64,000 nucleotides of DNA, taken from Komagataeibacter intermedius TF2. GTDB lineage: Bacteria > Pseudomonadota > Alphaproteobacteria > Acetobacterales > Acetobacteraceae. The notes below the pieces were generated by a model. It was not told the origin of the DNA. It ran no database searches and saw only the letters and a list, made by a program, of their open reading frames with translations. The stretch covers positions 1 through 64,000 of the forward strand of contig NZ_BANF01000100.1 in NCBI RefSeq assembly GCF_000964425.1, read 5' to 3'. Below are positions 1-64,000 of the stretch, piece after piece (within the stretch, counting starts at the first letter, position 1; each line of letters begins with the position of its first letter). The translations under genes and the position numbers were made by a program.

Positions 1-1
1 G

Positions 2-376
2 CTGGCGGGTGGCGCCGGCGGGGCCGCGATCGGGGCTGCGACAACGCCCCCGCGCCGTCCCCGCGCGGAAGCCCCGTCCACCATATGCCCCGACGGGCGC
101 GTGCTGCCGCCGGGCTATTCCCCCCAGTCCTGCCCGCCGGCCGCAGGCGCGTCGCGCGCAGCCTACCCCGCCCAGCAGCAGGGCGGCAGCTATGGCTATG
201 CCCAGCCCAGCTATCCCCAGCAGGGTGGATATTATGGGCAGCAGGGCGGGTATTACGGACAGCAGCAGGGTGGCTATTACGGCCAGTCCACCGGATATGG
301 ACAGGAAGGCTATCCCCAGCAGGGCGCCTACCCGCAGCAGGAAGGCGCGTATCCCGCAGGATATGACGGCTACTGA
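2..376 (+). CDS. C-terminal part of a Gln/Gly/Tyr-rich, glycine-zipper-like protein (5' end outside window)
   Basis: The reading frame is open from the first bases of the window and stops with TGA at 374-376, so the start lies upstream. The visible part opens with a small-residue stretch (LAGGAGGAAIGAA) like a glycine-zipper membrane segment. A Pro/Arg linker follows, then a CPDGRVLPPGY motif, and then a low-complexity tail of imperfect repeats around QQGGYYGQ and YPQQGAYPQQ (about residues 58-125 of the visible part). There is no recognisable enzyme domain. Known families with a Gly zipper and such a tail are envelope or surface-associated, so an envelope location is inferred. The function is unknown. 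A perfect 18-bp hairpin lies 25 nt after the stop. Confidence 0.6.
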   Translation: MAGGAGGAAIGAATTPPRRPRAEAPSTICPDGRVLPPGYSPQSCPPAAGASRAAYPAQQQGGSYGYAQPSYPQQGGYYGQQGGYYGQQQGGYYGQSTGYGQEGYPQQGAYPQQEGAYPAGYDGY

Positions 377-401
377 CCCGCGCGCAGCAGGCCCATTACA
401 G

Positions 402-443
402 CAGAACACCCCGCCACGGGACAGTCCGTGGCGGGGTGTTCTG
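402..443. terminator. Hairpin terminator between convergent genes
   Basis: A perfect 18-bp inverted repeat (402-419 and 426-443) with a 6-nt loop GACAGT lies between the convergent stop codons of the upstream protein and leuA. There is no U-tract on either side, so it may work with Rho or act as an mRNA 3'-end stabiliser serving both directions. Confidence 0.7.
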
Positions 444-468
444 GCATAAGCAGCCCGGCTTCCGCCGG

Positions 469-2043
469 TCAGGCATCCAGCGCCGCAGGTTCGGCACGGT
501 CACGCTTGACCAGCAGCTTGTTCAGCGCATGGACATAGGCGCGCACGGCCGACACCAGCGTATCGGCATCCGCCCCCTGCCCGTCCACCAGCTTGCCGCC
601 TTCTTCCAGACGGACCGAGGTACGGGCCTGCGCGTCGCTGCCTTCGGTCACGGCGCCGACGGAATACAGCTGCAGGGTGGCATCATGGGCGACAATGGCG
701 CGGATTGCGTTGAACGCGGCGTCAACCGGCCCCTGCCCTTCCGCATGGCCTTCCTTGCGCTCACCATCAACCTCCAGCACCAGATCGGCGGTGGCGGGAC
801 GGCGGGACCCCGCGGTCACGTCCAGCGAGATGAAGCGGATGCGGGCATGGTCGCGCACTTCATCATCAACCAGCGCCACCAGATCCTCATCATAGATGAC
901 CTTCTTGCGGTCAGCCAGATCCTTGAAGCGGCTGAAGGCCTCGTTGAACTGCGCTTCTTCCAGATTGTCGTAGCCCATCGCCTTCAGCTTGTCGCGGAAG
1001 GCGGCACGGCCCGAATGCTTGCCCAACACCAGCGATGACCGGGTCCAGCCCACGCTTTCGGGCGTCATGATTTCATACGTCGCGGCGTTTTTCAGGATGC
1101 CATCCTGATGGATGCCGCTTTCATGCGCAAAGGCGTTGCGGCCCACGATGGCCTTGTTGGGCTGCACGTCAAAGCCGGTGATGGTGGCCAGCATGCGCGA
1201 GGTGCGCAGCAGGCGCTCGGTATGGATGCCGGTGGTGAACGGCAGCACGTCATGGCGCGTGCGCAGCACCATGATGATTTCCTCCAGCGCTGCATTGCCC
1301 GCGCGCTCGCCAATGCCGTTGATTGTACATTCCACCTGCCGCGCACCCGCCTTCAGCGCGGCGACCGTGTTGGCGACACCCAGCCCCAGGTCGTTGTGGT
1401 TGTGGGTGGAGAAGATCACCCCGTCCGCACCCGGCACGCGGGCGCGCAGGTCGGCAAAGATGCGGGCCATGTCCTCGGGCGTGGAATAGCCCACGGTGTC
1501 AGGAATGTTGATGGTAGTCGCACCCGCGCGGATGGCGGTTTCCACACAGCGGCACAGGAAGTCGGGATCGGTGCGCGACCCGTCCTCGGCCGACCATTCA
1601 ACGTCATCGGTGAACTGGCGGGCGGCGCGGTTGCCGGCCTCGATCACCTCCAGAACCGTTTCCGGCTCCATGCGCAGCTTGTACTTCATGTGCAGCGGCG
1701 AGGTGGAAATGAAGTTGTGGATACGCCCGCGCTTCGCCGGCCGGATCGCCTCGCCCGCGCTGGCGATGTCGTTCTTGCCACCGCTGCGCGCCAGCGCGCA
1801 CACGACGGTGTCCTTCACCTTCTGCGCGATCTGGTAAACGCTGTCGAAATCCCCCTTCGACGCGACGGGAAAGCCCGCTTCCATCACGTCCACGCCCAGT
1901 TCCTCCAGCGCTTCGGCCATGCGCAGCTTTTCCGCGAGGTTCATGGAAAAACCGGGCGACTGCTCCCCGTCACGCAGGGTCGTGTCGAAAATGATGACGC
2001 GATTGGGGTCGATACGGCCAAAGGAAGGATGGTCGATGCTCAT
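469..2043 (-). CDS. leuA: 2-isopropylmalate synthase
   Basis: Catalyses the first committed step of leucine synthesis: acetyl-CoA plus 2-ketoisovalerate gives 2-isopropylmalate. The 524-aa product has the N-terminal TIM-barrel signature FDTTLRDGEQSPG with the metal-binding Asp, the HNHNDLG metal site, GIGERAGNA, and a C-terminal LeuA regulatory domain (about residue 390 on) that senses leucine in this family. Length is normal for the bacterial type. The ATG at 2043 was chosen over an in-frame GTG at 2076 because AGAAGG lies 7 nt before it and homologous proteins start near this MSIDHP. A Leu-rich leader ORF with alternative hairpins lies 127 nt upstream, suggesting attenuation control in addition to feedback inhibition. 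Confidence 0.95.
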   Translation of the reverse strand: MSIDHPSFGRIDPNRVIIFDTTLRDGEQSPGFSMNLAEKLRMAEALEELGVDVMEAGFPVASKGDFDSVYQIAQKVKDTVVCALARSGGKNDIASAGEAIRPAKRGRIHNFISTSPLHMKYKLRMEPETVLEVIEAGNRAARQFTDDVEWSAEDGSRTDPDFLCRCVETAIRAGATTINIPDTVGYSTPEDMARIFADLRARVPGADGVIFSTHNHNDLGLGVANTVAALKAGARQVECTINGIGERAGNAALEEIIMVLRTRHDVLPFTTGIHTERLLRTSRMLATITGFDVQPNKAIVGRNAFAHESGIHQDGILKNAATYEIMTPESVGWTRSSLVLGKHSGRAAFRDKLKAMGYDNLEEAQFNEAFSRFKDLADRKKVIYDEDLVALVDDEVRDHARIRFISLDVTAGSRRPATADLVLEVDGERKEGHAEGQGPVDAAFNAIRAIVAHDATLQLYSVGAVTEGSDAQARTSVRLEEGGKLVDGQGADADTLVSAVRAYVHALNKLLVKRDRAEPAALDA

Positions 2044-2103
2044 GGTAATACCTTCTTGTGGGACGGGAGGCGGCACGGTTGCGTGCCCCTGTCATTCGTG
2101 TTC

Positions 2104-2177
2104 GCAAACCGGCATGAACCGGCGAGATCAGATCCCCTGGGCGCGCCGGCACGCAGCCGGCCCTGATCGCTCAGGGG
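2104..2177 (-). promoter_or_regulatory. Candidate leuA attenuator: mutually exclusive hairpins after the leader peptide
   Basis: On the minus strand the leader stop codon lies in a hairpin (arms 2171-2176 and 2161-2166, loop 2167-2170). A second hairpin follows directly (GCCGGC arms 2156-2161 and 2145-2150). An alternative pairing joins 2172-2177 (CCCCTG in RNA sense) with 2134-2139 (CAGGGG), and 2163-2168 with 2126-2131, and would break both hairpins. A third weak CCGG hairpin with a short T run lies at about 2104-2121. No classical U-rich terminator is visible, so the termination step is uncertain. Confidence 0.4.
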
Positions 2178-2281
2178 CGGATAAGTCGAAGACGAAGAAG
2201 CCCGGCACCGGCACATGCGCGCGCGGACAGGTGCGCGTATGCGCCCGTTCCAGCCCCGGCAATGTGCGTCATTGTTACCAT
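2171..2281 (-). CDS. leuL: leuA leader peptide (candidate, 36 aa)
   Basis: A 36-codon frame on the leuA strand ends 127 nt before leuA. It reads MVTMTHIAGAGTGAYAHL..., and its last nine residues are LLRLRLIRP. Four of these nine codons are CTT leucine codons (codons 28, 29, 31, 33). CTT is rare in this GC-rich genome, where CTG dominates, which makes this a plausible sensor for charged tRNA-Leu. The stop codon sits inside a hairpin with an alternative downstream partner. A good promoter (TTGCAA, 16 bp, TATTGT) places the transcript start at or next to the A of this ATG, so translation could be leaderless; a second in-frame ATG is at 2272. The layout matches amino-acid attenuators. Attribution is by pattern and position, not homology. 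Confidence 0.6.
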   Translation of the reverse strand: MVTMTHIAGAGTGAYAHLSARACAGAGLLRLRLIRP

Positions 2282-2288
2282 GGCGCGC

Positions 2289-2316
2289 ACAATACAGGCC
2301 CGCCCCCCGATTGCAA
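2289..2316 (-). promoter_or_regulatory. Candidate promoter for leuL-leuA
   Basis: Minus-strand -35 TTGCAA (2311-2316) and -10 TATTGT (2289-2294) are separated by 16 bp. The predicted start of transcription is at 2281-2282, the first base of the leader peptide ATG. Confidence 0.5.
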
Positions 2317-2379
2317 CCGTAAAAGCGTCCGCTTTGCCCATCACGCGGCCGGGCCGCCATGCCCCATCGCGCCGCCGCG

Positions 2380-3339
2380 TCAGCCCGTGGCATGGGTTAC
2401 CATGCTGTCGGTTGCGAAATAGCGGTCGATCGCCTGCACCATGGCGCCCGCCACCACCATGCGGTGGGCGGCCTGACGCAGGGCTGCTTCATCCATGTGG
2501 TTGGACATGAACCCCATTTCCACCAGGACCGAGGGGATATCGGCCGATTTCAGCACCACGAACGAGGCATGGCGCGAGGGATGCTGCAACAGCCCGATGC
2601 GCGGGCGGAAGGAGGTGACGATGCTGCTGGCCATGTGGGCGGCGCCGTGACGGGTTTCCTCGGTCACGAGGCTGGCGAGGATTTCCTGCACTTCGGGAGA
2701 GTCCGCATGCACCTGCGGGCCGCCATAGCGGTCGGCGCTGTTTTCCGTCTGCGCCAGCATGGCCGTCTGCCGGTCCGACGCCTTCGATGACAGGGTATAG
2801 ACACTGGCCCCGCGCACGGCGCGGTTGGTCAGGGCATCGGCATGCATGGATATGAACAGCGACGCCTTGTGGCTATGGGCGATGTCCACCCGTCCCTCCA
2901 GCGGGATGAAGCGGTCATCCGCGCGCGTCATCGCGACGCGGTACCGCCCGCTGGCCTCAAGCTGGCGCTGCAGTTCGCTGGCCGCGGCTTCCGCCACATG
3001 CTTTTCGTACGTGCCGGAAATGCCGATCGCGCCGGGGTCCTTGCCGCCATGGCCGGGGTCCAGCATGACCAGCGGCTTTGGCGGCGCGGCGCGGCCCACA
3101 ATGGCGGGGGCATGCAGCGGCGCATGGGCCGGATGGGCGACATGACGGGCGGCTGCGGCGGGCGCATGAGCATGAACGGGCGCATGCGCCGTCACCCGCG
3201 CCAGTGCAGCCGACGGCACCAGTCCCGTCAGCCCCCCCACCAGCATGCGCCGCGTCAGGTCGGGCACGCGCGTGCGCCCGTCATCGCGCCATGGCGCGCG
3301 GGGGTAGGCGTCATTTCCATCCGGCCGGCCTGTGGGCAT
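2380..3339 (-). CDS. N-acetylmuramoyl-L-alanine amidase (Amidase_3), Tat-type signal
   Basis: Periplasmic zinc amidase that cuts the bond between N-acetylmuramic acid and the stem peptide, typically during daughter-cell separation. From the ATG at 3339 the product has 319 aa. An N-terminal stretch with a twin-arginine core (LTRRMLVGGL) precedes a hydrophobic run ending SAALA, then an Ala/His/Pro-rich linker. The Amidase_3 domain begins about residue 100: MLDPGHGGKDPGAIG (first zinc His), a conserved Glu in the KHVAEAAAS region, SLFISMHADA (second zinc His), and VLVEMGFMSN near the end. The start is uncertain, since a GTG at 3390 is also in frame. There is no AMIN domain, so it is shorter than E. 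coli AmiC. Confidence 0.85.
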   Translation of the reverse strand: MPTGRPDGNDAYPRAPWRDDGRTRVPDLTRRMLVGGLTGLVPSAALARVTAHAPVHAHAPAAAARHVAHPAHAPLHAPAIVGRAAPPKPLVMLDPGHGGKDPGAIGISGTYEKHVAEAAASELQRQLEASGRYRVAMTRADDRFIPLEGRVDIAHSHKASLFISMHADALTNRAVRGASVYTLSSKASDRQTAMLAQTENSADRYGGPQVHADSPEVQEILASLVTEETRHGAAHMASSIVTSFRPRIGLLQHPSRHASFVVLKSADIPSVLVEMGFMSNHMDEAALRQAAHRMVVAGAMVQAIDRYFATDSMVTHATG

Positions 3340-3999
3340 GCATTTTGTTCCGGTCAAAACAGTTATGGGTCCGTCCGCTTCCCTTATCACCGTACGGGCC
3401 GGGCGTCAGCGGGATAAACGCACGCCCCCCTTGCAGGAATGGATTCATTGCGCCATGCTGCCCAGCCGTGATGGACCACGCCAAGTCCGGCTGCCTTGCT
3501 GGCATGTCCGAAACGGCAGGATGCCAGAAGGCATGATTTTCTCCATCCGGCATGCATCATGCATGCGCGACATACGCTTACCGGCCTTTTTCCGGCCACG
3601 CCACGGCGTGGGGGCACATGCCGCGCACGACCTGACGCTGCCGCGCCGGTGTTCCCCATCGACAGGAAACCGGATGGCATACCCGTCGATACGGAAGGTC
3701 CCGCTCCGGCAATAAGGCCGGGCAGCGCCCTCCCCAGCCATGACCGAGGATGGATTGAACACCACGCGGGTTTTTGCCGCACATGCGATGACCCCATGCC
3801 CGAACGCGGGCGGCGCCACGGCGCTGCATCCGCATGTCAGCCATGGCCTGTCCGCCCGCGCGCCGCGCGGTGGTGTTCCGTCCGGGTCCGGTCGCCTGTT
3901 TTTTCATGTTTCTGTCCGTTCCCCTTACGTCCCCCTGCCGCCACGGAAGACGCGCGCAGCCCGGATGCCGGAACGTGACATACCGGAGTGCGCCTATTT
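3340..3999. other. Intergenic region upstream of rne
   Basis: About 660 bp separates the amidase start from the rne start, and no convincing gene was found in it. It must hold the divergent amidase and rne promoters and probably a long rne 5' leader, as is usual for RNase E mRNAs. Visible structures are a 17-bp near-perfect palindrome at 3550-3566 (GCATGCAT-C-ATGCATGC) and a GGCC-rich hairpin at about 3580-3598. I could not assign a clear -35/-10 pair. Confidence 0.5.
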
Positions 4000-6960
4000 A
4001 TGAGCAAACGCATGCTGATCGACACGACCCACGCGGAAGAAACCCGCGTGGTCGTGATGGATGGTAACCACCTGGAAGATTACGATGTTGAAGCCGCTTC
4101 AAAAAAGCAGCTGAAGGGCAACATCTATCTGGCCAAGGTTATCCGCGTGGAACCCAGCCTTCAGGCTGCGTTCGTGGATTATGGCGGCAACCGCCACGGG
4201 TTCCTTGCCTTCAGTGAAATCCACCCTGACTATTACCAGATCCCCGTATCCGACCGCGAAAAGCTGCTGGCGCTGCAGGAAGAGGAACGCCGCGCGGAAG
4301 AAGAACGCCGCGCCCGCGATGACGAGGAAGACGACGCTCCCCGCGCCGAAGACGAGGCCGACGCCCCGGTTGATCAGGACGGCGACGAGCCCGAGACCGT
4401 AGGCGGTGAAAACGATACCGGCGACGAAGCGCAGGCCCAGCGCCGCATCGCGCGCTTCCTGCGCAACTATAAAATCCAGGAAGTCATCCGCCGCCGCCAG
4501 ATCCTGCTGGTGCAGGTGGTCAAGGAAGAACGCGGCAACAAGGGCGCGGCGCTGACCACATACGTCTCGCTGGCGGGCCGCTACTGCGTGCTGATGCCCA
4601 ACTCGCTGCGCGGCGGGGGCGTTTCGCGCAAGATCACGTCGGTGGCTGACCGCCGTCGCCTGCGCGACATCATTACCGAACTGCAGATCCCGCGCGGCAT
4701 GGCCATGATCGTGCGCACCGCCGGCGCCCAGCGCCCGCGCGCCGAAATCATGCGCGACTGCGAATACCTGCTGCGCCTGTGGGACGACATCCGCCAGCAT
4801 ACGCTGGAATCGGTCGCGCCCGCGCTGATCTATGAAGAAGCCAGCCTGATCAAGCGCGCCATCCGCGACATCTATACCCGCGAAGTCAGCGAGATCCTGA
4901 TTGATGGCGAGCCGGGCTGGAAGTCCGCGCGTGAATTCATGCGCATGCTCATGCCGCAGAACGCGCAGAAGGTGAAGCTGTGGCAGGATCATGAACAGAC
5001 CCTGTTCTCCCACTACAAGGTGGAAGGGCTGCTGGATTCCATGCTCTCGCCGTCCGTGCAGCTGAAATCGGGTGGCTATCTGGTCATCAACCAGACCGAG
5101 GCGCTGGTCGCGATCGACGTGAACTCGGGCCGCGCCACGCGGGAGCGCAATATCGAGGAAACGGCGCTGCGCACCAACCTCGAAGCTGCCGAGGAAGTCG
5201 CCCGCCAGCTGCGCCTGCGCGATCTGGCCGGACTGATCGTCATCGACTTCATCGACATGGAAAGCCGCAAGCACAACGGCATGGTCGAGCGGAAGCTGAA
5301 GGACGCCCTGCGCACCGACCGCGCGCGCATCCAGGTTGGCCAGATCTCGCATTTCGGCCTGCTGGAAATGTCGCGCCAGCGCCTGCGTCCCTCCATTGCC
5401 GAATCCGCCTTCATGCCCTGCCCGCACTGTCAGGGCACCGGCATCGTGCGCGGGATCGAAAGCTCGGCGCTGCATGTGCTGCGCGCGATCGAGGAAGAAG
5501 GCATGCAGCGCAAGGCAGCGGAAATCTCCGTTGGCGTCGCGCCGGAAATCGCCTTCTACATCCTCAACCACAAGCGCAACTGGCTGTCGGAAATCGAAAC
5601 CCGCCACAAGATGCAGGTTGCCTTCGCACCCGATGCCGCCCTGCAGCCGCAGGAATGCAGGATCGAGCGCGTACGCCAGCAGACGGCCCGCTTTGACGCC
5701 CCGGTGATCGAACACGCCCCGGCTGAAAGCAGCCATGTGCGTGAAATCCAGATCCAGGCCGAGCCGCCCGCAGCCGATGCCACGCCCGACGCCGTCGCCA
5801 CGACGGAAGAGGACGAGGATATCGCCTCGGGCACCGACCATCGCCGCCGCCGCCGTCGTCGCCGCCGTCGCGGTGGCGCCGCAGCGCAGGCCGGACAGAC
5901 GCAGGCAACCGAGGATACGGCGACGGAACAGGCACCGGCTCCAGTCGCACCCGCGCCCGCACCGGAACCCGCGCCGCGTGAAGCCTATCGTGGCCCGACC
6001 CCGGCCGATCCGTATGGCGATGCGATCATCGACATCTTTGACGTGATCGAACAGACAACCGCACCGAGCGAAGTGGTTGTCGAAGCCGATCCGGTCGTGG
6101 TCGAAGTGGAGGAAGCCGCCCCGGCCCCCGTGGCCGAGGAAGAAACCACCAAGCCGCGCCGCACGCGTCGCCGCACGCGCCGTCGTACCACCCCGGTGGA
6201 AAACGGGGCTGCCCCCGTGGCACAGGACGCCGAGGCCGCGCCCGCACCGGTTGCCGAACCTGCCGCCCCGGCCGTGGAAGCGGAAGCCGCCGAACCCGAA
6301 GCTGCGCCCGCGCCTGCGGAACCGGCTGCGGAAGAAGCCCCCAAGCGCCGCCGCCGTGCCAGCACGACCACCACGCGCCGCACGACCAGCCGCCGCAAGG
6401 CTGCTGAACCGGTAGCCGAGGAACCGGCAGTGGAAACCGGGGCAAAACCGGCGGACGAACCGGCAGCTGAGGAAACAGCCCCCGCCAAGCCCACGCGCAA
6501 GCGTGCGGCCAGCCGCAGCACGGGTACGACGGCCACCACACGCCGCCGCACCACCCGCACGGCGGCAAAGGCGGCGGACAAGGCCGAGGAACCGGCGGTG
6601 GAAACACCCGCCGCCACGACCGAAGCCGCCGCACCTGCCACGGAAGAAGCCCCCAAGCGCCGTCGTGTCACGCGCCGCAAGAAGGCTGCACCCGTAGCAG
6701 ACGCAGCAGCCGATGCAGCCCCGGTCGAGACCGAGGCCAAAACGGCGGACGCCAAAGCGGAAAAGGCTGAAAAGCCCGCCCCGAAAAAGCGGACCACAAC
6801 CCGCAAGACGGCCACGACCGCGACGGCAACCCGCCGTCGTCGCAAAAAGGCGGATGAGGCGGCGGAAGCCACCGATGCCCCGGCGGACACGGCCATTACG
6901 CCGGTCGACGTGGATGCGGCCCCGACCACCCACCGTCGCACGGGATGGTGGAAGCGCTGA
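4000..6960 (+). CDS. rne: Ribonuclease E
   Basis: Endoribonuclease that cuts single-stranded AU-rich RNA, initiates mRNA decay, matures rRNA and tRNA, and scaffolds the degradosome. The 986-aa product starts MSKRMLIDTTHAEETRVVV, as in the family. The S1 domain (about 38-165) is split by a highly acidic, Glu/Asp/Arg-rich insertion (about 88-150), common in alphaproteobacteria. The DNase I-like catalytic part holds VAIDVNSGR and IVIDFIDM, carrying the two metal-binding Asp. The Zn-link motif CPHCQGTG follows at about residue 473. The last 400 residues are a disordered Ala/Pro/Glu scaffold with repeated Arg blocks (HRRRRRRRRRR, KPRRTRRRTRR, KRRRR), fit for RNA and partner binding. A GTG at 3988 is in frame, but ATG 4000 matches homologues. 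Confidence 0.96.
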   Translation: MSKRMLIDTTHAEETRVVVMDGNHLEDYDVEAASKKQLKGNIYLAKVIRVEPSLQAAFVDYGGNRHGFLAFSEIHPDYYQIPVSDREKLLALQEEERRAEEERRARDDEEDDAPRAEDEADAPVDQDGDEPETVGGENDTGDEAQAQRRIARFLRNYKIQEVIRRRQILLVQVVKEERGNKGAALTTYVSLAGRYCVLMPNSLRGGGVSRKITSVADRRRLRDIITELQIPRGMAMIVRTAGAQRPRAEIMRDCEYLLRLWDDIRQHTLESVAPALIYEEASLIKRAIRDIYTREVSEILIDGEPGWKSAREFMRMLMPQNAQKVKLWQDHEQTLFSHYKVEGLLDSMLSPSVQLKSGGYLVINQTEALVAIDVNSGRATRERNIEETALRTNLEAAEEVARQLRLRDLAGLIVIDFIDMESRKHNGMVERKLKDALRTDRARIQVGQISHFGLLEMSRQRLRPSIAESAFMPCPHCQGTGIVRGIESSALHVLRAIEEEGMQRKAAEISVGVAPEIAFYILNHKRNWLSEIETRHKMQVAFAPDAALQPQECRIERVRQQTARFDAPVIEHAPAESSHVREIQIQAEPPAADATPDAVATTEEDEDIASGTDHRRRRRRRRRRGGAAAQAGQTQATEDTATEQAPAPVAPAPAPEPAPREAYRGPTPADPYGDAIIDIFDVIEQTTAPSEVVVEADPVVVEVEEAAPAPVAEEETTKPRRTRRRTRRRTTPVENGAAPVAQDAEAAPAPVAEPAAPAVEAEAAEPEAAPAPAEPAAEEAPKRRRRASTTTTRRTTSRRKAAEPVAEEPAVETGAKPADEPAAEETAPAKPTRKRAASRSTGTTATTRRRTTRTAAKAADKAEEPAVETPAATTEAAAPATEEAPKRRRVTRRKKAAPVADAAADAAPVETEAKTADAKAEKAEKPAPKKRTTTRKTATTATATRRRRKKADEAAEATDAPADTAITPVDVDAAPTTHRRTGWWKR

Positions 6961-6978
6961 GGCCGTCTGGCTCACCAG

Positions 6979-7022
6979 CAACAAAAAACCCTGCCTTCAT
7001 ACGAAGGCAGGGTTTTTTGTTG
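6979..7022. terminator. Bidirectional intrinsic terminator after rne
   Basis: A perfect 20-bp inverted repeat (6979-6998 and 7003-7022) with a 4-nt loop ATAC. The GC core CCCTGCCTTC is flanked by an A6 tract on the left and a T6 tract on the right, giving a U-tract in both directions. It lies between the convergent rne and HerA-like genes. Confidence 0.9.
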
Positions 7023-7072
7023 TCCAGACGTCCCTACGGGAAAACCGGATACCCTCATGCCATGCAGGACGA

Positions 7073-7104
7073 TGACGTTTCCTGAAGCTTTTTGGAAAAC
7101 GTCC
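7073..7104. repeat. Partial copy of the dispersed hairpin repeat
   Basis: GACGTTTCC and GGAAAACGTC flank a TGAAGCTTTTT core. This matches the second half of the repeat seen at 46255-46285 and 50326-50356. It overlaps the 3' end of the HerA-like gene. Confidence 0.4.
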
Positions 7105-8603
7105 TAACCGTTCCCGTCCGGCATGGCGGGGGCGGTTTCCCAGCCGGGACCGATAATGGCGGCACTACGCCGGCCCAGCCCGTCATTGCGCAGGACAATC
7201 ATGTTCTGCTCCTCCAGATACGCCAGCTGCCGCCGGGCACGTCCCAGTGAATGGGTACCATAAGTGCGGGCGATCAGGCTGTCGGACGGACAGGGTTCAC
7301 CATGCAGGGCCGCGCGGGCAATCAGCAGGAAAATACCCTGCACATCATCGGGCAGCACGACAGCCATCTGTTCGGCCTGCCGCCACTGCCCGCTTTCCGC
7401 CGTCTGCGCGTCCACGCCCGCCTTGGCCACCGCCAGCAGGCGGCGGAAGCGCGGCATGTCCAGCGCGTCACGCCCCATGCCCTCGATCCGGCAGCGGACA
7501 AGGAAATCCTGATACAGCACATGCACGGGACGGAAGCCCGCATCTTCGTCACGCAGGATATCGCTCAGGATCTCGATAAAGCGCAACCGCTGGGCTGCCG
7601 CATCCACGGGTGGGGTGGGCGGTTCGTCTTCCGCCGTCTCCACGGTCGCGGTTTCGGCGTGGGCGGCAAGCTGGGCCAGAATATCGGGGGGCGGGCTGAA
7701 ACTGCGCGGCGGCCGGGCCGGAATCTCGCGTTCAGGCACGGGGGTCAGGATCAGTTCGCGGATTTCATCGCCCGCAGGCACCGGCTCGAACGGCATGAGC
7801 GTGGGACCGGCCGAGCGGCTTTCGGTTTCCACCGGGCCGATTTTCACCGCCAGCGGCCTGCGGCATATGGCCGGACCAAGGGCGACAAAATAACCGCGTT
7901 CAAGGTCGCGGAAACTTTCCGCCTGCCGCCGCTCCATCCCCAGCAGGTCGGCGGCCCGCATCATGTCGATATCAAGGAAAGTGCGGCCCATGAGAAAGTT
8001 CGACGCTTCAGCCGCGACGTTCTTCGCCAGCTTGGCCAGGCGCTGGGTCGCGATCACCCCGGCCAGCCCGCGCTTGCGCCCACGGCACATGAGGTTGGTC
8101 ATGGCGCCGAGCGAGGCACGGCGCGCTTCATCCGACACCTCGCCCGCCGCCGCAGGCGCAAAAAGCTGGGCTTCATCCACCACGACCAGCACGGGATACC
8201 AGTAATCGCGCGGCACCTCGAACATGCCGCCAAGGAAGGCGGCAGCGCGGCGCATCTGCACATCCGCATCCACGCCCTCCAGGTTCAGCACGACGGATGC
8301 CCGGTGCATGCGCATCCGCTCGCCCGCCGCCTGCAGCGCCGCTTCGGTATGTTCAGCGGCGTCGATGACCAGATGGCCATAGCGTTCGGCTATGCTGACG
8401 AAATCGCCCTCGGGATCGATGATCGCCTGCTGCACCATGCGCGCAGACTGTTCCAGCAGGCGGCGCAGCAGGTGCGACTTGCCCGACCCGGAATTGCCCT
8501 GCACCAGCAGGCGGGTGGACAGCAGTTCCGCCAGATCCATCGCCACGGGAGCATCGGTTGCCGTAGCCCCGCGCCGTTCACCTATCGTGATCGCAACACT
8601 CAT
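7104..8603 (-). CDS. HerA-like ATPase (DUF87/helicase family)
   Basis: A 499-aa P-loop ATPase of the HerA/FtsK superfamily. Walker A is GNSGSGKSHLLRRLLE (about residue 36), Walker B is VLVVVDEAQLF (about 142), and the arginine-rich segment CRGRKRGLAGVIATQR (about 173) holds the sensor region. The central ATPase part is followed by a Pro-rich linker (about 300-330) and a helical C-terminal domain. HerA proteins of archaea pump DNA together with the nuclease NurA; no nuclease partner is seen here. It is the last gene of a minus-strand operon. Its ATG overlaps the stop of the upstream flavoprotein by 4 nt, which implies translational coupling. The exact function is unknown. Confidence 0.8.
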   Translation of the reverse strand: MSVAITIGERRGATATDAPVAMDLAELLSTRLLVQGNSGSGKSHLLRRLLEQSARMVQQAIIDPEGDFVSIAERYGHLVIDAAEHTEAALQAAGERMRMHRASVVLNLEGVDADVQMRRAAAFLGGMFEVPRDYWYPVLVVVDEAQLFAPAAAGEVSDEARRASLGAMTNLMCRGRKRGLAGVIATQRLAKLAKNVAAEASNFLMGRTFLDIDMMRAADLLGMERRQAESFRDLERGYFVALGPAICRRPLAVKIGPVETESRSAGPTLMPFEPVPAGDEIRELILTPVPEREIPARPPRSFSPPPDILAQLAAHAETATVETAEDEPPTPPVDAAAQRLRFIEILSDILRDEDAGFRPVHVLYQDFLVRCRIEGMGRDALDMPRFRRLLAVAKAGVDAQTAESGQWRQAEQMAVVLPDDVQGIFLLIARAALHGEPCPSDSLIARTYGTHSLGRARRQLAYLEEQNMIVLRNDGLGRRSAAIIGPGWETAPAMPDGNG

Positions 8604-9856
8604 GGCGCTGACGGATACCGCCCGCGCTGCGAGTCACGCAACCATTCCCATGCACCCTGCCCCGCCATGCGGCCGGTCGCGATGCAGCCCTGCAGCAGGT
8701 AACCGCCGGTCGGGGCCTCCCAGTCCAGCATTTCACCGGCGGCGAAAACACCGGGCAGCGCACGCAGCATGAACTGTTCATCCAGCGCGGTGCATGCGAT
8801 TCCCCCCGCCACCGAAATGGCACGGTCCAGTGGCGCAGGCGCGCGCAGCATCACCGGGACCGCCTTGACCAGCCGGGCAAGGACAGCGGGATCACGCGCT
8901 GGTGGTCCGCCTTCCCCTTCGCGCAGCAGGGCAACGGCCACGGGTGGCAGCCGCAGCGCCTTGCGCAATGTGTTGGACAGGCTTTCACGCGAACGCACGC
9001 GCGCAATCCGGGTGGTAATTTCCGCCATATCCAGCGCGGGCCGCAGGTCGATATGGACCAGCGCCTGCCCATCGCGTGCAATCCGGTCACGAATTGCAGC
9101 CGACAGGGCATAGACCGCGCCGCCTTCAATGCCTGCGCCAGTGACCACGGCCTCGCCACGGACCGTGTCCCCCTTATCCAGCGTCAGCGCGATGCCGCGC
9201 AGCGGCGTGCCCGCAAAACGGGTGGTGAAGGCGTCACGCCACCCGGTCACGAAACCACAATTGGCCGGGACGAATGGGGAGACATCGACATCAAGGCCCA
9301 GCAGGCGTTCCCGCCATGCACCATCCGACCCCAGGCGCGCCCAGCTTGCCCCACCCAGCGCCAGCACAGTTGCGTTGACGCGCCAGCAGGCCGGGCCACC
9401 GGGACCCGACACCCGCAGCCTGCCATCCGCGTCCCACCCGTCCCAGCGGTGGCGCGTCAGCAGGCGCACGCCACGCGCGGCAAGCCGCGCCAGCCATGCC
9501 CGCAGCAGCGGTGACGCCTTCATGGCGCGGGGAAAGATGCGCCCGCTGCTGCCGGTAAAGCAGGGCTGTCCCAGCTCCCCGGCCCACTTCACCATATCCT
9601 GCGGGGTAAAGGCCCGCAGGGCGCGCTCCATCATCGGACGCGCCGCGCCATACCGCGCGGCAAAGGCGTCGGCCGGTTCGGAATGGGTCAGGTTAAGCCC
9701 GCCCCGCCCGGCCATGAGCAGCTTGCGCCCCATGGTGGGCATCTGTTCCACCACGCTGACACCGCAGCCATGGGCGGACAGGACTTCGGCTGCGGCAAGC
9801 CCGGCGGGGCCACCGCCGATAACCGCGACATGCGGCCTGAAAACGAATTCGGTCAT
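8600..9856 (-). CDS. NAD(P)/FAD-dependent oxidoreductase (HI0933/TIGR03862-like)
   Basis: A 418-aa flavoprotein with the N-terminal dinucleotide-binding motif AVIGGGPAGLAAAEVL and the family motif MGRKLLMAGRGGLNLTHSE. The C-terminal FAD-contacting segment is PGVFAAGEMLDWEAPTGGYLLQGCIATG. This architecture is the HI0933-like family, close to the TIGR03862 branch. Its members have uncertain substrates; relatives include bile-acid and cell-wall-associated reductases. It sits between cysE (1-nt TGATG overlap) and the HerA-like ATPase (4-nt overlap), so it is cotranslated with both. A role linked to either neighbour is not evident. Confidence 0.8.
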   Translation of the reverse strand: MTEFVFRPHVAVIGGGPAGLAAAEVLSAHGCGVSVVEQMPTMGRKLLMAGRGGLNLTHSEPADAFAARYGAARPMMERALRAFTPQDMVKWAGELGQPCFTGSSGRIFPRAMKASPLLRAWLARLAARGVRLLTRHRWDGWDADGRLRVSGPGGPACWRVNATVLALGGASWARLGSDGAWRERLLGLDVDVSPFVPANCGFVTGWRDAFTTRFAGTPLRGIALTLDKGDTVRGEAVVTGAGIEGGAVYALSAAIRDRIARDGQALVHIDLRPALDMAEITTRIARVRSRESLSNTLRKALRLPPVAVALLREGEGGPPARDPAVLARLVKAVPVMLRAPAPLDRAISVAGGIACTALDEQFMLRALPGVFAAGEMLDWEAPTGGYLLQGCIATGRMAGQGAWEWLRDSQRGRYPSAP

Positions 9857-10719
9857 CAGATGATATAATCGATCGGCGGCAGCATCTGGTCCATGGTGAA
9901 GGCCGGCAGGCTGGAATGCCGCGTGCCCACGATCCGGGCGGGATTGCCCACCACGGTGGTGTAGGGCGGCACGGATTCCAGCACGATGGAGCCCGCCCCC
10001 ACCTTGGCGCCCTCCCCGATCTCGATATTACCCAGGATCTTGGCCCCGGCCCCGATCAGCACGCCACGACGCACCTTGGGGTGGCGGTCGCCCACGTTCT
10101 TGCCCGTGCCGCCAAGGGTCACGCCCTGCAGCAGGGAGACGTCGTCCTCCAGCACCGAGGTTTCCCCGATCACGATGCCCGTGCCGTGGTCCAGCAGGAT
10201 ACGCCGCCCCAGCGTTGCTGCGGGATGGATATCGACGGCAAACAGTTCGGAACACCGGCTTTGCAGATGCAGCGCCAGATAGCTGCGGTTGTTGTGCCAC
10301 AGCCAGTGCGCCACGCGGTAGCTCTGCACTGCGTGATACCCCTTGAAGAACAGGAAGGGCGTCACGTAATTGGCCGTGGCCGGGTCACGTTCACGGATGG
10401 CGACCAGATCGGCCGCCGCCGCACTGACGATACCGGGATCGGCGTCGAACACCTCGCTCACCAGTTCGGCCAGCGCGTCATCCGCCACCGAACGGTCCCC
10501 CAGCTTGCGTCCGATCAGGGCGGCCAGCGCACAGCGGAAGGATGCATGGTTGCGGATGCCGGTGGCCAGCAGCCCCTTGACCAGCGGGTCATTGCACCCG
10601 CATGCGCCGTTCACGATTTCCTGCCACAGCGCGGTCGGGTCCACATGCCCCAGCGTTGGCGGCATGACGGGACGCGTGCGTGTATCCATGGGAATGCCAG
10701 CAGGCTGCTTTTCAGACAT
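9856..10719 (-). CDS. cysE: Serine O-acetyltransferase
   Basis: Makes O-acetylserine from serine and acetyl-CoA, the carbon skeleton for cysteine synthesis. The 287-aa product has the N-terminal helical SATase domain (SFRCALAALIGRKLGDRSV, about 55-75) and then a left-handed beta-helix of hexapeptide repeats (about 165-260). The active-site region is DIHPAATLGRRILLDHGTGIVIGET, containing the catalytic His, followed by GVTLGGTG. ATG 10719 is preceded by GGA with 8-nt spacing. The gene lies 51 bp after the UbiH-family gene and overlaps the next flavoprotein by one base. Length is normal for the longer SATase type. Confidence 0.95.
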   Translation of the reverse strand: MSEKQPAGIPMDTRTRPVMPPTLGHVDPTALWQEIVNGACGCNDPLVKGLLATGIRNHASFRCALAALIGRKLGDRSVADDALAELVSEVFDADPGIVSAAAADLVAIRERDPATANYVTPFLFFKGYHAVQSYRVAHWLWHNNRSYLALHLQSRCSELFAVDIHPAATLGRRILLDHGTGIVIGETSVLEDDVSLLQGVTLGGTGKNVGDRHPKVRRGVLIGAGAKILGNIEIGEGAKVGAGSIVLESVPPYTTVVGNPARIVGTRHSSLPAFTMDQMLPPIDYII

Positions 10720-10722
10720 TAA

Positions 10723-12546
<1,824 letters not shown>

Positions 12547-12589
12547 CCCACATATTTTCACAACCGTCATTTCAGGACCGACCAACCCC

Positions 12590-13066
12590 ATGACCACATC
12601 CTTCCGCTTCAGGATCGCAACTGCTTCCGTGCTTGCCCTCGCACTGTCCACAGGTGCCGCGCATGCACGCGAAACCTCCAAGTCGTGCCACCAGAAGTTC
12701 ACCACCGCCCGCACCGCAGGCACGCTGAACGGCCAGAGCTACAAGGATTTCAAGACCGCCCAGTGCGGCGACGTCGCCACCCCCGAAACCAAGGCCGCGG
12801 AACCGGCAGCCCCTGCCGCCAGCCCCGTTGCGACACCGGCCGCACCAAAGGCATCCGCCCCGGCTGCCGCCCCCGTGTCCACCAACGCCACGCTGCCCGA
12901 TGCCGTTTCCCCCAAATACAGCAAGGAAGCAGCAGGCAAGGCCCGCCTGCACACCTGCCTTGACCAGTACAACGCCAACAAGGCCACCAACGCCAATGGC
13001 GGCCTGCGCTGGATCCAGCGTGGCGGCGGGTATTACAGCGTGTGCAACGCCCGGCTGAAGGGCTGA
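12590..13066 (+). CDS. Small secreted protein with two Cys-pair, PsiF-like motifs
   Basis: A 158-aa protein with a Sec signal (FRFRIATASVLALALSTGAAHA, cut near residue 25). Two short similar modules are separated by an Ala/Pro-rich linker. The first is SCHQKFTTARTAGTLNG...YKDFKTAQC (about 31-59). The second is TCLDQYNANKATNANGG...GGGYYSVCNARLK (about 120-157). Each has one Cys at either end, giving four Cys in the mature chain, suited to disulfides. The modules recall PsiF repeats, but this is tentative. Start 12590 fits the signal peptide. It lies 43 bp after glnB, so it may be co-transcribed. Function unknown. Confidence 0.65.
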   Translation: MTTSFRFRIATASVLALALSTGAAHARETSKSCHQKFTTARTAGTLNGQSYKDFKTAQCGDVATPETKAAEPAAPAASPVATPAAPKASAPAAAPVSTNATLPDAVSPKYSKEAAGKARLHTCLDQYNANKATNANGGLRWIQRGGGYYSVCNARLKG

Positions 13067-13087
13067 TTCACGTCCCCCCCAACGGTT

Positions 13088-13124
13088 ACAGGGCCCGGCA
13101 ATCCATGCCGGGCCTGATTTTTCT
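13088..13124 (+). terminator. Intrinsic terminator after the small secreted protein
   Basis: CAGGGCCCGGCA and TGCCGGGCCTG form an 11-bp stem with one bulged G and a 5-nt loop. GATTTTTC follows, giving a T5 tract. It lies 22 nt after the stop codon. Confidence 0.8.
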
Positions 13125-13181
13125 GGATGCTGCCTGAACAGCCAGCCCGGACGCCACTCTGCCACCATGCATGAATGTTAC

Positions 13182-13262
13182 AGGTGAAGCGTTCGCGGAA
13201 AGCTTCGGGCAACGCCGCCCTTGTGAAAAACGGAGCCCCGGAAACCTCCCGCGTTTCCGGGG
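13182..13262 (-). repeat. Dispersed hairpin repeat, minus orientation
   Basis: Read on the minus strand this matches the copies at 46205-46285 and 50281-50356: AGGTTTCCGGGG, then a C/G-rich block with CCGTTTTTCACAAGGGCGGCG, then GAAGCTTTCCGCGAACGCTTCACC. The GAAGC/GCTTC hairpin is at 13186-13190 and 13202-13206. A 10-bp hairpin (13236-13245/13253-13262) followed by a minus-strand T run probably terminates the aspartic protease transcript. Confidence 0.6.
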
Positions 13263-13268
13263 ATTGCC

Positions 13269-14230
13269 TCATCTGGCCGGCTGCCGTGGCGCGGGACGGA
13301 CAAAGGCCTGGTTCGTGGCGTAGGATATCCACACCCGATGGGACGCGAACCAGTCCGATCCCAGCAGCATTTCCAGATGTTCGCGCAGGGGGGCCACGGT
13401 CAGCGTGACATTGCGCTCCAGTTCATGGCCGACCTGCAGGTTGTCGAAACGGTGCCAGTGATAGATGTCCTTGTGCCCGTCCACACCTGCGGTCACGCCA
13501 CCGGGATCGCGGTCCAGCTGTGACTGGCTGACACCCGCGCGGTGCGCCACCTCCGGCGAGACAATGCGCGAGCGCGCGCCACTGTCGAGCAGCGCCGTAA
13601 CCGGCCTGCCATCCAGCTTCACTTCCAGCAGGAAACGGTTGTCCTGCCTGCGCAGCGGCAGGGTTTCATATGGCCCGTCCCATGCCGGTGGCGGGGCGCA
13701 GGCCATGGAACCATGCTGGATGTTCCACAATGTCAGCGTGCCGCCGGGCACATCCATGTCCAGATCGAACCGCGACAGGATATCTCCCCCCAGCAACCCG
13801 GCAACGGGGGGGTGGATCATCGGCTGCCCCGGCAGTTCACCCACCGGCACCGAACGCGCGCCGAAATCGACACCGCCGACCCGCAGGTCGGGCACCAGGG
13901 CATTGGGCGTCGCCTGCGCAACCCCCCCGGTGCCATGGACGACGGTTTCATGGTCGGGATCAAGCCGCAGGCGCAGGTACCCCACCATATCCGGCGTCAG
14001 CAGCCCGCCATCCGATCCGGTATCCACCAGCGCGCTCAGGTCATGCCCCGCAATGCTGATGACAATGGACAGGTACCCCCCATCATCACGCAGCGGCACC
14101 TGCGCCACGCGTTCATGGTTGCACAGCCTCAGTTCCGTGCCCTGCGCCGCCATGGCGGGCGCGCACGCAAGCCAGCAGGCCGTAACGGCGGCAACGCCAC
14201 ATGCCACAGGCCATGCGCGGACCCCGGCCA

Positions 14231-14231
<1 letters not shown>
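13269..14231 (-). CDS. Secreted retropepsin-like aspartic protease with two active-site motifs
   Basis: A 320-aa protein with a signal peptide (hydrophobic run to about residue 28, APAMAA). Two homologous lobes each carry an aspartic protease triad. Lobe 1 has ALVDTGSDGGLL (about 67) with the later GLLGGDILSRFDL. Lobe 2 has ALLDSGARSRIV (about 213) with MLLGSDWF. Each is the D-T/S-G plus hydrophobic-Gly pattern of retroviral-type proteases. Two in one chain would let a single polypeptide form the active pair, as in pepsin. The gene overlaps pip by one base (TGATG) at the end of a xerC-pip-protease operon. Substrate unknown, likely periplasmic. Confidence 0.75.
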
Positions 14232-15199
<968 letters not shown>

Positions 15200-16177
15200 T
15201 CATCGTGCAGTATCGGTGGCATGGGGGTGGGCACGTGTCCACACATCCATAAGCCGGGCTTCATCCGCCAGCGTATAACGCTGCGTGGTGGACAGGCTGG
15301 CATGGCCCAGCAGGTCCTGTATCACACGCAGGTCCGCGCCGCCTTCCATCAGGTGGGTGGCGAAGGAATGACGCAGCGCATGCGGCGTTGCATGTTCGGG
15401 CAGGCCCGCCATGTGCCGCCATGTCCGCATGGCGCGCTGGGCAATGCCTGCCTGCAGGCGGCCACCGCGCACGCCCACGAACAGCGGCGCATCGGGTTGC
15501 GGCAGCGGGTGCGCGCCCCGCCAGCGCAACAGGGCCTGCATGACCTGTGGCAGCACCGGCACCATGCGTTCCTTCCCCCCCTTGCCGCGTATGCGCAGCA
15601 CGCCATCGCCTTTTGTGCCATCGCCATGGGTGCGTGCCTGATCAAGATCGCGCACATCCAGCGCCAGGGCTTCGGAAATACGCAGGCCGCATCCATACAG
15701 CAGCATGAACAGCGCCCCGTCGCGCACCCGCGCCATGGGGGTATGGGCGATGTCCGACACCCCTTCGGGCACCTCCAGCGCCTGCGCCTTTGGCAGCGGG
15801 CGGGGCAGCGGGCGGCGCGTGCGCGGCGCGGCCAGCAGGCCCGGCGCCGGATTGTCGACGCCATGATGGCGTGCAAGATAGCGATAGAAGGACCGCAACG
15901 CCGAAACCCGGCGCGCGCGCGTTCGCGCAGCCCGGTCCTGCGTGGTGGGACGCCGCCCGCCCAGTGCCGTGGCATGTTCATGGGCCAGCCATGCCCGCAG
16001 GTCGGTCAGTGACAGGCCAGCCAGCGCCGCCATGTCCGGCTCCGCCCCCAGATGCATGGTCAGGAACGCAAGAAACCGGTCCAGATCCCCCCGATAGGCC
16101 GTAAGCGTCAGGGCGGACGCCCGGCGTTCGGTCTCCATCCAGTGCAGGAAGGCGTCACGCGCCCCGGTTGCCATCAT
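15200..16177 (-). CDS. xerC: Site-specific tyrosine recombinase XerC
   Basis: Resolves chromosome dimers at dif with XerD. The 325-aa product has an N-terminal SAM-like core-binding domain (about 5-115) and a C-terminal catalytic domain. The catalytic residues are visible: Arg in GCGLRISEAL, Lys in GKGGKERMVPV, His-x-x-Arg in TPHALRHSFATHL, His in LLGHASLSTTQRY, and the Tyr nucleophile of TQRYT. It is about 25 residues longer than E. coli XerC, mainly in the QDRAARTRARR linker. Two adjacent ATG codons (16177, 16174) could start it. It diverges from priA across 104 bp, which must hold both promoters. Confidence 0.92.
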   Translation of the reverse strand: MMATGARDAFLHWMETERRASALTLTAYRGDLDRFLAFLTMHLGAEPDMAALAGLSLTDLRAWLAHEHATALGGRRPTTQDRAARTRARRVSALRSFYRYLARHHGVDNPAPGLLAAPRTRRPLPRPLPKAQALEVPEGVSDIAHTPMARVRDGALFMLLYGCGLRISEALALDVRDLDQARTHGDGTKGDGVLRIRGKGGKERMVPVLPQVMQALLRWRGAHPLPQPDAPLFVGVRGGRLQAGIAQRAMRTWRHMAGLPEHATPHALRHSFATHLMEGGADLRVIQDLLGHASLSTTQRYTLADEARLMDVWTRAHPHATDTAR

Positions 16178-16281
16178 GTCGCGCGTTCTTTCATCGTGCT
16201 GTCGCGTGCCTTAATGACGATGTGTGCGCCATGCGTCCATGATGGACAAGACACGGGCGACGGGCGACGGTAGAAAAACAC

Positions 16282-18531
16282 ATGCCGCATCGCAATCCTT
16301 CACAACCGGACCTGCTGCCCGCCCCTGCCGATGGCCGCGTGCGGGTCATGCTGACCCTGCCCTTTGCCGGGCCGCTGGACTACCTGCTGCCGCCACGTCT
16401 GGCGGATGCCCGCCCCGGTGACATCGTGACCGTGCCACTGGGCCGTCGCACCGAAACCGGGGTGATATGGGACGCGGCACCGCGCCTGCCGCCCGAATTC
16501 ACCCCACCTCCCCAGAAGGAGGTGGCGACATCGCGCCTCAAGCCCGTGGCAGCCCGCCTGGACCTGCCGCCGCTGCCCGCGCAGCTGCGGCAGTTCGTGG
16601 ACTGGGTGGCGGCCTATACCCTTTCCCCGCCTGGCATGGTGCTGGCCATGGCGTTGCGGGCCAATGCGCTCGCCCCATTGCCACGTCCCGCCACCGGGTG
16701 GGCCACGGCCCAGACGCTGCCTGCGGACCTGCGCATGACACCTGCGCGCCAGAAAGTGCTGGATGCCGCTGCCGAAGGGACACCGCTGACCACGACGGAA
16801 CTGGCCCGCCGCGCGGGCGCAGGTGCTGCCGTGATCCGGGGTCTGGCGCAGGCAGGCGCGCTGCGGGCGGTTGAAATCGCCCCGCCGCCGCCTTTCGCCC
16901 GTCCCGATCCCGCGCATTGTCCCCCGGTGCTGGAAGGTGATCAGGCGGAGGTCGCAACCGAACTGCGCGCCCGCGTGGCGGAAGACAGCTTTTCCATCAC
17001 CCTGCTGGAAGGCGTGACCGGGTCGGGCAAGACCGAGATTTACATGGAGGCCATCGCCGCGTGTATCGCAGCGGGGCGGCAGGCGCTGGTGCTGCTGCCC
17101 GAAATTGCGCTGTCGGCCCAATGGACGGGGCGGTTTTCCCGCCGCTTTGGCACGGAACCCGCCCTGTGGCATTCCGACCTCGGGTCACGCCTGCGCCGGG
17201 TGACATGGCGGGCGGTAGCCGATGGCACGGCACGGGTCGTGGTGGGCGCGCGCTCGGCGCTGTTCCTGCCGTTTGACCAGCTTGGCCTGATCATTGTCGA
17301 TGAGGAACACGAAATCGCCTTCAAGCAGGAAGACGGCGTCACTTATCACGCCCGCGACATGGCGGTGGTCCGCGCGCGCATGAGCCGTGCGCCCGTGGTG
17401 CTGGTGTCCGCCACACCCAGCCTTGAAAGCCTGGCCAATGTCGGCGCGGGCCGGTACCGGCACCTGAAACTGGGCGCACGCCACGGCAACGCCAGCATGC
17501 CGGACGTGGAAACGCTGGACATGCGCGCGGACCCGCCCGAACGCGGGCTGTTCCTGTCGCCCGTGCTGACCGGGGCGATCAATGACGCGATCGGGCGCGG
17601 CGAACAGGCGATGCTGTTCCTCAACCGGCGCGGCTATGCACCGCTGACACTGTGCCGCACCTGTGGCCACCGCATGCAGTGCCCCAACTGCACCGCGTGG
17701 CTGGTGGAACATCGCGCGCGCCATATCCTGACCTGCCACCATTGCGGATATGACGAACCCATTCCGCAGACCTGCCCCAAATGCGCCGATGCCGACAGCC
17801 TGACCCCCATCGGGCCGGGCGTGGAGCGGATAACCGAAGAAGCCCGCGCCACCTTCCCCGATGCGCGGATACTGGTCATGGCCAGCGATACGCTGAACGG
17901 TCCCGCCGCCACCGCCGCCGCGGTCGAGCGCATAGCACGCCGCGAGATCGACCTTGTGATCGGCACGCAGATCGTGGCCAAGGGCTGGCATTTTCCGCAC
18001 CTGACGCTGGTGGGAATCGTGGATGCCGACCTGGGCCTGGGCGGTGGCGACCTGCGCGCGTCCGAACGCACGGTACAGCTCCTGCATCAGGTCGCGGGAC
18101 GTGCCGGACGTGCCGAGGCGCCGGGCCGCGTGCTGCTGCAAAGCTACGTGCCCGACCATCCGGTCATGCAGGCGCTGGTGTCAGGCGATTTCGCAAGCTT
18201 CATGGAACAGGAAGCCGAACAGCGCCGACCCGGTTTCTGGCCGCCCTTCGGCAGGCTGGCGGCCCTGATCGTCAGCGCCGAGACGCCAGACGCAGCGGAC
18301 CTGACCGCGCGCGCGCTGGGCCAGAACGCCCCACGGCTTGATGGCGTGCAGGTTCTTGGCCCTGCCCCCGCGCCACTGGCCATCCTGCGCGGGCGGCACC
18401 GCATCCGCCTGCTGCTGCGTGCGCGACGCAGCATTGCGGTACAGCCGATCGTGCGCGAATGGCTGTCGCGCGTGAAACCCGAACGCGGGGCACGGATCGA
18501 CGTGGATATTGACCCGGTCTCGTTCCTTTAG
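16282..18531 (+). CDS. priA: Primosomal protein N' (replication restart helicase PriA)
   Basis: A 3'-5' DNA helicase that reloads the replisome at stalled forks. The 749-aa product has the N-terminal 3'-DNA-binding domain (about 15-115), Walker A GVTGSGKTEIYMEAI (about 238), and the DEEH box VDEEHEIAFKQEDGVTYHARD (about 338). Four CxxC pairs bind two zinc ions (CRTCGHRMQCPNC, CHHCGYDEPIPQTCPKC; about 455-500). Helicase motif V/VI covers IGTQIVAKGWHFPHLTLVGIVDADLGL and QVAGRAGRA. Length and order match the family. The stop is at 18531, and a short repeat remnant follows. Confidence 0.96.
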   Translation: MPHRNPSQPDLLPAPADGRVRVMLTLPFAGPLDYLLPPRLADARPGDIVTVPLGRRTETGVIWDAAPRLPPEFTPPPQKEVATSRLKPVAARLDLPPLPAQLRQFVDWVAAYTLSPPGMVLAMALRANALAPLPRPATGWATAQTLPADLRMTPARQKVLDAAAEGTPLTTTELARRAGAGAAVIRGLAQAGALRAVEIAPPPPFARPDPAHCPPVLEGDQAEVATELRARVAEDSFSITLLEGVTGSGKTEIYMEAIAACIAAGRQALVLLPEIALSAQWTGRFSRRFGTEPALWHSDLGSRLRRVTWRAVADGTARVVVGARSALFLPFDQLGLIIVDEEHEIAFKQEDGVTYHARDMAVVRARMSRAPVVLVSATPSLESLANVGAGRYRHLKLGARHGNASMPDVETLDMRADPPERGLFLSPVLTGAINDAIGRGEQAMLFLNRRGYAPLTLCRTCGHRMQCPNCTAWLVEHRARHILTCHHCGYDEPIPQTCPKCADADSLTPIGPGVERITEEARATFPDARILVMASDTLNGPAATAAAVERIARREIDLVIGTQIVAKGWHFPHLTLVGIVDADLGLGGGDLRASERTVQLLHQVAGRAGRAEAPGRVLLQSYVPDHPVMQALVSGDFASFMEQEAEQRRPGFWPPFGRLAALIVSAETPDAADLTARALGQNAPRLDGVQVLGPAPAPLAILRGRHRIRLLLRARRSIAVQPIVREWLSRVKPERGARIDVDIDPVSFL

Positions 18532-18568
18532 GTCTTTGATAAAAACAGCTTCATCCAAAACTTTCTTA
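18528..18568 (+). repeat. Possible remnant of the dispersed hairpin repeat
   Basis: AGGTCTTTGATAAAAACAGCTTCATCCAAAACTTT resembles the ends of the copies at 46200 and 50281 (AAAGGTTT... and AAAAACGCTTCACCAAAAA) with the middle deleted. It lies between priA and the convergent flavoprotein gene. Confidence 0.35.
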
Positions 18569-18572
18569 TGAT

Positions 18573-20258
18573 TTATTGCGCGTCGGTCGCATGCGTCATG
18601 CCGCGCTGCATGGCCACTTCCACCGGGCGACCGGCCAGTGACAGCGCCACGGCCTCGGCAATGCGGATACCGTCAATCCCCGCCGACAGGATACCCCCGG
18701 CATAGCCTGCCCCCTCACCCGCGGGGAACAGGCCACGCACGTTCACGCCCTGCCCATCCACCCCGCGCGGAATGCGCAGGGGGGAGGACGTGCGCGTCTC
18801 CACCCCCGTCATGACGGCGTCCCGCATGGAAAATCCCGCTATCTTGCGTTCAAACGCAGGCAGGGCTTCGCGCATGGCGGTCACCGCGAATTCCGGCAGA
18901 CAGCGCGCAAGGTCGGTGGGCGTGACACCGGGTTTATAGGACGGCACGACATCGCCCAGCGTGGTGGACGGCCTGCCATCCAGAAAATCCCCCACCGTCT
19001 GGGCCGGGGCGAAATAGGCGCCGCCACCGGCCTCGAACGCGCGGCGTTCCCATTCGCGCTGGAAGGCGATACCCGCCAGCGGGCCGCCGGGATAATCGCG
19101 TTCCGGCGTCACCCCCACCACAATGCCGGCATTGGCGTTACGTTCGGCACGGGAATACTGGCTCATGCCATTGGTCACCACCTGCCCCGCCTCCGACGTG
19201 GCCGCGACAACGGTGCCGCCGGGACACATGCAGAAGGAATAGACCCCCCGCCCGTTGGCCGCGTGGTGCACCAGTCTGTAATCCGCAGCCCCCAGCAGCG
19301 GCACGGTATCGGGCTGCCCATAACGGGCGGTATTGATGATGGATTGCGGATGTTCGATCCGCACGCCAATCGAAAACGGCTTGGCCACCATCTCCACCCC
19401 GGCCGCATGCAGGGAGCCAAAGGTGTCACGCGCGCTGTGCCCGATGGCCAGCACGACATGGCTGGCCGCGATTTCATCCCCGTCCGCCAGCCGCAGGGCG
19501 GCGATACGCCGGCCGGCCGCGCCATCATCATGCACCACGAAATCGGTCACATGCGCGCCAAAGCGGTATTCGCCGCCCAGCGCCTCGATCTCCGCACGGA
19601 TATGCTCGACCATCGAGACAAGGCGGAAGGTGCCGATATGGGGACGGGACAGGTAGAGGATCTCCTCCGGCGCGCCAGCGCGCACGAATTCCGCCAGCAC
19701 CTTGCGCCCGTAATGACGCGGGTCGCTGACCTGGCTGTACAGCTTGCCGTCAGAAAAGGTGCCCGCCCCACCTTCGCCAAACTGCACGTTGCTTTCGGGG
19801 TTCAGGATGGATTTGCGCCATAGGGCGAAGGTATCGACCGTGCGTTCACGCACCACCTTGCCACGTTCCAGCACCAGCGGGCGCAGCCCCATCTGCGCCA
19901 GAACCAGGGCCGCCATCAGCCCGCATGGCCCCGCGCCAATCACCACCGGGCGCACGAAAACCGCACGCCGCGCCATGACGGGACCATCATCAACCACGAA
20001 ATGATAGGACGTATCGGGGGCTGCCATGATGTCGCGCGTGCCCTCATGCGCTGCAAGGATGGCGGCTTCATCCCGCACGGCGCAGTCCACCGTATAGACC
20101 AGCACGATACGGTGGCGGCGACGCGCGTCATGCCCCCGGCGGAATATGTGTATATCCATGACGTCAGCAACCGGCACACCCAGCCGGTCGGCCACCGCCT
20201 GCGTCAGGGCGGCGGCATCATGGTCGATTGGCAGGCGCAGTTCGGTCAGTCGGATCAT
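18573..20258 (-). CDS. FAD-dependent dehydrogenase (COG2509-like)
   Basis: A 561-aa flavoprotein with an unusual N-terminal domain of about 100 residues (LPIDHDAAALTQAVADRLGVP, FRRGHDARRRHRIVLVYTVD). The Rossmann motif is PVVIGAGPCGLMAALVLAQMGLRPLVLERG (about 105-134). The family motifs NPESNVQFGEGGAGTFSDGKLYSQ and SFCMCPGGTVVAATSE follow, and the C-terminal segment is GLFPAGEGAGYAGGILSAGIDG. This is the widespread uncharacterised dehydrogenase family COG2509. The start at 20258 (MIRLTELRLP) is supported by GGAAA 9 nt upstream; a longer in-frame start exists at 20279. Single gene, convergent with priA and divergent from a CDF transporter. Confidence 0.82.
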   Translation of the reverse strand: MIRLTELRLPIDHDAAALTQAVADRLGVPVADVMDIHIFRRGHDARRRHRIVLVYTVDCAVRDEAAILAAHEGTRDIMAAPDTSYHFVVDDGPVMARRAVFVRPVVIGAGPCGLMAALVLAQMGLRPLVLERGKVVRERTVDTFALWRKSILNPESNVQFGEGGAGTFSDGKLYSQVSDPRHYGRKVLAEFVRAGAPEEILYLSRPHIGTFRLVSMVEHIRAEIEALGGEYRFGAHVTDFVVHDDGAAGRRIAALRLADGDEIAASHVVLAIGHSARDTFGSLHAAGVEMVAKPFSIGVRIEHPQSIINTARYGQPDTVPLLGAADYRLVHHAANGRGVYSFCMCPGGTVVAATSEAGQVVTNGMSQYSRAERNANAGIVVGVTPERDYPGGPLAGIAFQREWERRAFEAGGGAYFAPAQTVGDFLDGRPSTTLGDVVPSYKPGVTPTDLARCLPEFAVTAMREALPAFERKIAGFSMRDAVMTGVETRTSSPLRIPRGVDGQGVNVRGLFPAGEGAGYAGGILSAGIDGIRIAEAVALSLAGRPVEVAMQRGMTHATDAQ

Positions 20259-20390
20259 CGGGTCGCGTTTCCATGGCAATGGGGCCGTGGCGATGCCATA
20301 TCACGGTGGACCCACGCACAAAATGCGCTAAGTGCTGGTGACGTGCCGTAACCTTCTGCTAGGAAGGCGGCACATTTTCAGTTCCCCCGG

Positions 20391-21476
20391 ATGAATGGAT
20401 GCGGCCCCATGGATGAGTGCCAGCATAATCATGGCGATCATGACCGCCATGAGCATAATCACGATCATGGTCATGATGACCACGGTCACGACGATCATGC
20501 GGACCACGACCATGATGGCCATGATCACGCAGGCCATGACTGCGGGCATGACCATGGGGGGCTGTTTGGCCACCATCATGTCCACACACCCGCATCATAT
20601 GGCCGGGCCTTTGCCATCGGGATCGCCCTGAACCTTGTCTACGTCATCGGGGAAGCTGTCTGGGGCGTGCGCAGCCATGCGCTGTCGCTGCTGGCGGATG
20701 CGGGGCACAACCTGTCGGACGTACTCGCACTCGGGGCCGCGTGGCTGGCGGAAATCCTGTCGCGCCGTTCGCCCAGCCGCAATTTCACGTACGGGCTGCG
20801 CCGTTCTTCCATACTGGCCGCGCTGGGCAATGCCGTCGCCCTGCTGGTCGTGACTGGCGGGATCATGTGGGAAGCCGTGCTGCGGCTGATCCACCCGCAC
20901 CCGGTGGCGGGCGTTGCCGTAATGGTGGTGGCGGGCATCGGCATCGCGGTCAACGGGGTGACGGCCATGCTGTTCGCCAGCGGCGGCAAAACGGACCTGA
21001 ACCTGCATGGCGCGTTCCTGCACATGGCGTCGGATGCGCTCATGTCGCTGGCGGTGGTGGCCGGTGGTGGCCTGATCCTGATGACGGGGTGGCTGCGAAT
21101 CGATCCGGTCATCTGCCTTGTCGTGTCACTGTCCATCATCGTCGCAACGTGGTCGCTTCTGCGGGATTCGCTGGACATGGCGCTCGACCGCGTGCCGCGT
21201 GGCATCAACGCAGCCCAGGTGGATGCCTTCCTGCGCACGCTGCCCGGCGTATGCGATCTGCATGACCTGCATATCTGGCCGATCAGCACCACCGAAACGG
21301 CGCTGACGGTCCACCTGGTGCGCAGCGCCAGTGAAAACGGGCATGCCCCCGACGGGCTGCTGAACCGTGCGGCCCATGAACTGCGTGAACGCTTTGGCAT
21401 CGTCCACCCCACCTTCCAGATCGAAACGCTGAGCGATGCCGATCACTGCATCCTTGCCGACGCCCGTACAGTCTAG
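20391..21476 (+). CDS. Cation diffusion facilitator with His-rich N-terminus (CzcD/ZitB type)
   Basis: Inner-membrane antiporter that exports Zn(II) or related divalent ions in exchange for protons. The 361-aa product begins with about 60 residues made largely of His and Asp (about 25 His), a metal-buffering tail. The six-helix transporter domain follows. The helix II site is ADAGHNLSDVLAL (HxxxD) and the helix V site is HMASDALMSLAVV (HxxxD), giving the tetrahedral zinc site; the HxxxD/HxxxD pair favours zinc. The C-terminal cytoplasmic domain includes HDLHIWPISTTETALTVHLV. The start could also be the ATG at 20409. The next CDF gene starts 22 bp downstream. Confidence 0.9.
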   Translation: MNGCGPMDECQHNHGDHDRHEHNHDHGHDDHGHDDHADHDHDGHDHAGHDCGHDHGGLFGHHHVHTPASYGRAFAIGIALNLVYVIGEAVWGVRSHALSLLADAGHNLSDVLALGAAWLAEILSRRSPSRNFTYGLRRSSILAALGNAVALLVVTGGIMWEAVLRLIHPHPVAGVAVMVVAGIGIAVNGVTAMLFASGGKTDLNLHGAFLHMASDALMSLAVVAGGGLILMTGWLRIDPVICLVVSLSIIVATWSLLRDSLDMALDRVPRGINAAQVDAFLRTLPGVCDLHDLHIWPISTTETALTVHLVRSASENGHAPDGLLNRAAHELRERFGIVHPTFQIETLSDADHCILADARTV

Positions 21477-21498
21477 GTTCCAGAGTCCCCTGCCCGAT

Positions 21499-22401
21499 AT
21501 GTTTTCCAATACCAACACCAAGATACGCGCGGCCTGGTGCAGCGTCGTGGTCAGCATCATCGCGCTGGGCATGAAATACGCGGCATGGCGGGTTACGGGC
21601 AGCATCGCGCTGTATTCCGACGCGATCGAGACGATCATAAACGTGGTTTCCGCCGTGGCGGGCCTGTGGGCGCTGCGGGTGGCCAGCCTGCCGCCCGACC
21701 ACAACCATACCTATGGCCATTACAAGGCCGAATACCTGTCCGCCGTGGCGGAGGGGGTGCTGGTCGTCATCACCGCCCTCACCATCGCGCATGAGGCATG
21801 GGTGGGCTTCATGCATATGCACCCGCCCGAGGATTCGCTGCTGGGCATTTCGCTCAATGGGGGGGCAGGGCTGCTCAACCTCGGCTGGGGGCTGTTCCTC
21901 ATGCGCATGGGGCGGGCGCACCATTCCCCCGCCCTTGTGGCCAGCGGGCACCATGTGCTGTCCGATGTCTGGACATCCGCGGTGCTGATCTGCGGTTTTG
22001 TCCTGATCCCGCTGACGGGCTGGCTGTGGCTGGACCCGCTGCTGGCGGCCATGATCGCGGTGAACGTGCTGCGCACGGGGTGGGACATGATGCGCACCTC
22101 CATTGCCGGGCTTATGGACGAAGCGCCGGATTCCCAAACGCTGGGGGAAATCCGCTCCATCATTTCCCACACCGCCACCGGCGCGATCGAGGCGCATGAC
22201 ATCCGCGCGCGTATCGTGGGCGCCATGACATTCATCGAATTCCACCTTGTCGTGCCCGGCGCCATGAGCGTAGAGGATGCCCATCATATCTGCGACCGGA
22301 TCGAGGACGGGCTGCGCGCGGGTGTGGGGGATGCGCTGATCCATATCCACGTCGAGCCTGAACGCAAGGCCAAGCATACGGGCGTGCTGGTACTGCCCTA
22401 G
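21499..22401 (+). CDS. Second cation diffusion facilitator (FieF-like)
   Basis: A 300-aa CDF transporter lacking a His-rich N-tail. Helix II has SIALYSDAIETIINVV, with Asp at the first metal position (DxxxE context). Helix V has ASGHHVLSDVWTSAVL (HxxxD). PPDHNHTYGHYKAEYL is the intracellular loop typical of the FieF group. The C-terminal domain contains IEAHDIRARIVGAMTFIEFHLVV and ALIHIHVEPE. The differing first site from its neighbour suggests a different metal range (Fe/Zn/Mn) rather than a recent duplicate. It starts 22 bp after the first CDF gene, so the two likely share a transcript. ATG 21499 avoids overlap with the previous gene. Confidence 0.88.
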   Translation: MFSNTNTKIRAAWCSVVVSIIALGMKYAAWRVTGSIALYSDAIETIINVVSAVAGLWALRVASLPPDHNHTYGHYKAEYLSAVAEGVLVVITALTIAHEAWVGFMHMHPPEDSLLGISLNGGAGLLNLGWGLFLMRMGRAHHSPALVASGHHVLSDVWTSAVLICGFVLIPLTGWLWLDPLLAAMIAVNVLRTGWDMMRTSIAGLMDEAPDSQTLGEIRSIISHTATGAIEAHDIRARIVGAMTFIEFHLVVPGAMSVEDAHHICDRIEDGLRAGVGDALIHIHVEPERKAKHTGVLVLP

Positions 22402-22524
22402 GACCCTCCGCCCGTTCGCCAGATGGTCGGCTGACCTGCGATAAATGCTGCCCTGGCCCCGCAACCGGACTGTCCCGGCCCGGTTTTACATGTCAGTGCC
22501 GTTGCTGAAAGTACATTGCCGGTA

Positions 22525-23916
22525 ATGCGAACCGACCTTACTGAGATCCGCAGGAAGCATATGCGCCACCTGCGCCGTTCCGCCCGCATCACCACCGAAC
22601 AGTGGCGGCGCAAGCTGGCGTGCTGGGCAGCCGCCGTCGTGGTGGGGGTGGTTGCGGTGGGTTTCGCCATGGCGGCGGACGCGGCGGCCACGCTGCGCAA
22701 CCATATCATCGCCATCAGCCCGTGGATCATGCTGGCGCTCACGCCTGCGGGGCTGGCGCTGTCCACGTGGCTGACGCGCACATGGTTCCGGGGCGCGCAG
22801 GGCAGCGGCATACCCCAGACCATCGCCACACTGCACCTTGAGAATTTCGCCATCATCGACCGGCTGCTTTCGCTGCGGGTGGCGGCGGGCAAGATCGTGC
22901 TGACCACGCTGGGGCTGGTGGCCGGCGGCTCCATCGGGCGTGAGGGGCCGAGCGTGCAGATCGGTGCCGCCATCATGCATGCCTGTGGCCGGTGGCTGAA
23001 CCTGTCCACCGTCAGCATGCGGCGCGGGCTGATCCTGGCCGGTGGGGCGTCGGGGGTGTCGGCTGCGTTCAACACGCCGCTGGCCGGTATCGTGTTCGCG
23101 ATCGAGGAACTCAGCCATTCCTTTGAACAGCGCACCAGCGGCACCATGCTGACGGGGGTGATCCTGTCGGGTGTGACGGCCATCGCCCTGGTGGGGAACT
23201 ACAGCTATTTCGGGCATACGGATGTCGTGGTGCCGATCGGCATAAGCTGGATCGCCGTGCCGACCTGCGGCATCCTTGGCGGGATCGGGGGCGGGGTCTT
23301 TTCCGCCATCCTGATCCGGGCCACGCGCGGCCTGCCCGGCGGGCTGGGACGCTTTGCGCGCGGCAGGCCGGTTGCCTTCGCCGCCGCGTGCGGGCTGCTG
23401 CTGGCGGTGATCGGCATCGCATCGGACGGGATCACCTATGGCACCGGCTATGAACAGGCGCATGAAATCATTGAAGGCAAGACGCACTATCCCGCGTCCT
23501 TCTTCATCCTGAAGTTCATCGCCACCATCATTTCCTACTGCTCGGGCATTCCGGGGGGGCTGTTCGCGCCGTCGCTGGCCATCGGGGCCGGGTTCGGGGG
23601 GTGGGTCGCGCAGTTCCTGCCACATACCACGCCCGGCGCCGTGGTGCTGCTGGGCACCGTGGCCTATTTTTCCGCCGTGGTGCAGTCACCGCTGACCGCA
23701 TCGGTCATCGTAATGGAAATGTGTGACAACCAGCAGGTGACGCTGGCGCTGCTGGCCACGTCGTTCCTGGCCTATGGCGTCTCACGCATGATCTGTTCGC
23801 AGCCACTTTATGCCGCACTGGCCGAAGCGTTTCTGGATGGCATGGCCACCGCACCCCGCCCCCCGGTGGCGACACCGCGCCCGCCGGCCGCGCCGCCCCT
23901 ACCCACCGCGCGCTGA
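22525..23916 (+). CDS. ClC-family chloride/proton antiporter
   Basis: A 463-aa membrane protein with the three ClC anion-selectivity signatures: GSGIPQTIATL, GREGPSVQIGAA with the gating Glu, and GIPGGLFAPSLAIGAG. AFNTPLAGIVFAIEEL contains the internal proton Glu, which marks a proton-coupled antiporter rather than a channel. There are no CBS domains; the C-terminus ends in a Pro-rich tail. Relatives support acid resistance and pH balance, reasonable for an acid-producing organism. Starts at TTG 22516, ATG 22525 and ATG 22561 are possible; the last has AGGAAG just before it. The 3' end overlaps the convergent glycosyltransferase by 18 bp. Confidence 0.9.
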   Translation: MRTDLTEIRRKHMRHLRRSARITTEQWRRKLACWAAAVVVGVVAVGFAMAADAAATLRNHIIAISPWIMLALTPAGLALSTWLTRTWFRGAQGSGIPQTIATLHLENFAIIDRLLSLRVAAGKIVLTTLGLVAGGSIGREGPSVQIGAAIMHACGRWLNLSTVSMRRGLILAGGASGVSAAFNTPLAGIVFAIEELSHSFEQRTSGTMLTGVILSGVTAIALVGNYSYFGHTDVVVPIGISWIAVPTCGILGGIGGGVFSAILIRATRGLPGGLGRFARGRPVAFAAACGLLLAVIGIASDGITYGTGYEQAHEIIEGKTHYPASFFILKFIATIISYCSGIPGGLFAPSLAIGAGFGGWVAQFLPHTTPGAVVLLGTVAYFSAVVQSPLTASVIVMEMCDNQQVTLALLATSFLAYGVSRMICSQPLYAALAEAFLDGMATAPRPPVATPRPPAAPPLPTAR

Positions 23917-24936
23917 CAGCACCCGGTCATACAGCGCACGCCACTGTGCCGTGACCGCCTGGCGGGTAAAACGCGCTTCGTAGTCCCGCCGCCCCCCCGC
24001 AACGATCCGCGCGGCCAGCGCCGGTTCATCCAGCACGCGCCGCAGGGCGGCGGCCAGCGCGGGTGCGTCGTCAATGGGCACCAGCATGCCATTTTCCCCA
24101 TCGCGCACATGCGCCAGGGGACCTGCCGCGGCACAGGCAACCAGCGGCACATCCGCCGACCAGGCATCCAGAATGACGGTGCCAAAGGGTTCATAGCGCG
24201 ACGGCAGCACGCATATGTCCGCCGCCGCCAGCAACGCCCCCCGGTCCGACCGCCAGCCAAGGAAATGCACGCGTTGTGCAAGGCCCAGCCGCGCTGCCTG
24301 CACCATGAGGGCCGTTTTCAGCTCCCCTTCCCCCGCCAGCCACACATGGCAGCGCGGCAGCAGGACCAACGCATCAAGCAGCGTCTCCAGCCCCTTGGCC
24401 GGATGCAGGCGCGACAGCACCAGCAGCACCGGCGCGTCCTCCGGCGTATCCAGCGACCGGCGGGAAACCGGCGGCTGGGGCGTGACAGAGGGAAAGGTCG
24501 GGACATAGGCCACCCGGTCCGCAGGCGCGCCACGTTCACGCATGGACCGCGCCATGTCCGGCGTGCAGCCCACAAACCAGTCGCAATGCGCGAAGGGACG
24601 CAGGTCCTTGTAATTGCCAAACCAGCCGATGACGGGAACACCCGTATGCGCGGGCACCAGTTCCGCCGCGCGGCGCAGCCAGCAATGGATCAGGTCGGGC
24701 TGCATACGTGCAATCAGCCCACGCAGCGCACGGCGGGCCAGCGGACGCAGCGGCAGGCGCAAAGGCCCCGTTTCCACCGCCACCCCCGCCTGTTGCAGTT
24801 CCTTTCTGCGCGGGGCATCAGGATGCATGGCGACGCATTGCGCAAGCCCCGTCCCCTGCAGGCTGAGCATGACATCGGTGGAATACAGTTCGGCCCCACC
24901 ATTGCCACGGGCGGCCATGACATGAAGTACGCGCAT
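23899..24936 (-). CDS. Glycosyltransferase family 4 protein
   Basis: A 345-aa GT-B fold glycosyltransferase. The N-terminal acceptor domain begins MRVLHVMAARGNGGAELY, with the usual GGAE loop. The C-terminal donor domain has VLLVLSRLHPAKGLETLLDAL (phosphate-binding Lys), VHFLGWRSD, and the EX7E-like segment SRYEPFGTVILDAWSADVPLVA. It probably transfers a hexose from a nucleotide sugar to a lipid-linked or LPS acceptor; donor and acceptor cannot be read from sequence. A longer start at 24966 is possible; 24936 gives the standard family N-terminus. It stands alone, with a repeat copy just upstream. Confidence 0.85.
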   Translation of the reverse strand: MRVLHVMAARGNGGAELYSTDVMLSLQGTGLAQCVAMHPDAPRRKELQQAGVAVETGPLRLPLRPLARRALRGLIARMQPDLIHCWLRRAAELVPAHTGVPVIGWFGNYKDLRPFAHCDWFVGCTPDMARSMRERGAPADRVAYVPTFPSVTPQPPVSRRSLDTPEDAPVLLVLSRLHPAKGLETLLDALVLLPRCHVWLAGEGELKTALMVQAARLGLAQRVHFLGWRSDRGALLAAADICVLPSRYEPFGTVILDAWSADVPLVACAAAGPLAHVRDGENGMLVPIDDAPALAAALRRVLDEPALAARIVAGGRRDYEARFTRQAVTAQWRALYDRVLSARGG

Positions 24937-24972
24937 GCATTGCCCCGTCACCTGACTGCAATTCATGAAAGG

Positions 24973-25019
24973 CTTCAGGGAACGCCGCCTTTGTGAAAAA
25001 AGGCAGCGCCCGGAAACCT
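24973..25019 (-). repeat. Dispersed hairpin repeat, minus orientation, partial
   Basis: On the minus strand it reads AAAGGTTTCCGGGCGCTGCC, then TTTTTTCACA, then AAGGCGGCGTTCCCTGAAGCC. This is the same order as the copy at 46205. A hairpin with one mismatch forms between 24984-24990 and 25001-25007. It lies between the WD40 gene and a glycosyltransferase on the same strand. Confidence 0.55.
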
Positions 25020-25035
25020 TTATGACCTGATCTGT

Positions 25036-26100
25036 TTATTTGGCGCTCAGATCCACCACGCAGGCGCGGCCATCTTCCGAGCCGAAGGCAAGGCAGCAGC
25101 CATCAGGGCTGAATTCCAGCGCCGTCACCGCGCCCGACCCGCCGATGCATACCGGCAGGATACGCTGTGCCCCGGTATCGGCCATCAGCACCGATCCGTC
25201 GGCAAACCCCGCCGCCACAATATCGTGGACAGGGTGGCAGGCAACACGGGTGCACATCACGCCCGGCAGGCCACCGGCCTCCGCTGGTGGCTTGCCCATC
25301 GGGCCACCACCAAAGAACGGCCACATCACGATCGTGTCCGCCCCGCTGGTCACCAGCCATTTGCCATTGCGGGTAAAGGCCATGGACTGCACCTTGGACG
25401 GATAACCGCTCATGCGCATGTTGTGCCCGTCCGACAGCCGCCAGCCATGCAGTTCCGATTCCTGCATGGAAGTCACCAGCGCCTCGCCCGCCGGATGGAT
25501 GGCGATGCCGATATGGCTGCCCTTCCATTCCAGCGGGCGCACGGTATCCACCTTCGCCTGCACGAACCACATCGACGCACCATTGTAGTGCGAGGCCGCG
25601 ATGCGCTTGCCCTTGGCGTCAAACACGATGCCGCTGACGGTGGATGGATGCTCCAGCACCTTCAGCGTCGTGTGCCCGTCAGCGTCGCGCAGTTCGACCT
25701 GCCTGCCCGATGCAAAGGCGATCACGCCGCCCTTGCCATTGGTCCATGTCGTGATGTGTTCGATCCAGCGGCGGCCTTTCACAAGGTCGCTTACGCTGCC
25801 ATCAGCGGCAATACGGCGCAGGGCATTGTCATCACCGCCAGTCAGGAAGCCGGTGGGCCCGGCGTCGGGCGCGATGGCAAGGATTGCACCGTCATGCACG
25901 GTCGTGACGGTCCATGCATCCGACTGGCCCCAGTCGGCCCGCTCCGCCACCATGATGTCGCCCTCACCCGTGGCGAAGGCAACCTGCTGGCTGTCGCGTG
26001 AAATGGTGCAGCCGGTGATCTGGCCGTCCAGCTGGCGCATGGCCCCACGACGTTCCAGCAGGCCAGTGGCGGGAATGGTATCGTTCACGGTATCGCTCAT
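25036..26100 (-). CDS. WD40-repeat protein paired with a CobW-type GTPase
   Basis: A 354-aa beta-propeller with no signal peptide. WD40-like blades recur about every 40 residues, for example TGCTISRDSQQVAFATGEGDIMVAE, VSGIVFDAKGKRIAASHYNGASMWF, VQSMAFTRNGKWLVTSGADTIVMW, VACHPVHDIVAAGFADGSVLMAD and VTALEFSPDGCCLAFGSEDGRACVV. The ATG overlaps the stop of the upstream CobW-family gene by 4 nt, so the products are made together and likely act together. Adjacent WD40/COG0523 pairs recur in alphaproteobacteria, often in zinc homeostasis. The propeller could be a docking platform for the metallochaperone; that role is inferred. Confidence 0.78.
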   Translation of the reverse strand: MSDTVNDTIPATGLLERRGAMRQLDGQITGCTISRDSQQVAFATGEGDIMVAERADWGQSDAWTVTTVHDGAILAIAPDAGPTGFLTGGDDNALRRIAADGSVSDLVKGRRWIEHITTWTNGKGGVIAFASGRQVELRDADGHTTLKVLEHPSTVSGIVFDAKGKRIAASHYNGASMWFVQAKVDTVRPLEWKGSHIGIAIHPAGEALVTSMQESELHGWRLSDGHNMRMSGYPSKVQSMAFTRNGKWLVTSGADTIVMWPFFGGGPMGKPPAEAGGLPGVMCTRVACHPVHDIVAAGFADGSVLMADTGAQRILPVCIGGSGAVTALEFSPDGCCLAFGSEDGRACVVDLSAK

Positions 26101-27098
26101 TTCGCACGGCAGCTTTCAAAACCGCGGCGAAGCTGCGGACGGTTGAGGTTCCGGCCAATGAAGACAAGGCGCGACACACGCGGCTCGCCGTCCTTCCACG
26201 GGCCAATGAAACCGCCATCGGCCATCATGTGCACGGCCTGAAAGGCGAAGCGCTGGTCCTCGCCAGCATAGTTCAGTATCCCCTTGGCGCGCAGGATGTC
26301 GGCGCCCTGTTCCTGCAGCACCGCGCCGATCCATGCCTGGAACCTGGCGGCGTCCAGCGGCTCTTCCACTTCATAGGACAGGGAGGTCACGTCCGCTTCG
26401 TGGGAATGGCTGGTGTCCTCGAGGAAATGCGGCGCGTGTTCCAGCGCGCGCTGCAGGTCGAACCCGCCCTGGTCCAGCACATCGGACAGCGGCACGTCGC
26501 CACGCTGCGCACGGTGGATGCGTGCGACGGCGTTGATGGAGCGGATGCGCGATTCGATTGTGGCCAGCGCCACTTCATCCACAAGGTCGGTCTTGTTGAG
26601 GATGATGACATCGGCAAACGCGATCTGGTTCACCGCCTCGGGGCTTTCATCCAGCGTCTGGATGACGTTGTAGGCATCGACCACCGTGACCACGGCATCC
26701 AGACGGGTCTTCCCACGCACGTCCTCATCGACAAAAAAGGTCTGGGCGACCGGGGCGGGATCGGCCAGGCCGGTGGTTTCGACAATGATGCCGTCAAACT
26801 TAGCCCGACGCTTCATGAGGTTGCCAAGGATGCGGATCAGGTCGCCGCGCACGGTGCAGCAGATGCAGCCGTTGTTCATCTCGAACACTTCCTCGTCAGC
26901 ATCCACCACGAGGTCGTTGTCCACGCCGAGTTCACCGAACTCGTTCACCACCACCGCGTATTTGCGGCCATGCTGCGCCGTGAGGATATGGTTGAGCAGC
27001 GTCGTCTTGCCCGCGCCAAGGAAGCCCGTCAGCACCGTCACCGGCACAAGGGTATTCTGGGCTGCGGCGTCGGGCGACGCCTGAACGGTATCGGACAT
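26097..27098 (-). CDS. CobW/COG0523-family GTP-dependent metallochaperone
   Basis: A 333-aa G3E GTPase. Walker A is TGFLGAGKTTLLNHIL (about 24), the switch/metal motif is NNGCICCTVRGDL (CxCC, the metal site of this family), Walker B is GIIVETTGLADPAP, and the guanine specificity motif is ILNKTDLVD. The C-terminal CobW domain includes the His-containing stretch SHSHEADVTSLSY and ILNYAGEDQRFAFQAVHMM. Relatives deliver zinc or other metals to client enzymes under limitation. The start is well supported: GGAGG lies 5 nt before the ATG. It is the first gene of a two-gene operon with the WD40 protein. I saw no clear Zur operator upstream. Confidence 0.9.
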   Translation of the reverse strand: MSDTVQASPDAAAQNTLVPVTVLTGFLGAGKTTLLNHILTAQHGRKYAVVVNEFGELGVDNDLVVDADEEVFEMNNGCICCTVRGDLIRILGNLMKRRAKFDGIIVETTGLADPAPVAQTFFVDEDVRGKTRLDAVVTVVDAYNVIQTLDESPEAVNQIAFADVIILNKTDLVDEVALATIESRIRSINAVARIHRAQRGDVPLSDVLDQGGFDLQRALEHAPHFLEDTSHSHEADVTSLSYEVEEPLDAARFQAWIGAVLQEQGADILRAKGILNYAGEDQRFAFQAVHMMADGGFIGPWKDGEPRVSRLVFIGRNLNRPQLRRGFESCRAK

Positions 27099-27219
27099 GT
27101 GGCCTCCGGTCTTTTCAAATTGCCTGCATCATGCGTGGCGTTAAGCCTTGTCTGCCCAGATATAGGGCCATGGGGCGACCTGTCCCATACCCGTCAGCAC
27201 AGAAAAACGGAAAAGACGC

Positions 27220-28323
27220 TCAGGCCCCGCCCCGGTGCAGGGCGGCATCACGCATTGCCGCACGACAGGCGCGGGCATGATCAATGCTGAAACGCGCGGC
27301 CTGTATGCGCCCGCGCGCGGCAAGGGCGTCACGCGCGGGCAGGTCGTCCATCAGTCCGGCAATGGCGCGGGCCAGCCCCACCGCGGGTTCGGGCGCGCAC
27401 AGCAGGCCGCCATTGCCCACCACTTCCGGCAGTCCCCCCACGGGGGCCGCAATCAGGGCTGCGCCCGCGGCCATGGCTTCCAGCGCGGTCATGCCGAACG
27501 GTTCGGGCCAGCGGCTGGGCACGACCACGATGGACGCCTGCGCCATGGCGGCCAGTACCTGTGCATGTGGCCTGTAACCAGCCATCTCCACCCCCGCCGA
27601 CGTGGCCATGGGCAGCAGACCGGAGACGAACGGCGTCACCGGCGCATCGGCCCGGAAGCGGTCGGCGCCGATCATGCAGGAATTCCAATCGGGATGGGTC
27701 TGCGCAAGCCGTGCGCAGGCCGCGACAAACAGGTCCGCCCCCTTGTCTGCAACAATACGCCCGGCAAACATTACGCGGCGGGCACGCTGCGCCATGGGCG
27801 GCACGGTTGCGGGCAACGCCACGCCATTAGGCGACAGTCCCACATGCCGCGCACAGGTATCCGGCAGGCCATCAAGGAACCGCTGACGCACCCAGCCCGA
27901 CACGCAGGCCACATCCATAAGCCGCAGCAGGGCGCGCCGCTGTGTCGGTGTCTGTGCATCCCGCATGCCCTGCGGGTCGTTATGCAGCACCAGCAGCACG
28001 CGCTGACCGGGGCGATGGCGGGCAATGTAGTGGGCGGTATCGGGGCGGTTGTGGACTTCCGCCACGGCCGCGCCACTTTCGGCCACCGCGCGCAGCACCG
28101 CGGCGGCGTACCGCACGCTGCGCCTGCCCGGCGGCCACAGGCCGGGCTGCACGGCGCGATAGTCGTGGCCCGGCAGCAGGGACGGTCCCGCCAGCGGTGG
28201 CCCCACAATGACATCCTGTGGCCCCGCAAGGGCCGCAACCTGCAGGCCGATCGCCCCTACCGCGCCGGGGGAAAACCCCTCCCGCGCGGGCAGGACCACG
28301 GCCACGCGCCACGGCATGGTCAT
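27220..28323 (-). CDS. Glycosyltransferase family 4 protein
   Basis: A 367-aa GT-B glycosyltransferase. The N-terminal domain begins MTMPWRVAVVLPAREGFSPGAVGAIG. The donor-site motifs are RRVMFAGRIVADKGADLFVAA (Arg/Lys phosphate clamp) and the GT4 EX7E segment PSRWPEPFGMTALEAMAAGAALIA. The acceptor and sugar are unknown. The ATG at 28323 lies 11 nt past the glutathione transferase stop, making it the last gene of the cysteine desulfurase/ferredoxin/mnmA operon; the next in-frame ATG is at 28317. Long upstream in-frame extensions overlap that gene and are unlikely. Confidence 0.82.
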   Translation of the reverse strand: MTMPWRVAVVLPAREGFSPGAVGAIGLQVAALAGPQDVIVGPPLAGPSLLPGHDYRAVQPGLWPPGRRSVRYAAAVLRAVAESGAAVAEVHNRPDTAHYIARHRPGQRVLLVLHNDPQGMRDAQTPTQRRALLRLMDVACVSGWVRQRFLDGLPDTCARHVGLSPNGVALPATVPPMAQRARRVMFAGRIVADKGADLFVAACARLAQTHPDWNSCMIGADRFRADAPVTPFVSGLLPMATSAGVEMAGYRPHAQVLAAMAQASIVVVPSRWPEPFGMTALEAMAAGAALIAAPVGGLPEVVGNGGLLCAPEPAVGLARAIAGLMDDLPARDALAARGRIQAARFSIDHARACRAAMRDAALHRGGA

Positions 28324-28333
28324 GGGCGGCGTC

Positions 28334-29002
28334 TCAGGCGATATCCTCGAAACGGGACTGCCGCCATTCGGCGGGTTCCTGTGCGGCCTTCTGGTACCAG
28401 TCATCAACCAGCGGGTGGGTGCGCACCGCCGTCATGTAAGCCCGCGATTCCGGTGACGGGTTGATGCCATAGGACAGGAAACGCGCGACAATCGGCGCGA
28501 ACATGGCGTCCGCCATGCCAAACGTCGCCCCGAACAGGAACGCGCCCCCCTTGCCAAAATCCAGCCGGGCTTCGGTCCAGATGGCGTCGATGCGGGCGAT
28601 ATCCGCATCAATGTCAGGCGTGGTGCCCGCCGCAAGCGGGCGGCTGTCCCGCCCGAGGTTCATGGGCATGGCCTGCCGCACGGCGCGGAAGCCTGCGTGC
28701 ATTTCCGCCGAGATGCTGCGCGCGTACGCCCGCTGCCGGGCGTCCTGCGGCCACAGGCCGGGGGCCTGTTCGGCGCAGTATTCGCATATGGCGATGCTTT
28801 CCCACACCGCGATGTTCCTATGTTCCAGGTAGGGCACCTTGCCATTGGGCGAAATGGTGCGGATGGCTGGCGTTTCCCCATTATCCGCCAGCGGGATCAC
28901 CTGTTCGCGCACATCCAGCCCGGCCAGCCGCACGGCCAGCCACCCGCGCAGCGACCATGACGAATACCGCCGCGTGCCAATGACCAGAATTCCGTCACTC
29001 AT
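28334..29002 (-). CDS. Glutathione S-transferase family protein
   Basis: A 222-aa protein with an N-terminal thioredoxin-like domain (LVIGTRRYSSWSLRGWLAVRLAGL) whose Ser-Ser-Trp-Ser is the likely glutathione-activating site. The cis-Pro motif is NGKVPYLEHRNIAVWESIAICEY (VP then ES), contacting glutathione. The C-terminal half is a helical GST domain with the N-capping FGMADAMFAPIVARF. The start overlaps the mnmA stop by 4 nt. In this operon it could serve thiol redox or detoxification; the substrate is not predictable. Confidence 0.85.
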   Translation of the reverse strand: MSDGILVIGTRRYSSWSLRGWLAVRLAGLDVREQVIPLADNGETPAIRTISPNGKVPYLEHRNIAVWESIAICEYCAEQAPGLWPQDARQRAYARSISAEMHAGFRAVRQAMPMNLGRDSRPLAAGTTPDIDADIARIDAIWTEARLDFGKGGAFLFGATFGMADAMFAPIVARFLSYGINPSPESRAYMTAVRTHPLVDDWYQKAAQEPAEWRQSRFEDIA

Positions 29003-30108
29003 GATGCCGCCTTTCCTTCGCTTCCGGCCTGAACAGCGTCCACCCGGCGGATAAAGCCACCGCCCAGCACCCGCGTGCCATCATACATCACGCAGGCCTG
29101 CCCCGGTGCGGGCACCGCACCTTCATCCAGTTCCACACGCGCGCCATTGTCCGGGGCCTGCCACACCGTGGCGGGCCGGGCGGCTTCACGCGCGCGGATC
29201 TGCACAGCGCAGCGCAGGCCCTCCGGCCCCGGCGGGGGCACCAGCCAGTTCATGTTGCGCAGCATGAGCGTACGGGCAACGGCCTGCGCGCGGGGGCCGA
29301 TCACCACCCGTTTGCTGGCGGGTTCGATGCCGACCACCATCTGGCGTTCGCCATGCTGCATCGCGGCATTGCCCAGCCGTTTGCTCTGTCCCACGGTGTA
29401 GCGGGTCACACCTTCATGCTGGCCCACCACATGACCGGCCCGGTCCACGATTTCACCCGCCCCCGTCACATCGGGCCGCAGTTTTTCCACCAGCCCGGCA
29501 TAGGAACCGTCGGTCACGAAACACAGGTCCTGACTGTCGGGCTTGGCCGCAACCGCCAGGCCAAAGCGTTCGGCTTCCGCCCGCACGGCGGCCTTGTCCG
29601 GCATGTCGCCCAGCGGAAAGCGCAGGAAATCAAGCTGGTCACGCGTGGTCGCGAACAGGAACCATGACTGGTCACGCCCCGCATCGACGGGACGGTGCAT
29701 TTCCACACCATCCGGGCCATCCACGCGGCGGACGTAATGGCCGGTTGCCATGGCATCCACCCCAAGGTCACGGGCCATGCCCAGCAGGTCGGTAAACTTC
29801 ACGCCCTGATTGCATGCAACACAGGGCACGGGGGTTTCGCCCGCGGCATATGCATCGGCAAATGTGCCGATCACGCTGTCATGGAAGCGGTGTTCGGCGT
29901 CGATGACGTAATGGGGAATGCCCAGCCTGTCGGCCACGCGGCGGGCGTCGTGAATGTCGCGGCCCGCGCAGCACGCGCCCTTTTTCGTGCTTTCGCGTGA
30001 GTCATAGAGCTGGAGGGTCGCGCCGATCACCTCGTGCCCCTCGTCCACCAGACGGGCGGCAACGACGGAACTGTCCACCCCGCCGGACATGGCCACAAGA
30101 ATGCGCAT
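28999..30108 (-). CDS. mnmA: tRNA-specific 2-thiouridylase
   Basis: Thiolates U34 of tRNA-Lys, -Glu and -Gln, using sulfur passed from a cysteine desulfurase. The 369-aa product has the PP-loop RILVAMSGGVDSSVVAARL, the nucleophile segment PVPCVACNQGVKF (first catalytic Cys), and SQDLCFVTDGSYAGLV (second Cys). A C-terminal beta-barrel follows. ATG 30108 starts exactly at the family N-terminus; longer in-frame starts lack support. Genes 3' of it (GST, glycosyltransferase) overlap or nearly touch. Two cysteine desulfurases lie upstream on the same strand, giving a coherent sulfur-transfer unit. Confidence 0.95.
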   Translation of the reverse strand: MRILVAMSGGVDSSVVAARLVDEGHEVIGATLQLYDSRESTKKGACCAGRDIHDARRVADRLGIPHYVIDAEHRFHDSVIGTFADAYAAGETPVPCVACNQGVKFTDLLGMARDLGVDAMATGHYVRRVDGPDGVEMHRPVDAGRDQSWFLFATTRDQLDFLRFPLGDMPDKAAVRAEAERFGLAVAAKPDSQDLCFVTDGSYAGLVEKLRPDVTGAGEIVDRAGHVVGQHEGVTRYTVGQSKRLGNAAMQHGERQMVVGIEPASKRVVIGPRAQAVARTLMLRNMNWLVPPPGPEGLRCAVQIRAREAARPATVWQAPDNGARVELDEGAVPAPGQACVMYDGTRVLGGGFIRRVDAVQAGSEGKAAS

Positions 30109-30226
30109 GGCTTGGTTCCACTTCCCGATGACAGGCAATGCCCGCAGGACTATCCGCCCCCGGGCATCGCACGTCAAACATCATGTTGCGCGCGTATCAT
30201 TCCGCGCGGTGTATCACAGGCGCCGG

Positions 30227-30541
30227 TCAGGACGTGCGCGGCAGGCGCACCACCAGACCGTCCAGCGCCTCGGTCATCACGATCTGGCAGCCCAGACGGG
30301 ACGTTTTTTCCAGACCGAAGGCAAGGTCGAGCATGTCTTCCTCGTCCTCGGTCGGGGGCGTCAGCTTCGGCGCCCATTCGGGGTCAACCACCACATGGCA
30401 GGTGGCGCAGGCCAGCGAGCCCTCGCACGCACCTTCCAGGTCGATCCCGTTCTTGTGGGCGATTTCCAGAACTGACAGGCCCAGCGGGGCCGCAACTTCA
30501 CGGCGGGTGCCGTCACGCTCGATGAATACTATATGCGCCAT
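30227..30541 (-). CDS. 2Fe-2S ferredoxin
   Basis: A 104-aa electron carrier of the adrenodoxin/Isc type. The cluster ligands are in [14 protein letters not shown] (Cx5Cx2C) and [10 protein letters not shown] (fourth Cys), and the C-terminus is LVVRLPRTS. Such ferredoxins supply electrons for Fe-S cluster assembly together with IscS. ATG 30541 is set by AGGATGGAAAG directly before it, and homologues begin [11 protein letters not shown] in the same way. It lies 32 bp after the second cysteine desulfurase and 118 bp before mnmA. Confidence 0.92.
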
Positions 30542-30573
30542 CTTTCCATCCTGCCTGCTACCATTCGCCCGAT

Positions 30574-31755
30574 CTATGGCGAAGAACTGCCTGTCGCGCG
30601 GCACCGTGCCACAGCCTGGCACATGATTGCCGCTGCGCGATCCACATCGGCGGCTGAGGTATAGCGTCCGACGGCCAGACGCAAGCCTCCGGCGGCCTGA
30701 ACCCCATCCAGCCCCATGGCCGTCAGCACATAGGACGGCGTCACCTCGGCCGAGGAACAGGCCGACCCGGTGGACAGGCACAGCTGCGGCACGGCCCGCA
30801 GAAGGTCCAGCGCCCGCACCCCCTCAAAGCGCAGGTTGAGGTTGCCCGCCAGCCGTCCCGACATGCCGCCATGAACATGCACGCCGTCGCATCCCGCATG
30901 CAGCGCCGCCAGCAACCTGTCCCGCAGGCCTGCAAGCCGCGTGCGCTCCGCCACGCCTTCGCTGCGTGCGATCCGGCACGCGGCCCCGAATCCGATCACC
31001 AGCGGGGCGGGCAGCGTGCCCGAACGCAGGCCGCGTTCCTGTCCGCCGCCTGAAAACAGCGGGGCCAGCCGCACGCGCGGCCTGCGGCGCACGAACAGTG
31101 CGCCCACCCCCTTGGGGCCGTACAGCTTGTGCCCGGACACGGATGCAAGGTCGAGATCCCATGCCCGCACGTCCACATCCACCTTGCCCACGGCCTGCGC
31201 CAGGTCGCTGTGCAGCAGGGCGCCCGCCTTGCGGACCAGCGGAGCGAAACCCGCGAGATCGTGTATCACACCGGTTTCGTTATTGGCGGCCATGATGCTG
31301 ACCAGCAGGGTCGGGACGCGCAGCGCCTCCTCCAGCACGGCCGGGTCCAGCGTGCCATCGGGCCGGACCGGCAGGATCACCGGCTCGCACCCTTCACGGG
31401 CCAGGTCACGCACCGATTCCAGCACGCATTTATGTTCGGTCGCCAGCGTGATGACCCGCCTGCGCGCGTCCCCCCGGTCCAGCAGGTGACGCACCGCGCC
31501 CTTGATGGCGATGTTGTTGGCTTCCGTCGCCCCGGAGGTCAGAACGATCTCTCGCGCGTCCGCCCCCAGTATCGCCGCAACTTCGGCGCGGGCCTGTTCC
31601 ACCGCGTCATGGGCCGCGCGCCCCGCCGCATGGTCCAGGCTGTGGGGATTGGCGAAGCTTTCGGTAAACCACGGCATCATTTCCGCCATCACGCGCGGAT
31701 CGCATGGCGTGGTGGCCTGATAGTCAAGATAGATCAGGTCAGGATACGCAGTCAT
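30574..31755 (-). CDS. Cysteine desulfurase (IscS-like)
   Basis: PLP enzyme that takes sulfur from cysteine for Fe-S clusters and tRNA thiolation. The 393-aa product begins [17 protein letters not shown] and contains [24 protein letters not shown] (His on the cofactor), and [14 protein letters not shown] with the PLP Lys. The sulfur-accepting Cys is in the mobile loop [15 protein letters not shown]. It overlaps an upstream paralogue by 4 nt (ATG 31755), forming a tandem pair. The ferredoxin and mnmA follow. No iscU, iscA, hscA or sufB is visible in the window. Confidence 0.92.
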
Positions 31756-32888
31756 GCCGCACCTGCCTGCATCGCGGGCAGGCGCCCGGCCATGGCCGTG
31801 TAGGCCGCGATGAAGCCATCGACCTGCGCCTGTGTCACCGACCATGGCAGGGACACACGGATGGCGCAGCCTGCTTCCTCCCCAAAGCCCATGGCGTCCA
31901 GCACATGCGAACGCGTAACCTTGCCCGATGAGCAGGCTGACCCGGCCGAAACGCCGTATCCCGCCATGTCCAGCGCGATCAGCTGCGTCTGCGCCCGCCG
32001 TCCGGGCAGCAGCAAGCTGCTCGTATTGGCCAGGCGCGGGGCACCCGCACCGCAGACCTGCGCACCCGCCGCCACCGCCGCCGCCTCGATCCGGTCGCGC
32101 AGCGCGGCCAGTCGGGTGGCCTGCTGCGCCATATCCGTCACCGCCACCGTGGCGGCAGCCGTCATGCCGGCAATGGCGGGTAGCGCGGGCGTGCCGCCAC
32201 GCCGGCCCTGTTCCTGTCCCCCACCCGCCAGAAGCGGGGTGATGGCATGGAACCGCGCACCCGCCAGAAACAGCGCGCCAGCCCCCTTCGGGCCACCGAA
32301 TTTATGGCCTGAAATGGCGATGCTGTCCGCCCCCAGCCCGTCCATGGTGAAGGGAATGCGGCCCGCTGCCTGCACCGCGTCCACATGCAGCAGCGCGCCA
32401 TGGGCATGGCAAAGTGCCGCGATGTCGGGCACGGGATTGATGACACCGGTTTCGTTATTGGCCAGCATGACACAGACCAGCGCGGGCGTGCCGCCATCGG
32501 TCGCCAGCATGCGCGCCAGCGCGCCGGTATCCAGCACGCCATCGCGGCCAACGGGCACCACCTGCGCCCGTGCCGCCGCCCTGACCGCGTCATGTTCGCT
32601 GGCCCCCACCAGTACCCGCCTGCCATGGGCCTGACCGGTAATGGCCAGCACGTTCGCCTCCGTCCCGCCCGATGTCAGGACGCAGTTTTCCGCCGTCACC
32701 CCGAACAGGGCGGCCAGCCCCTCCCGCGCGGTTTCCAGAACGGCGCGCGCGGCACGCCCTGCACGGTGCACGGATGCAGGATTTCCCACCACGTCCGCCG
32801 CTGCGACCATGGCGGCCAGGGCCTCGGGCCGGACGGGTTCGGACGCATTCGCGTCGAGGTAGCCAAAACTGTCACGTCGGGTGTTCAT
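31752..32888 (-). CDS. Cysteine desulfurase paralogue (NifS-like)
   Basis: A 378-aa PLP enzyme of the same fold as its downstream neighbour but clearly diverged. It has GYLDANASEPVRPEAL, LTSGGTEANVLAI, GASEHDAV, AISGHKFGGPKGAG (PLP Lys) and GVSAGSACSSGKVTRS (catalytic Cys loop). All active-site residues appear intact, so it is not a dead copy. It is more compact than IscS and resembles the NifS/group I desulfurases seen in alphaproteobacteria. It heads the operon and overlaps the second desulfurase by 4 nt. Why two are co-translated is unclear; they may serve different acceptors or form a mixed complex. Confidence 0.9.
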   Translation of the reverse strand: MNTRRDSFGYLDANASEPVRPEALAAMVAAADVVGNPASVHRAGRAARAVLETAREGLAALFGVTAENCVLTSGGTEANVLAITGQAHGRRVLVGASEHDAVRAAARAQVVPVGRDGVLDTGALARMLATDGGTPALVCVMLANNETGVINPVPDIAALCHAHGALLHVDAVQAAGRIPFTMDGLGADSIAISGHKFGGPKGAGALFLAGARFHAITPLLAGGGQEQGRRGGTPALPAIAGMTAAATVAVTDMAQQATRLAALRDRIEAAAVAAGAQVCGAGAPRLANTSSLLLPGRRAQTQLIALDMAGYGVSAGSACSSGKVTRSHVLDAMGFGEEAGCAIRVSLPWSVTQAQVDGFIAAYTAMAGRLPAMQAGAA

Positions 32889-33465
32889 GCTGTCCAGCCA
32901 TATGGTTACGCCAAGTCATTTTGCGACATGAATTACGATTTATCTGGCATTTTGTGAATCCACACCGCTATAAGGCAGCGCAACATAATATTTATTGCAA
33001 CGTGTTATGGCTGGTGCACACACCGTTTCCATACCGCTGCCTCAATGTCGCCCGCCCGCCATCCGGGCATGGCAAGGAGAGCAAACCGATACGACACACC
33101 CGGCCCGCCACCGAAAAAAAAGCCTGATCCCCATGCCGGGTGGACACGATGCATGACCATATCTGCCCCCCGCGCAGGGCACGCCTGCCGAAGACGCACT
33201 TTTGTCCGGTAGGCAACAGGCCCATTATCAGGCGGGTTGGTATACTTTCGGCCTGGCACCCCAGACCGGATCAATTCTGTTTTTCGTGTGACCGCCAGCG
33301 GGTGAATACACGGTGTATTCCAGCTTCCGGCACAGTTGACACCGAAAGACAGCAGTTTCTCTGCCTGCCGACCTGACGGGGCATCGCCGGTCGGGCGGGC
33401 TGCAACAGCAACATTTCCTGCCGCAATGCCTGGAATGCGCGGGAAAACGCAAATGCGGGACACCT
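32889..33465. other. Divergent intergenic region between the cysteine desulfurase operon and a hydrolase
   Basis: 577 bp with no convincing gene. Its left third (about 32920-33010) is AT-rich. A perfect 8-bp inverted repeat with a 1-nt centre (33304-33320, GAATACAC-G-GTGTATTC) looks like an operator. A loose plus-strand promoter (TTGTCC, 17 bp, TTATCA) lies just before it. No regulator gene such as iscR is nearby in the window. Confidence 0.45.
33304..33320. promoter_or_regulatory. 17-bp palindrome, candidate operator
   Basis: GAATACAC, a central G, then GTGTATTC. The arms are perfect complements. It lies 146 bp before the hydrolase start and about 415 bp from the first cysteine desulfurase start. 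The binding protein is unknown. Confidence 0.35.
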
Positions 33466-34131
33466 ATGCCTGAGGTCATGTTTGCCGGCCCTGATGGCCG
33501 TCTGGAAGGTCGATACCATCATTCAAGCGCGCCCAACGCGCCGCTTGCGCTGGTACTCCATCCCCACCCGCTGCATGGCGGAACCATGAACAACCGCATC
33601 ACCTATGCGATGTACCGCGCGTTCGAGAAAATGGGCTTCTCGGTCATGCGCTACAATTCGCGCGGGGTCGGTCGCTCGCAGGGGCGCTATGACGGCGGCA
33701 TTGGCGAGATTTCGGACGCCGCCGCCGCCCTTGACTGGATGCAGATGGTCAACCCGAACGCCAGCGGCCTGTGGATCGCGGGCTATTCGTTCGGTGCGTT
33801 CGTCGGCATGCAGCTGCTCATGCGCCGCCCCGAGATCACGGGCTGGATCAGCGTGGCGCCGCCGGCCAACCACTATGATTTCGGCTTCCTTGCCCCCTGC
33901 CCGTGCGGCGGGCTGATGATCGCAGGCGAAAATGACGAACTGGTGCCCGAACCCGCCGTGCGCAAGCTGGTGGACAAGCTGAACACCCAGAAGGGCGTGA
34001 CGGTGGACTACCGCATATTCAAAGGCGCGGACCACGTCTTTGCCAACCATGCCGATCAGGTAGCCGAGGCGCTGGAAGACCATGTCAGCACGGTCATGAA
34101 CCGCAAGGCGCTGGCGCTGGCCGCCGACTGA
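33466..34131 (+). CDS. Alpha/beta hydrolase (COG2945-like)
   Basis: A 221-aa cytoplasmic hydrolase. LVLHPHPLHGGTMNN is the oxyanion region, MRYNSRGVGRSQGRYD is the conserved strand-turn, and WIAGYSFGAFVGMQL is the nucleophile elbow (GxSxG, Ser about 107). Asp in ENDELVPE and His in GADHVFANH complete the triad. Members of this family often sit beside cysteine desulfurase and suf genes in alphaproteobacteria, as here, but their substrate is unknown. The ATG has GGGA 6 nt upstream. It ends 118 bp before tyrS. Confidence 0.85.
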   Translation: MPEVMFAGPDGRLEGRYHHSSAPNAPLALVLHPHPLHGGTMNNRITYAMYRAFEKMGFSVMRYNSRGVGRSQGRYDGGIGEISDAAAALDWMQMVNPNASGLWIAGYSFGAFVGMQLLMRRPEITGWISVAPPANHYDFGFLAPCPCGGLMIAGENDELVPEPAVRKLVDKLNTQKGVTVDYRIFKGADHVFANHADQVAEALEDHVSTVMNRKALALAAD

Positions 34132-34249
34132 CGCCCCCAATCCACCCCGGTCGGGCCGGGCTGTTCCATGATGGGCCGTGAACATGCTAGAGGCTGGTCC
34201 GCGCCGGGGCGGCCCGGCCAGCGATGCCTATCACAGCGCGGAACAGATC

Positions 34250-35497
34250 ATGCCCAAGAGTGAATTCCTCCGGGAAGCCGAAGCACGCGGCTTCATTTTC
34301 CAGTGCACCGACATGGACGCGCTTGACGCGGCCATGCAGGCCGGTCCGGTGGGGGGCTATATCGGTTTCGATCCCACGGCGGACAGCCTGCACGTGGGCA
34401 GCCTGATCCAGATCATGATGCTGCGCCTGCTGCACCGCCATGGCCACCGCGCCGTGGCGCTGGTTGGTGGCGGCACCGCGAAAATTGGCGATCCTTCCTT
34501 CCGTGAGGAAGCGCGCAAGCTCATGACGGCGGAAACCATCGCCACCAACATGCGTGGGGTGGAAGGCTGCCTGCGGCAGTTCCTGCCACTGGGCACCGGG
34601 CCTGCCGATCCGCTGCTGACCAACAATGCCGACTGGCTGGACCGGCTGTCCTACATCGACCTGCTGCGCGATGTGGGTATCCATTTTTCCGTCAACCGCA
34701 TGCTGTCCTTCGACTCGGTGCGGTCGCGGCTGGAACGTGAGCAGGGCCTGACGTTCCTGGAGTTCAATTACTCCATTCTCCAGTCCTATGACTTCCGGGA
34801 ACTGAACAGCCGTCATGGCGTGACCCTGCAGATGGGGGGATCGGACCAGTGGGGCAACATCGTATCGGGCATCGACCTTGTGCGCCGGATGAATGGTGCG
34901 CAGGTGTTCGGCCTGACAACGCCGCTGCTGACCACAAGTTCCGGCGCGAAAATGGGCAAGACGGCGCAGGGTGCCGTCTGGCTTTCGGCGCAGCGGCTGC
35001 CGGTTTTCGAATACTGGCAGTTCTGGCGCAATGTGGAAGATGCGGATGTTGGCCGCTTCCTCAAGCTGTTTACCGAACTGCCCATCGCGGAATGTGAGCG
35101 CCTTGCGGCCCTTGGCGGCGCGGAAATCAATGAGGCGAAGAAGGTCCTCGCCACCGAGGCCACCGCCCTGTGCCACGGCCGCGCCGCCGCCGGGGAAGCC
35201 GCCGAGGCCGCACGCCGCACGTTCGAGGAAGGGGCCGTCACCGCCGCCGCCCTGCCTACCGTTTCCCTGCCCGCCGCCCTGCTGGCCGAAGGCGTGCCCG
35301 CCTTCCGCGTGTTTGTGGAAGCCGGTCTTGCCACAAGCAACGGGGAGGCCCGCCGCCTGATCCGTGGCGGCGGCGCGCGGGTGAATGATGTGGTGATCCG
35401 GGACGAGGCGCAGGTCGTGTCCGACAGGGACCTGATTGACGGCGCGCTCAAGCTGTCATCGGGCCGCAAGCGCCATATCCTGGTCCAGCCGGCCTGA
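34250..35497 (+). CDS. tyrS: Tyrosyl-tRNA synthetase
   Basis: Class I synthetase charging tRNA-Tyr. The 415-aa product begins [17 protein letters not shown] and contains [22 protein letters not shown] (HxGH-type motif as HVGS) and [17 protein letters not shown] for Tyr/ATP binding. [14 protein letters not shown] is the KMSKS-type loop, read as KMGKT as in many bacterial TyrRS. An S4 RNA-binding domain lies at the C-terminus (about 350-410, [17 protein letters not shown]). ATG 34250 was chosen over GTG 34178 because GGAAC lies 7 nt before it and the family starts there. Confidence 0.96.
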
Positions 35498-35508
35498 AGG
35501 ACACAGCC

Positions 35509-36030
35509 ATGACACGCAGGCGGGCAGGCCGGGACAGGACGCAGGCGCAGCAGTCCGACCTGTTCGCGCCCGCCATGCCGCCAGTTCCTGTCGCGCCAGA
35601 AGGCCCCCGCCCGGCCACGCCAGACCTGAACTCTCTACCCGCCGTGCCCCGGGAACTGTGGGAACGGCTGGCCTATTCACGTTTCCGCGCGCGCTTTCAC
35701 CTTGGGGCAAGGGAACGGGAGTACCTGGCCACGCGGGGCCTGCCGGAAGTCATGACGCACGCGGCGGATTTCATCGCCACCCGACTCGCCCCCGCCCAAC
35801 CGGACAAGGACGGGCGGCAGACCCCATGGCGGGGCCATCCGGTTTTCATCGCCCAGCATGCCACGGGCACCTGCTGTCGTGGCTGCGTTGCCAAATGGCA
35901 CGCCATGCCCGCAGGCCAGCCGCTTGATGCGGCACAGCAGGCCTATATCCTGTCGGTCATACAGGAATGGATCAGGCGCGATGCGGCGACCGCTACGCCA
36001 CAATCCGCGCCCAGACCTGATCCCCGCTGA
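35509..36030 (+). CDS. DUF4186-family protein
   Basis: A 173-aa cytoplasmic protein. After a variable Pro-rich N-terminus (about 1-50) comes the DUF4186 core: ERLAYSRFRARFHLGAREREYL, THAADFIATRLAPAQPDKDGRQTPWRGHPVFIAQHATGTCCRGCVAKWH, and a final helix with ILSVIQEWIRR. The invariant CCRGC and surrounding His residues suggest a metal site, but no function is established for the family. It starts 12 bp after the tyrS stop and is probably co-transcribed. Its 3' end overlaps the convergent Rieske gene by 38 bp. Confidence 0.8.
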   Translation: MTRRRAGRDRTQAQQSDLFAPAMPPVPVAPEGPRPATPDLNSLPAVPRELWERLAYSRFRARFHLGAREREYLATRGLPEVMTHAADFIATRLAPAQPDKDGRQTPWRGHPVFIAQHATGTCCRGCVAKWHAMPAGQPLDAAQQAYILSVIQEWIRRDAATATPQSAPRPDPR

Positions 36031-36340
36031 TCCAGCATTCATACGAACGCGGCATCGGTCCCGCCGCCTCCACCCGGCCACCGGGGGCCTGCGCGCGCCC
36101 GTCAGGGCCGAAGGTCCACATATGCAGCGGGCAGACAATGCGGCCATACAGCACGTAGCCGGCGGACAGGCGGGCGTTGCCATGTGGGCAGCGGTCATCC
36201 AGCACGGCGGGGCGGTCGTCTTCCACCATCCACACCACCAGCGCCCGGCCATCGCACATGACCCGCCGGGGTTCTTCACGTGCGGCGGATACTGCGCACA
36301 GGGAACGGGAACCCGGTAACGCCTGTTTCATTGAACTCAT
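35993..36340 (-). CDS. Rieske [2Fe-2S] ferredoxin-like protein
   Basis: A 115-aa single-domain Rieske protein with no membrane segment. The cluster ligands are RCPHGNARLSAGY (CxH) and GRIVCPLHMWTFGPDG (CxxH), spaced as in dioxygenase ferredoxins and the small subunit of NADH nitrite reductase. It starts at ATG 36340 with GGAG 5 nt upstream, an excellent ribosome site. No oxygenase or nitrite reductase gene is adjacent, so its redox partner is unknown. A much longer frame through this region is an artefact of the M29 aminopeptidase gene on the other strand. Confidence 0.82.
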   Translation of the reverse strand: MSSMKQALPGSRSLCAVSAAREEPRRVMCDGRALVVWMVEDDRPAVLDDRCPHGNARLSAGYVLYGRIVCPLHMWTFGPDGRAQAPGGRVEAAGPMPRSYECWISGDQVWARIVA

Positions 36341-36457
36341 GCCTTCTCCCTGCTGCGCAGTTACCATCTTACGTGAATGGGGTGTGTCGTCTATCGTGCA
36401 TGCGCCCTGTCGCAGGCATGCGGCGCACCGGCCAACATTAACAGGATATGATGACGC

Positions 36458-37705
36458 ATGGTTCTTTCCCCCCAGCATGAACATCTTCTGGACCGTCTGG
36501 CTGAGGTCGCCGTCCGCGTTGGTGTGAATGTCGCGCACGGGCAGCAGCTTCTGATCACGGCACCGCTGGATGCCGTGCCGCTGGTCCGCCGCATCACGGA
36601 ACACGCCTACAGGGCCGGGGCGTCGCTGGTGACACCGTTCTATGCCGATGACGTGGCGACACTGGCCCGCTTCCGCCACGCCGCCGATGATACGCTGGAC
36701 ACCGCCGCCGACTGGCTGCAGGACGGCATGGCCAATGCCTACCGCAAGGGGGCGGCGCGCATGGCGATTACGGGTGGCAACCCGGTGCTGCTGGCCAATG
36801 AAAATGCCGAACGCGTCTCCCGCGTGGGACGTGCGGCGTCGCGCGCGGGGCGTCCGGCCATGGAACTGATCACCCGCTTCGCCATCAACTGGAACATCGT
36901 GGCCTTCGCCACCCCCGCATGGGCGGCGCAGGTGTTTCCTGACCTGTCGGCGGATGCGGCGGTCAGCCGGTTGTGGGACGCCATTTTCCAGGCGTCGCGC
37001 GTGATGGTGGACGACCCGGTGGCCGAATGGAAAGCCCATAACGCCCACCTGCACAAACGTGCGACATGGCTGAACGAACGCCGTTTCGCGGCCCTGCATT
37101 TCACCGGGCCGGATACCGACCTGACCGTGGGGCTGGCCGATGGCCATGCATGGGCTGGCGGGGCGGAACCCGCGGGGAACGGGATCATCTGCAACCCCAA
37201 CATTCCGACCGAGGAAGTGTTCACCACCCCGCACGCCCGCAAGGTCAGCGGGACAGTACGCGCGACCAAGCCGCTGTTCCATCAGGGCACGCTGATTGAT
37301 GATATCGCCGTGCGTTTTGAAGATGGCCGCATTGTCGAAGCCCATGCCCGCACCGGGCAGGACGTGCTGGAACGCATACTCGATACCGATGACGGCGCGC
37401 GCAGGCTGGGTGAAGTGGCGCTGGTGCCCGCGTCCTCCCCCATTTCACAAAGCGGCATCCTGTTCCGTAACACGCTGTTTGACGAAAACGCCGCCAGCCA
37501 CATCGCGCTGGGCCAGTCCTATGCCAAATGCATGCTGGACACCGACAGCCTGACCGAAGCCCATCTGGCGCAGCAGGGGGCCAATACCAGCTTTATCCAT
37601 ATTGACTGGATGATCGGGTCCAGCAAAATCGACGTGGACGCCATCAACCATGATGGCACCCGCGAACCCCTGATGAGACAGGGCGAATGGAGCAACCAGC
37701 CATGA
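36458..37705 (+). CDS. M29-family aminopeptidase
   Basis: Metal-dependent aminopeptidase of the thermophilic AmpS/PepS clan, 415 aa. The metal-binding residues are visible in order: Glu in PNIPTEEVFTTP, Glu in RRLGEVALVP, His in ENAASHIALGQSY, and Asp in FIHIDWMIGS. The Tyr in GQSYAKC is conserved. It acts in the cytoplasm on a range of N-terminal residues. The downstream secreted protein starts inside its last codons (4-nt overlap). It diverges from the Rieske gene over 117 bp. Length is normal for the family. Confidence 0.92.
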   Translation: MVLSPQHEHLLDRLAEVAVRVGVNVAHGQQLLITAPLDAVPLVRRITEHAYRAGASLVTPFYADDVATLARFRHAADDTLDTAADWLQDGMANAYRKGAARMAITGGNPVLLANENAERVSRVGRAASRAGRPAMELITRFAINWNIVAFATPAWAAQVFPDLSADAAVSRLWDAIFQASRVMVDDPVAEWKAHNAHLHKRATWLNERRFAALHFTGPDTDLTVGLADGHAWAGGAEPAGNGIICNPNIPTEEVFTTPHARKVSGTVRATKPLFHQGTLIDDIAVRFEDGRIVEAHARTGQDVLERILDTDDGARRLGEVALVPASSPISQSGILFRNTLFDENAASHIALGQSYAKCMLDTDSLTEAHLAQQGANTSFIHIDWMIGSSKIDVDAINHDGTREPLMRQGEWSNQP

Positions 37706-38247
37706 CTTCTTCCTTCGTGCGCAAGGCGCTTTTGGCCACCACATGCGCCCTTGCCCTGACCCGCCTGCCCGCCGTCATGCCGTCCGCCATGGCCCAGCAG
37801 CCCACGCAGCAGATGACCCAGCAGGCCCCAAGCGCCGCCCAGCAGGCTGCGATCAGGCATGATATGGAAACCGTGGCGCAGTACAGGCTGCCCAAGGACT
37901 TCTTCACGCGCATGACGCCGGTGATGGAGCAGATCCGCAATTCACGCATCACCCCCCCTGAAACGCCGAACCTGTCGCTGGACGATACCATCAAGCGCAC
38001 CGAAGCCATGCCCCAGCTTGCGCCGATCCTGAAGCAGGGTCACATGACGGCGCGTGAATTCGTCATGGGCATCACCACCTTTGGCATGACCGCCGCCGTC
38101 ATGCAGCACCCCCCGCAGGACAGCAAGTCCATCCCACCGCTGAACCCGGACAATGTCAGCCTGCTCAAGTCACATACGGCGCAGACGCAGGCGCTGATCC
38201 AGATCATGAACGGCAGCGATGGCCAGCAGCAGGACATGGGACGTTAA
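37702..38247 (+). CDS. Secreted helical protein of unknown function
   Basis: A 181-aa protein with a Sec signal (RKALLATTCALALTRLPAVMPSAMA, cleavage near residue 32). It continues with a Gln-rich segment and then mostly helical sequence with many Met and Gln, for example DDTIKRTEAMPQLAPILKQ and FVMGITTFGMTAAVMQ. I recognise no family. The ATG has GGAG 9 nt upstream and overlaps the aminopeptidase stop by 4 nt, so the two genes are translationally coupled. A hairpin repeat with T-tract lies 39 bp after the stop and likely ends the transcript. Confidence 0.7.
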   Translation: MTSSFVRKALLATTCALALTRLPAVMPSAMAQQPTQQMTQQAPSAAQQAAIRHDMETVAQYRLPKDFFTRMTPVMEQIRNSRITPPETPNLSLDDTIKRTEAMPQLAPILKQGHMTAREFVMGITTFGMTAAVMQHPPQDSKSIPPLNPDNVSLLKSHTAQTQALIQIMNGSDGQQQDMGR

Positions 38248-38267
38248 CCCCCAGCAACCTGTTGATA

Positions 38268-38335
38268 ACAAATAAAAGTCTTTAGGCGCCGCCTTTTTTT
38301 CAAAAAGGCGGCGTTTCCTGAAGAAACCGCGCCAG
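38268..38335 (+). repeat. Dispersed hairpin repeat, plus orientation; likely terminator
   Basis: A perfect 12-bp stem (38287-38298 and 38302-38313, CGCCGCCTTTTT/AAAAAGGCGGCG) with a 3-nt loop, followed by GTTTCCTGAAGAAAC. It is the cleanest hairpin of the repeat family. It lies between the secreted protein gene and the convergent glycosyltransferase. Confidence 0.7.
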
Positions 38336-38401
38336 GAATGCCTTCATGACCGACGCGGCGTGACGCAGGCGGACTTTCTGGAACCGCCTTCCTGTCCGTG
38401 C

Positions 38402-39529
38402 CTATGCGACAGGGCATCCCGCTGTCAGCAGGGCAACCGTGCGCGCCATGATGTCGGCCTGCGTGTAATGGGCCAGCGCGCGCAGCCGTCCCGCCTCCCC
38501 CATGCGCTGGCGCAGCGCACCATCACGCACCAGCCGGTCCAGCGCCGTAGCCAGCCGTGCGACGTCGCCCGGCGGCACCAGCAGGCCGGTCTCGCCTTCC
38601 ACCACCTGTTCGCACGGGCCGGAAATATCGCTTGCCACCACCGGCAGGCCGCACAGCATGGCTTCGATCACGCTCATCGGCAGACCCTCGAAATGGCTGG
38701 GCAGGACAAAAATATCCGCAGCCGCCATGATCGGCGCGACATCCGCACGATATCCGAACATGACCATGCGCGTGCCAAGGGCCGCCTGTGCTGCGGCAAA
38801 ACACGCGCCAAGGTCCATGCCGCGATCACTGGGCAGACGCTCACCCACCACCCATAACACCGCGTTGTCAGGCAGGGCGCGCATGACCGCCAGCAGTTCG
38901 GGATACCCCTTGCCCCGCACCAGGCGGGAGACGGCAAGGATGACGACCTGTCCCGCGTCCAGCCCCATCCGTGCGCGCAGCGCCGCGCGCTGTTCGGGCA
39001 TGGGGTGGAAAATGGCCGGATCACGTCCATTGCCGATGGCCGTGGCGCGGGGGTTGATCCGCAGTCTACGGGCGTCACATGCCTCTTTTTGCGATACCGT
39101 CAGGTAGATGCCGGTCACCTGTCCCGCCAGCCATTCCAGCATAAGGGCCACGGCACGCCGCAGGCGTGATCCCGGCTGGTTGAACAGGAACCCATGACAG
39201 GTATAGGCAATGCAGGGCACCCCGCACCACCATGCCGCGAAACGCGCCAGCAGGCCGCTTATGGGCATGTGCGCATGGACCATATCGGGCTTTTCCGCCC
39301 GGATCAGGCGCACGAGCGCCCGCCATGCCCGCCATTGCGCAAGGGGGGACAGGGTGCGCGACATCGGCACGGTCTCGACCCGCAGCCCACATGCGCGCAC
39401 ATCCTTCAGCAGGGGACCATCGGCGCATACCCCCACCACGTCATGCCCTTCATCCCGAAGCGCCAGCATGAGGGGAAACAGGAACTGGCGTAACGAAAAA
39501 TCGACATTCGTAACTTCGAGGATCTTCAT
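38402..39529 (-). CDS. Glycosyltransferase family 4 protein
   Basis: A 375-aa GT-B transferase. The N-terminal domain starts MKILEVTNVDFSLRQFLFPLMLAL and has MVHAHMPISGLLARFAAWWCGVP. The donor domain has VVILAVSRLVRGKGYPELLAVM and the EX7E segment SHFEGLPMSVIEAMLCGLPVVASD, plus GPCEQVVEGETGLLVPPGD. It resembles capsule/exopolysaccharide GT4 enzymes that add an HexNAc or hexose to an undecaprenyl-linked acceptor. Its ATG overlaps the stop of the upstream heparinase-like gene by 4 nt, linking the two in polysaccharide metabolism. The exact product is not known. Confidence 0.87.
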   Translation of the reverse strand: MKILEVTNVDFSLRQFLFPLMLALRDEGHDVVGVCADGPLLKDVRACGLRVETVPMSRTLSPLAQWRAWRALVRLIRAEKPDMVHAHMPISGLLARFAAWWCGVPCIAYTCHGFLFNQPGSRLRRAVALMLEWLAGQVTGIYLTVSQKEACDARRLRINPRATAIGNGRDPAIFHPMPEQRAALRARMGLDAGQVVILAVSRLVRGKGYPELLAVMRALPDNAVLWVVGERLPSDRGMDLGACFAAAQAALGTRMVMFGYRADVAPIMAAADIFVLPSHFEGLPMSVIEAMLCGLPVVASDISGPCEQVVEGETGLLVPPGDVARLATALDRLVRDGALRQRMGEAGRLRALAHYTQADIMARTVALLTAGCPVA

Positions 39530-41199
39530 GCCAGAAGCAGCAGCTTCTCACGACGCAGCGCCCAGCGCACCACCTGCCGCACCTTGCCTGGCGGGGCATC
39601 TCCCCCCATGGCCGGGGCATCCGGGGTATCCCCGTCTTCCTGCTTCTGCCGGGCTGCGGGATCGACCCGCACGACCAGTTGCAGGGTCGGCTGCGGCACC
39701 TGCCCACCGGAATAGACGCTTTCCTCAATCGCGACCTCGCCGCCTGCCGCGCGGAACCGCCAGTGCTGCTCCCCCGCTTCCAGCAGGACGGAGCCATCCT
39801 GCGCATCCACTGCCGTCACCGTCGGATGCAGGTGCAGGCGCAGAACGAAGGCCACTTCCCGCTCGCCTTCCAGCATTTCCTCTCCGCGCAGGATCTCGCC
39901 ATCACCGCCCAGATACAGTCTGCGGTAATACGTCGCCCCCGCCGAAGGATGGTAGCCGTCATGCGACAGGTTCAGCCAGTGCGCGCCTTCGGCCACGGCA
40001 TGATCGACACTGACATGGGCTGGCCTGCGCCGCACCGTGCCATCCGTCCCGAATTCGGACGAGGACATGTCCTCCACCACCACCACGGAATGGGCCGCGG
40101 TCTGGCGCAGGGCCTCTTTCCAAACAGGCAGGACCCCGCCGCCGCAATTAACGATCAGACGCTGCCGCGCACAGGAAAATTCGAATGACAGCGTCCCCGC
40201 ATGCGCGTTGCGGTCATATTCGGGCGGGGCGGGAATCCCCACATCCACCAGCAGCAGCGATCGCACGGCCTGCATGCGTATGAAACCGCCATCGGGCATG
40301 GCATTGGCCACGACGCGGGTGCGCGTGGCCTGTGACAGCACCATCTCGATCAGCGTCGCGCTACGTTCATGGCTGCCATTGAACAGCGCAAGCCCCCCGT
40401 CCCCATGCCGCATGGCCCGCAGCACGGGGCTCATCTTGTCCAGCGCGATGGCGACCGAATGCGGCAGGGCATGCTGCACTGCCTGCATCATGGCCCGCAT
40501 TTCCGCCAGTTCGCGCAGGGCGCGCAGCTGGACCTCCGGGCTACGTTCGACATGCCAGCCATCGGGCAGGATCTGGCTTTCCACCTCGTTGTCGATATAG
40601 CGGCGGTACCGGGTCAGGAAACCGGTATATTCGGGCATGGCCACCGCCACCGCCAGCAGGCCCTTGAGCGCCGTAAGCGACTGCCAGCCATGCTGTTCAG
40701 GTGGCATGAGGGCGGCGATGGTGCGCCCTTCCACCAGTATCCGTTCCATCAGGCGCTGGCGGAAGGAATCGCTGGCCGATGCGGCAAAGAAATCGTAATG
40801 CCCCAGCCACGCCGCGACACGGGCGCCAATCACCCCGCAATCCAGCGCCATGGGGTGTTGGGATGGATGGTGCAGCCAGTCATCGACCAGCGCGCGCGCC
40901 TTCAGCCGCGCGGCATCCGTGCCCACCGCGCGCAGGTCACGCAGCCAGCGGAAGCTGAGCAGCCCCTCGCGGAAACCGGGTTCAAATTCGGGCGCATCCC
41001 ATTGTCCCGGCCCGACGGGGTGGGTATAGCCCGCCCATGTCAGGCTGCCGCGCGCAAGCTGCGCGCCCGCCGCCGGATCACCCGGCCACAGGTCACGCAC
41101 GTTATGGACAGGCGCGACAGGCAGCCGCCTGCCCCCACCCAGCAACGGCAGCCGCGCGAATGAAAGGCGCGCGCCGCGCGCCAGACGCTTCAGCGGCAT
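39526..41199 (-). CDS. Heparinase II/III-family protein
   Basis: A 557-aa protein with an N-terminal alpha/alpha toroid (about 50-310; GHYDFFAASASDSFRQRLMERILVEG, GDGGLALFNGS) and a C-terminal beta-sandwich of the heparinase II/III-like type (about 340-520; TLSFEFSCARQRLIVNCGG, HDGYHPSAGATYYRRLYL). No signal peptide is visible. Relatives are polysaccharide lyases or synthase-associated proteins. In alphaproteobacteria this family sits next to rsmB, as here, and its role is uncertain. It is followed by a coupled GT4 gene. The last 40 residues are Asp/Pro-rich and then basic. Confidence 0.85.
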   Translation of the reverse strand: MPLKRLARGARLSFARLPLLGGGRRLPVAPVHNVRDLWPGDPAAGAQLARGSLTWAGYTHPVGPGQWDAPEFEPGFREGLLSFRWLRDLRAVGTDAARLKARALVDDWLHHPSQHPMALDCGVIGARVAAWLGHYDFFAASASDSFRQRLMERILVEGRTIAALMPPEQHGWQSLTALKGLLAVAVAMPEYTGFLTRYRRYIDNEVESQILPDGWHVERSPEVQLRALRELAEMRAMMQAVQHALPHSVAIALDKMSPVLRAMRHGDGGLALFNGSHERSATLIEMVLSQATRTRVVANAMPDGGFIRMQAVRSLLLVDVGIPAPPEYDRNAHAGTLSFEFSCARQRLIVNCGGGVLPVWKEALRQTAAHSVVVVEDMSSSEFGTDGTVRRRPAHVSVDHAVAEGAHWLNLSHDGYHPSAGATYYRRLYLGGDGEILRGEEMLEGEREVAFVLRLHLHPTVTAVDAQDGSVLLEAGEQHWRFRAAGGEVAIEESVYSGGQVPQPTLQLVVRVDPAARQKQEDGDTPDAPAMGGDAPPGKVRQVVRWALRREKLLLLA

Positions 41200-41236
41200 G
41201 GGGCCCTATCCCCCCGATATGGCGGGACGCATACCC

Positions 41237-41914
41237 TCACGCCGGGTTATGCGCCCCGATCCGTAGGTTGCTGATGGCGGCGGCATAATCATCCTGCCCA
41301 TACACGGATGTCCCGGCAATCAGGACATCGGCGCCTGCCGCAACTGCCAGGGGCGCGGTCTGCGCGGTAATGCCGCCATCGACGCCAATGCGGATGTCAC
41401 GGCCCGTCGCATCCGCCATGCGGCGCAGGGTTTCGATCTTGCGCAGCTGGCTGGTCAGGAATTTCTGGCCACCAAAACCGGGGTTGACCGTCATGACCAG
41501 GATCATGTCCACCAGATCCAGCACTTCGCCCACCGCTTCGGGCGGGGTGGCGGGACAGATGGCGATGCCGGGTTTCACCCCATGGTCGCGCACATGCTGC
41601 AGCGAGCGGTGGGTGTGGGGACCGGCTTCCACATGCAGGTGAATATGATCGGCCCCGGCCTTCGCAAAGGCTTCGATATACGGATCGACGGGTGCAATCA
41701 TCAGGTGCACGTCAAATGGCAGCTTCGACTTCGGGCGAAGCGCCTTGATCAGTTGTGGTCCCATGGACAGGTTCGGTACGAAATGCCCATCCATGACATC
41801 CAGATGCAGCCAGTCTGCACCAGCGTTTTCGACAGCGGCGACTTCATCCGCCATGCGGGAAAAATCAGCTGACAGGACGCTGGGCGCGATGAGGGGGGTC
41901 TTGAGAGCAGCCAT
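41237..41914 (-). CDS. rpe: Ribulose-phosphate 3-epimerase
   Basis: Interconverts ribulose 5-phosphate and xylulose 5-phosphate in the pentose phosphate pathway, which is the main sugar route in acetic acid bacteria. The 225-aa TIM barrel has IAPSVLSADFSRMADE, WLHLDVMDGHFVPNLSMGP (His and Asp metal ligands), HLMIAPVDPYIEAFAKAGADHIHLHVEA, MTVNPGFGGQKF, and IGVDGGITAQTAPL (second Asp) followed by the phosphate site. All catalytic residues are present. It lies 60 bp after rsmB and 37 bp before the heparinase-like gene on the same strand. Confidence 0.96.
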   Translation of the reverse strand: MAALKTPLIAPSVLSADFSRMADEVAAVENAGADWLHLDVMDGHFVPNLSMGPQLIKALRPKSKLPFDVHLMIAPVDPYIEAFAKAGADHIHLHVEAGPHTHRSLQHVRDHGVKPGIAICPATPPEAVGEVLDLVDMILVMTVNPGFGGQKFLTSQLRKIETLRRMADATGRDIRIGVDGGITAQTAPLAVAAGADVLIAGTSVYGQDDYAAAISNLRIGAHNPA

Positions 41915-41974
41915 ACCTGTTTTTTAACAGCAATCAATGACTAACGCCAATCTTTCCTCATGCCCCCGTCCCGC

Positions 41975-43309
41975 TCAGGCCCGACGGAAACGCGCGGCGA
42001 AGAAGCCATCCATGCCACCATGATCCGCCAGCATGCCGGGATGGGTGCGCAGCCACCCCTCCGGCGTGCGGGCCTGCGGCAGGAAGGCCAGTTCCTCCGG
42101 CGTGAAGGGATCGGGGATCAGGCCCATCGCCTCGGCCGCGCGGGCGCGCTGCTCGCCTTCCTCGGGCTGTAGCGAACACACGGCATAGACCATGCGCCCG
42201 CCCGGCCGCAGCATGTCGCGGCCTGCGGCCAGCAGCCGGTCCTGCCCTTCCGTCATGGTGGCGATGTCTCGCGGGCGCTTGATCCACATGGCGTCGGGGT
42301 GGCGGCGGATGGTGCCGGTGGCCGAACATGGCGCGTCCAGCAGGATCGCGTCCAGCGGGACATCAGGCCGCCACTGTGCCGCATCCGCATGGATGACCTT
42401 CACCCCATCCAGCCCCAGGCGTGCCAGATTCGCGCGCAGCCGCTCGATCCGGCGGCCTTCGCGTTCAATGGCGAAGACGTCCGCCCCGGCAAAGGCAAGC
42501 TGGGCGGTCTTGCCACCGGGGGCCGCGCACAGGTCGGCCACACGTTCGCCCGCTTTCACATCCAGCAGCCGCGCGGGCAGGCTGGCGGCCATGTCCTGCA
42601 CCCAGAACGTCCCCTCGGCAAAGCCGGGCAGGTCCACCACCTTTACCGACCCCGCGGCAAAGCGCACGCTTCCATTGGGCATTACCTCGCCCCCCGGCGG
42701 GGGTTCGGCGCCGGGGCGGATGCTCAGGTCCAGCGGCGGCTCATGCCCCAGCGCGCGGGCGATGGGACGCGCAAGCTTCCCCCACGACTGCCACAGCCAC
42801 GGCGGCACATCCAGCCGCGCCTGATCCAGCCCCTCCAGCGCCTGCGTCCCGCCAGCCGCGACACGGCGCAGCACCGCGTTGACCAGCCCCGCGAACGGCA
42901 CCAGCCCCCGCCGGCGCGCAAGGGCGACGGACGTGGCCACGGCGGCGTGGGCCGGCGTGTCAAGGAACAGGAGCTGCGCCACCCCGATCAGCAGCACCAC
43001 GCGAACGGGTTCGGGCGGTTCGCGCTTCAGGAACGGAGCCAGAACCTCGTTCGCGGTGCCCATGTGCCGCAGCACGGTGGCGGCCAGCCGGTGGCCCGCG
43101 GCGCGATCGCGCGGTTCGGCCGCGCGGGCGGCAAGCGAATGGTCCAGCGACGTATCAAGCATGCGGCGGTGCACGATCACGCCCTCGACGATATCAAAGG
43201 CGATGTCGCGCGTGGGATCCGGCGCGACCTTGCCACCGCGCCGGTCGGGGCGGCCTGCGTTGGGGCGGCGCCCGGTGGGGCGGGACGACGGGGACGGGGA
43301 AGGCTTCAT
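41975..43309 (-). CDS. rsmB: 16S rRNA m5C967 methyltransferase
   Basis: Methylates cytosine in 16S rRNA of the small subunit. The 444-aa product has a NusB-like N-terminal RNA-binding domain (about 30-160), the SAM-binding motif RVADLCAAPGGKTAQLAFAGADVFAIERE, the motif IV Cys in LLDAPCSATGTIRRHPD, and the catalytic Cys of motif VI in MVYAVCSLQPEEGEQ. Two Cys are expected for this class. The start ATG has AGGA 5 nt upstream. The N-terminal 30 residues are basic and disordered. It diverges from the YggS gene across 70 bp. Confidence 0.93.
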   Translation of the reverse strand: MKPSPSPSSRPTGRRPNAGRPDRRGGKVAPDPTRDIAFDIVEGVIVHRRMLDTSLDHSLAARAAEPRDRAAGHRLAATVLRHMGTANEVLAPFLKREPPEPVRVVLLIGVAQLLFLDTPAHAAVATSVALARRRGLVPFAGLVNAVLRRVAAGGTQALEGLDQARLDVPPWLWQSWGKLARPIARALGHEPPLDLSIRPGAEPPPGGEVMPNGSVRFAAGSVKVVDLPGFAEGTFWVQDMAASLPARLLDVKAGERVADLCAAPGGKTAQLAFAGADVFAIEREGRRIERLRANLARLGLDGVKVIHADAAQWRPDVPLDAILLDAPCSATGTIRRHPDAMWIKRPRDIATMTEGQDRLLAAGRDMLRPGGRMVYAVCSLQPEEGEQRARAAEAMGLIPDPFTPEELAFLPQARTPEGWLRTHPGMLADHGGMDGFFAARFRRA

Positions 43310-43379
43310 GAAATCCTGACCTGAAAACTGCGATACGCGGGGGCTTGACCGGGGAGGTATTCAGGCCAAGCCTAGAGCC

Positions 43380-44063
43380 ATGTCAACATCCACATCCATA
43401 GCACAGGCGCTGACGGGCATCCGCGCCCGCATCATCGCCAGCGCGCAGGCGGCAGGCCGCGACCCGTCCACCATCGGACTGGTGGCCGTTTCCAAGTTCC
43501 ATCCGCAATCCAGCGTCATCGCCGCACTGGAGGCAGGGCAGCGGACATTCGGTGAAAACCGCGTGCAGGAAGCCGCCGCCAAATTCCCCGCCCTGCGCGA
43601 ACGCTGGCCCGACCTGCGGCTGCACATCATCGGCGGCCTGCAGACCAACAAGGCGCTGGAGGCCGTCCGGATCGCGGATATGATCGAAAGCCTAGACCGG
43701 CCGTCCCTGTCGGATGCGATCGCGCGCGCGGGCGACAGGGCGGGTCGCCTGCCCCACCTGCTGGTGCAGGTGAACACGGGCGACGAAACCCAGAAATCGG
43801 GCGTGAGGCGGGAAGACGCCGACGCCTTCATCACCGCCAGCATCACGCGCTTTGGCGATGCGGTGCGGGGTCTTATGTGCATCCCGCCGCACGATCAGGA
43901 CCCGGCGCCGCATTTCCGGCTGCTGTCGGACATGGCGGCACGGCACGGGCTGCCGGTCGTGTCAATGGGCATGTCGGCCGATTTCGAACGCGCAATTGCC
44001 TGTGGCGCGACGCTGGTGCGGGTGGGAAGCGCCATTTTCGGTGCCCGTCCCGCCCATGCCTGA
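43380..44063 (+). CDS. YggS-family PLP homeostasis protein
   Basis: A 227-aa PLP-binding barrel without known catalytic activity that buffers vitamin B6 and affects amino-acid pools. The PLP Lys is in GLVAVSKFHPQS, followed by FGENRVQEAAAKF, LHIIGGLQTNK (usual form IGHLQSNK), LLVQVNTGDETQKSGV, RGLMCIPP (usual GLM), and VSMGMSADFERAIACGATLVRVGSAIFG for phosphate binding. The HLQ region reads GGLQTNK, a minor departure. Kup follows on the same strand 126 bp later. Confidence 0.92.
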   Translation: MSTSTSIAQALTGIRARIIASAQAAGRDPSTIGLVAVSKFHPQSSVIAALEAGQRTFGENRVQEAAAKFPALRERWPDLRLHIIGGLQTNKALEAVRIADMIESLDRPSLSDAIARAGDRAGRLPHLLVQVNTGDETQKSGVRREDADAFITASITRFGDAVRGLMCIPPHDQDPAPHFRLLSDMAARHGLPVVSMGMSADFERAIACGATLVRVGSAIFGARPAHA

Positions 44064-44189
44064 CCATGCCTGAATGGCACCTGAGCGGAGACGGGCCTTG
44101 CTGCGCATGGGGCGAGGCGGTAATGCGAAACTATCCGGTCGCGATGTGATGCCGGTTTTCTGTCTTCATTGCCGCGGAGCCGTCACGAC

Positions 44190-46190
44190 ATGACGCAACC
44201 CACGGGGCCTTCTGCCCCCGGATCCCCGACGCCGCCGGATGGCGCAGGTCATCCCGCAACTGCCGCGGACAAGGCCACGACCGCGCCCAAGATTACCGAA
44301 TATGGCGCGGACCAGCACGAACACGCCGCAAACCCCGTGGGCTTTGCCGCCCTGCTGGGCGTGCTGGGCGTGGTGTTTGGCGATATCGGCACAAGCCCGA
44401 TCTACGCCCTGCGTTCGACCATCATGGTCGTCTCGCAGCACCACCGGATCGCCCCGTGGGAGGTTCTGGGCGTTCTCAGCCTGATCATCTGGTCGCTGCT
44501 GCTGATCGTGACGGTCAAATACGTCATCCTGATCATGCGCGCCGACCATAACGGGGAAGGCGGGATCATCTCGCTCATGTCGCTGGCCCAGCGCGTGGCC
44601 CCCAGCAACCGGCTGCGCATCGCGCTGGGTATGGTCGGCATTGGCGGGGCCTGCCTGTTCTTTGGCGATGGCATGATCACCCCCGCCATTTCCGTGCTGT
44701 CGGCGGTGGAGGGGCTGGAGGTCAGCTTCCCTGCCGCGCGTGATCTGGTCATACCCATTGCGCTTATGGTCCTGATCGGGCTGTTTTCGGTCCAGTGCTA
44801 CGGCACGGGCAAGGTGGGCACCGTATTCGGGCCGATCATGCTGGTGTGGTTCAGCCTGCTGGGCATACTGGGGGCACTGCAGATCCTGCATCACCCGGCG
44901 GTGCTGCTGGCCATATCGCCCACCTATGCGGTACAGTTCATCGTCTATCACGGGTGGCTGTCGTTCATTGCGCTGGGTTCGGTCGTGCTGTCGGTTACGG
45001 GGGCGGAAGCACTGTATGCCGACATGGGGCATTTCGGCCGCCAGCCCATCCGCTATGCGTGGCTGTTCTGCGTGCTCCCCTGCCTTGCGCTGAATTATCT
45101 GGGCCAGGGCGCGCTGATCATTGCGGACCCCGGGGCGCTGGCCAATCCGTTCTTCCTGCTTGGCCCGCACTGGCTGCAGGTGCCGATGATCATCCTGTCC
45201 ACCTTCGCCACCGTCATTGCCAGCCAGGCGGGCATTTCGGGCGGGTTTTCGCTGTGCCGCCAGATCATCCAGCTGGGCTACCTGCCACGCATGCGCGTGA
45301 CCCATACGAATGCGGAGGAAGAAGGCCAGATCTACCTGCCGGAATTCAACCGCTTCCTGATGGTGGGCGCGCTGCTGCTGGTACTGGCCTTCCGCAGTTC
45401 GGACGCGCTGGCATCCGCCTACGGTATTGCGGTGACGGGCACGTTCATGTGCACCTGCGTGCTGGCCATGGTCGTGTTCCGCAGGCTGTACCACTGGTCA
45501 CGGCCCGCCGCGATCGTGACATTTGGCGGTTTCTTCCTGCTTGATGCGACGTTCTTCGCGTCCAACGCGCTCAAGATCCCGCAGGGCGGCTGGGTGCCGG
45601 TGCTGCTGGGCATCGTGCTGACGCTTATGATGACGACGTGGAAAAAGGGCCGCCAGCTGATCATGAACCGGCAGAAGCAGGACAGCATGCCCATGAACTC
45701 GTTCCTGGCCCGCCTGCCACAGTCGCGCATCATCCGCGTGCCGGGCACGGCGGTGTACATGACCGGGAACCCCGATTTCGTGCCCGCCTGCCTGCTGCAC
45801 AACCTCAAGCACAACAAGGTGCTGCATGACCACGTGCTGTTCGTCACCGTGCAGACGCTGGACCAGCCCGAAGCCGATCACGGCCACCGCGTGGCGCTGC
45901 AGGAACTGGCGCCCGACATCTACCGGATCATCCTGCGGTACGGCTTCATGGAAATGCCCAACCTGCCCCGCGCGCTGGAGGACCTGAAGGCCAGCGGCCT
46001 TGATTTCGATGCGCTTCAGGCATCCTATTTCACCAGCCGCGAACTGCTTGTGCGTTCGTCCGTGCCCAAGCTGTCGCGGTGGCGGATGTCGCTGTTCCTG
46101 TTCATGGCGCGCAACGCGACGCCAGCGACGGAATTCTTCCGCATCCCGCCCGACCGCGTGGTGGAGCTGGGCGTGCGGCTGGCGATCTGA
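44190..46190 (+). CDS. kup: Low-affinity potassium transporter Kup
   Basis: Proton-coupled K+ uptake protein, 666 aa. After a Pro-rich N-terminus, helix 1 carries [19 protein letters not shown], the Kup signature. [37 protein letters not shown] and [13 protein letters not shown] follow. The large soluble C-terminal domain begins about residue 500. About 12 membrane helices are expected. ATG 44190 (GGAG 10 nt upstream) was preferred to TTG 44169. It probably supports potassium and pH balance in acid. A copy of the dispersed repeat lies at the 3' end and likely terminates the transcript. Confidence 0.95.
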
Positions 46191-46204
46191 CATTCCTGAA
46201 CAGA

Positions 46205-46287
46205 ATAAAGGTTTCTGGGTGCCGTCTTTTTTCCAAAAAGGCGGCATTCTTTTTGAAGCTTTCTGAAAAACGCTTCACCAAAAACGT
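46205..46287 (+). repeat. Dispersed hairpin repeat, plus orientation; likely kup terminator
   Basis: This is the fullest copy of the family. It has AAAGGTTTCTGGGTGCCG, then an 11-bp stem (46221-46231/46235-46245) with T- and A-tracts, then a second hairpin GAAGC/GCTTC (46255-46259/46272-46276), and the tail ACCAAAAACG. It is about 83 bp long and lies between kup and hemW. Confidence 0.75.
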
Positions 46288-46300
46288 CTGATAGTTTGCG

Positions 46301-46313
46301 AGGAGTCGCCTTG
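46301..46313 (+). promoter_or_regulatory. Ribosome-binding site deciding a TTG start for hemW
   Basis: AGGAG at 46301-46305 lies 5 nt before TTG 46311, in frame with hemW. No comparable box precedes the next ATG (46344) or the upstream TTG (46296). Confidence 0.6.
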
Positions 46314-47516
46314 GCAGGATTTTCACACAATCCCGCATCCAGCATGGCCGAACCGCTGGCGCTGTACGTGCACTGGCCGTTCTGCCTGTCCAAATGCCCG
46401 TACTGTGATTTCAACAGCCATGTGCGTAATGAAATCCCCCGCGCCCGCTTTGGCGCGGCACTGCGGCGCGAACTGGCGCATGAAGCCGCCCGCATGGGCG
46501 ACGGTCGGGCCGAGCGTCCGACCATAAGTTCCATTTTCTTTGGTGGCGGCACGCCATCGCTCATGGCGCCCGAAACGGTGGCCGGACTGATTGATGATGC
46601 CCGCACCCTGTTTGGCCTGACGAATAGCGTCGAAATCACGCTGGAGGCCAATCCCACCAGCGTGGAGACCGGTCGGCTGCGCGCCTTCCGTGATGCTGGC
46701 GTCAACCGCATTTCCGTCGGTGTCCAGAGCCTTGATGCCGAAGCCCTGCGGTTCCTGGGGCGCGAACATGATGCGCCACAGGCCATGGCGGCGCTGGAGA
46801 CGGCGCGCAGCCTGTTTGACCGGATTTCATTCGACCTGATCTACGCCCGCCCCGGACAGGACGCCGCCGCATGGCGAGCGGAGCTGGAGGCGGCGCTGTC
46901 GCTGGTCTCGGATCATCTGTCGCTGTACCAGCTGACCATCGAACCCGGCACGAAGTTCGAAAGCCTGTACCGTCAGGGCCGCTTTCGCCTGCCCGATGGG
47001 GATGAGGCCGCACGCCTGTATGAACTGACCGCCGAGGTCGCGGGCCGCCACGGGCTGCTTGGGTATGAAATCTCCAATTATGCCCGCCCCGGCGCCGAAA
47101 GCCGCCATAACCTGACCTACTGGCGGTATGGCGACTATCTGGGCATTGGCCCGGGCGCGCATGGCCGGCTGACCCGCAATGGCGTGACCTGCGCCACCCG
47201 GCGCCACCGCGCGCCCGAACCGTGGGCGGAGCGGGTGGAACGTACCGGCACCGGCGCACATGCGGAAGAAAGGCTGGATGACCGCGACCGCGCGCGCGAA
47301 ATGCTGCTGATGGGGCTGCGGCTGGCTGAAGGGATTTCCACCACGCGCTTCGCCCGCCGCACCGGCATGACGGTGCACGACGCAACCGACGCCGACATCA
47401 TGGCCGCCGCGATGGAGGAAGGCTATCTGGTCGCTGATCCCGCCCGCCAGACCCTGCGGGCCACGGCGGCGGGCCGCCTGCGGCTGGAAAGCCTGCTGGC
47501 TGCGCTGGTGCTTTAG
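46311..47516 (+). CDS. hemW: Radical SAM heme chaperone HemW
   Basis: Radical SAM protein of the coproporphyrinogen-oxidase-like family that binds heme and aids heme insertion. The 401-aa product has PLALYVHWPFCLSKCPYCDFNSH with CxxxCxxC for the 4Fe-4S cluster, FFGGGTPSLM, ISVGVQSLDAEALRFLGR, and LGYEISNYARPGAESRHNLTYW. It lacks the extra Cys of true HemN. The start is set by an AGGAG box 5 nt before TTG 46311, giving MAGFSHNP; the ATG at 46344 has no ribosome site and would cut the protein by 11 residues. Confidence 0.93.
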   Translation: MAGFSHNPASSMAEPLALYVHWPFCLSKCPYCDFNSHVRNEIPRARFGAALRRELAHEAARMGDGRAERPTISSIFFGGGTPSLMAPETVAGLIDDARTLFGLTNSVEITLEANPTSVETGRLRAFRDAGVNRISVGVQSLDAEALRFLGREHDAPQAMAALETARSLFDRISFDLIYARPGQDAAAWRAELEAALSLVSDHLSLYQLTIEPGTKFESLYRQGRFRLPDGDEAARLYELTAEVAGRHGLLGYEISNYARPGAESRHNLTYWRYGDYLGIGPGAHGRLTRNGVTCATRRHRAPEPWAERVERTGTGAHAEERLDDRDRAREMLLMGLRLAEGISTTRFARRTGMTVHDATDADIMAAAMEEGYLVADPARQTLRATAAGRLRLESLLAALVL

Positions 47517-47571
47517 GAATTTAGGCAATACGATGGCGTCCCACCATACGTAAGGCCAAGGAGTGCGTCGC

Positions 47572-48693
47572 GTGTTCTCATCCGCCCTTTCACTGACTGC
47601 CCGGCTTGCGGCCTGTCTTACGGCTGTCACGCTGATGGCCACATCGGCCCTCGCCGCCCCTGCACCGGCCACGACCGGTCAGGAACTTGTAATCGAGGAT
47701 AACGATTTCCTTGGTCCGGGTGGGTCGGACCAGCTTTCGGCCATTCCGCTGCTGTTCAACCCGCATGTCCGCGTGCTGGGCTTTACGGTGGTGTCGGGCG
47801 ACGGGTGGGAAAACGCGGAATCCGCGCACCTGCGCCGCCTGCTGGAAATCGTGGGACGTACCGACGTGCCGGTTGCCGATGGCGCGGTCTATCCGCTGGT
47901 CAACACACGGGCCGAAATGAAACTGCATGAACAGCAGTACGGCATCATTCCATGGAAAGGCGCATGGGGCGGGGCCGGTTCGATCGACAGCGCCACGGAC
48001 ACCCAGCCCGCCATCCCGGCCATGAAGGAAGGCGCGCCCCATCTGGCCCCCGTGGCGCAGAGTGCGGCGCAGTTCCTGATTGAACAGGTCCATGCCCACC
48101 CGCATGAGGTCACGATTGTCGCGGCGGGACCGCTGACCAACCTGGCGCTGGCGATCCGTCAGGACCCGACCTTTGCCGAAACGGCAAAGCAGCTTGTTTT
48201 CATGGGGGGCCTGCTGGACACCAGCATGATGTCCATTACCGGCAATGCGGACTTCGCCTCCGATTTCAACATGATCTTTGATCCCGAAGCCGCCCATATC
48301 ACGCTGACCGCGCCGTGGAAGAAGGTGACCGTGGTGGGCAGCGTCTCGAACGATCTCATGCTGTCGAAGCAGTACCTGGCCCGGCTGACGGCGAAGAAGA
48401 CGCCGCTGACCGATTATATCGGCAGATATTATGATCCCCTGCCCATGTGGGATGAAATGACGACCGCCATCACCGCCGATCCCACGCTGGTGACATCCGC
48501 CGTGGATGCCCGCATGGATATTGATACCAGCCGTGGCCCGCATTACGGCCATGCCTTTGTCGTGCCCGATTCGCTGGCCCCGCATGACAGCCCCATGCGC
48601 ACCGTGCATATCGTGCGCAGCATCGATGCCGACCGCTTCCGCGACATTTTCGCGCAGCAGGCACATACCGACCTGCCCGGTCGGGAGCACTGA
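47572..48693 (+). CDS. Secreted nucleoside hydrolase (inosine-uridine type)
   Basis: Hydrolyses ribonucleosides to base and ribose. The 373-aa product has a Sec signal (LAACLTAVTLMATSALA). The N-terminal metal motif is VIEDNDFLGPGGSDQLSA, a variant of the DxDxxxDD calcium site used by a secreted subfamily. VTIVAAGPLTNLALAIRQDP and DFASDFNMIFDPEAAHI are the conserved core, and the final metal Asp lies in the C-terminal half. GTG 47572 is preceded 8 nt by AAGGAG; GTG 47563 overlaps that box and is less likely. It would scavenge nucleosides in the periplasm. Confidence 0.88.
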   Translation: MFSSALSLTARLAACLTAVTLMATSALAAPAPATTGQELVIEDNDFLGPGGSDQLSAIPLLFNPHVRVLGFTVVSGDGWENAESAHLRRLLEIVGRTDVPVADGAVYPLVNTRAEMKLHEQQYGIIPWKGAWGGAGSIDSATDTQPAIPAMKEGAPHLAPVAQSAAQFLIEQVHAHPHEVTIVAAGPLTNLALAIRQDPTFAETAKQLVFMGGLLDTSMMSITGNADFASDFNMIFDPEAAHITLTAPWKKVTVVGSVSNDLMLSKQYLARLTAKKTPLTDYIGRYYDPLPMWDEMTTAITADPTLVTSAVDARMDIDTSRGPHYGHAFVVPDSLAPHDSPMRTVHIVRSIDADRFRDIFAQQAHTDLPGREH

Positions 48694-48710
48694 CGGGGAA
48701 TACACGCAGC

Positions 48711-49154
48711 ATGCTGCACATGGTCAAACTGGCGGTTGGCATCCAGTCCATCGAGGACCTGGCCGCGCGCCAGTCCCTCCAGACGCCGCCGGTTGATGAC
48801 CTGGACGGCACCAGCGCCGCCGGCATGCCGTGGTTCCGTACCCGCATGTACCCCCGCAGGGCCGCGGACATACTGGATGGCGGGTCGATCTACCGTGTCA
48901 TTGCCGGGCGCATCCTGTGCCGCCAGCGCATTACCGCAATCCAGCCCGACACGCGTGAAGATGGCACGCCATGCGCGCTGGTGGTCATGGCGCCTGACAT
49001 CATCCCGGTCCAGCCACGCGCCATGCGGCCGTTTCAGGGCTGGCGCTACCTCCGCCCCGAGGATGCGCCGCCCGACCTGCTGGCCAACAGCCATACGGGC
49101 GATGCGTTGCCCGAAGCCCTCCGTAACGAACTGGCGGAACTGTGCCTGATCTGA
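48711..49154 (+). CDS. DUF1489-family protein
   Basis: A 147-aa cytoplasmic protein of an alphaproteobacterial family without known function. Typical features are MLHMVKLAVGIQSIEDLAARQ at the start, WFRTRMYPRRAADILDGGSIYRVIAGRILCRQRI in the middle, and MRPFQGWRYLRPEDAPPDL at the end. The RQR and PFQGWRYL motifs are the family hallmark. It follows the nucleoside hydrolase by 17 bp and is 2 bp from the lytic transglycosylase, so the three may share a transcript. Confidence 0.85.
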   Translation: MLHMVKLAVGIQSIEDLAARQSLQTPPVDDLDGTSAAGMPWFRTRMYPRRAADILDGGSIYRVIAGRILCRQRITAIQPDTREDGTPCALVVMAPDIIPVQPRAMRPFQGWRYLRPEDAPPDLLANSHTGDALPEALRNELAELCLI

Positions 49155-49156
49155 AC

Positions 49157-50248
49157 ATGTCCCCGACCCTTTCTTCCCTGCGGGGCATGACGCGCCTTGG
49201 TGTTCTGGCCCTGACCGGGCTGGGCCTTGCCGCCTGCGCCAGTTCAGGCGGCGGCGGTGGAAAGACGTCGCATTACAACAGCTATTATGAAGGCAAGGCC
49301 GCCTACCGCGCGCCGGGCCCGGCCACGGACCCGTGGCAGCCCTATATTGCCGATGCCTCCACCCGGTTCGCGGTACCGCAGGAATGGATCCGCGCCGTGA
49401 TCCAGAAGGAATCCGGCGGCCATGAATATATCGACGGGCACCTGACCCGGTCGGCCAGCGGGGCGATCGGGCTCATGCAGCTCATGCCGCCGACCTATGC
49501 CGACATGCAGCGCCGCAACCACCTTGGGTCCGACCCGTACAACCCGCATGACAACATCCTTGCGGGCACGGCCTATATCCGCATCCTGTACGGGCTATAT
49601 GGCGCGCCGGGCTTCCTTGCGGCTTATAACGCGGGCACGCAGCGTCTGAATGACTATCTTGAAAATGGTCGCCCCCTGCCCAGCCAGACAGTCCGCTACC
49701 TGCGTATCATCACCCCCAACCTTGGCGACGAGGTCGCGTTGAGCGGGCCGCTGGCGGTCTATGGTTCCTCCGGCCAGCGCGTCGCGGCCAACCCGCCCGC
49801 GCTGGGACCGGGCAACACCAGGGTCAAGGCCGACCATACCTATATCCAGTACGCCACCCTTAACCCGCCCGCCCCCGTACAGCACCGCACGGCCTGCGTG
49901 CAGGACGCCAGTCTGGCGTATGATCCCACCAACACCACGTGCCATACCGACGCCCGCACGGCTGCCGCCCCCGCCGCCAGCGCCGGGGCCGGTTACGGGG
50001 CATGGATGGTGCAGGTCGGAGCCTTTACCGCCGAGGGACAGGCCCGCTTCGCCACCACCATGGCCCGGCAGGGGGATTTCGCCGCCCTGCAGGGCGCGCG
50101 CAGCATGGTCATTCCGGTCAACAGGCCCACCGGCGGCGTGATCTATCGCGCCCGCCTTGCCGGGCTGTCACAGGCGACGGCCACGCAGGCCTGTTCCACA
50201 CTGAAAAATCAGGGCCTGCCCTGCAGCGTGGTCCGCCCGGGACAGTAA
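49157..50248 (+). CDS. Lipoprotein lytic transglycosylase with SPOR-like C-terminus
   Basis: A 363-aa outer-membrane-directed enzyme that cuts peptidoglycan glycan strands. The lipobox is LTGLGLAACASS (lipidated Cys at about residue 27 from ATG 49157). The SLT domain (about 62-185) has IRAVIQKESGGHEYI with the catalytic Glu, SASGAIGLMQLMPPTYADM, and LAAYNAGTQRLNDYL. A linker follows, then a C-terminal SPOR-like domain (about 280-360; AWMVQVGAFTAEGQARF, YRARLAGLSQATATQACSTLK) that binds denuded glycan at division sites. The start is uncertain (49157 or 49187). A repeat copy lies just after the stop. Confidence 0.87.
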   Translation: MSPTLSSLRGMTRLGVLALTGLGLAACASSGGGGGKTSHYNSYYEGKAAYRAPGPATDPWQPYIADASTRFAVPQEWIRAVIQKESGGHEYIDGHLTRSASGAIGLMQLMPPTYADMQRRNHLGSDPYNPHDNILAGTAYIRILYGLYGAPGFLAAYNAGTQRLNDYLENGRPLPSQTVRYLRIITPNLGDEVALSGPLAVYGSSGQRVAANPPALGPGNTRVKADHTYIQYATLNPPAPVQHRTACVQDASLAYDPTNTTCHTDARTAAAPAASAGAGYGAWMVQVGAFTAEGQARFATTMARQGDFAALQGARSMVIPVNRPTGGVIYRARLAGLSQATATQACSTLKNQGLPCSVVRPGQ

Positions 50249-50280
50249 CAGGGTCCGATGACGTCCTGATGCGCAACATA

Positions 50281-50358
50281 AACGTTCCGGAGTGTCGCCT
50301 TTGTTCAAAAAGGCGACGTTCTTCCGAAGCTTTCTGAAGAACGCTTCACCAAAAATCT
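50281..50358 (+). repeat. Dispersed hairpin repeat, plus orientation; likely terminator
   Basis: AACGTTCCGGAGT, then hairpin GTCGCCT/AGGCGAC (50294-50300/50311-50317) with a T/A-rich loop, then hairpin GAAGC/GCTTC (50326-50330/50343-50347) and ACCAAAAATC. It closely matches 46205-46287 and lies between two convergent genes. Confidence 0.75.
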
Positions 50359-50385
50359 TTCTTCATTTTCATGAACATATTGTCC

Positions 50386-52422
50386 CTATTCCGCAGCCAC
50401 AACCGGCGCGGGCGTGCTGTCCAGCGCACCGGGCACATGCAGCGCGGGCAGATGCAGCGTCGCATGCCGCACCATCATGACAGAAGAAAACCCCAGAGAG
50501 AGAGTATAATCCCCCGCTGGCACGCTCCAGTTGCCGCCCGCCGGGTTCCACTGCCCCACCAGCCGCAGGCTGACCGGCACGCCCAGCCGCACCGTATGTC
50601 CCGGCGCGACAATGATGCTGCGCCATCCGGCCAGGCGACGGGCAGCGCCCGGCACATCATCGGGCATTTCCACATATAGCTGCGGAACCGCGCGCACCGG
50701 GGTGTCATCGGGGTTGGTGATGGAGAAACTGGCCGTCGCATGGTTGCCCTCGCGCACGACATGCAGGTCACTGAAGGTCAGGTGTCCCCGCGTTGACAGG
50801 CCATAGCCAAACGGGAACAGCGGTACGACATGGGCGCGGGCGAACGCGCGATAATCGGCATCCGCCAGGCCCGGCGGGTAAAAGCCCCCCGTCAGCGTAA
50901 CCGGCAGATGCCCGGAAAAATCCTGCTGTCCGGACAGAAGGGCGGCCAGTGGCTGGGCGTATTCATCCCGCCACGCCCATGCCTGCACCACGCTGTCCAC
51001 CGTATCCAGCCAGGGCATCTGCCGGTCCGGGTCGTCCGACGCCAGCACCACGACAACGTGCCCCCCCATTTCCGCCACTGTCGAAATCATCTGGTTGTCA
51101 TCATTGCCGGCACTCAGCACCAGCGTGCGCGCGGCCTGCGATACGGCAGGTGGCAGGGTGCCAGGGGCACCCGCTCCCTCTGTCGCAACGGACAGCGCCA
51201 CATTCAGCCCCGCATGCCGCAGCGCATCAGCCAGCTTTTCCGCCGCAGGACGCAACGCGGGATGGACCAGTATCAGGACGGGGCCAAGGGCGGGGTCAAA
51301 CGGCACGACCCTGTTTTCATTCTGCAGCAGGACCGCGCCCTGTGCCTCCACATCCGCCACCAGCGTGTCAGGGGATGCGGGCGGCGCACCATTATGCGCG
51401 CTGGAGAAAGGGGGCGGATGGTCAAGGCTGCCCGACATGTAGAACGAAGCGAGGATATGCGTCACCATGGCCTGCACCTGCGCGGGTTTCAGACTGCCCT
51501 CGCGCACGGCCTGCCGCAGGGCCGCGCCAAAGACGTCATGGCCGTCCGTATCCACCTGTTCCATGTCCACGCTGGCCGCCACGGCCGCCAGCGTGGGCGC
51601 GATGTCCGCATTCCTGATTTCGCCCGCGCCACCGGGCCGCGCCATGACCATGCCGGGGAAATGCCAGGCGTCATGCACTATGGACCCAAGGCCGGTTACG
51701 GTCTGGCACGGCGCCATGCCACCACACAGTATGGCGCCCCCATGCGCCGTCTCCAGCGCCATGGCGACACCCAGCAGGCTCTGGGATGCAAGCTGGGCCG
51801 CGGGCACCTGCGTCGTGCGGTCAGGCAGGGCGCCATCCGCGCGGGGCTGTTCCTCCGTCGCGACGGACCCGAAGACCGGAAGCACATGCCCCGCCAGCAG
51901 TCCCGCCCCGATCATGCCCGCCATGCCTCCGGCAAGAACCTGGTCCTCCCCCGCCTGCAGGCGGCCCGACGGCAGCAGGTCAACGCCCCCCACCCGCAGC
52001 ACCGCACGGCCGTGCAGCCATTCGGACCGTGCCCGCGCGCTGCCCGCCCGGCGGGCAAGGTCAGGGTCCCATGTCGCCGCCAGCGCCAGCCATGGCAGCA
52101 GCGGATGGGGTGCGCCATCGGCAGACTGGGCCGCATGGGCGAAATCCGGCATGCGCAGCACCGGCAGGCCCAGACGGGCCACGCCCGGCCATGCCAGCAG
52201 GTCGCCTGCCTCCGCTGTGGTGCCCAGACCGGCAGCGGGGCGGGCCTGCACGACCGTCTGCTGTTCATCAGGCTGCATGCGCGCAGCCATGTCCGCCGCA
52301 TGCGCGGTGCCCGTGCTGCCACCCGGCGCCCCGGCGGCATGGGCTGGCATGACCGACAGCGGCAAAAACACGATGCCCGTACACAGGGCGGCGACGTACC
52401 ATATGGCTGAATGTCTCATCAT
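50386..52422 (-). CDS. Secreted GH3-like protein, probably catalytically inactive
   Basis: About 678 aa with a Sec signal (SAIWYVAALCTGIVFLPLSVMPAHAA). The order of domains is that of GH3 beta-glucosidases: an N-terminal barrel (LPVLRMPDFAHAAQS, LALAATWDPDLARRAG), the GLDQEMP region here as ASVDMEQVD with FGAALRQAVREG, the (alpha/beta)6 domain (AQGAVLLQNENRVVPFDP), and a fibronectin-III-like end (HVVPLFPFGYGLSTRGHLTF). The nucleophile stretch, normally FVMSDWG, reads MVMARPGG, so Asp is missing. The KHF and RDPRWGR substrate motifs are also gone. It probably binds rather than cleaves sugars. Two adjacent ATGs (52422, 52419) can start it. Confidence 0.75.
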   Translation of the reverse strand: MMRHSAIWYVAALCTGIVFLPLSVMPAHAAGAPGGSTGTAHAADMAARMQPDEQQTVVQARPAAGLGTTAEAGDLLAWPGVARLGLPVLRMPDFAHAAQSADGAPHPLLPWLALAATWDPDLARRAGSARARSEWLHGRAVLRVGGVDLLPSGRLQAGEDQVLAGGMAGMIGAGLLAGHVLPVFGSVATEEQPRADGALPDRTTQVPAAQLASQSLLGVAMALETAHGGAILCGGMAPCQTVTGLGSIVHDAWHFPGMVMARPGGAGEIRNADIAPTLAAVAASVDMEQVDTDGHDVFGAALRQAVREGSLKPAQVQAMVTHILASFYMSGSLDHPPPFSSAHNGAPPASPDTLVADVEAQGAVLLQNENRVVPFDPALGPVLILVHPALRPAAEKLADALRHAGLNVALSVATEGAGAPGTLPPAVSQAARTLVLSAGNDDNQMISTVAEMGGHVVVVLASDDPDRQMPWLDTVDSVVQAWAWRDEYAQPLAALLSGQQDFSGHLPVTLTGGFYPPGLADADYRAFARAHVVPLFPFGYGLSTRGHLTFSDLHVVREGNHATASFSITNPDDTPVRAVPQLYVEMPDDVPGAARRLAGWRSIIVAPGHTVRLGVPVSLRLVGQWNPAGGNWSVPAGDYTLSLGFSSVMMVRHATLHLPALHVPGALDSTPAPVVAAE

Positions 52423-52647
52423 GTCCCATTGCTGTTGAAAGGTGACGCCATTTTTGCGCCTCCGGGCCGGGATTGTCACGCAACGCAGGGTAAAGTGGCC
52501 GTGCGACTTGGCGGGACAGGCGGGGCAGGATATGAAGAACGGACAACGCGACAGGCCAGAACGCACCCTGCCCGGCATGGCCGGCAGGTCAGGCGCATGG
52601 CTGGATTACCACATGCGGGGGCCATCCCCGGCGTCCATAGAGGCATC

Positions 52648-53181
52648 ATGACCCTTCGTCCGCCCTGTTCTGCCCCTCCTGCCGCCCCATCGGGCCGCCA
52701 CCTGCCGCCGCGTGCGATCGTGCCCGCGCTGCTGGCCATAAGCCTGCTGGCAGGCTGCGGCAGCGCGCCACAGCATGACAAAAGCGGGCTGGCCATTCCC
52801 CAGAACCGCCTGCTGAAGGAAGACCGGGGCGCCAATGGCGGTTCTACCCCGCTGGAAAGCAACGGGGTCAATGCCTTCCTGTGGCGCGGCGCGCTGGATA
52901 CGCTGTCCTTCATGCCGTTCGCCTCCGCCGATGCGGTGGCGGGCGTGATCCTGACGGACTGGTACACACCGCCCGCAACCAAGGATGAACGCTTCAAGAT
53001 CACCTGTTTCATCCTGTCGCGCAGCCTGCGTTCGGATGCGGTGCGCGTATCGGTGTTCCGTCAGGTGTTCCAGGACAACCAGTGGGTCGATACCCCGGTC
53101 GCGGCCAATACCGTATCCGACATTACCGCGCGTATCCTGACCCGCGCGCGCCAGCTGCGGACCGATAGCGGACAGCGCTGA
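52648..53181 (+). CDS. DUF3576-family lipoprotein
   Basis: A 177-aa lipoprotein with lipobox ISLLAGCGS (lipidated Cys about residue 37). The DUF3576 core follows: [68 protein letters not shown]. The family is typical of alphaproteobacteria and usually lies directly upstream of leuS and lptE, as here, which suggests a role in the envelope. The ATG is preceded by AGAGG at 4-5 nt. Its molecular function is not established. Confidence 0.85.
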
Positions 53182-53282
53182 CCCCCGGCCCGACGTTCCT
53201 TTCCACCGGGCGGCGCAGGCCGTGCCGCCCGCACCCTTCCGGCGGGGGCAGCCCCGCCTCCCGCATACCGAACCAGAAGAAG

Positions 53283-55916
53283 ATGACCGAAACCAGCACC
53301 CCACCGGACAGCGCCCTCCCCGCCTATGACTTCCACACGGCCGAGCCGCAGTGGCAGGAACGCTGGGCTTCGTCAGGCATCTTCAATGTCCCGGACGTTC
53401 CCCCTGCCGACCGGCCCAAATATTATGTGCTGGAGATGTTCCCCTATCCGTCGGGGCAGCTGCATATGGGCCATGTGCGCAACTATACGCTGGGTGATGT
53501 GGTGGCGCGGTACAAGCGCGCGCGTGGCTTCAGCGTGCTGCACCCGATGGGCTGGGACGCCTTTGGCCTGCCGGCGGAAAACGCCGCGCGCGAACGCGGG
53601 GTGCATCCGGGCCAGTGGACGATGGACAACATCGCCGCCATGCGCGCGACGCTGAAACGGCTGGGCTTTTCATTCAACTGGGATCGTGAGATCGCAACCT
53701 GCCTGCCGGAATATTATGGCAAGCAGCAGAAGCTGTTCCTCGACATGCTCAAGGGCGGGCTGGTTGAACGGCGCGAAAGCTGGGTCAACTGGGATCCCGT
53801 GGACAACACCGTACTGGCGAACGAGCAGGTGGTCGATGGCCGGGGCTGGCGTTCGGGCGCGCTGATCGAACAGAAGAAGCTGTCGCAGTGGTTCCTGAAA
53901 ATCACGCAGTTCGCCCCGCAGCTGCTTGATGGCCTGTCCACCCTGCCGCGCTGGCCCGAACGCGTGCGCACCATGCAGGAACGCTGGATTGGCCGATCCG
54001 AAGGGGCCAGGGTCCGTTTCGCCCTGCATGAACCGCCAGCGGGTTTCGACATCGACCTTGATTCGATCGAGGTCTTCACCACCCGCCCCGACACGCTGTT
54101 TGGCATGTCCTTCCTGGCCATTGCGGCCGACCATCCGCTGGCGGCCAGGATTGCGGCCAAAAATGCGGCGGCCGGGGAATTCATTGCCGAATGCCAGCGT
54201 CTGGGCACGTCGGAAGAGGCAATCGAAACCGCTGAAAAGCGTGGATTCGACACCGGGCTGCGCGTCAGCCACCCCTTCATGCCCGATAAATCCTTTCCGG
54301 TCTGGATCGCGAATTTCGTGCTGATGGATTACGGGACGGGCGCGGTGTTCGGCTGCCCGTGCGGCGACCAGCGCGACCTTGATTTCGCGCGCAAGTACAA
54401 CCTGCCGGTTACCCCCGTGATCCTGCCGCCGGGGGCCGAGGCCGCGACCTTCACCATGACCGACAGGGCCTGTGACGGCCACGGCACGCTGTTCAATTCC
54501 GGCTTCCTGGACGGTCTGGATACCGAGACGGCGAAAAAGGAAGCGATCACCCGGCTGGAAGGCATGGGAATCGGTCAGGGCGTGGTCAACTGGCGGCTGC
54601 GTGACTGGGGCATTTCGCGCCAGCGTTACTGGGGCTGCCCCATTCCCGTCATCCACTGCACGGATTGCGGCGCGCAGCCGGTGCCCGATGACCAGCTTCC
54701 GGTCACGCTGCCTGAGGACGTGACATTCGACCGCCCCGGCAACCCGCTGGAACACCACCCGACATGGAAGCACGTGACCTGCCCCAAATGTGGCAAGGCC
54801 GCCGTGCGCGAAACCGATACCTGCGACACCTTCGTGGACAGTTCGTGGTATTTCGCCCGCTTCACCGCGCCACACGCGCCCACGCCCACCGTGCCTGCCG
54901 CAGCTGATGGCTGGCTGCCGGTGGACCAGTATATCGGCGGGATCGAACATGCGATCCTGCACCTGCTGTATGCCCGCTTCTTCACCCGCGCGATGCATGA
55001 GACAGGACACCTGCATGTGGACGAACCCTTCAACGGGCTGTTCACGCAGGGGATGGTCAACCACGAAAGCTACCGCGACGCGGACGGCAACTGGCTGTAT
55101 CCCGAAGAGGTCGAGCGCAGGGCCGACGGGGCCGTACGCCGCGACAATGGTGCGCCCGTCACCATCGGTCGCGTGGAAAAGATGTCCAAGTCCAAGCGCA
55201 ACACGGTGGCGCCCGTCGCCATCATCGAACGCTTCGGCGCGGATACGGCACGGTGGTTCGTACTGTCCGACAGCCCGCCGGAACGTGACATGGAATGGAC
55301 GGAATCCGGCGTTGCCGCGGCATCGCGCTTCCTGCAGCGCCTGTTCCGCCTTGTCCGCACGGTGGCGGAACAGACCCCGGCGGATGCCGCGTGTCCCGCC
55401 ACCATCTCACGCAATGCGGATGCCCTGCGCCGCACCACCCACCGCACCATCGCGGCAGTGACCGATGCGCTGGAAACCTTCAGTGTCAACGTCGCCGTGG
55501 CGCGACTGCATGAACTGACCTCCGCCATGGCCGATGCGGAAAAGACGGCAGGCGAGGACGGCATGGCGTTCGCCCGGCGTGAAGCGGCCACCACGCTGGC
55601 GCTGCTGTGCGCGCCCATGGTGCCGCATCAGGCGGAAACGATGATGGCGCTGCTTGAACCCGGTGGCCAGCCGGTGGTGGACCGCACGTGGCCGGTCGCC
55701 ATCGCGGACCTGCTGAAGGCGAACGAACTGACCATCGCCGTCCAGATCATGGGCAAGCTGCGCGGTACGATCGCCGTGCCGCCGGACATGCCCGCGGACA
55801 GGGTCATCGCCATGGCGGAAGCCGAACCCAACGTGGCGCGCCTGCTGGATGGCGCGCGGATCGTCAAGCGCATCCATGTGCCGGGCCGGATCGTCAACTT
55901 CGTGGTTGCGAAATAG
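53283..55916 (+). CDS. leuS: Leucyl-tRNA synthetase
   Basis: Class Ia synthetase that charges and proofreads tRNA-Leu. The 877-aa product shows [28 protein letters not shown] (HIGH as HMGH), the CP1 editing domain (about 225-420) with the threonine-rich motif [11 protein letters not shown], a leucine-specific Zn-like segment ([10 protein letters not shown] and CPKCGKAA), and KMSKSKRN for the catalytic loop. A C-terminal anticodon-binding domain and [13 protein letters not shown] end it. Length is typical. It is 102 bp after the DUF3576 gene and 3 bp before lptE. Confidence 0.97.
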
Positions 55917-55919
55917 CCC

Positions 55920-56777
55920 ATGGCGCATCCCGTCCGTCATCCTGTCCTGCTGGGCATCCTGCTAATGGTGGCGGGATGCGGCTTTTCGCCCATGTACAAG
56001 ACGACGGGAACCCATATTGGCGCGGATGGAAAACCCACCGTGGCCAATGTGGTGGCGGAACTGAAACAGGTGTACGTACCGGTCATCCAGGAACGGTACG
56101 GTCAGCAGCTTCGCCAGTTCCTGCAGCAGGATCTGGGCGGGGCGGGGCCGGAAGACCCGACCGGTTACGAACTGCGCATCAGCACCTACATCATGAACGA
56201 GGCGGTGGACATCCACGCGGACAATACCAGTGGCCGCACACGGACCACCGCCTTCGCCCACTGGCAGCTCTATACGCTGGGGGACAACCCACGCATGCTG
56301 GCGGGGGGGGATGCCTCGGTCGTGGATGGGGTCAACAATACATATGAACAGTATTTCGCCCTGACGCTGAACCTGGAAACCGTACGGACCCGCGTCGCCA
56401 AGAACATGGCCGAACAGGTCACCCAGCAGGTCGCGACGTGGTTCCGCACACATGCCCGCCCGGCGGTGGACGGATCGGTCGCGGACCAGAACCAGCCACG
56501 CTATGTCGATCCCAACAGCATCGTGAACCCCAATAACCAGATGCCATCCCAGCAGCCGGGTGCCGATGGCCTGCCCGCGCTGGCGACGGGCCGGACAGAT
56601 TCCCAGCTGAACGAGGAAAACAACGAAGGCAGCAGCCTGTCCACCCAAAGCGTCCCCATGGACAGCACGCCGCAATCCACCAGCGGCAACCGGAGCGGTA
56701 CGGGCACCATGGCCCCGGATGTCGATACATCCCCCTCCTCCGGCATCAGCATAGGCGGCGGGGGCGCGAACGAGTGA
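55920..56777 (+). CDS. lptE: LPS-assembly lipoprotein LptE
   Basis: Outer-membrane lipoprotein that plugs LptD for LPS export. The 285-aa product has lipobox LLMVAGCGFSPMYK (GCGF is the family hallmark). A compact LptE-like core follows (about 35-180; VYVPVIQERYGQQLRQFLQQDL, YELRISTYIMNEAVDIHADNTSGRTR, ARVAKNMAEQVTQQVATWF-like end). An extended C-terminal low-complexity tail of about 90 Asn/Gln/Ser/Thr/Gly residues is unusual. It lies 3 bp after leuS and overlaps holA by 4 nt, the normal alphaproteobacterial order. Confidence 0.88.
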   Translation: MAHPVRHPVLLGILLMVAGCGFSPMYKTTGTHIGADGKPTVANVVAELKQVYVPVIQERYGQQLRQFLQQDLGGAGPEDPTGYELRISTYIMNEAVDIHADNTSGRTRTTAFAHWQLYTLGDNPRMLAGGDASVVDGVNNTYEQYFALTLNLETVRTRVAKNMAEQVTQQVATWFRTHARPAVDGSVADQNQPRYVDPNSIVNPNNQMPSQQPGADGLPALATGRTDSQLNEENNEGSSLSTQSVPMDSTPQSTSGNRSGTGTMAPDVDTSPSSGISIGGGGANE

Positions 56778-57793
56778 AGATCGATGCCCGCGCCGTCAAC
56801 GCCACCCTGCAGGCCCCGGGTGCGCTGCGGGCCATTATCCTGCACGGGGATGACGCGGGGCTGATTCGTGAACGGGCCACGACCGCGGCGAAAGCGGTCT
56901 GCGCGGATCTGCACGATCCGTTCCGGGTCGCCATTCTGGGGCGCGAAGACCATGACCGGCTGGAAGAGGAGACGACCGCCCTTGCCCTGACGGGAGGGCG
57001 ACGCGTGGTCTGGCTGCGCGAGGCGGGTGACAGCCTGCTTGCCCCATTGCAGCGCAGCCTGGACCAGTCATCCGATACGCTGATAATTATGGAAGCGCTG
57101 GGCCTTGCGTCGCGTTCGAAGTTGCGTGCCTTTGCGGAAAAGGACAGGCAGTGCGGCGTGATCGGCTGTTACCCCGAAGAGGGACGGACGCTGGAAGCCG
57201 CCATCCGGCAGATGCTATCGACACAGAATGTAGGGATCGACCCCGATGCGCTGGGGTGGATGGTGGAACGCGCGGGGCCCGACCGCGCGGCGACACGCAG
57301 CGAGGTTGAAAAACTGGTCCTGTTCGCCGGTGCGGGTGGCAGGCTGGGGATGGAGGACGTGCGCGCGTGCATTGGTGACGCGGCGGGCGTATCACTGGAA
57401 GATGCGGCCTTTGCCGCCATGACGGGTGACCGCAGGGGGGCGGATGCCGCCGCGGAACGGGCGCTGACCACCGATGGCAGCAGTCCGGTCGCTTTGGCGC
57501 GCGTGCTGCTGTCGCACATTCACCGGCTGCGACGGGCGCGGATTGCGGTGGATGGCGGGGCAAGCCGGGCGGACGCCATGCGGCAGCTGCGTCCCCCCGT
57601 TTTTTTCAAACGCACCGACAGCTTCGGTCAGGCCATGATGATATGGTCCGCCAGCGCCCTGCTGCGCGCGGCGGAAGACACGCAGGCGCTGGAACTGGCA
57701 TGCAAACAGACCGGCAGCCCCGATGTGGTGCTGTGCCTGCGCCATATCGCCCGGCTATGCGCGCAGGCGCAACAGATGCGCAGACGGCATTAA
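56774..57793 (+). CDS. holA: DNA polymerase III subunit delta
   Basis: The delta subunit opens the sliding clamp as part of the clamp loader. The 339-aa product begins MKIDARAVNATLQAPGALRAIILHGDDAGLIRERA (GDD is the nucleotide-fold motif, degenerate in delta). It has ALTGGRRVVWLREAGD, WMVERAGPDRAATRSEVEKLVLF and a helical C-terminal collar (SPVALARVLLSHIHRLRRARI). The start is a GTG overlapping the lptE stop by 4 nt, so translation is coupled. A short AT-rich hairpin follows before the tRNA promoter. Confidence 0.9.
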   Translation: MKIDARAVNATLQAPGALRAIILHGDDAGLIRERATTAAKAVCADLHDPFRVAILGREDHDRLEEETTALALTGGRRVVWLREAGDSLLAPLQRSLDQSSDTLIIMEALGLASRSKLRAFAEKDRQCGVIGCYPEEGRTLEAAIRQMLSTQNVGIDPDALGWMVERAGPDRAATRSEVEKLVLFAGAGGRLGMEDVRACIGDAAGVSLEDAAFAAMTGDRRGADAAAERALTTDGSSPVALARVLLSHIHRLRRARIAVDGGASRADAMRQLRPPVFFKRTDSFGQAMMIWSASALLRAAEDTQALELACKQTGSPDVVLCLRHIARLCAQAQQMRRRH

Positions 57794-57827
57794 GGGAAAA
57801 TATTCCCCCTTCCCTTCGTGAAACATC

Positions 57828-57855
57828 TTGCCGGGCTGGGCTGCCTCGGTTAGAA
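57828..57855 (+). promoter_or_regulatory. Candidate promoter of the tRNA-Arg gene
   Basis: TTGCCG (57828-57833), a 16-bp spacer, then TTAGAA (57850-57855), 11 nt before the first base of the tRNA. Confidence 0.45.
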
Positions 57856-57866
57856 AATCCGGGTGT

Positions 57867-58168
57867 GTCCGCGTAGCTCAGCCGGATAGAGCACAGGATT
57901 CCTGGTTTGCAATTGGGCGTCACGACGGGAAACCACGTGGCGGATCTGCTCAAATTCGGGGAACGCTCTGGCAAATGCCGTGCCAATCCCGAGCCAAGGC
58001 CGGTTTTCCGGCAAGGTGTAGAGACTGGATGGGCAGCACCTGTCAACCGCATGCGGTTTATGGTGAAGGGACAGTCCAGACCACGAACGCCATATTCCTA
58101 TGGCGGCGGTGAAAGCCGAAGTGGTACGAATCCTGGGGCCGTGGGTTCGAATCCCGCCGCGGACACCA
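57867..58168 (+). tRNA. tRNA-Arg(CCU), split by a group I intron
   Basis: The two exons (57867-57903 and 58129-58168) together make a normal 77-nt tRNA. The acceptor is GTCCGCG/CGCGGAC, the D-stem GCTC/GAGC, and the anticodon stem CAGGA/TCCTG with loop TT-CCT-AA. The T-loop is TTCGAAT with stem GTGGG/CCCGC, and CCA is encoded. The anticodon CCU decodes the rare codon AGG. The intron lies directly after anticodon position 36. Without splicing the anticodon loop and stem cannot form, so the tRNA would be non-functional. It is the only tRNA found in the window. Confidence 0.93.
57904..58128 (+). other. Group I self-splicing intron in tRNA-Arg(CCU)
   Basis: A 225-nt intron with no open reading frame and all expected pairings. 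P1 joins CCT^GGTT to AATTGGG through a 3-nt loop, with U·G at the splice site (internal guide GGG 57915-57917). P2 is 57918-57924/57936-57942. P3 is CTGCTC/GGGCAG (57946-57951/58031-58036). P4 is TTCGGG/CCCGAG (57955-57960/57988-57993). P7, the guanosine site, is GACTG/CAGTC (58023-58027/58072-58076). P8 is AACC/GGTT. P9 is GCCATA/TATGGC (58089-58094/58099-58104). The terminal G is 58128. Segments CGGGAAACCACG, AAATTCGG and AAGGTGTAGAGACT match the short tRNA introns (subgroup IC3) known from Azoarcus tRNA-Ile and Agrobacterium tRNA-Arg(CCU). Confidence 0.9.
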
Positions 58169-58194
58169 CAAATCCCTGCCAATCTCATGACGAC

Positions 58195-58302
58195 CAGATC
58201 CCGGACAGGATCTGCCCGTTCGTGGCACGACGATGGCTGCCCCGCATGGTCAACCAGAGCTGAAACCGTCCGGGAGCCCATCCCGGACAGGGGACGACCC
58301 CT
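58195..58302 (+). terminator. Hairpin cluster downstream of the tRNA
   Basis: There are three hairpins: CAGATCC/GGATCTG (58195-58201/58208-58214), GTCCGGGA/TCCCGGAC (58268-58275/58281-58288) and AGGGG/CCCCT (58289-58293/58298-58302). None has a U-tract. They may end the tRNA transcript or protect its precursor. Confidence 0.35.
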
Positions 58303-58319
58303 ATCAGATGACATGCCGG

Positions 58320-59315
58320 CCTGTTGAATGCATCCGCCGTTTGGGTTCCATTCGCGGCAGACATGGCAGATGGCCGACTACTTTTCAGGCATGTCTGACA
58401 TGACATCCGGATGCTGTCTGGCTGGCATTTATGCACGAATTGCCATTCCATCGAAAACAGGCCTGCCACAATGAAACACTGCGATATATTACAGCCTGTT
58501 GTCATCACCATATCGAATACTTTTACGACGGAAACCTTATCAATATACGGACTTCCATTTCATCCATATCATAACATTAATTTGTAATTAATTATATAAG
58601 TCATATTTTAACATTATAAACTTATACTAATTATATCATGAATACATAAAAATCCAGATTTTCTATAATTTATATTTCAATCCGTTCTACGAAATTCCCC
58701 GTAGGAAGAATAAAAAACAGCTTAAATCTACGGACTACAAATTCTCTTTCCATGCAGAATTTTCTGCCGTTTACTGTTTCATTTTATATATTCATAAACA
58801 TAATGAATGAAGATATTCATTCAGACTGCATTTCAATAAAATAATAAACAATTCGCATCGATAAGATCAATTTATGAATTGATCCTATTCCAATCCTAGC
58901 CATCTTAACAAAGTGTTTCTATTCATAAACAGGCACGACCTGCCCATAACGAACAGAAAATATTCAATTCATATAAAGTATGAGAGCGCAAAAAGTTCCC
59001 TGACTACAGTCAGTTAATCAAAAAAATGTTTCAAAATCCGATTCAGGCCACAGGAATCCGTCGAAAGTGTGTGATTTGTACCAGACCTGAACTTTACGCC
59101 CATACCTATTTTTTTTGTGATTGTTGTCTGAGATAAGGTAAATGTATGGTGAATATATGGCGGAGCATGAGGTCCGTTTTCACACTTCTGGTCCTGATGG
59201 GCCAGAAACAAGAAACGTGCGCGTGTTACATCCATACTGAAAATAAATACCAGACGCTTTGTGGCCATTATCTGGCCCCGTTCCATTTCTGCACTTACTG
59301 GCTGGTGGATTTCTG
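58320..59315. other. AT-rich gene desert next to the tRNA-Arg gene
   Basis: About 1 kb without a convincing gene. From about 58490 to 59010 the sequence is dominated by A and T, in sharp contrast to the GC-rich surroundings. It contains an 8-bp inverted repeat TGAATGAA-GATA-TTCATTCA (58804-58823). I found no direct repeat of the tRNA 3' end, no integrase and no transposase. It probably includes the promoter of the following flavoprotein gene. Confidence 0.6.
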
Positions 59316-60551
59316 ATGAATACCGACGTAGCCATTATAGGGGCTGGCCCCTATGGTCTCTCCCTTGCAGCCCATCTGCGCGACAGGGGTGTCAACTTCC
59401 GTATTTTCGGGCGCCCGATGGGGTTCTGGCGCGATCATGTCCCCGCCGCCCTGCGACTGAAGGCAGAAGGGTTCGCACTGGACCTGTTTGACCCCACCCG
59501 CAGGTCAACCCTTGCACGGTTCTGCAAGGAACGGGGATATCCCTACGCCCCCATCGGCAAACCCATTCCTGCCAAGGTTTTCCGGGAATACGGCGAAGAA
59601 TTCCAGAAAACCCACGTGCCGCATCTCCAGCCATGCCGGGTCACGCATCTGGCACGCACGCTGGATGGATTTGTCCTTCATCTGGACAATGGGGAAAGTG
59701 TCCTGGCGCGCAATGTGGTCATGGCGATCGGGATCGAACACTTCGCCTACACCCCCCCTGCCGCGCGCCACCTGCCTGCCGACCGGATCAGCCATACCTT
59801 TGACGAACTCACGTTTGACCGCTTTGCGGGCAAGCGGGTCGCCGTGATTGGCGCGGGGTCATCAGCGGTGGATACGGCCTGCTTCCTGCATAACGCTGGC
59901 GCGCAGACCTTTATCTGCACCCGCCGGCCCAAGATATGGATCAACCATCCCCCACGGAAATTAACGGGGCTGAAGCTGCTGTGGACCCGGATCAAGAAGC
60001 CCGTTTCCGGTCTGGGGACGGGGTGGCGGTCGCGCATGGCCTGTGACCTGCCCGATGTCTTTCACATGCTGCCCGCCCGCCTGCGCCTGCGTATTACACG
60101 CGGCCATCTTGGCCCGGCGGCGGGATGGGTAACGGGTCAGGTTGTCCGGGATCAGGTGCCGATCTGGCTCAATCTCGACCTGCAGTCCGCGCAGATGCGC
60201 GATAACGCCATCCATCTTGTCTTTCGCGATACAAAGGCCGAACGCCCGCGCACGGTAGATGTCGACCATGTGTTCCTGGGCACCGGCGTCCGGGTGGATA
60301 TGCAGCGCATCCCCTTCCTCGACCCCGTGCTGGCGCGCGCCATCCGCACCGAGGAGAACATGCCCGCCCTGTCGCGCAGTTTTGAGTCGAGCGTGCCGGG
60401 CCTGTACTTCATCGGCCCCATGGCGGCGGGCAGCTTTGGTCCCCTTTTACGCTTTGCCTGGGGCGCGCGCTTTGCCGCGCGCCGCCTGAGCGCCCGACTG
60501 GGCCGACAACCCGTGCCGGTCCCGGTCCCGCAGGCCGCCTTCGCGTCCTGA
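59316..60551 (+). CDS. FAD/NAD(P)-binding monooxygenase-like oxidoreductase
   Basis: A 411-aa flavoprotein with two dinucleotide sites: FAD at TDVAIIGAGPYGLSLAAHLRDRG (about 3-25) and NAD(P) at KRVAVIGAGSSAVDTACFLHNAGA (about 175-198). The FRIFGRPMGFWRDHVP stretch resembles the FxGxxxHxxxW-type fingerprint of flavin monooxygenases in loose form, and the C-terminal PGLYFIGPMAAGSFGPLLRFAWG is FAD-contacting. It resembles CzcO-like or lysine/ornithine N-hydroxylase-like enzymes. It is the first gene after the AT-rich segment. ATG 59316 has GGTGGAT 6 nt upstream. An ATP-grasp gene follows 51 bp later. Substrate unknown. Confidence 0.82.
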   Translation: MNTDVAIIGAGPYGLSLAAHLRDRGVNFRIFGRPMGFWRDHVPAALRLKAEGFALDLFDPTRRSTLARFCKERGYPYAPIGKPIPAKVFREYGEEFQKTHVPHLQPCRVTHLARTLDGFVLHLDNGESVLARNVVMAIGIEHFAYTPPAARHLPADRISHTFDELTFDRFAGKRVAVIGAGSSAVDTACFLHNAGAQTFICTRRPKIWINHPPRKLTGLKLLWTRIKKPVSGLGTGWRSRMACDLPDVFHMLPARLRLRITRGHLGPAAGWVTGQVVRDQVPIWLNLDLQSAQMRDNAIHLVFRDTKAERPRTVDVDHVFLGTGVRVDMQRIPFLDPVLARAIRTEENMPALSRSFESSVPGLYFIGPMAAGSFGPLLRFAWGARFAARRLSARLGRQPVPVPVPQAAFAS

Positions 60552-60602
60552 TTTTCCCTGCCGTCATCCTGAAGCCCGACCCGAACTGGAAAGTTGCGGA
60601 TC

Positions 60603-61931
60603 ATGAAAAACGATTTTACGGTTCTTATCGTCTCCTCCGTGTGGTGGTCGGCCATCACGCGCGCTGCGGTGGAATTCCTGGAAAGCGGGGTGGAGGTCCA
60701 TGCCATCTGCCCGGCCGGACATCCCCTGCGCTGCCTGAGCGCGATCAGGAGCATACAGACCTATCCGTATGTCGCGCCGACCGCAGCGCTGGCTAATGCC
60801 ATTGCACAGCTCCGCCCCGATCTGATCATCCCGGCGGATGACCGGGTCGTTGTGACCCTGCACCAGGTCTTCAGCGAGGCTGATCCCACAACCGCCATGG
60901 GCCGGTTATGCCGTGACACCATCGAAAGATCCCTTGGGCGGCATGAATACTTTGCCTATGCGCAGACGCGGCTCCGGCTCATCGATGTTTTGCGCGAGCA
61001 GGGCATTCCCACCCCTGCCGCAGCCAACCTCGCCACCATGGAGGATGTCAGGCGATGGTGCGCGGCCACGCCCGGCCCGTGGGTGCTCAAGCGCGACCGG
61101 AGCTGGGGCGGCTCCGGCGTGGTGATCGCGGATACGCAGCAGGAAGCCGAAAGCAGTTTCCATCGCCTGTCGCAGCCGGTGCGCATGATCTGCGCGCTGC
61201 GTGTGCTGCTGGCGGATCGCGACATCTATTCCTTCATGGATGCAACGGCCCGGCATCCCCTGCCCGTCATGGCGCAGGCGCATGTCACCGGCATGCCCGC
61301 CAATATCATGGTGGCCTGCTGGGAAGGGGAAGTGATCGGCACGCTGGGGGTCAATGTCGTGTCCTATCAGGGACGCACGGGGGCTGCGACGGTGATCGAG
61401 ATCACACAGTCGGCCGATATGGAACGCGCGGCACGGGTCACCTGCGCGGCATTGAAGCTGTCGGGTTTTTTTGGCCTGGATTTTGTACGATGCGCAAAAA
61501 CCGGCACCTATCATTTTATTGAAATGAATCCCCGCCTGACCCAGATCGGCCATCTGTGCCATGGTGGCAATACCCTGATCCGCCGCCTGCTGCAGCATGT
61601 GCGCGGCAGGGCGCAGGTGGCCATGCCCGCCGCCGCGATGGAACTGCATGAACGCACCCTGATCGCCCTGTTCCCGCAGATCCTGCGCACCGATCCCGAT
61701 ACGATGAAGAATGCCTCCGCCTGGATCGACATTCCATGGCGCTATCCTGAACTGGTGGAGGAACTGCTGCGCCGTCCGTGGCCGCGACGGGGATCTGTCG
61801 CACGGCTGGAAGAACGGCTGAGACCCAACATGCCCTATGGCAAATCCGTGGACCGGGGGGAGGCGCTGGGCAAACTGTCCACCCTGCTGAAGACAGGCAT
61901 GGTCACGGACATGCCTATGGCCATCCTGTAA
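60603..61931 (+). CDS. ATP-grasp domain protein
   Basis: A 442-aa ligase-like protein. The N-terminal pre-ATP-grasp part (FTVLIVSSVWWSAITRAAVEFL, DLIIPADDRVVVTLHQ) is followed by the ATP-grasp fold (about 110-330). ATP-binding Lys are in GPWVLKRDRSWGGSGVVIAD, and Mg-binding Glu and Asn in TYHFIEMNPRLTQIGH. These proteins join a carboxylate to an amine or thiol by way of an acyl phosphate. The C-terminal 100 residues are not recognised. It lies 51 bp after a flavin monooxygenase-like gene, suggesting a two-enzyme pathway of oxidation and ligation. The product is unknown. ATG 60603 was chosen over TTG 60594. Confidence 0.8.
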   Translation: MKNDFTVLIVSSVWWSAITRAAVEFLESGVEVHAICPAGHPLRCLSAIRSIQTYPYVAPTAALANAIAQLRPDLIIPADDRVVVTLHQVFSEADPTTAMGRLCRDTIERSLGRHEYFAYAQTRLRLIDVLREQGIPTPAAANLATMEDVRRWCAATPGPWVLKRDRSWGGSGVVIADTQQEAESSFHRLSQPVRMICALRVLLADRDIYSFMDATARHPLPVMAQAHVTGMPANIMVACWEGEVIGTLGVNVVSYQGRTGAATVIEITQSADMERAARVTCAALKLSGFFGLDFVRCAKTGTYHFIEMNPRLTQIGHLCHGGNTLIRRLLQHVRGRAQVAMPAAAMELHERTLIALFPQILRTDPDTMKNASAWIDIPWRYPELVEELLRRPWPRRGSVARLEERLRPNMPYGKSVDRGEALGKLSTLLKTGMVTDMPMAIL

Positions 61932-61980
61932 GGAAAGGGTGCCGGCCCGCTGTTGCTGAAAAGCCGGCTGCTGTCTGCAG

Positions 61981-62009
61981 GCGCCGCCTTTTTCCGAAAA
62001 GGGCGGCGC
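61981..62009 (+). repeat. Dispersed hairpin repeat (core hairpin only); likely terminator
   Basis: GCGCCGCC-TTTTT-CCG-AAAAG-GGCGGCGC forms a stem of 8 GC pairs plus an A/T part. It matches the core of the copy at 38287-38313. It sits between the convergent ATP-grasp and GGDEF-EAL genes. Confidence 0.6.
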
Positions 62010-62044
62010 TGCCTGACGCGCCCAGAAAACGGGACACCCGGCAA

Positions 62045-64000
62045 TCAGGCATAGGACAGGATGGACTGCCGGATCACATCCGAAGGCTGGGGGCGGCCAA
62101 GCAGGAAGCCCTGAACCTGATTGCATCCAAGATCATTGAGGTGCGCCCACTGGTCATGTGTTTCCACGCCTTCCGCCGTGATGGGAATATCCATGCTCTG
62201 CGCCAGGCTGATAATGGCCTGAATGATGCCTGACGCGCTGCGTTCGGGCAGTTCCTGCACGAAGGAACGGTCGATCTTGATTTTCTGGAACTGGAAGGAC
62301 CGCAGGTACCCCAGCGAAGAATACCCCGTACCAAAATCATCCAGCACGATACTGCACCCGATACGCCCCAGCTGTTGCAGGATATGGCGGTTGGCGGCGC
62401 TGTTCTGGACAAAAATGTTTTCTGTAATCTCGATTTCCAGCCGATGCGGCGCAAGTCCGGAACAGGCCAGCGCCCCTTCGACAATGCTGAGGAAACGCGG
62501 GTTCCGCAACTGGATGGGGGACACGTTCACCGCGATCTTGACCTGTTCGGGCCAGTCCGCCGCTTCCTGGCAGGCAGCCCGCAGGACCCATTCCCCCAGA
62601 TCATGAATCAGCCCGTTTTCTTCCGCCAGGCCCACAAACTGGTCCGGGGGAACCATGCCGTGCGTGGGATGGTGCCAGCGCACCAGGGCTTCACATGCGC
62701 TGATACGGTTGGCCGGCATTGAATACAGGGGCTGGAAATGCAGGGTCAGGCCGCTGCTGGCAATGGCCGTGCGCAGTTCATTGCCCAGACGCGCGCGTGT
62801 CTGGATTTCATCACGCAGGGCGGCATCGAAGAACTGGAATCCATTGCGCCCCTGTGACTTGGCGCGATACAGCGCAATATCGGCATATTGCAGTAGGGTA
62901 TCCGCATTATCGGCATCCTGTGGGTACAACGCCGAGCCCACACTGGCGCCAATGACAATATGGTGGCCGTCAATAATGTAGGGACGGCTGACGGTTTCGA
63001 CAATTTCGCGCGCCCGTCCCGTCAGTTCCGCCTGTGCGGGCACAGTGGGCCAGATAATGGCGAATTCATCACCACCCAGCCGCGCCACCAGATCCTCGGG
63101 CCGACTGCATGCCCGCAGCCGCTCCGCCACCAGCCGCAACAGTGCATCCCCCGCCGCATGGCCATACACGTCATTGACCGTCTTGAAGTAATCCAGGTCG
63201 ATACACAGTAATGTCGCATCCTGTCCGGCAGTACAGACCGCATCCAGACGGGAACTGAACAGCGCACGATTGGCAAGGCCGGTCAGGGGATCATAATGCG
63301 CAAGCCGCTCAACCTGCTGCTGGGCAGTACGCTGTTCCGTGACATCATCAGCCACGCACAGTTCCCAGCGCGCGCCCCCGCGTTCATCCGCAATCATGAC
63401 ATGGCGGGTGGCAATGGCGCGCGGGTCCCCATGCTGATTACACAGGACCTGTTCGCGCACGCCCTGCTGCCCTTCCGCCGGACGACTGACCAGCAGGTGA
63501 CCGATTTCGTCCGTGCCAAAGACCTGCGCGGTATCCTTTTCAATCAGCAGGTCACGCCGGCATCCCATCATGTCCTCGGCCGCACGATTGACCAGCACGA
63601 GGTGTTCATGCCGCACGGACCGGACAACCAGGGCAGACGGAATGTTTTCTACAATCGTGTCTATGAACAGCTTGTCGCGTAATATTCTTTTATTGGCCCG
63701 GCGCAGGTCTTCCGCCGCCTGCTCCAGGCGGGCGGCGGACGCGACCGCATGGGAATGGGACGCGTTCATCAGGTCCAGAACGGACCCCGTCCCGCGATAG
63801 CGTCCGTTATCGGTCACGATATAGCCGCGCAGGAGGTCGTCTGCCTGACCCATCAGGGTCCGGGCGGTAAAATCAGATGCCAGAACCCCGGCGTCGATCA
63901 GGACCGGGGCTGTGTCCATCAGTAATGAAACAGGGCGGCGATTAAACAGGGAATGACCGAATTTACCTGACACTTTCAGAAAAAAAGCCTGTCGCTCAAC
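62045..64000 (-). CDS. PAS-GGDEF-EAL c-di-GMP signalling protein (5' end outside window)
   Basis: The frame is open to the right edge, so the N-terminus is missing. The first in-frame start codon seen, GTG 63973, lacks a ribosome site. The visible upstream residues (RQAFFLKVSGKFGHSLFNRRP) look like part of a CBS-type module ending in LLRGYIVTDNGRYRGTGSVLDLM. A coiled segment, a PAS domain (FIDTIVENIPSALVVRS), GGDEF (RLGGDEFAII; intact), and EAL follow (CEALVRWHHP, EITENIF, DDFGTGYSSLGYL, ITAEGVET; catalytic residues intact). It could both make and degrade c-di-GMP. In related bacteria c-di-GMP activates cellulose synthase. The domains suggest a balance enzyme; which activity dominates is not predictable. 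Confidence 0.9.
   Translation of the reverse strand, partial: VERQAFFLKVSGKFGHSLFNRRPVSLLMDTAPVLIDAGVLASDFTARTLMGQADDLLRGYIVTDNGRYRGTGSVLDLMNASHSHAVASAARLEQAAEDLRRANKRILRDKLFIDTIVENIPSALVVRSVRHEHLVLVNRAAEDMMGCRRDLLIEKDTAQVFGTDEIGHLLVSRPAEGQQGVREQVLCNQHGDPRAIATRHVMIADERGGARWELCVADDVTEQRTAQQQVERLAHYDPLTGLANRALFSSRLDAVCTAGQDATLLCIDLDYFKTVNDVYGHAAGDALLRLVAERLRACSRPEDLVARLGGDEFAIIWPTVPAQAELTGRAREIVETVSRPYIIDGHHIVIGASVGSALYPQDADNADTLLQYADIALYRAKSQGRNGFQFFDAALRDEIQTRARLGNELRTAIASSGLTLHFQPLYSMPANRISACEALVRWHHPTHGMVPPDQFVGLAEENGLIHDLGEWVLRAACQEAADWPEQVKIAVNVSPIQLRNPRFLSIVEGALACSGLAPHRLEIEITENIFVQNSAANRHILQQLGRIGCSIVLDDFGTGYSSLGYLRSFQFQKIKIDRSFVQELPERSASGIIQAIISLAQSMDIPITAEGVETHDQWAHLNDLGCNQVQGFLLGRPQPSDVIRQSILSYA

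Follow-up and report, generated by a model that had tools for sequence, protein, structure and literature searches.

The tRNA-Ile(CAU) gene of Azoarcus and the tRNA-Leu(UAA) gene of cyanobacteria carry small group I introns in the anticodon loop; the host tRNA differs from the one considered here, and in Pseudomonadota we found relatives of our intron in tRNAs of both kinds, CAU and Leu(UAA). In tRNA-Arg(CCU), Reinhold-Hurek and Shub are said to have described an intron in Agrobacterium in 1992, which we take to occupy the same host gene and the same site as ours, and Paquin reportedly described tRNA-Arg(CCU) introns in alpha-purple bacteria in 1999. For acetic acid bacteria, Table 1 of a 2015 paper (PMC4596401) gives a tRNA-Arg intron in Asaia, Acetobacter, Gluconobacter, Komagataeibacter and Gluconacetobacter, and the gene is described there as "split by a sequence homologous to a group I intron" in 5 of 6 genomes, Komagataeibacter medellinensis included. 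A tRNA-Arg group I intron in acetic acid bacteria is already known. The locus described here comes from the same bacteria and concerns the same amino acid, with tRNA-Arg(CCU) introns found here in Komagataeibacter rhaeticus, Gluconacetobacter, Gluconobacter and Acetobacter, but the section of PMC4596401 on this gene gives no anticodon, structure or intron phylogeny.

BbgpI, the tRNA-Arg(CCU) intron of Bartonella bacilliformis, is described as splicing in vivo and self-splicing in vitro (PMC7717549). Compared by description, BbgpI is like the intron in our window (the window being the whole 64,000-nt stretch of DNA that was analysed) in interrupting the same tRNA directly after CCU and in having stems P1 to P9, and the Bartonella tRNA, too, was found only once its intron was removed (PMC7717549). 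Splicing has been demonstrated for BbgpI and is predicted for the window intron.

The interrupted tRNA-Arg(CCU) gene and its intron

In intron mode (ARAGORN -i), the tRNA finder ARAGORN recovers a tRNA-Arg(cct) with a 225-base intron at exactly 57867-58168, the coordinates and intron length that the initial annotation had assigned. Joining the exons gives a 77-base sequence that ARAGORN calls as tRNA-Arg(cct) without an intron, its T stem having one G-U pair, which agrees with the proposal that the two halves form a tRNA. Without intron mode, ARAGORN reports no tRNAs in the whole window; that standard finders would miss the gene had been anticipated, and this tRNA-Arg(CCU) is indeed lost to a default search. 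The gene and its surroundings are laid out as follows.

53283-55916, plus strand: leuS ORF, upstream of the tRNA gene (Pfam and relatives)
55920-57793, plus strand: two further ORFs between leuS and the tRNA gene (ORF list)
57867-57903, plus strand: 5′ exon of tRNA-Arg(CCU), ending in the CCU anticodon, U36 being 57903 (ARAGORN -i, sequence)
57904-58128, plus strand: group I intron of 225 nt, inserted after U36 (Rfam, ARAGORN -i, alignments)
58128, plus strand: terminal (omega) G of the intron (ARAGORN; G in 27 of 27 aligned introns)
58129-58168, plus strand: 3′ exon of tRNA-Arg(CCU), with CCA encoded (ARAGORN -i)

Neither of the two ORFs at 55920-57793, which from their place we presume to be lptE and holA, matches a Pfam family at E 0.01. 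As in the window, leuS has an interrupted tRNA-Arg downstream of it on the same strand in 6 of 80 named LeuS loci. The intron itself is overlapped by five ORFs, counting both strands; these match no Pfam family whatever at E 0.01, and no intron-encoded endonuclease was found among them.

Free folding of the intron is unremarkable (57905-58128 folded as a single sequence gives a z of -0.93 against shuffles); the evidence for a group I intron is comparative and comes from two alignments. Alignment 1 contains 38 intron cores and covers P3, P4, P5, P6, P7 and P8; over its 31 pairs, 99.2% of cells are paired, 13 pairs have changed on both sides, and none of 500 shuffles scores as high. Alignment 2 contains 27 tRNA-Arg(CCU) introns, all but one of the 28 references prepared, each flanked by 8 exon bases at either end, and its pairs were placed by hand. 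Its 59 pairs are standard in 99.0% of cases and 19 have changed on both sides, which again 0 of 500 shuffles equalled, and sliding the pairs by 1-3 columns as a control leaves 28-41% paired. The helices that covary in alignment 2 are P2, P3, P6a, P8 and P9a, while P4, P5, outer P6, P7 and P9 are invariant there and so speak neither for nor against the structure. The helices P1, P2, P3, P4, P7, P8 and P9 that had been read from the single sequence could all be placed, and the set is now:

57901-57917, plus strand: P1, in which exon CCU (57901-57903) and GGUU pair with AAUU and the guide GGG (57911-57917) (alignment 2)
57919-57941, plus strand: P2 with a GAAA tetraloop; 7 of 8 pairs changed on both sides
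57946-57951 with 58031-58036, plus strand: P3; compensatory changes in both alignments
57956-57961 with 57987-57992, plus strand: P4; supported in alignment 1, invariant in alignment 2
57965-57966 with 57982-57983, plus strand: P5; supported in alignment 1, invariant in alignment 2
57993-57995 with 58015-58017, plus strand: P6; its outer part invariant in alignment 2
57999-58003 with 58008-58012, plus strand: P6a; 5 of 5 pairs changed on both sides
58023-58027 with 58072-58076, plus strand: P7, forming a pseudoknot with P3; invariant in alignment 2
58037-58040 with 58062-58065, plus strand: P8; covaries, both alignments
58081-58084 with 58121-58124, plus strand: P9; invariant in alignment 2
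58089-58093 with 58100-58104, plus strand: P9a; covaries
58107-58110 with 58115-58118, plus strand: P9b with a GAAA loop; one-sided variation only

The group I core of P3, P4, P6, P7 and P8 with its P3/P7 pseudoknot is thus present, and in 6 of the 38 cores of alignment 1 the last pair of P7 is A-U or U-A in place of G-C. At the 5′ splice site, the U57903-G57915 wobble and two C-G pairs of P1 occur in 27 of 27 introns, as does the terminal G (here G58128), in keeping with the claims that the insertion directly follows the anticodon and that the intron ends in G. The inner pairs of P1 are present in 20 of 26 to 27 of 27 sequences; no P1 pair has changed on both sides, and among the four inner pairs there are three that fail to form in 3 to 6 of the 27 sequences. 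A P10 of 3 bp is possible in 24 to 27 of 27. We take the intron to belong to subgroup IC3, and presumably the GAAA loops of P2 and P9b dock.

Searched at gathering scores with Rfam cmscan, the whole window has no match. With a relaxed threshold and 502 bases, the intron matches RF00028 (Intron_gpI) at 34.3 bits and E 4e-7; the covariance-model check that had been suggested therefore returns a match, though one under the gathering score of 50. The same is seen for the related loci, 6 of 8 of which match Intron_gpI at E 0.01 with 26.6 to 45.3 bits and none of which lies above 50, and the gathering score of RF00028 is a database cut-off rather than a biological feature. The register of P1 in the Rfam alignment differs from that of the hand-placed P1.

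Proposed splicing and the state of the gene

The window intron most likely self-splices, as its Bartonella relative does, and we propose ordinary two-step group I splicing because of the structure and because of that relative. The pre-tRNA would fold so that the CCU at the 3′ end of the exon pairs with the guide GGG in P1, placing the U-G pair at the splice site, and a guanosine held in P7 would attack after U36. The freed exon, aligned by the 3-bp P10, would then attack after the terminal G58128, and the products would be the tRNA and a free intron.

The assembly contains 40 other tRNAs, whose anticodons include Arg TCT, CCG and ACG and no CCT, and a search of the same genome for an intact tRNA-Arg(CCU) pattern with up to 1 mismatch gave no match. 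The window intron is also the only group I match in the genome. With 943 contigs, and with tRNA-Asp, tRNA-Ile and Ala(TGC) absent from the list, the tRNA inventory is incomplete; within this fragmented genome, 57867-58168 is the sole tRNA-Arg(CCU) gene found, and the second intact copy that the initial annotation had named as the sign of a dead gene did not appear.

It could still be argued that a decayed remnant of an intron sits here in a dead tRNA gene, with AGG read by tRNA-Arg(UCU), which could do so by wobble and whose gene is present in the genome; a promoter and terminator scan near the tRNA gene also returned nothing, no sigma-70-like promoter being matched. We regard this as very improbable, because the core helices are intact and several of them covary, both exons are intact, a full-length match is present in 7 of 7 genomes of the genus, and an interrupted and an intact copy occur together in 0 of 299 family genomes (of the 23 genomes matched by both searches, 2 have no listed place for the match). 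Protein-spliced tRNA introns of the archaeal or eukaryal type also use the site beside the anticodon, but such an intron, or a chance insert, can scarcely be credited in the face of a group I core with covarying P3, P6a, P7 and P8 and an Rfam E value of 4e-7. The reading that we hold with great confidence is that 57867-58168 is a tRNA-Arg(CCU) gene, the only one found, that is interrupted after U36 by a 225-nt group I intron of the tRNA type, with a splicing chemistry proposed by homology to the Bartonella intron, vertical inheritance within acetic acid bacteria, and repeated gain or loss in the wider family.

Descent of the intron in Acetobacteraceae

Whether the intron descended vertically or was transferred had been raised at the outset, together with a comparison of other Acetobacteraceae, and that comparison points to vertical descent within acetic acid bacteria. 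A full-length interrupted gene is found in at least 115 of 299 family genomes (one of them in two pieces), including all 7 of the genus, the window's own genome among them, and the window intron is in this way kin to other alphaproteobacterial tRNA-Arg(CCU) introns. The intact-gene pattern matches 174 of the 299, and 23 of these are among the 115 interrupted, leaving 151 that look intact. The 23 interrupted genes match the intact pattern because the intron starts with AA; in 21 of them the match was placed at the interrupted gene itself, and for 2 the place is unlisted. A few of the one-mismatch matches to the intact pattern resemble tRNA-Arg(UCU). The core model R1 matches at least 140 of 299 genomes in the family, at least 49 of 385 in the class, where the count is of this intron lineage in any tRNA, and at least 41 of 398 in the phylum (13 outside the class); whenever R1 was run on over 40 genomes the filters were stricter and 7 to 10 first-look candidates were scored per genome, so the absences are soft.

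We compared the intron with LeuS, encoded upstream of it in the window. Among the 50 named genomes searched (of 80 loci), 23 have an R1 match, and in 22 of the 23 the intron sits in tRNA-Arg(CCU). The LeuS tree contains a clade that is intron-positive in 18 of 18 rows, made up of Komagataeibacter, Novacetimonas, Gluconacetobacter, Acetobacter, Gluconobacter, Swaminathania, Neokomagataea, Commensalibacter and one Acetobacteraceae MAG, and all 17 rows taken as acetic acid bacteria, the window included, have the intron. Two MAGs titled Asaia bogorensis (L269, intact, and L295, undetermined) were excluded from the acetic acid bacteria, their LeuS falling outside the clade; if its title is right, L269 would be an exception to the all-positive acetic acid bacteria. 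The 33 rows outside the clade comprise 23 intact, 4 undetermined and 6 labelled positive. One of these 6, L275, was rejected as a row positive for the tRNA-Arg(CCU) intron, since its intron sits in a tRNA-Leu(UAA)-type gene, and the 7 changes that parsimony gives on the LeuS tree were counted with L275 wrongly coded positive.

The distances of intron and LeuS are correlated, with r 0.77 in the 17 rows of acetic acid bacteria and r 0.60 when all 23 rows are taken (p 0.0005 in both cases). In the free intron tree the introns of these 17 do not form one group (3 changes), and a tree in which they do has the higher likelihood (lnL +7.06, p-AU 0.676). Nearest to the window intron is that of Komagataeibacter rhaeticus, followed by those of Gluconacetobacter and Novacetimonas, and the window LeuS is 93% identical to the LeuS of Komagataeibacter rhaeticus, which points to Komagataeibacter as the genus of the window.

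The intron is patchy in the rest of the family and, in any tRNA, in the class, and Paquin's 1999 title reportedly claims horizontal transmission in alpha-purple bacteria, both of which would favor a recent horizontal gain by Komagataeibacter. We nevertheless find such a gain highly unlikely, since every row of the LeuS clade is positive, the distances of intron and LeuS agree over the 17 rows, and the nearest relatives of the window intron are the ones just named. We conclude that the intron has been inherited vertically since the acetic acid bacterial ancestor, with gain or loss elsewhere, two events that parsimony counts cannot separate. The locus is a clear example of a group I intron long retained by vertical descent within one clade, with patchy gain or loss outside.

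Some tRNA-Arg(CCU) introns in the family are longer than the 225 nt seen here, at 314 (L142/L148, genome G066), 288 (L237) and 287 nt (L226). One genome, G169, has a truncated second copy, consisting of the 3′ half of the intron and the 3′ exon, for which attachment-site duplication or integration was considered. This was rejected, as the copy lies at the edge of a 1,922-bp exact duplication (L382 9961-11882, and L383) that also holds a tRNA-Met.

Relatives in other tRNA genes and on resistance plasmids

To see where else the lineage occurs, we took 201 loci, of which 189 were classified; L118 and L162 were dropped and L080, L082, L167 and L087 re-set by hand, giving 187 loci and 184 distinct introns. 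This sample is uneven, and is made up of 86 introns in Arg(CCU), 58 in Leu(UAA), 8 in Thr(GGU), 8 in Leu(CAA) at two sites, 7 in Lys(UUU) at two sites, 5 in Arg(UCU) at two sites, 5 in CAU tRNAs at two sites, 3 in Lys(CUU), 2 in Leu(UAG), which is doubtful, and 2 in Thr(CGU). Kin of the window intron hence occupy some 14 anticodon-loop sites in the Leu, Lys, Thr, Arg and CAU tRNAs of Pseudomonadota, at loci that include:

L072-L088, L115-L117, L140-L198 and others: Pseudomonadota loci with the lineage in Leu(UAA), Leu(CAA), Lys, Thr, Arg(UCU) and CAU tRNAs

On the intron tree, whose inner branches are weak and which drew long-branch warnings, the tRNA labels need at least 19 changes as against 84.9 when shuffled, and the Arg(CCU) label needs 3 changes for 86 rows as against 61.3. 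With so few changes, an intron would as a rule stay at its site and now and then move to another. In a test of the guides, which set aside 23 of the 184 introns in which no usable P2 loop was recognised, 158 of 161 introns have at least 3 pairs to their own exon. The own exon is strictly the best of all exon types in 9 of 161, and the guide is specific for Thr(GGU) only (7 of 7); it is seldom strictly best because several exon ends are alike, and the test by itself does not prove that guides follow the exon.

Vepritskiy reportedly described a tRNA-Leu(UAA) intron in a gamma-proteobacterium in 2002. Introns of tRNA-Ile2 are reported from Acidovorax and Burkholderia (PMC8450103). According to PMC5733544, the Arg, Gly and Lys tRNAs of cyanobacteria contain "group I introns" of 22-49 nt, a length that we judge too short for a group I core. 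Among the literature matches listed, from a search that covered few subscription papers, none described the Thr and Lys sites for Pseudomonadota. The intron family is probably under-counted, because the Rfam gathering score and default ARAGORN both miss the members tested. A family that is static in one clade and switches tRNAs elsewhere makes intron transposition testable.

Several loci stand apart from this pattern in detail. In Acetobacter papayae (L384), A. suratthaniensis (L385) and L084, a second intron of the lineage is read as lying in tRNA-Lys(UUU) after position 35, where ARAGORN names the tRNA SeC. In the tRNA-Leu(CAA) introns L077, L080, L187, L189 and L193, the 5′ exon ends in C34, so that a C-G pair would replace the usual U-G at the splice site. 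Gordonia phage Daredevil (L391) has an intron relative in what ARAGORN calls a tRNA-Lys(ttt) with intron, near the phage integrase gene.

A relative also occurs on plasmids. One kin intron, used as query, has matches of 60-80% identity in 1,270 of 72,556 plasmid records (close to 76% for almost every match listed), with 1,260 of the 1,270 covering at least 80% of the query, and it matches 625 of 5,426 complete E. coli genomes. When nine PLSDB plasmids were opened, aac(3)-IId was within the shown flank in seven; of the others, one is cut by IS26 (L394) and one is from Bradyrhizobium, with another intron and no resistance gene shown. The relevant loci are:

L387, L388, L389, L392-L396 (plasmids), L407 and L408 (E. 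coli): intron relative beside tmrB-aac(3)-IId, in all except L394

The two E. coli RefSeq records (L407, L408) have aac(3)-IId and no tRNA annotated there, and PLSDB tables carry no RNA genes and so cannot show tRNA annotation. In intron mode ARAGORN finds an interrupted tRNA in 3 of 3 plasmids examined (L387-L389) and names it "Stop"; from its sequence we read it as a putative tRNA-Leu(UAA). Among the introns compared, the best relatives of the plasmid intron are alphaproteobacterial tRNA-Leu(UAA) introns, at 86%. Of 75 genomes from the family to which the best relative belongs, 6 are 86% identical over nearly the whole tRNA-Leu with its intron and a seventh is 85% identical over most of it, and among the matches listed the adjoining tmrB part has no match in any of those seven genomes. 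A literature search found no paper combining "tmrB" and "group I intron".

On balance, with some reserve, we favor the view that the window intron is a member of one promiscuous lineage of tiny tRNA introns at these Pseudomonadota anticodon-loop sites, which would move rarely between tRNAs, the guide fitting the exon at every new site. The member in a tRNA-Leu(UAA) gene of alphaproteobacterial type would have been captured with tmrB-aac(3)-IId, would now be on more than 1,000 enterobacterial and Acinetobacter plasmids, and would mark the source lineage of that resistance module. Such a fossil tRNA intron next to aac(3)-IId could be of use in naming the donor of a common aminoglycoside-resistance gene. 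The Bradyrhizobium elkanii plasmid pUSDA76 (L390), in which ARAGORN reports no tRNA around the intron, carries an intron relative that is 89% identical to a tRNA-Leu(UAA) intron.
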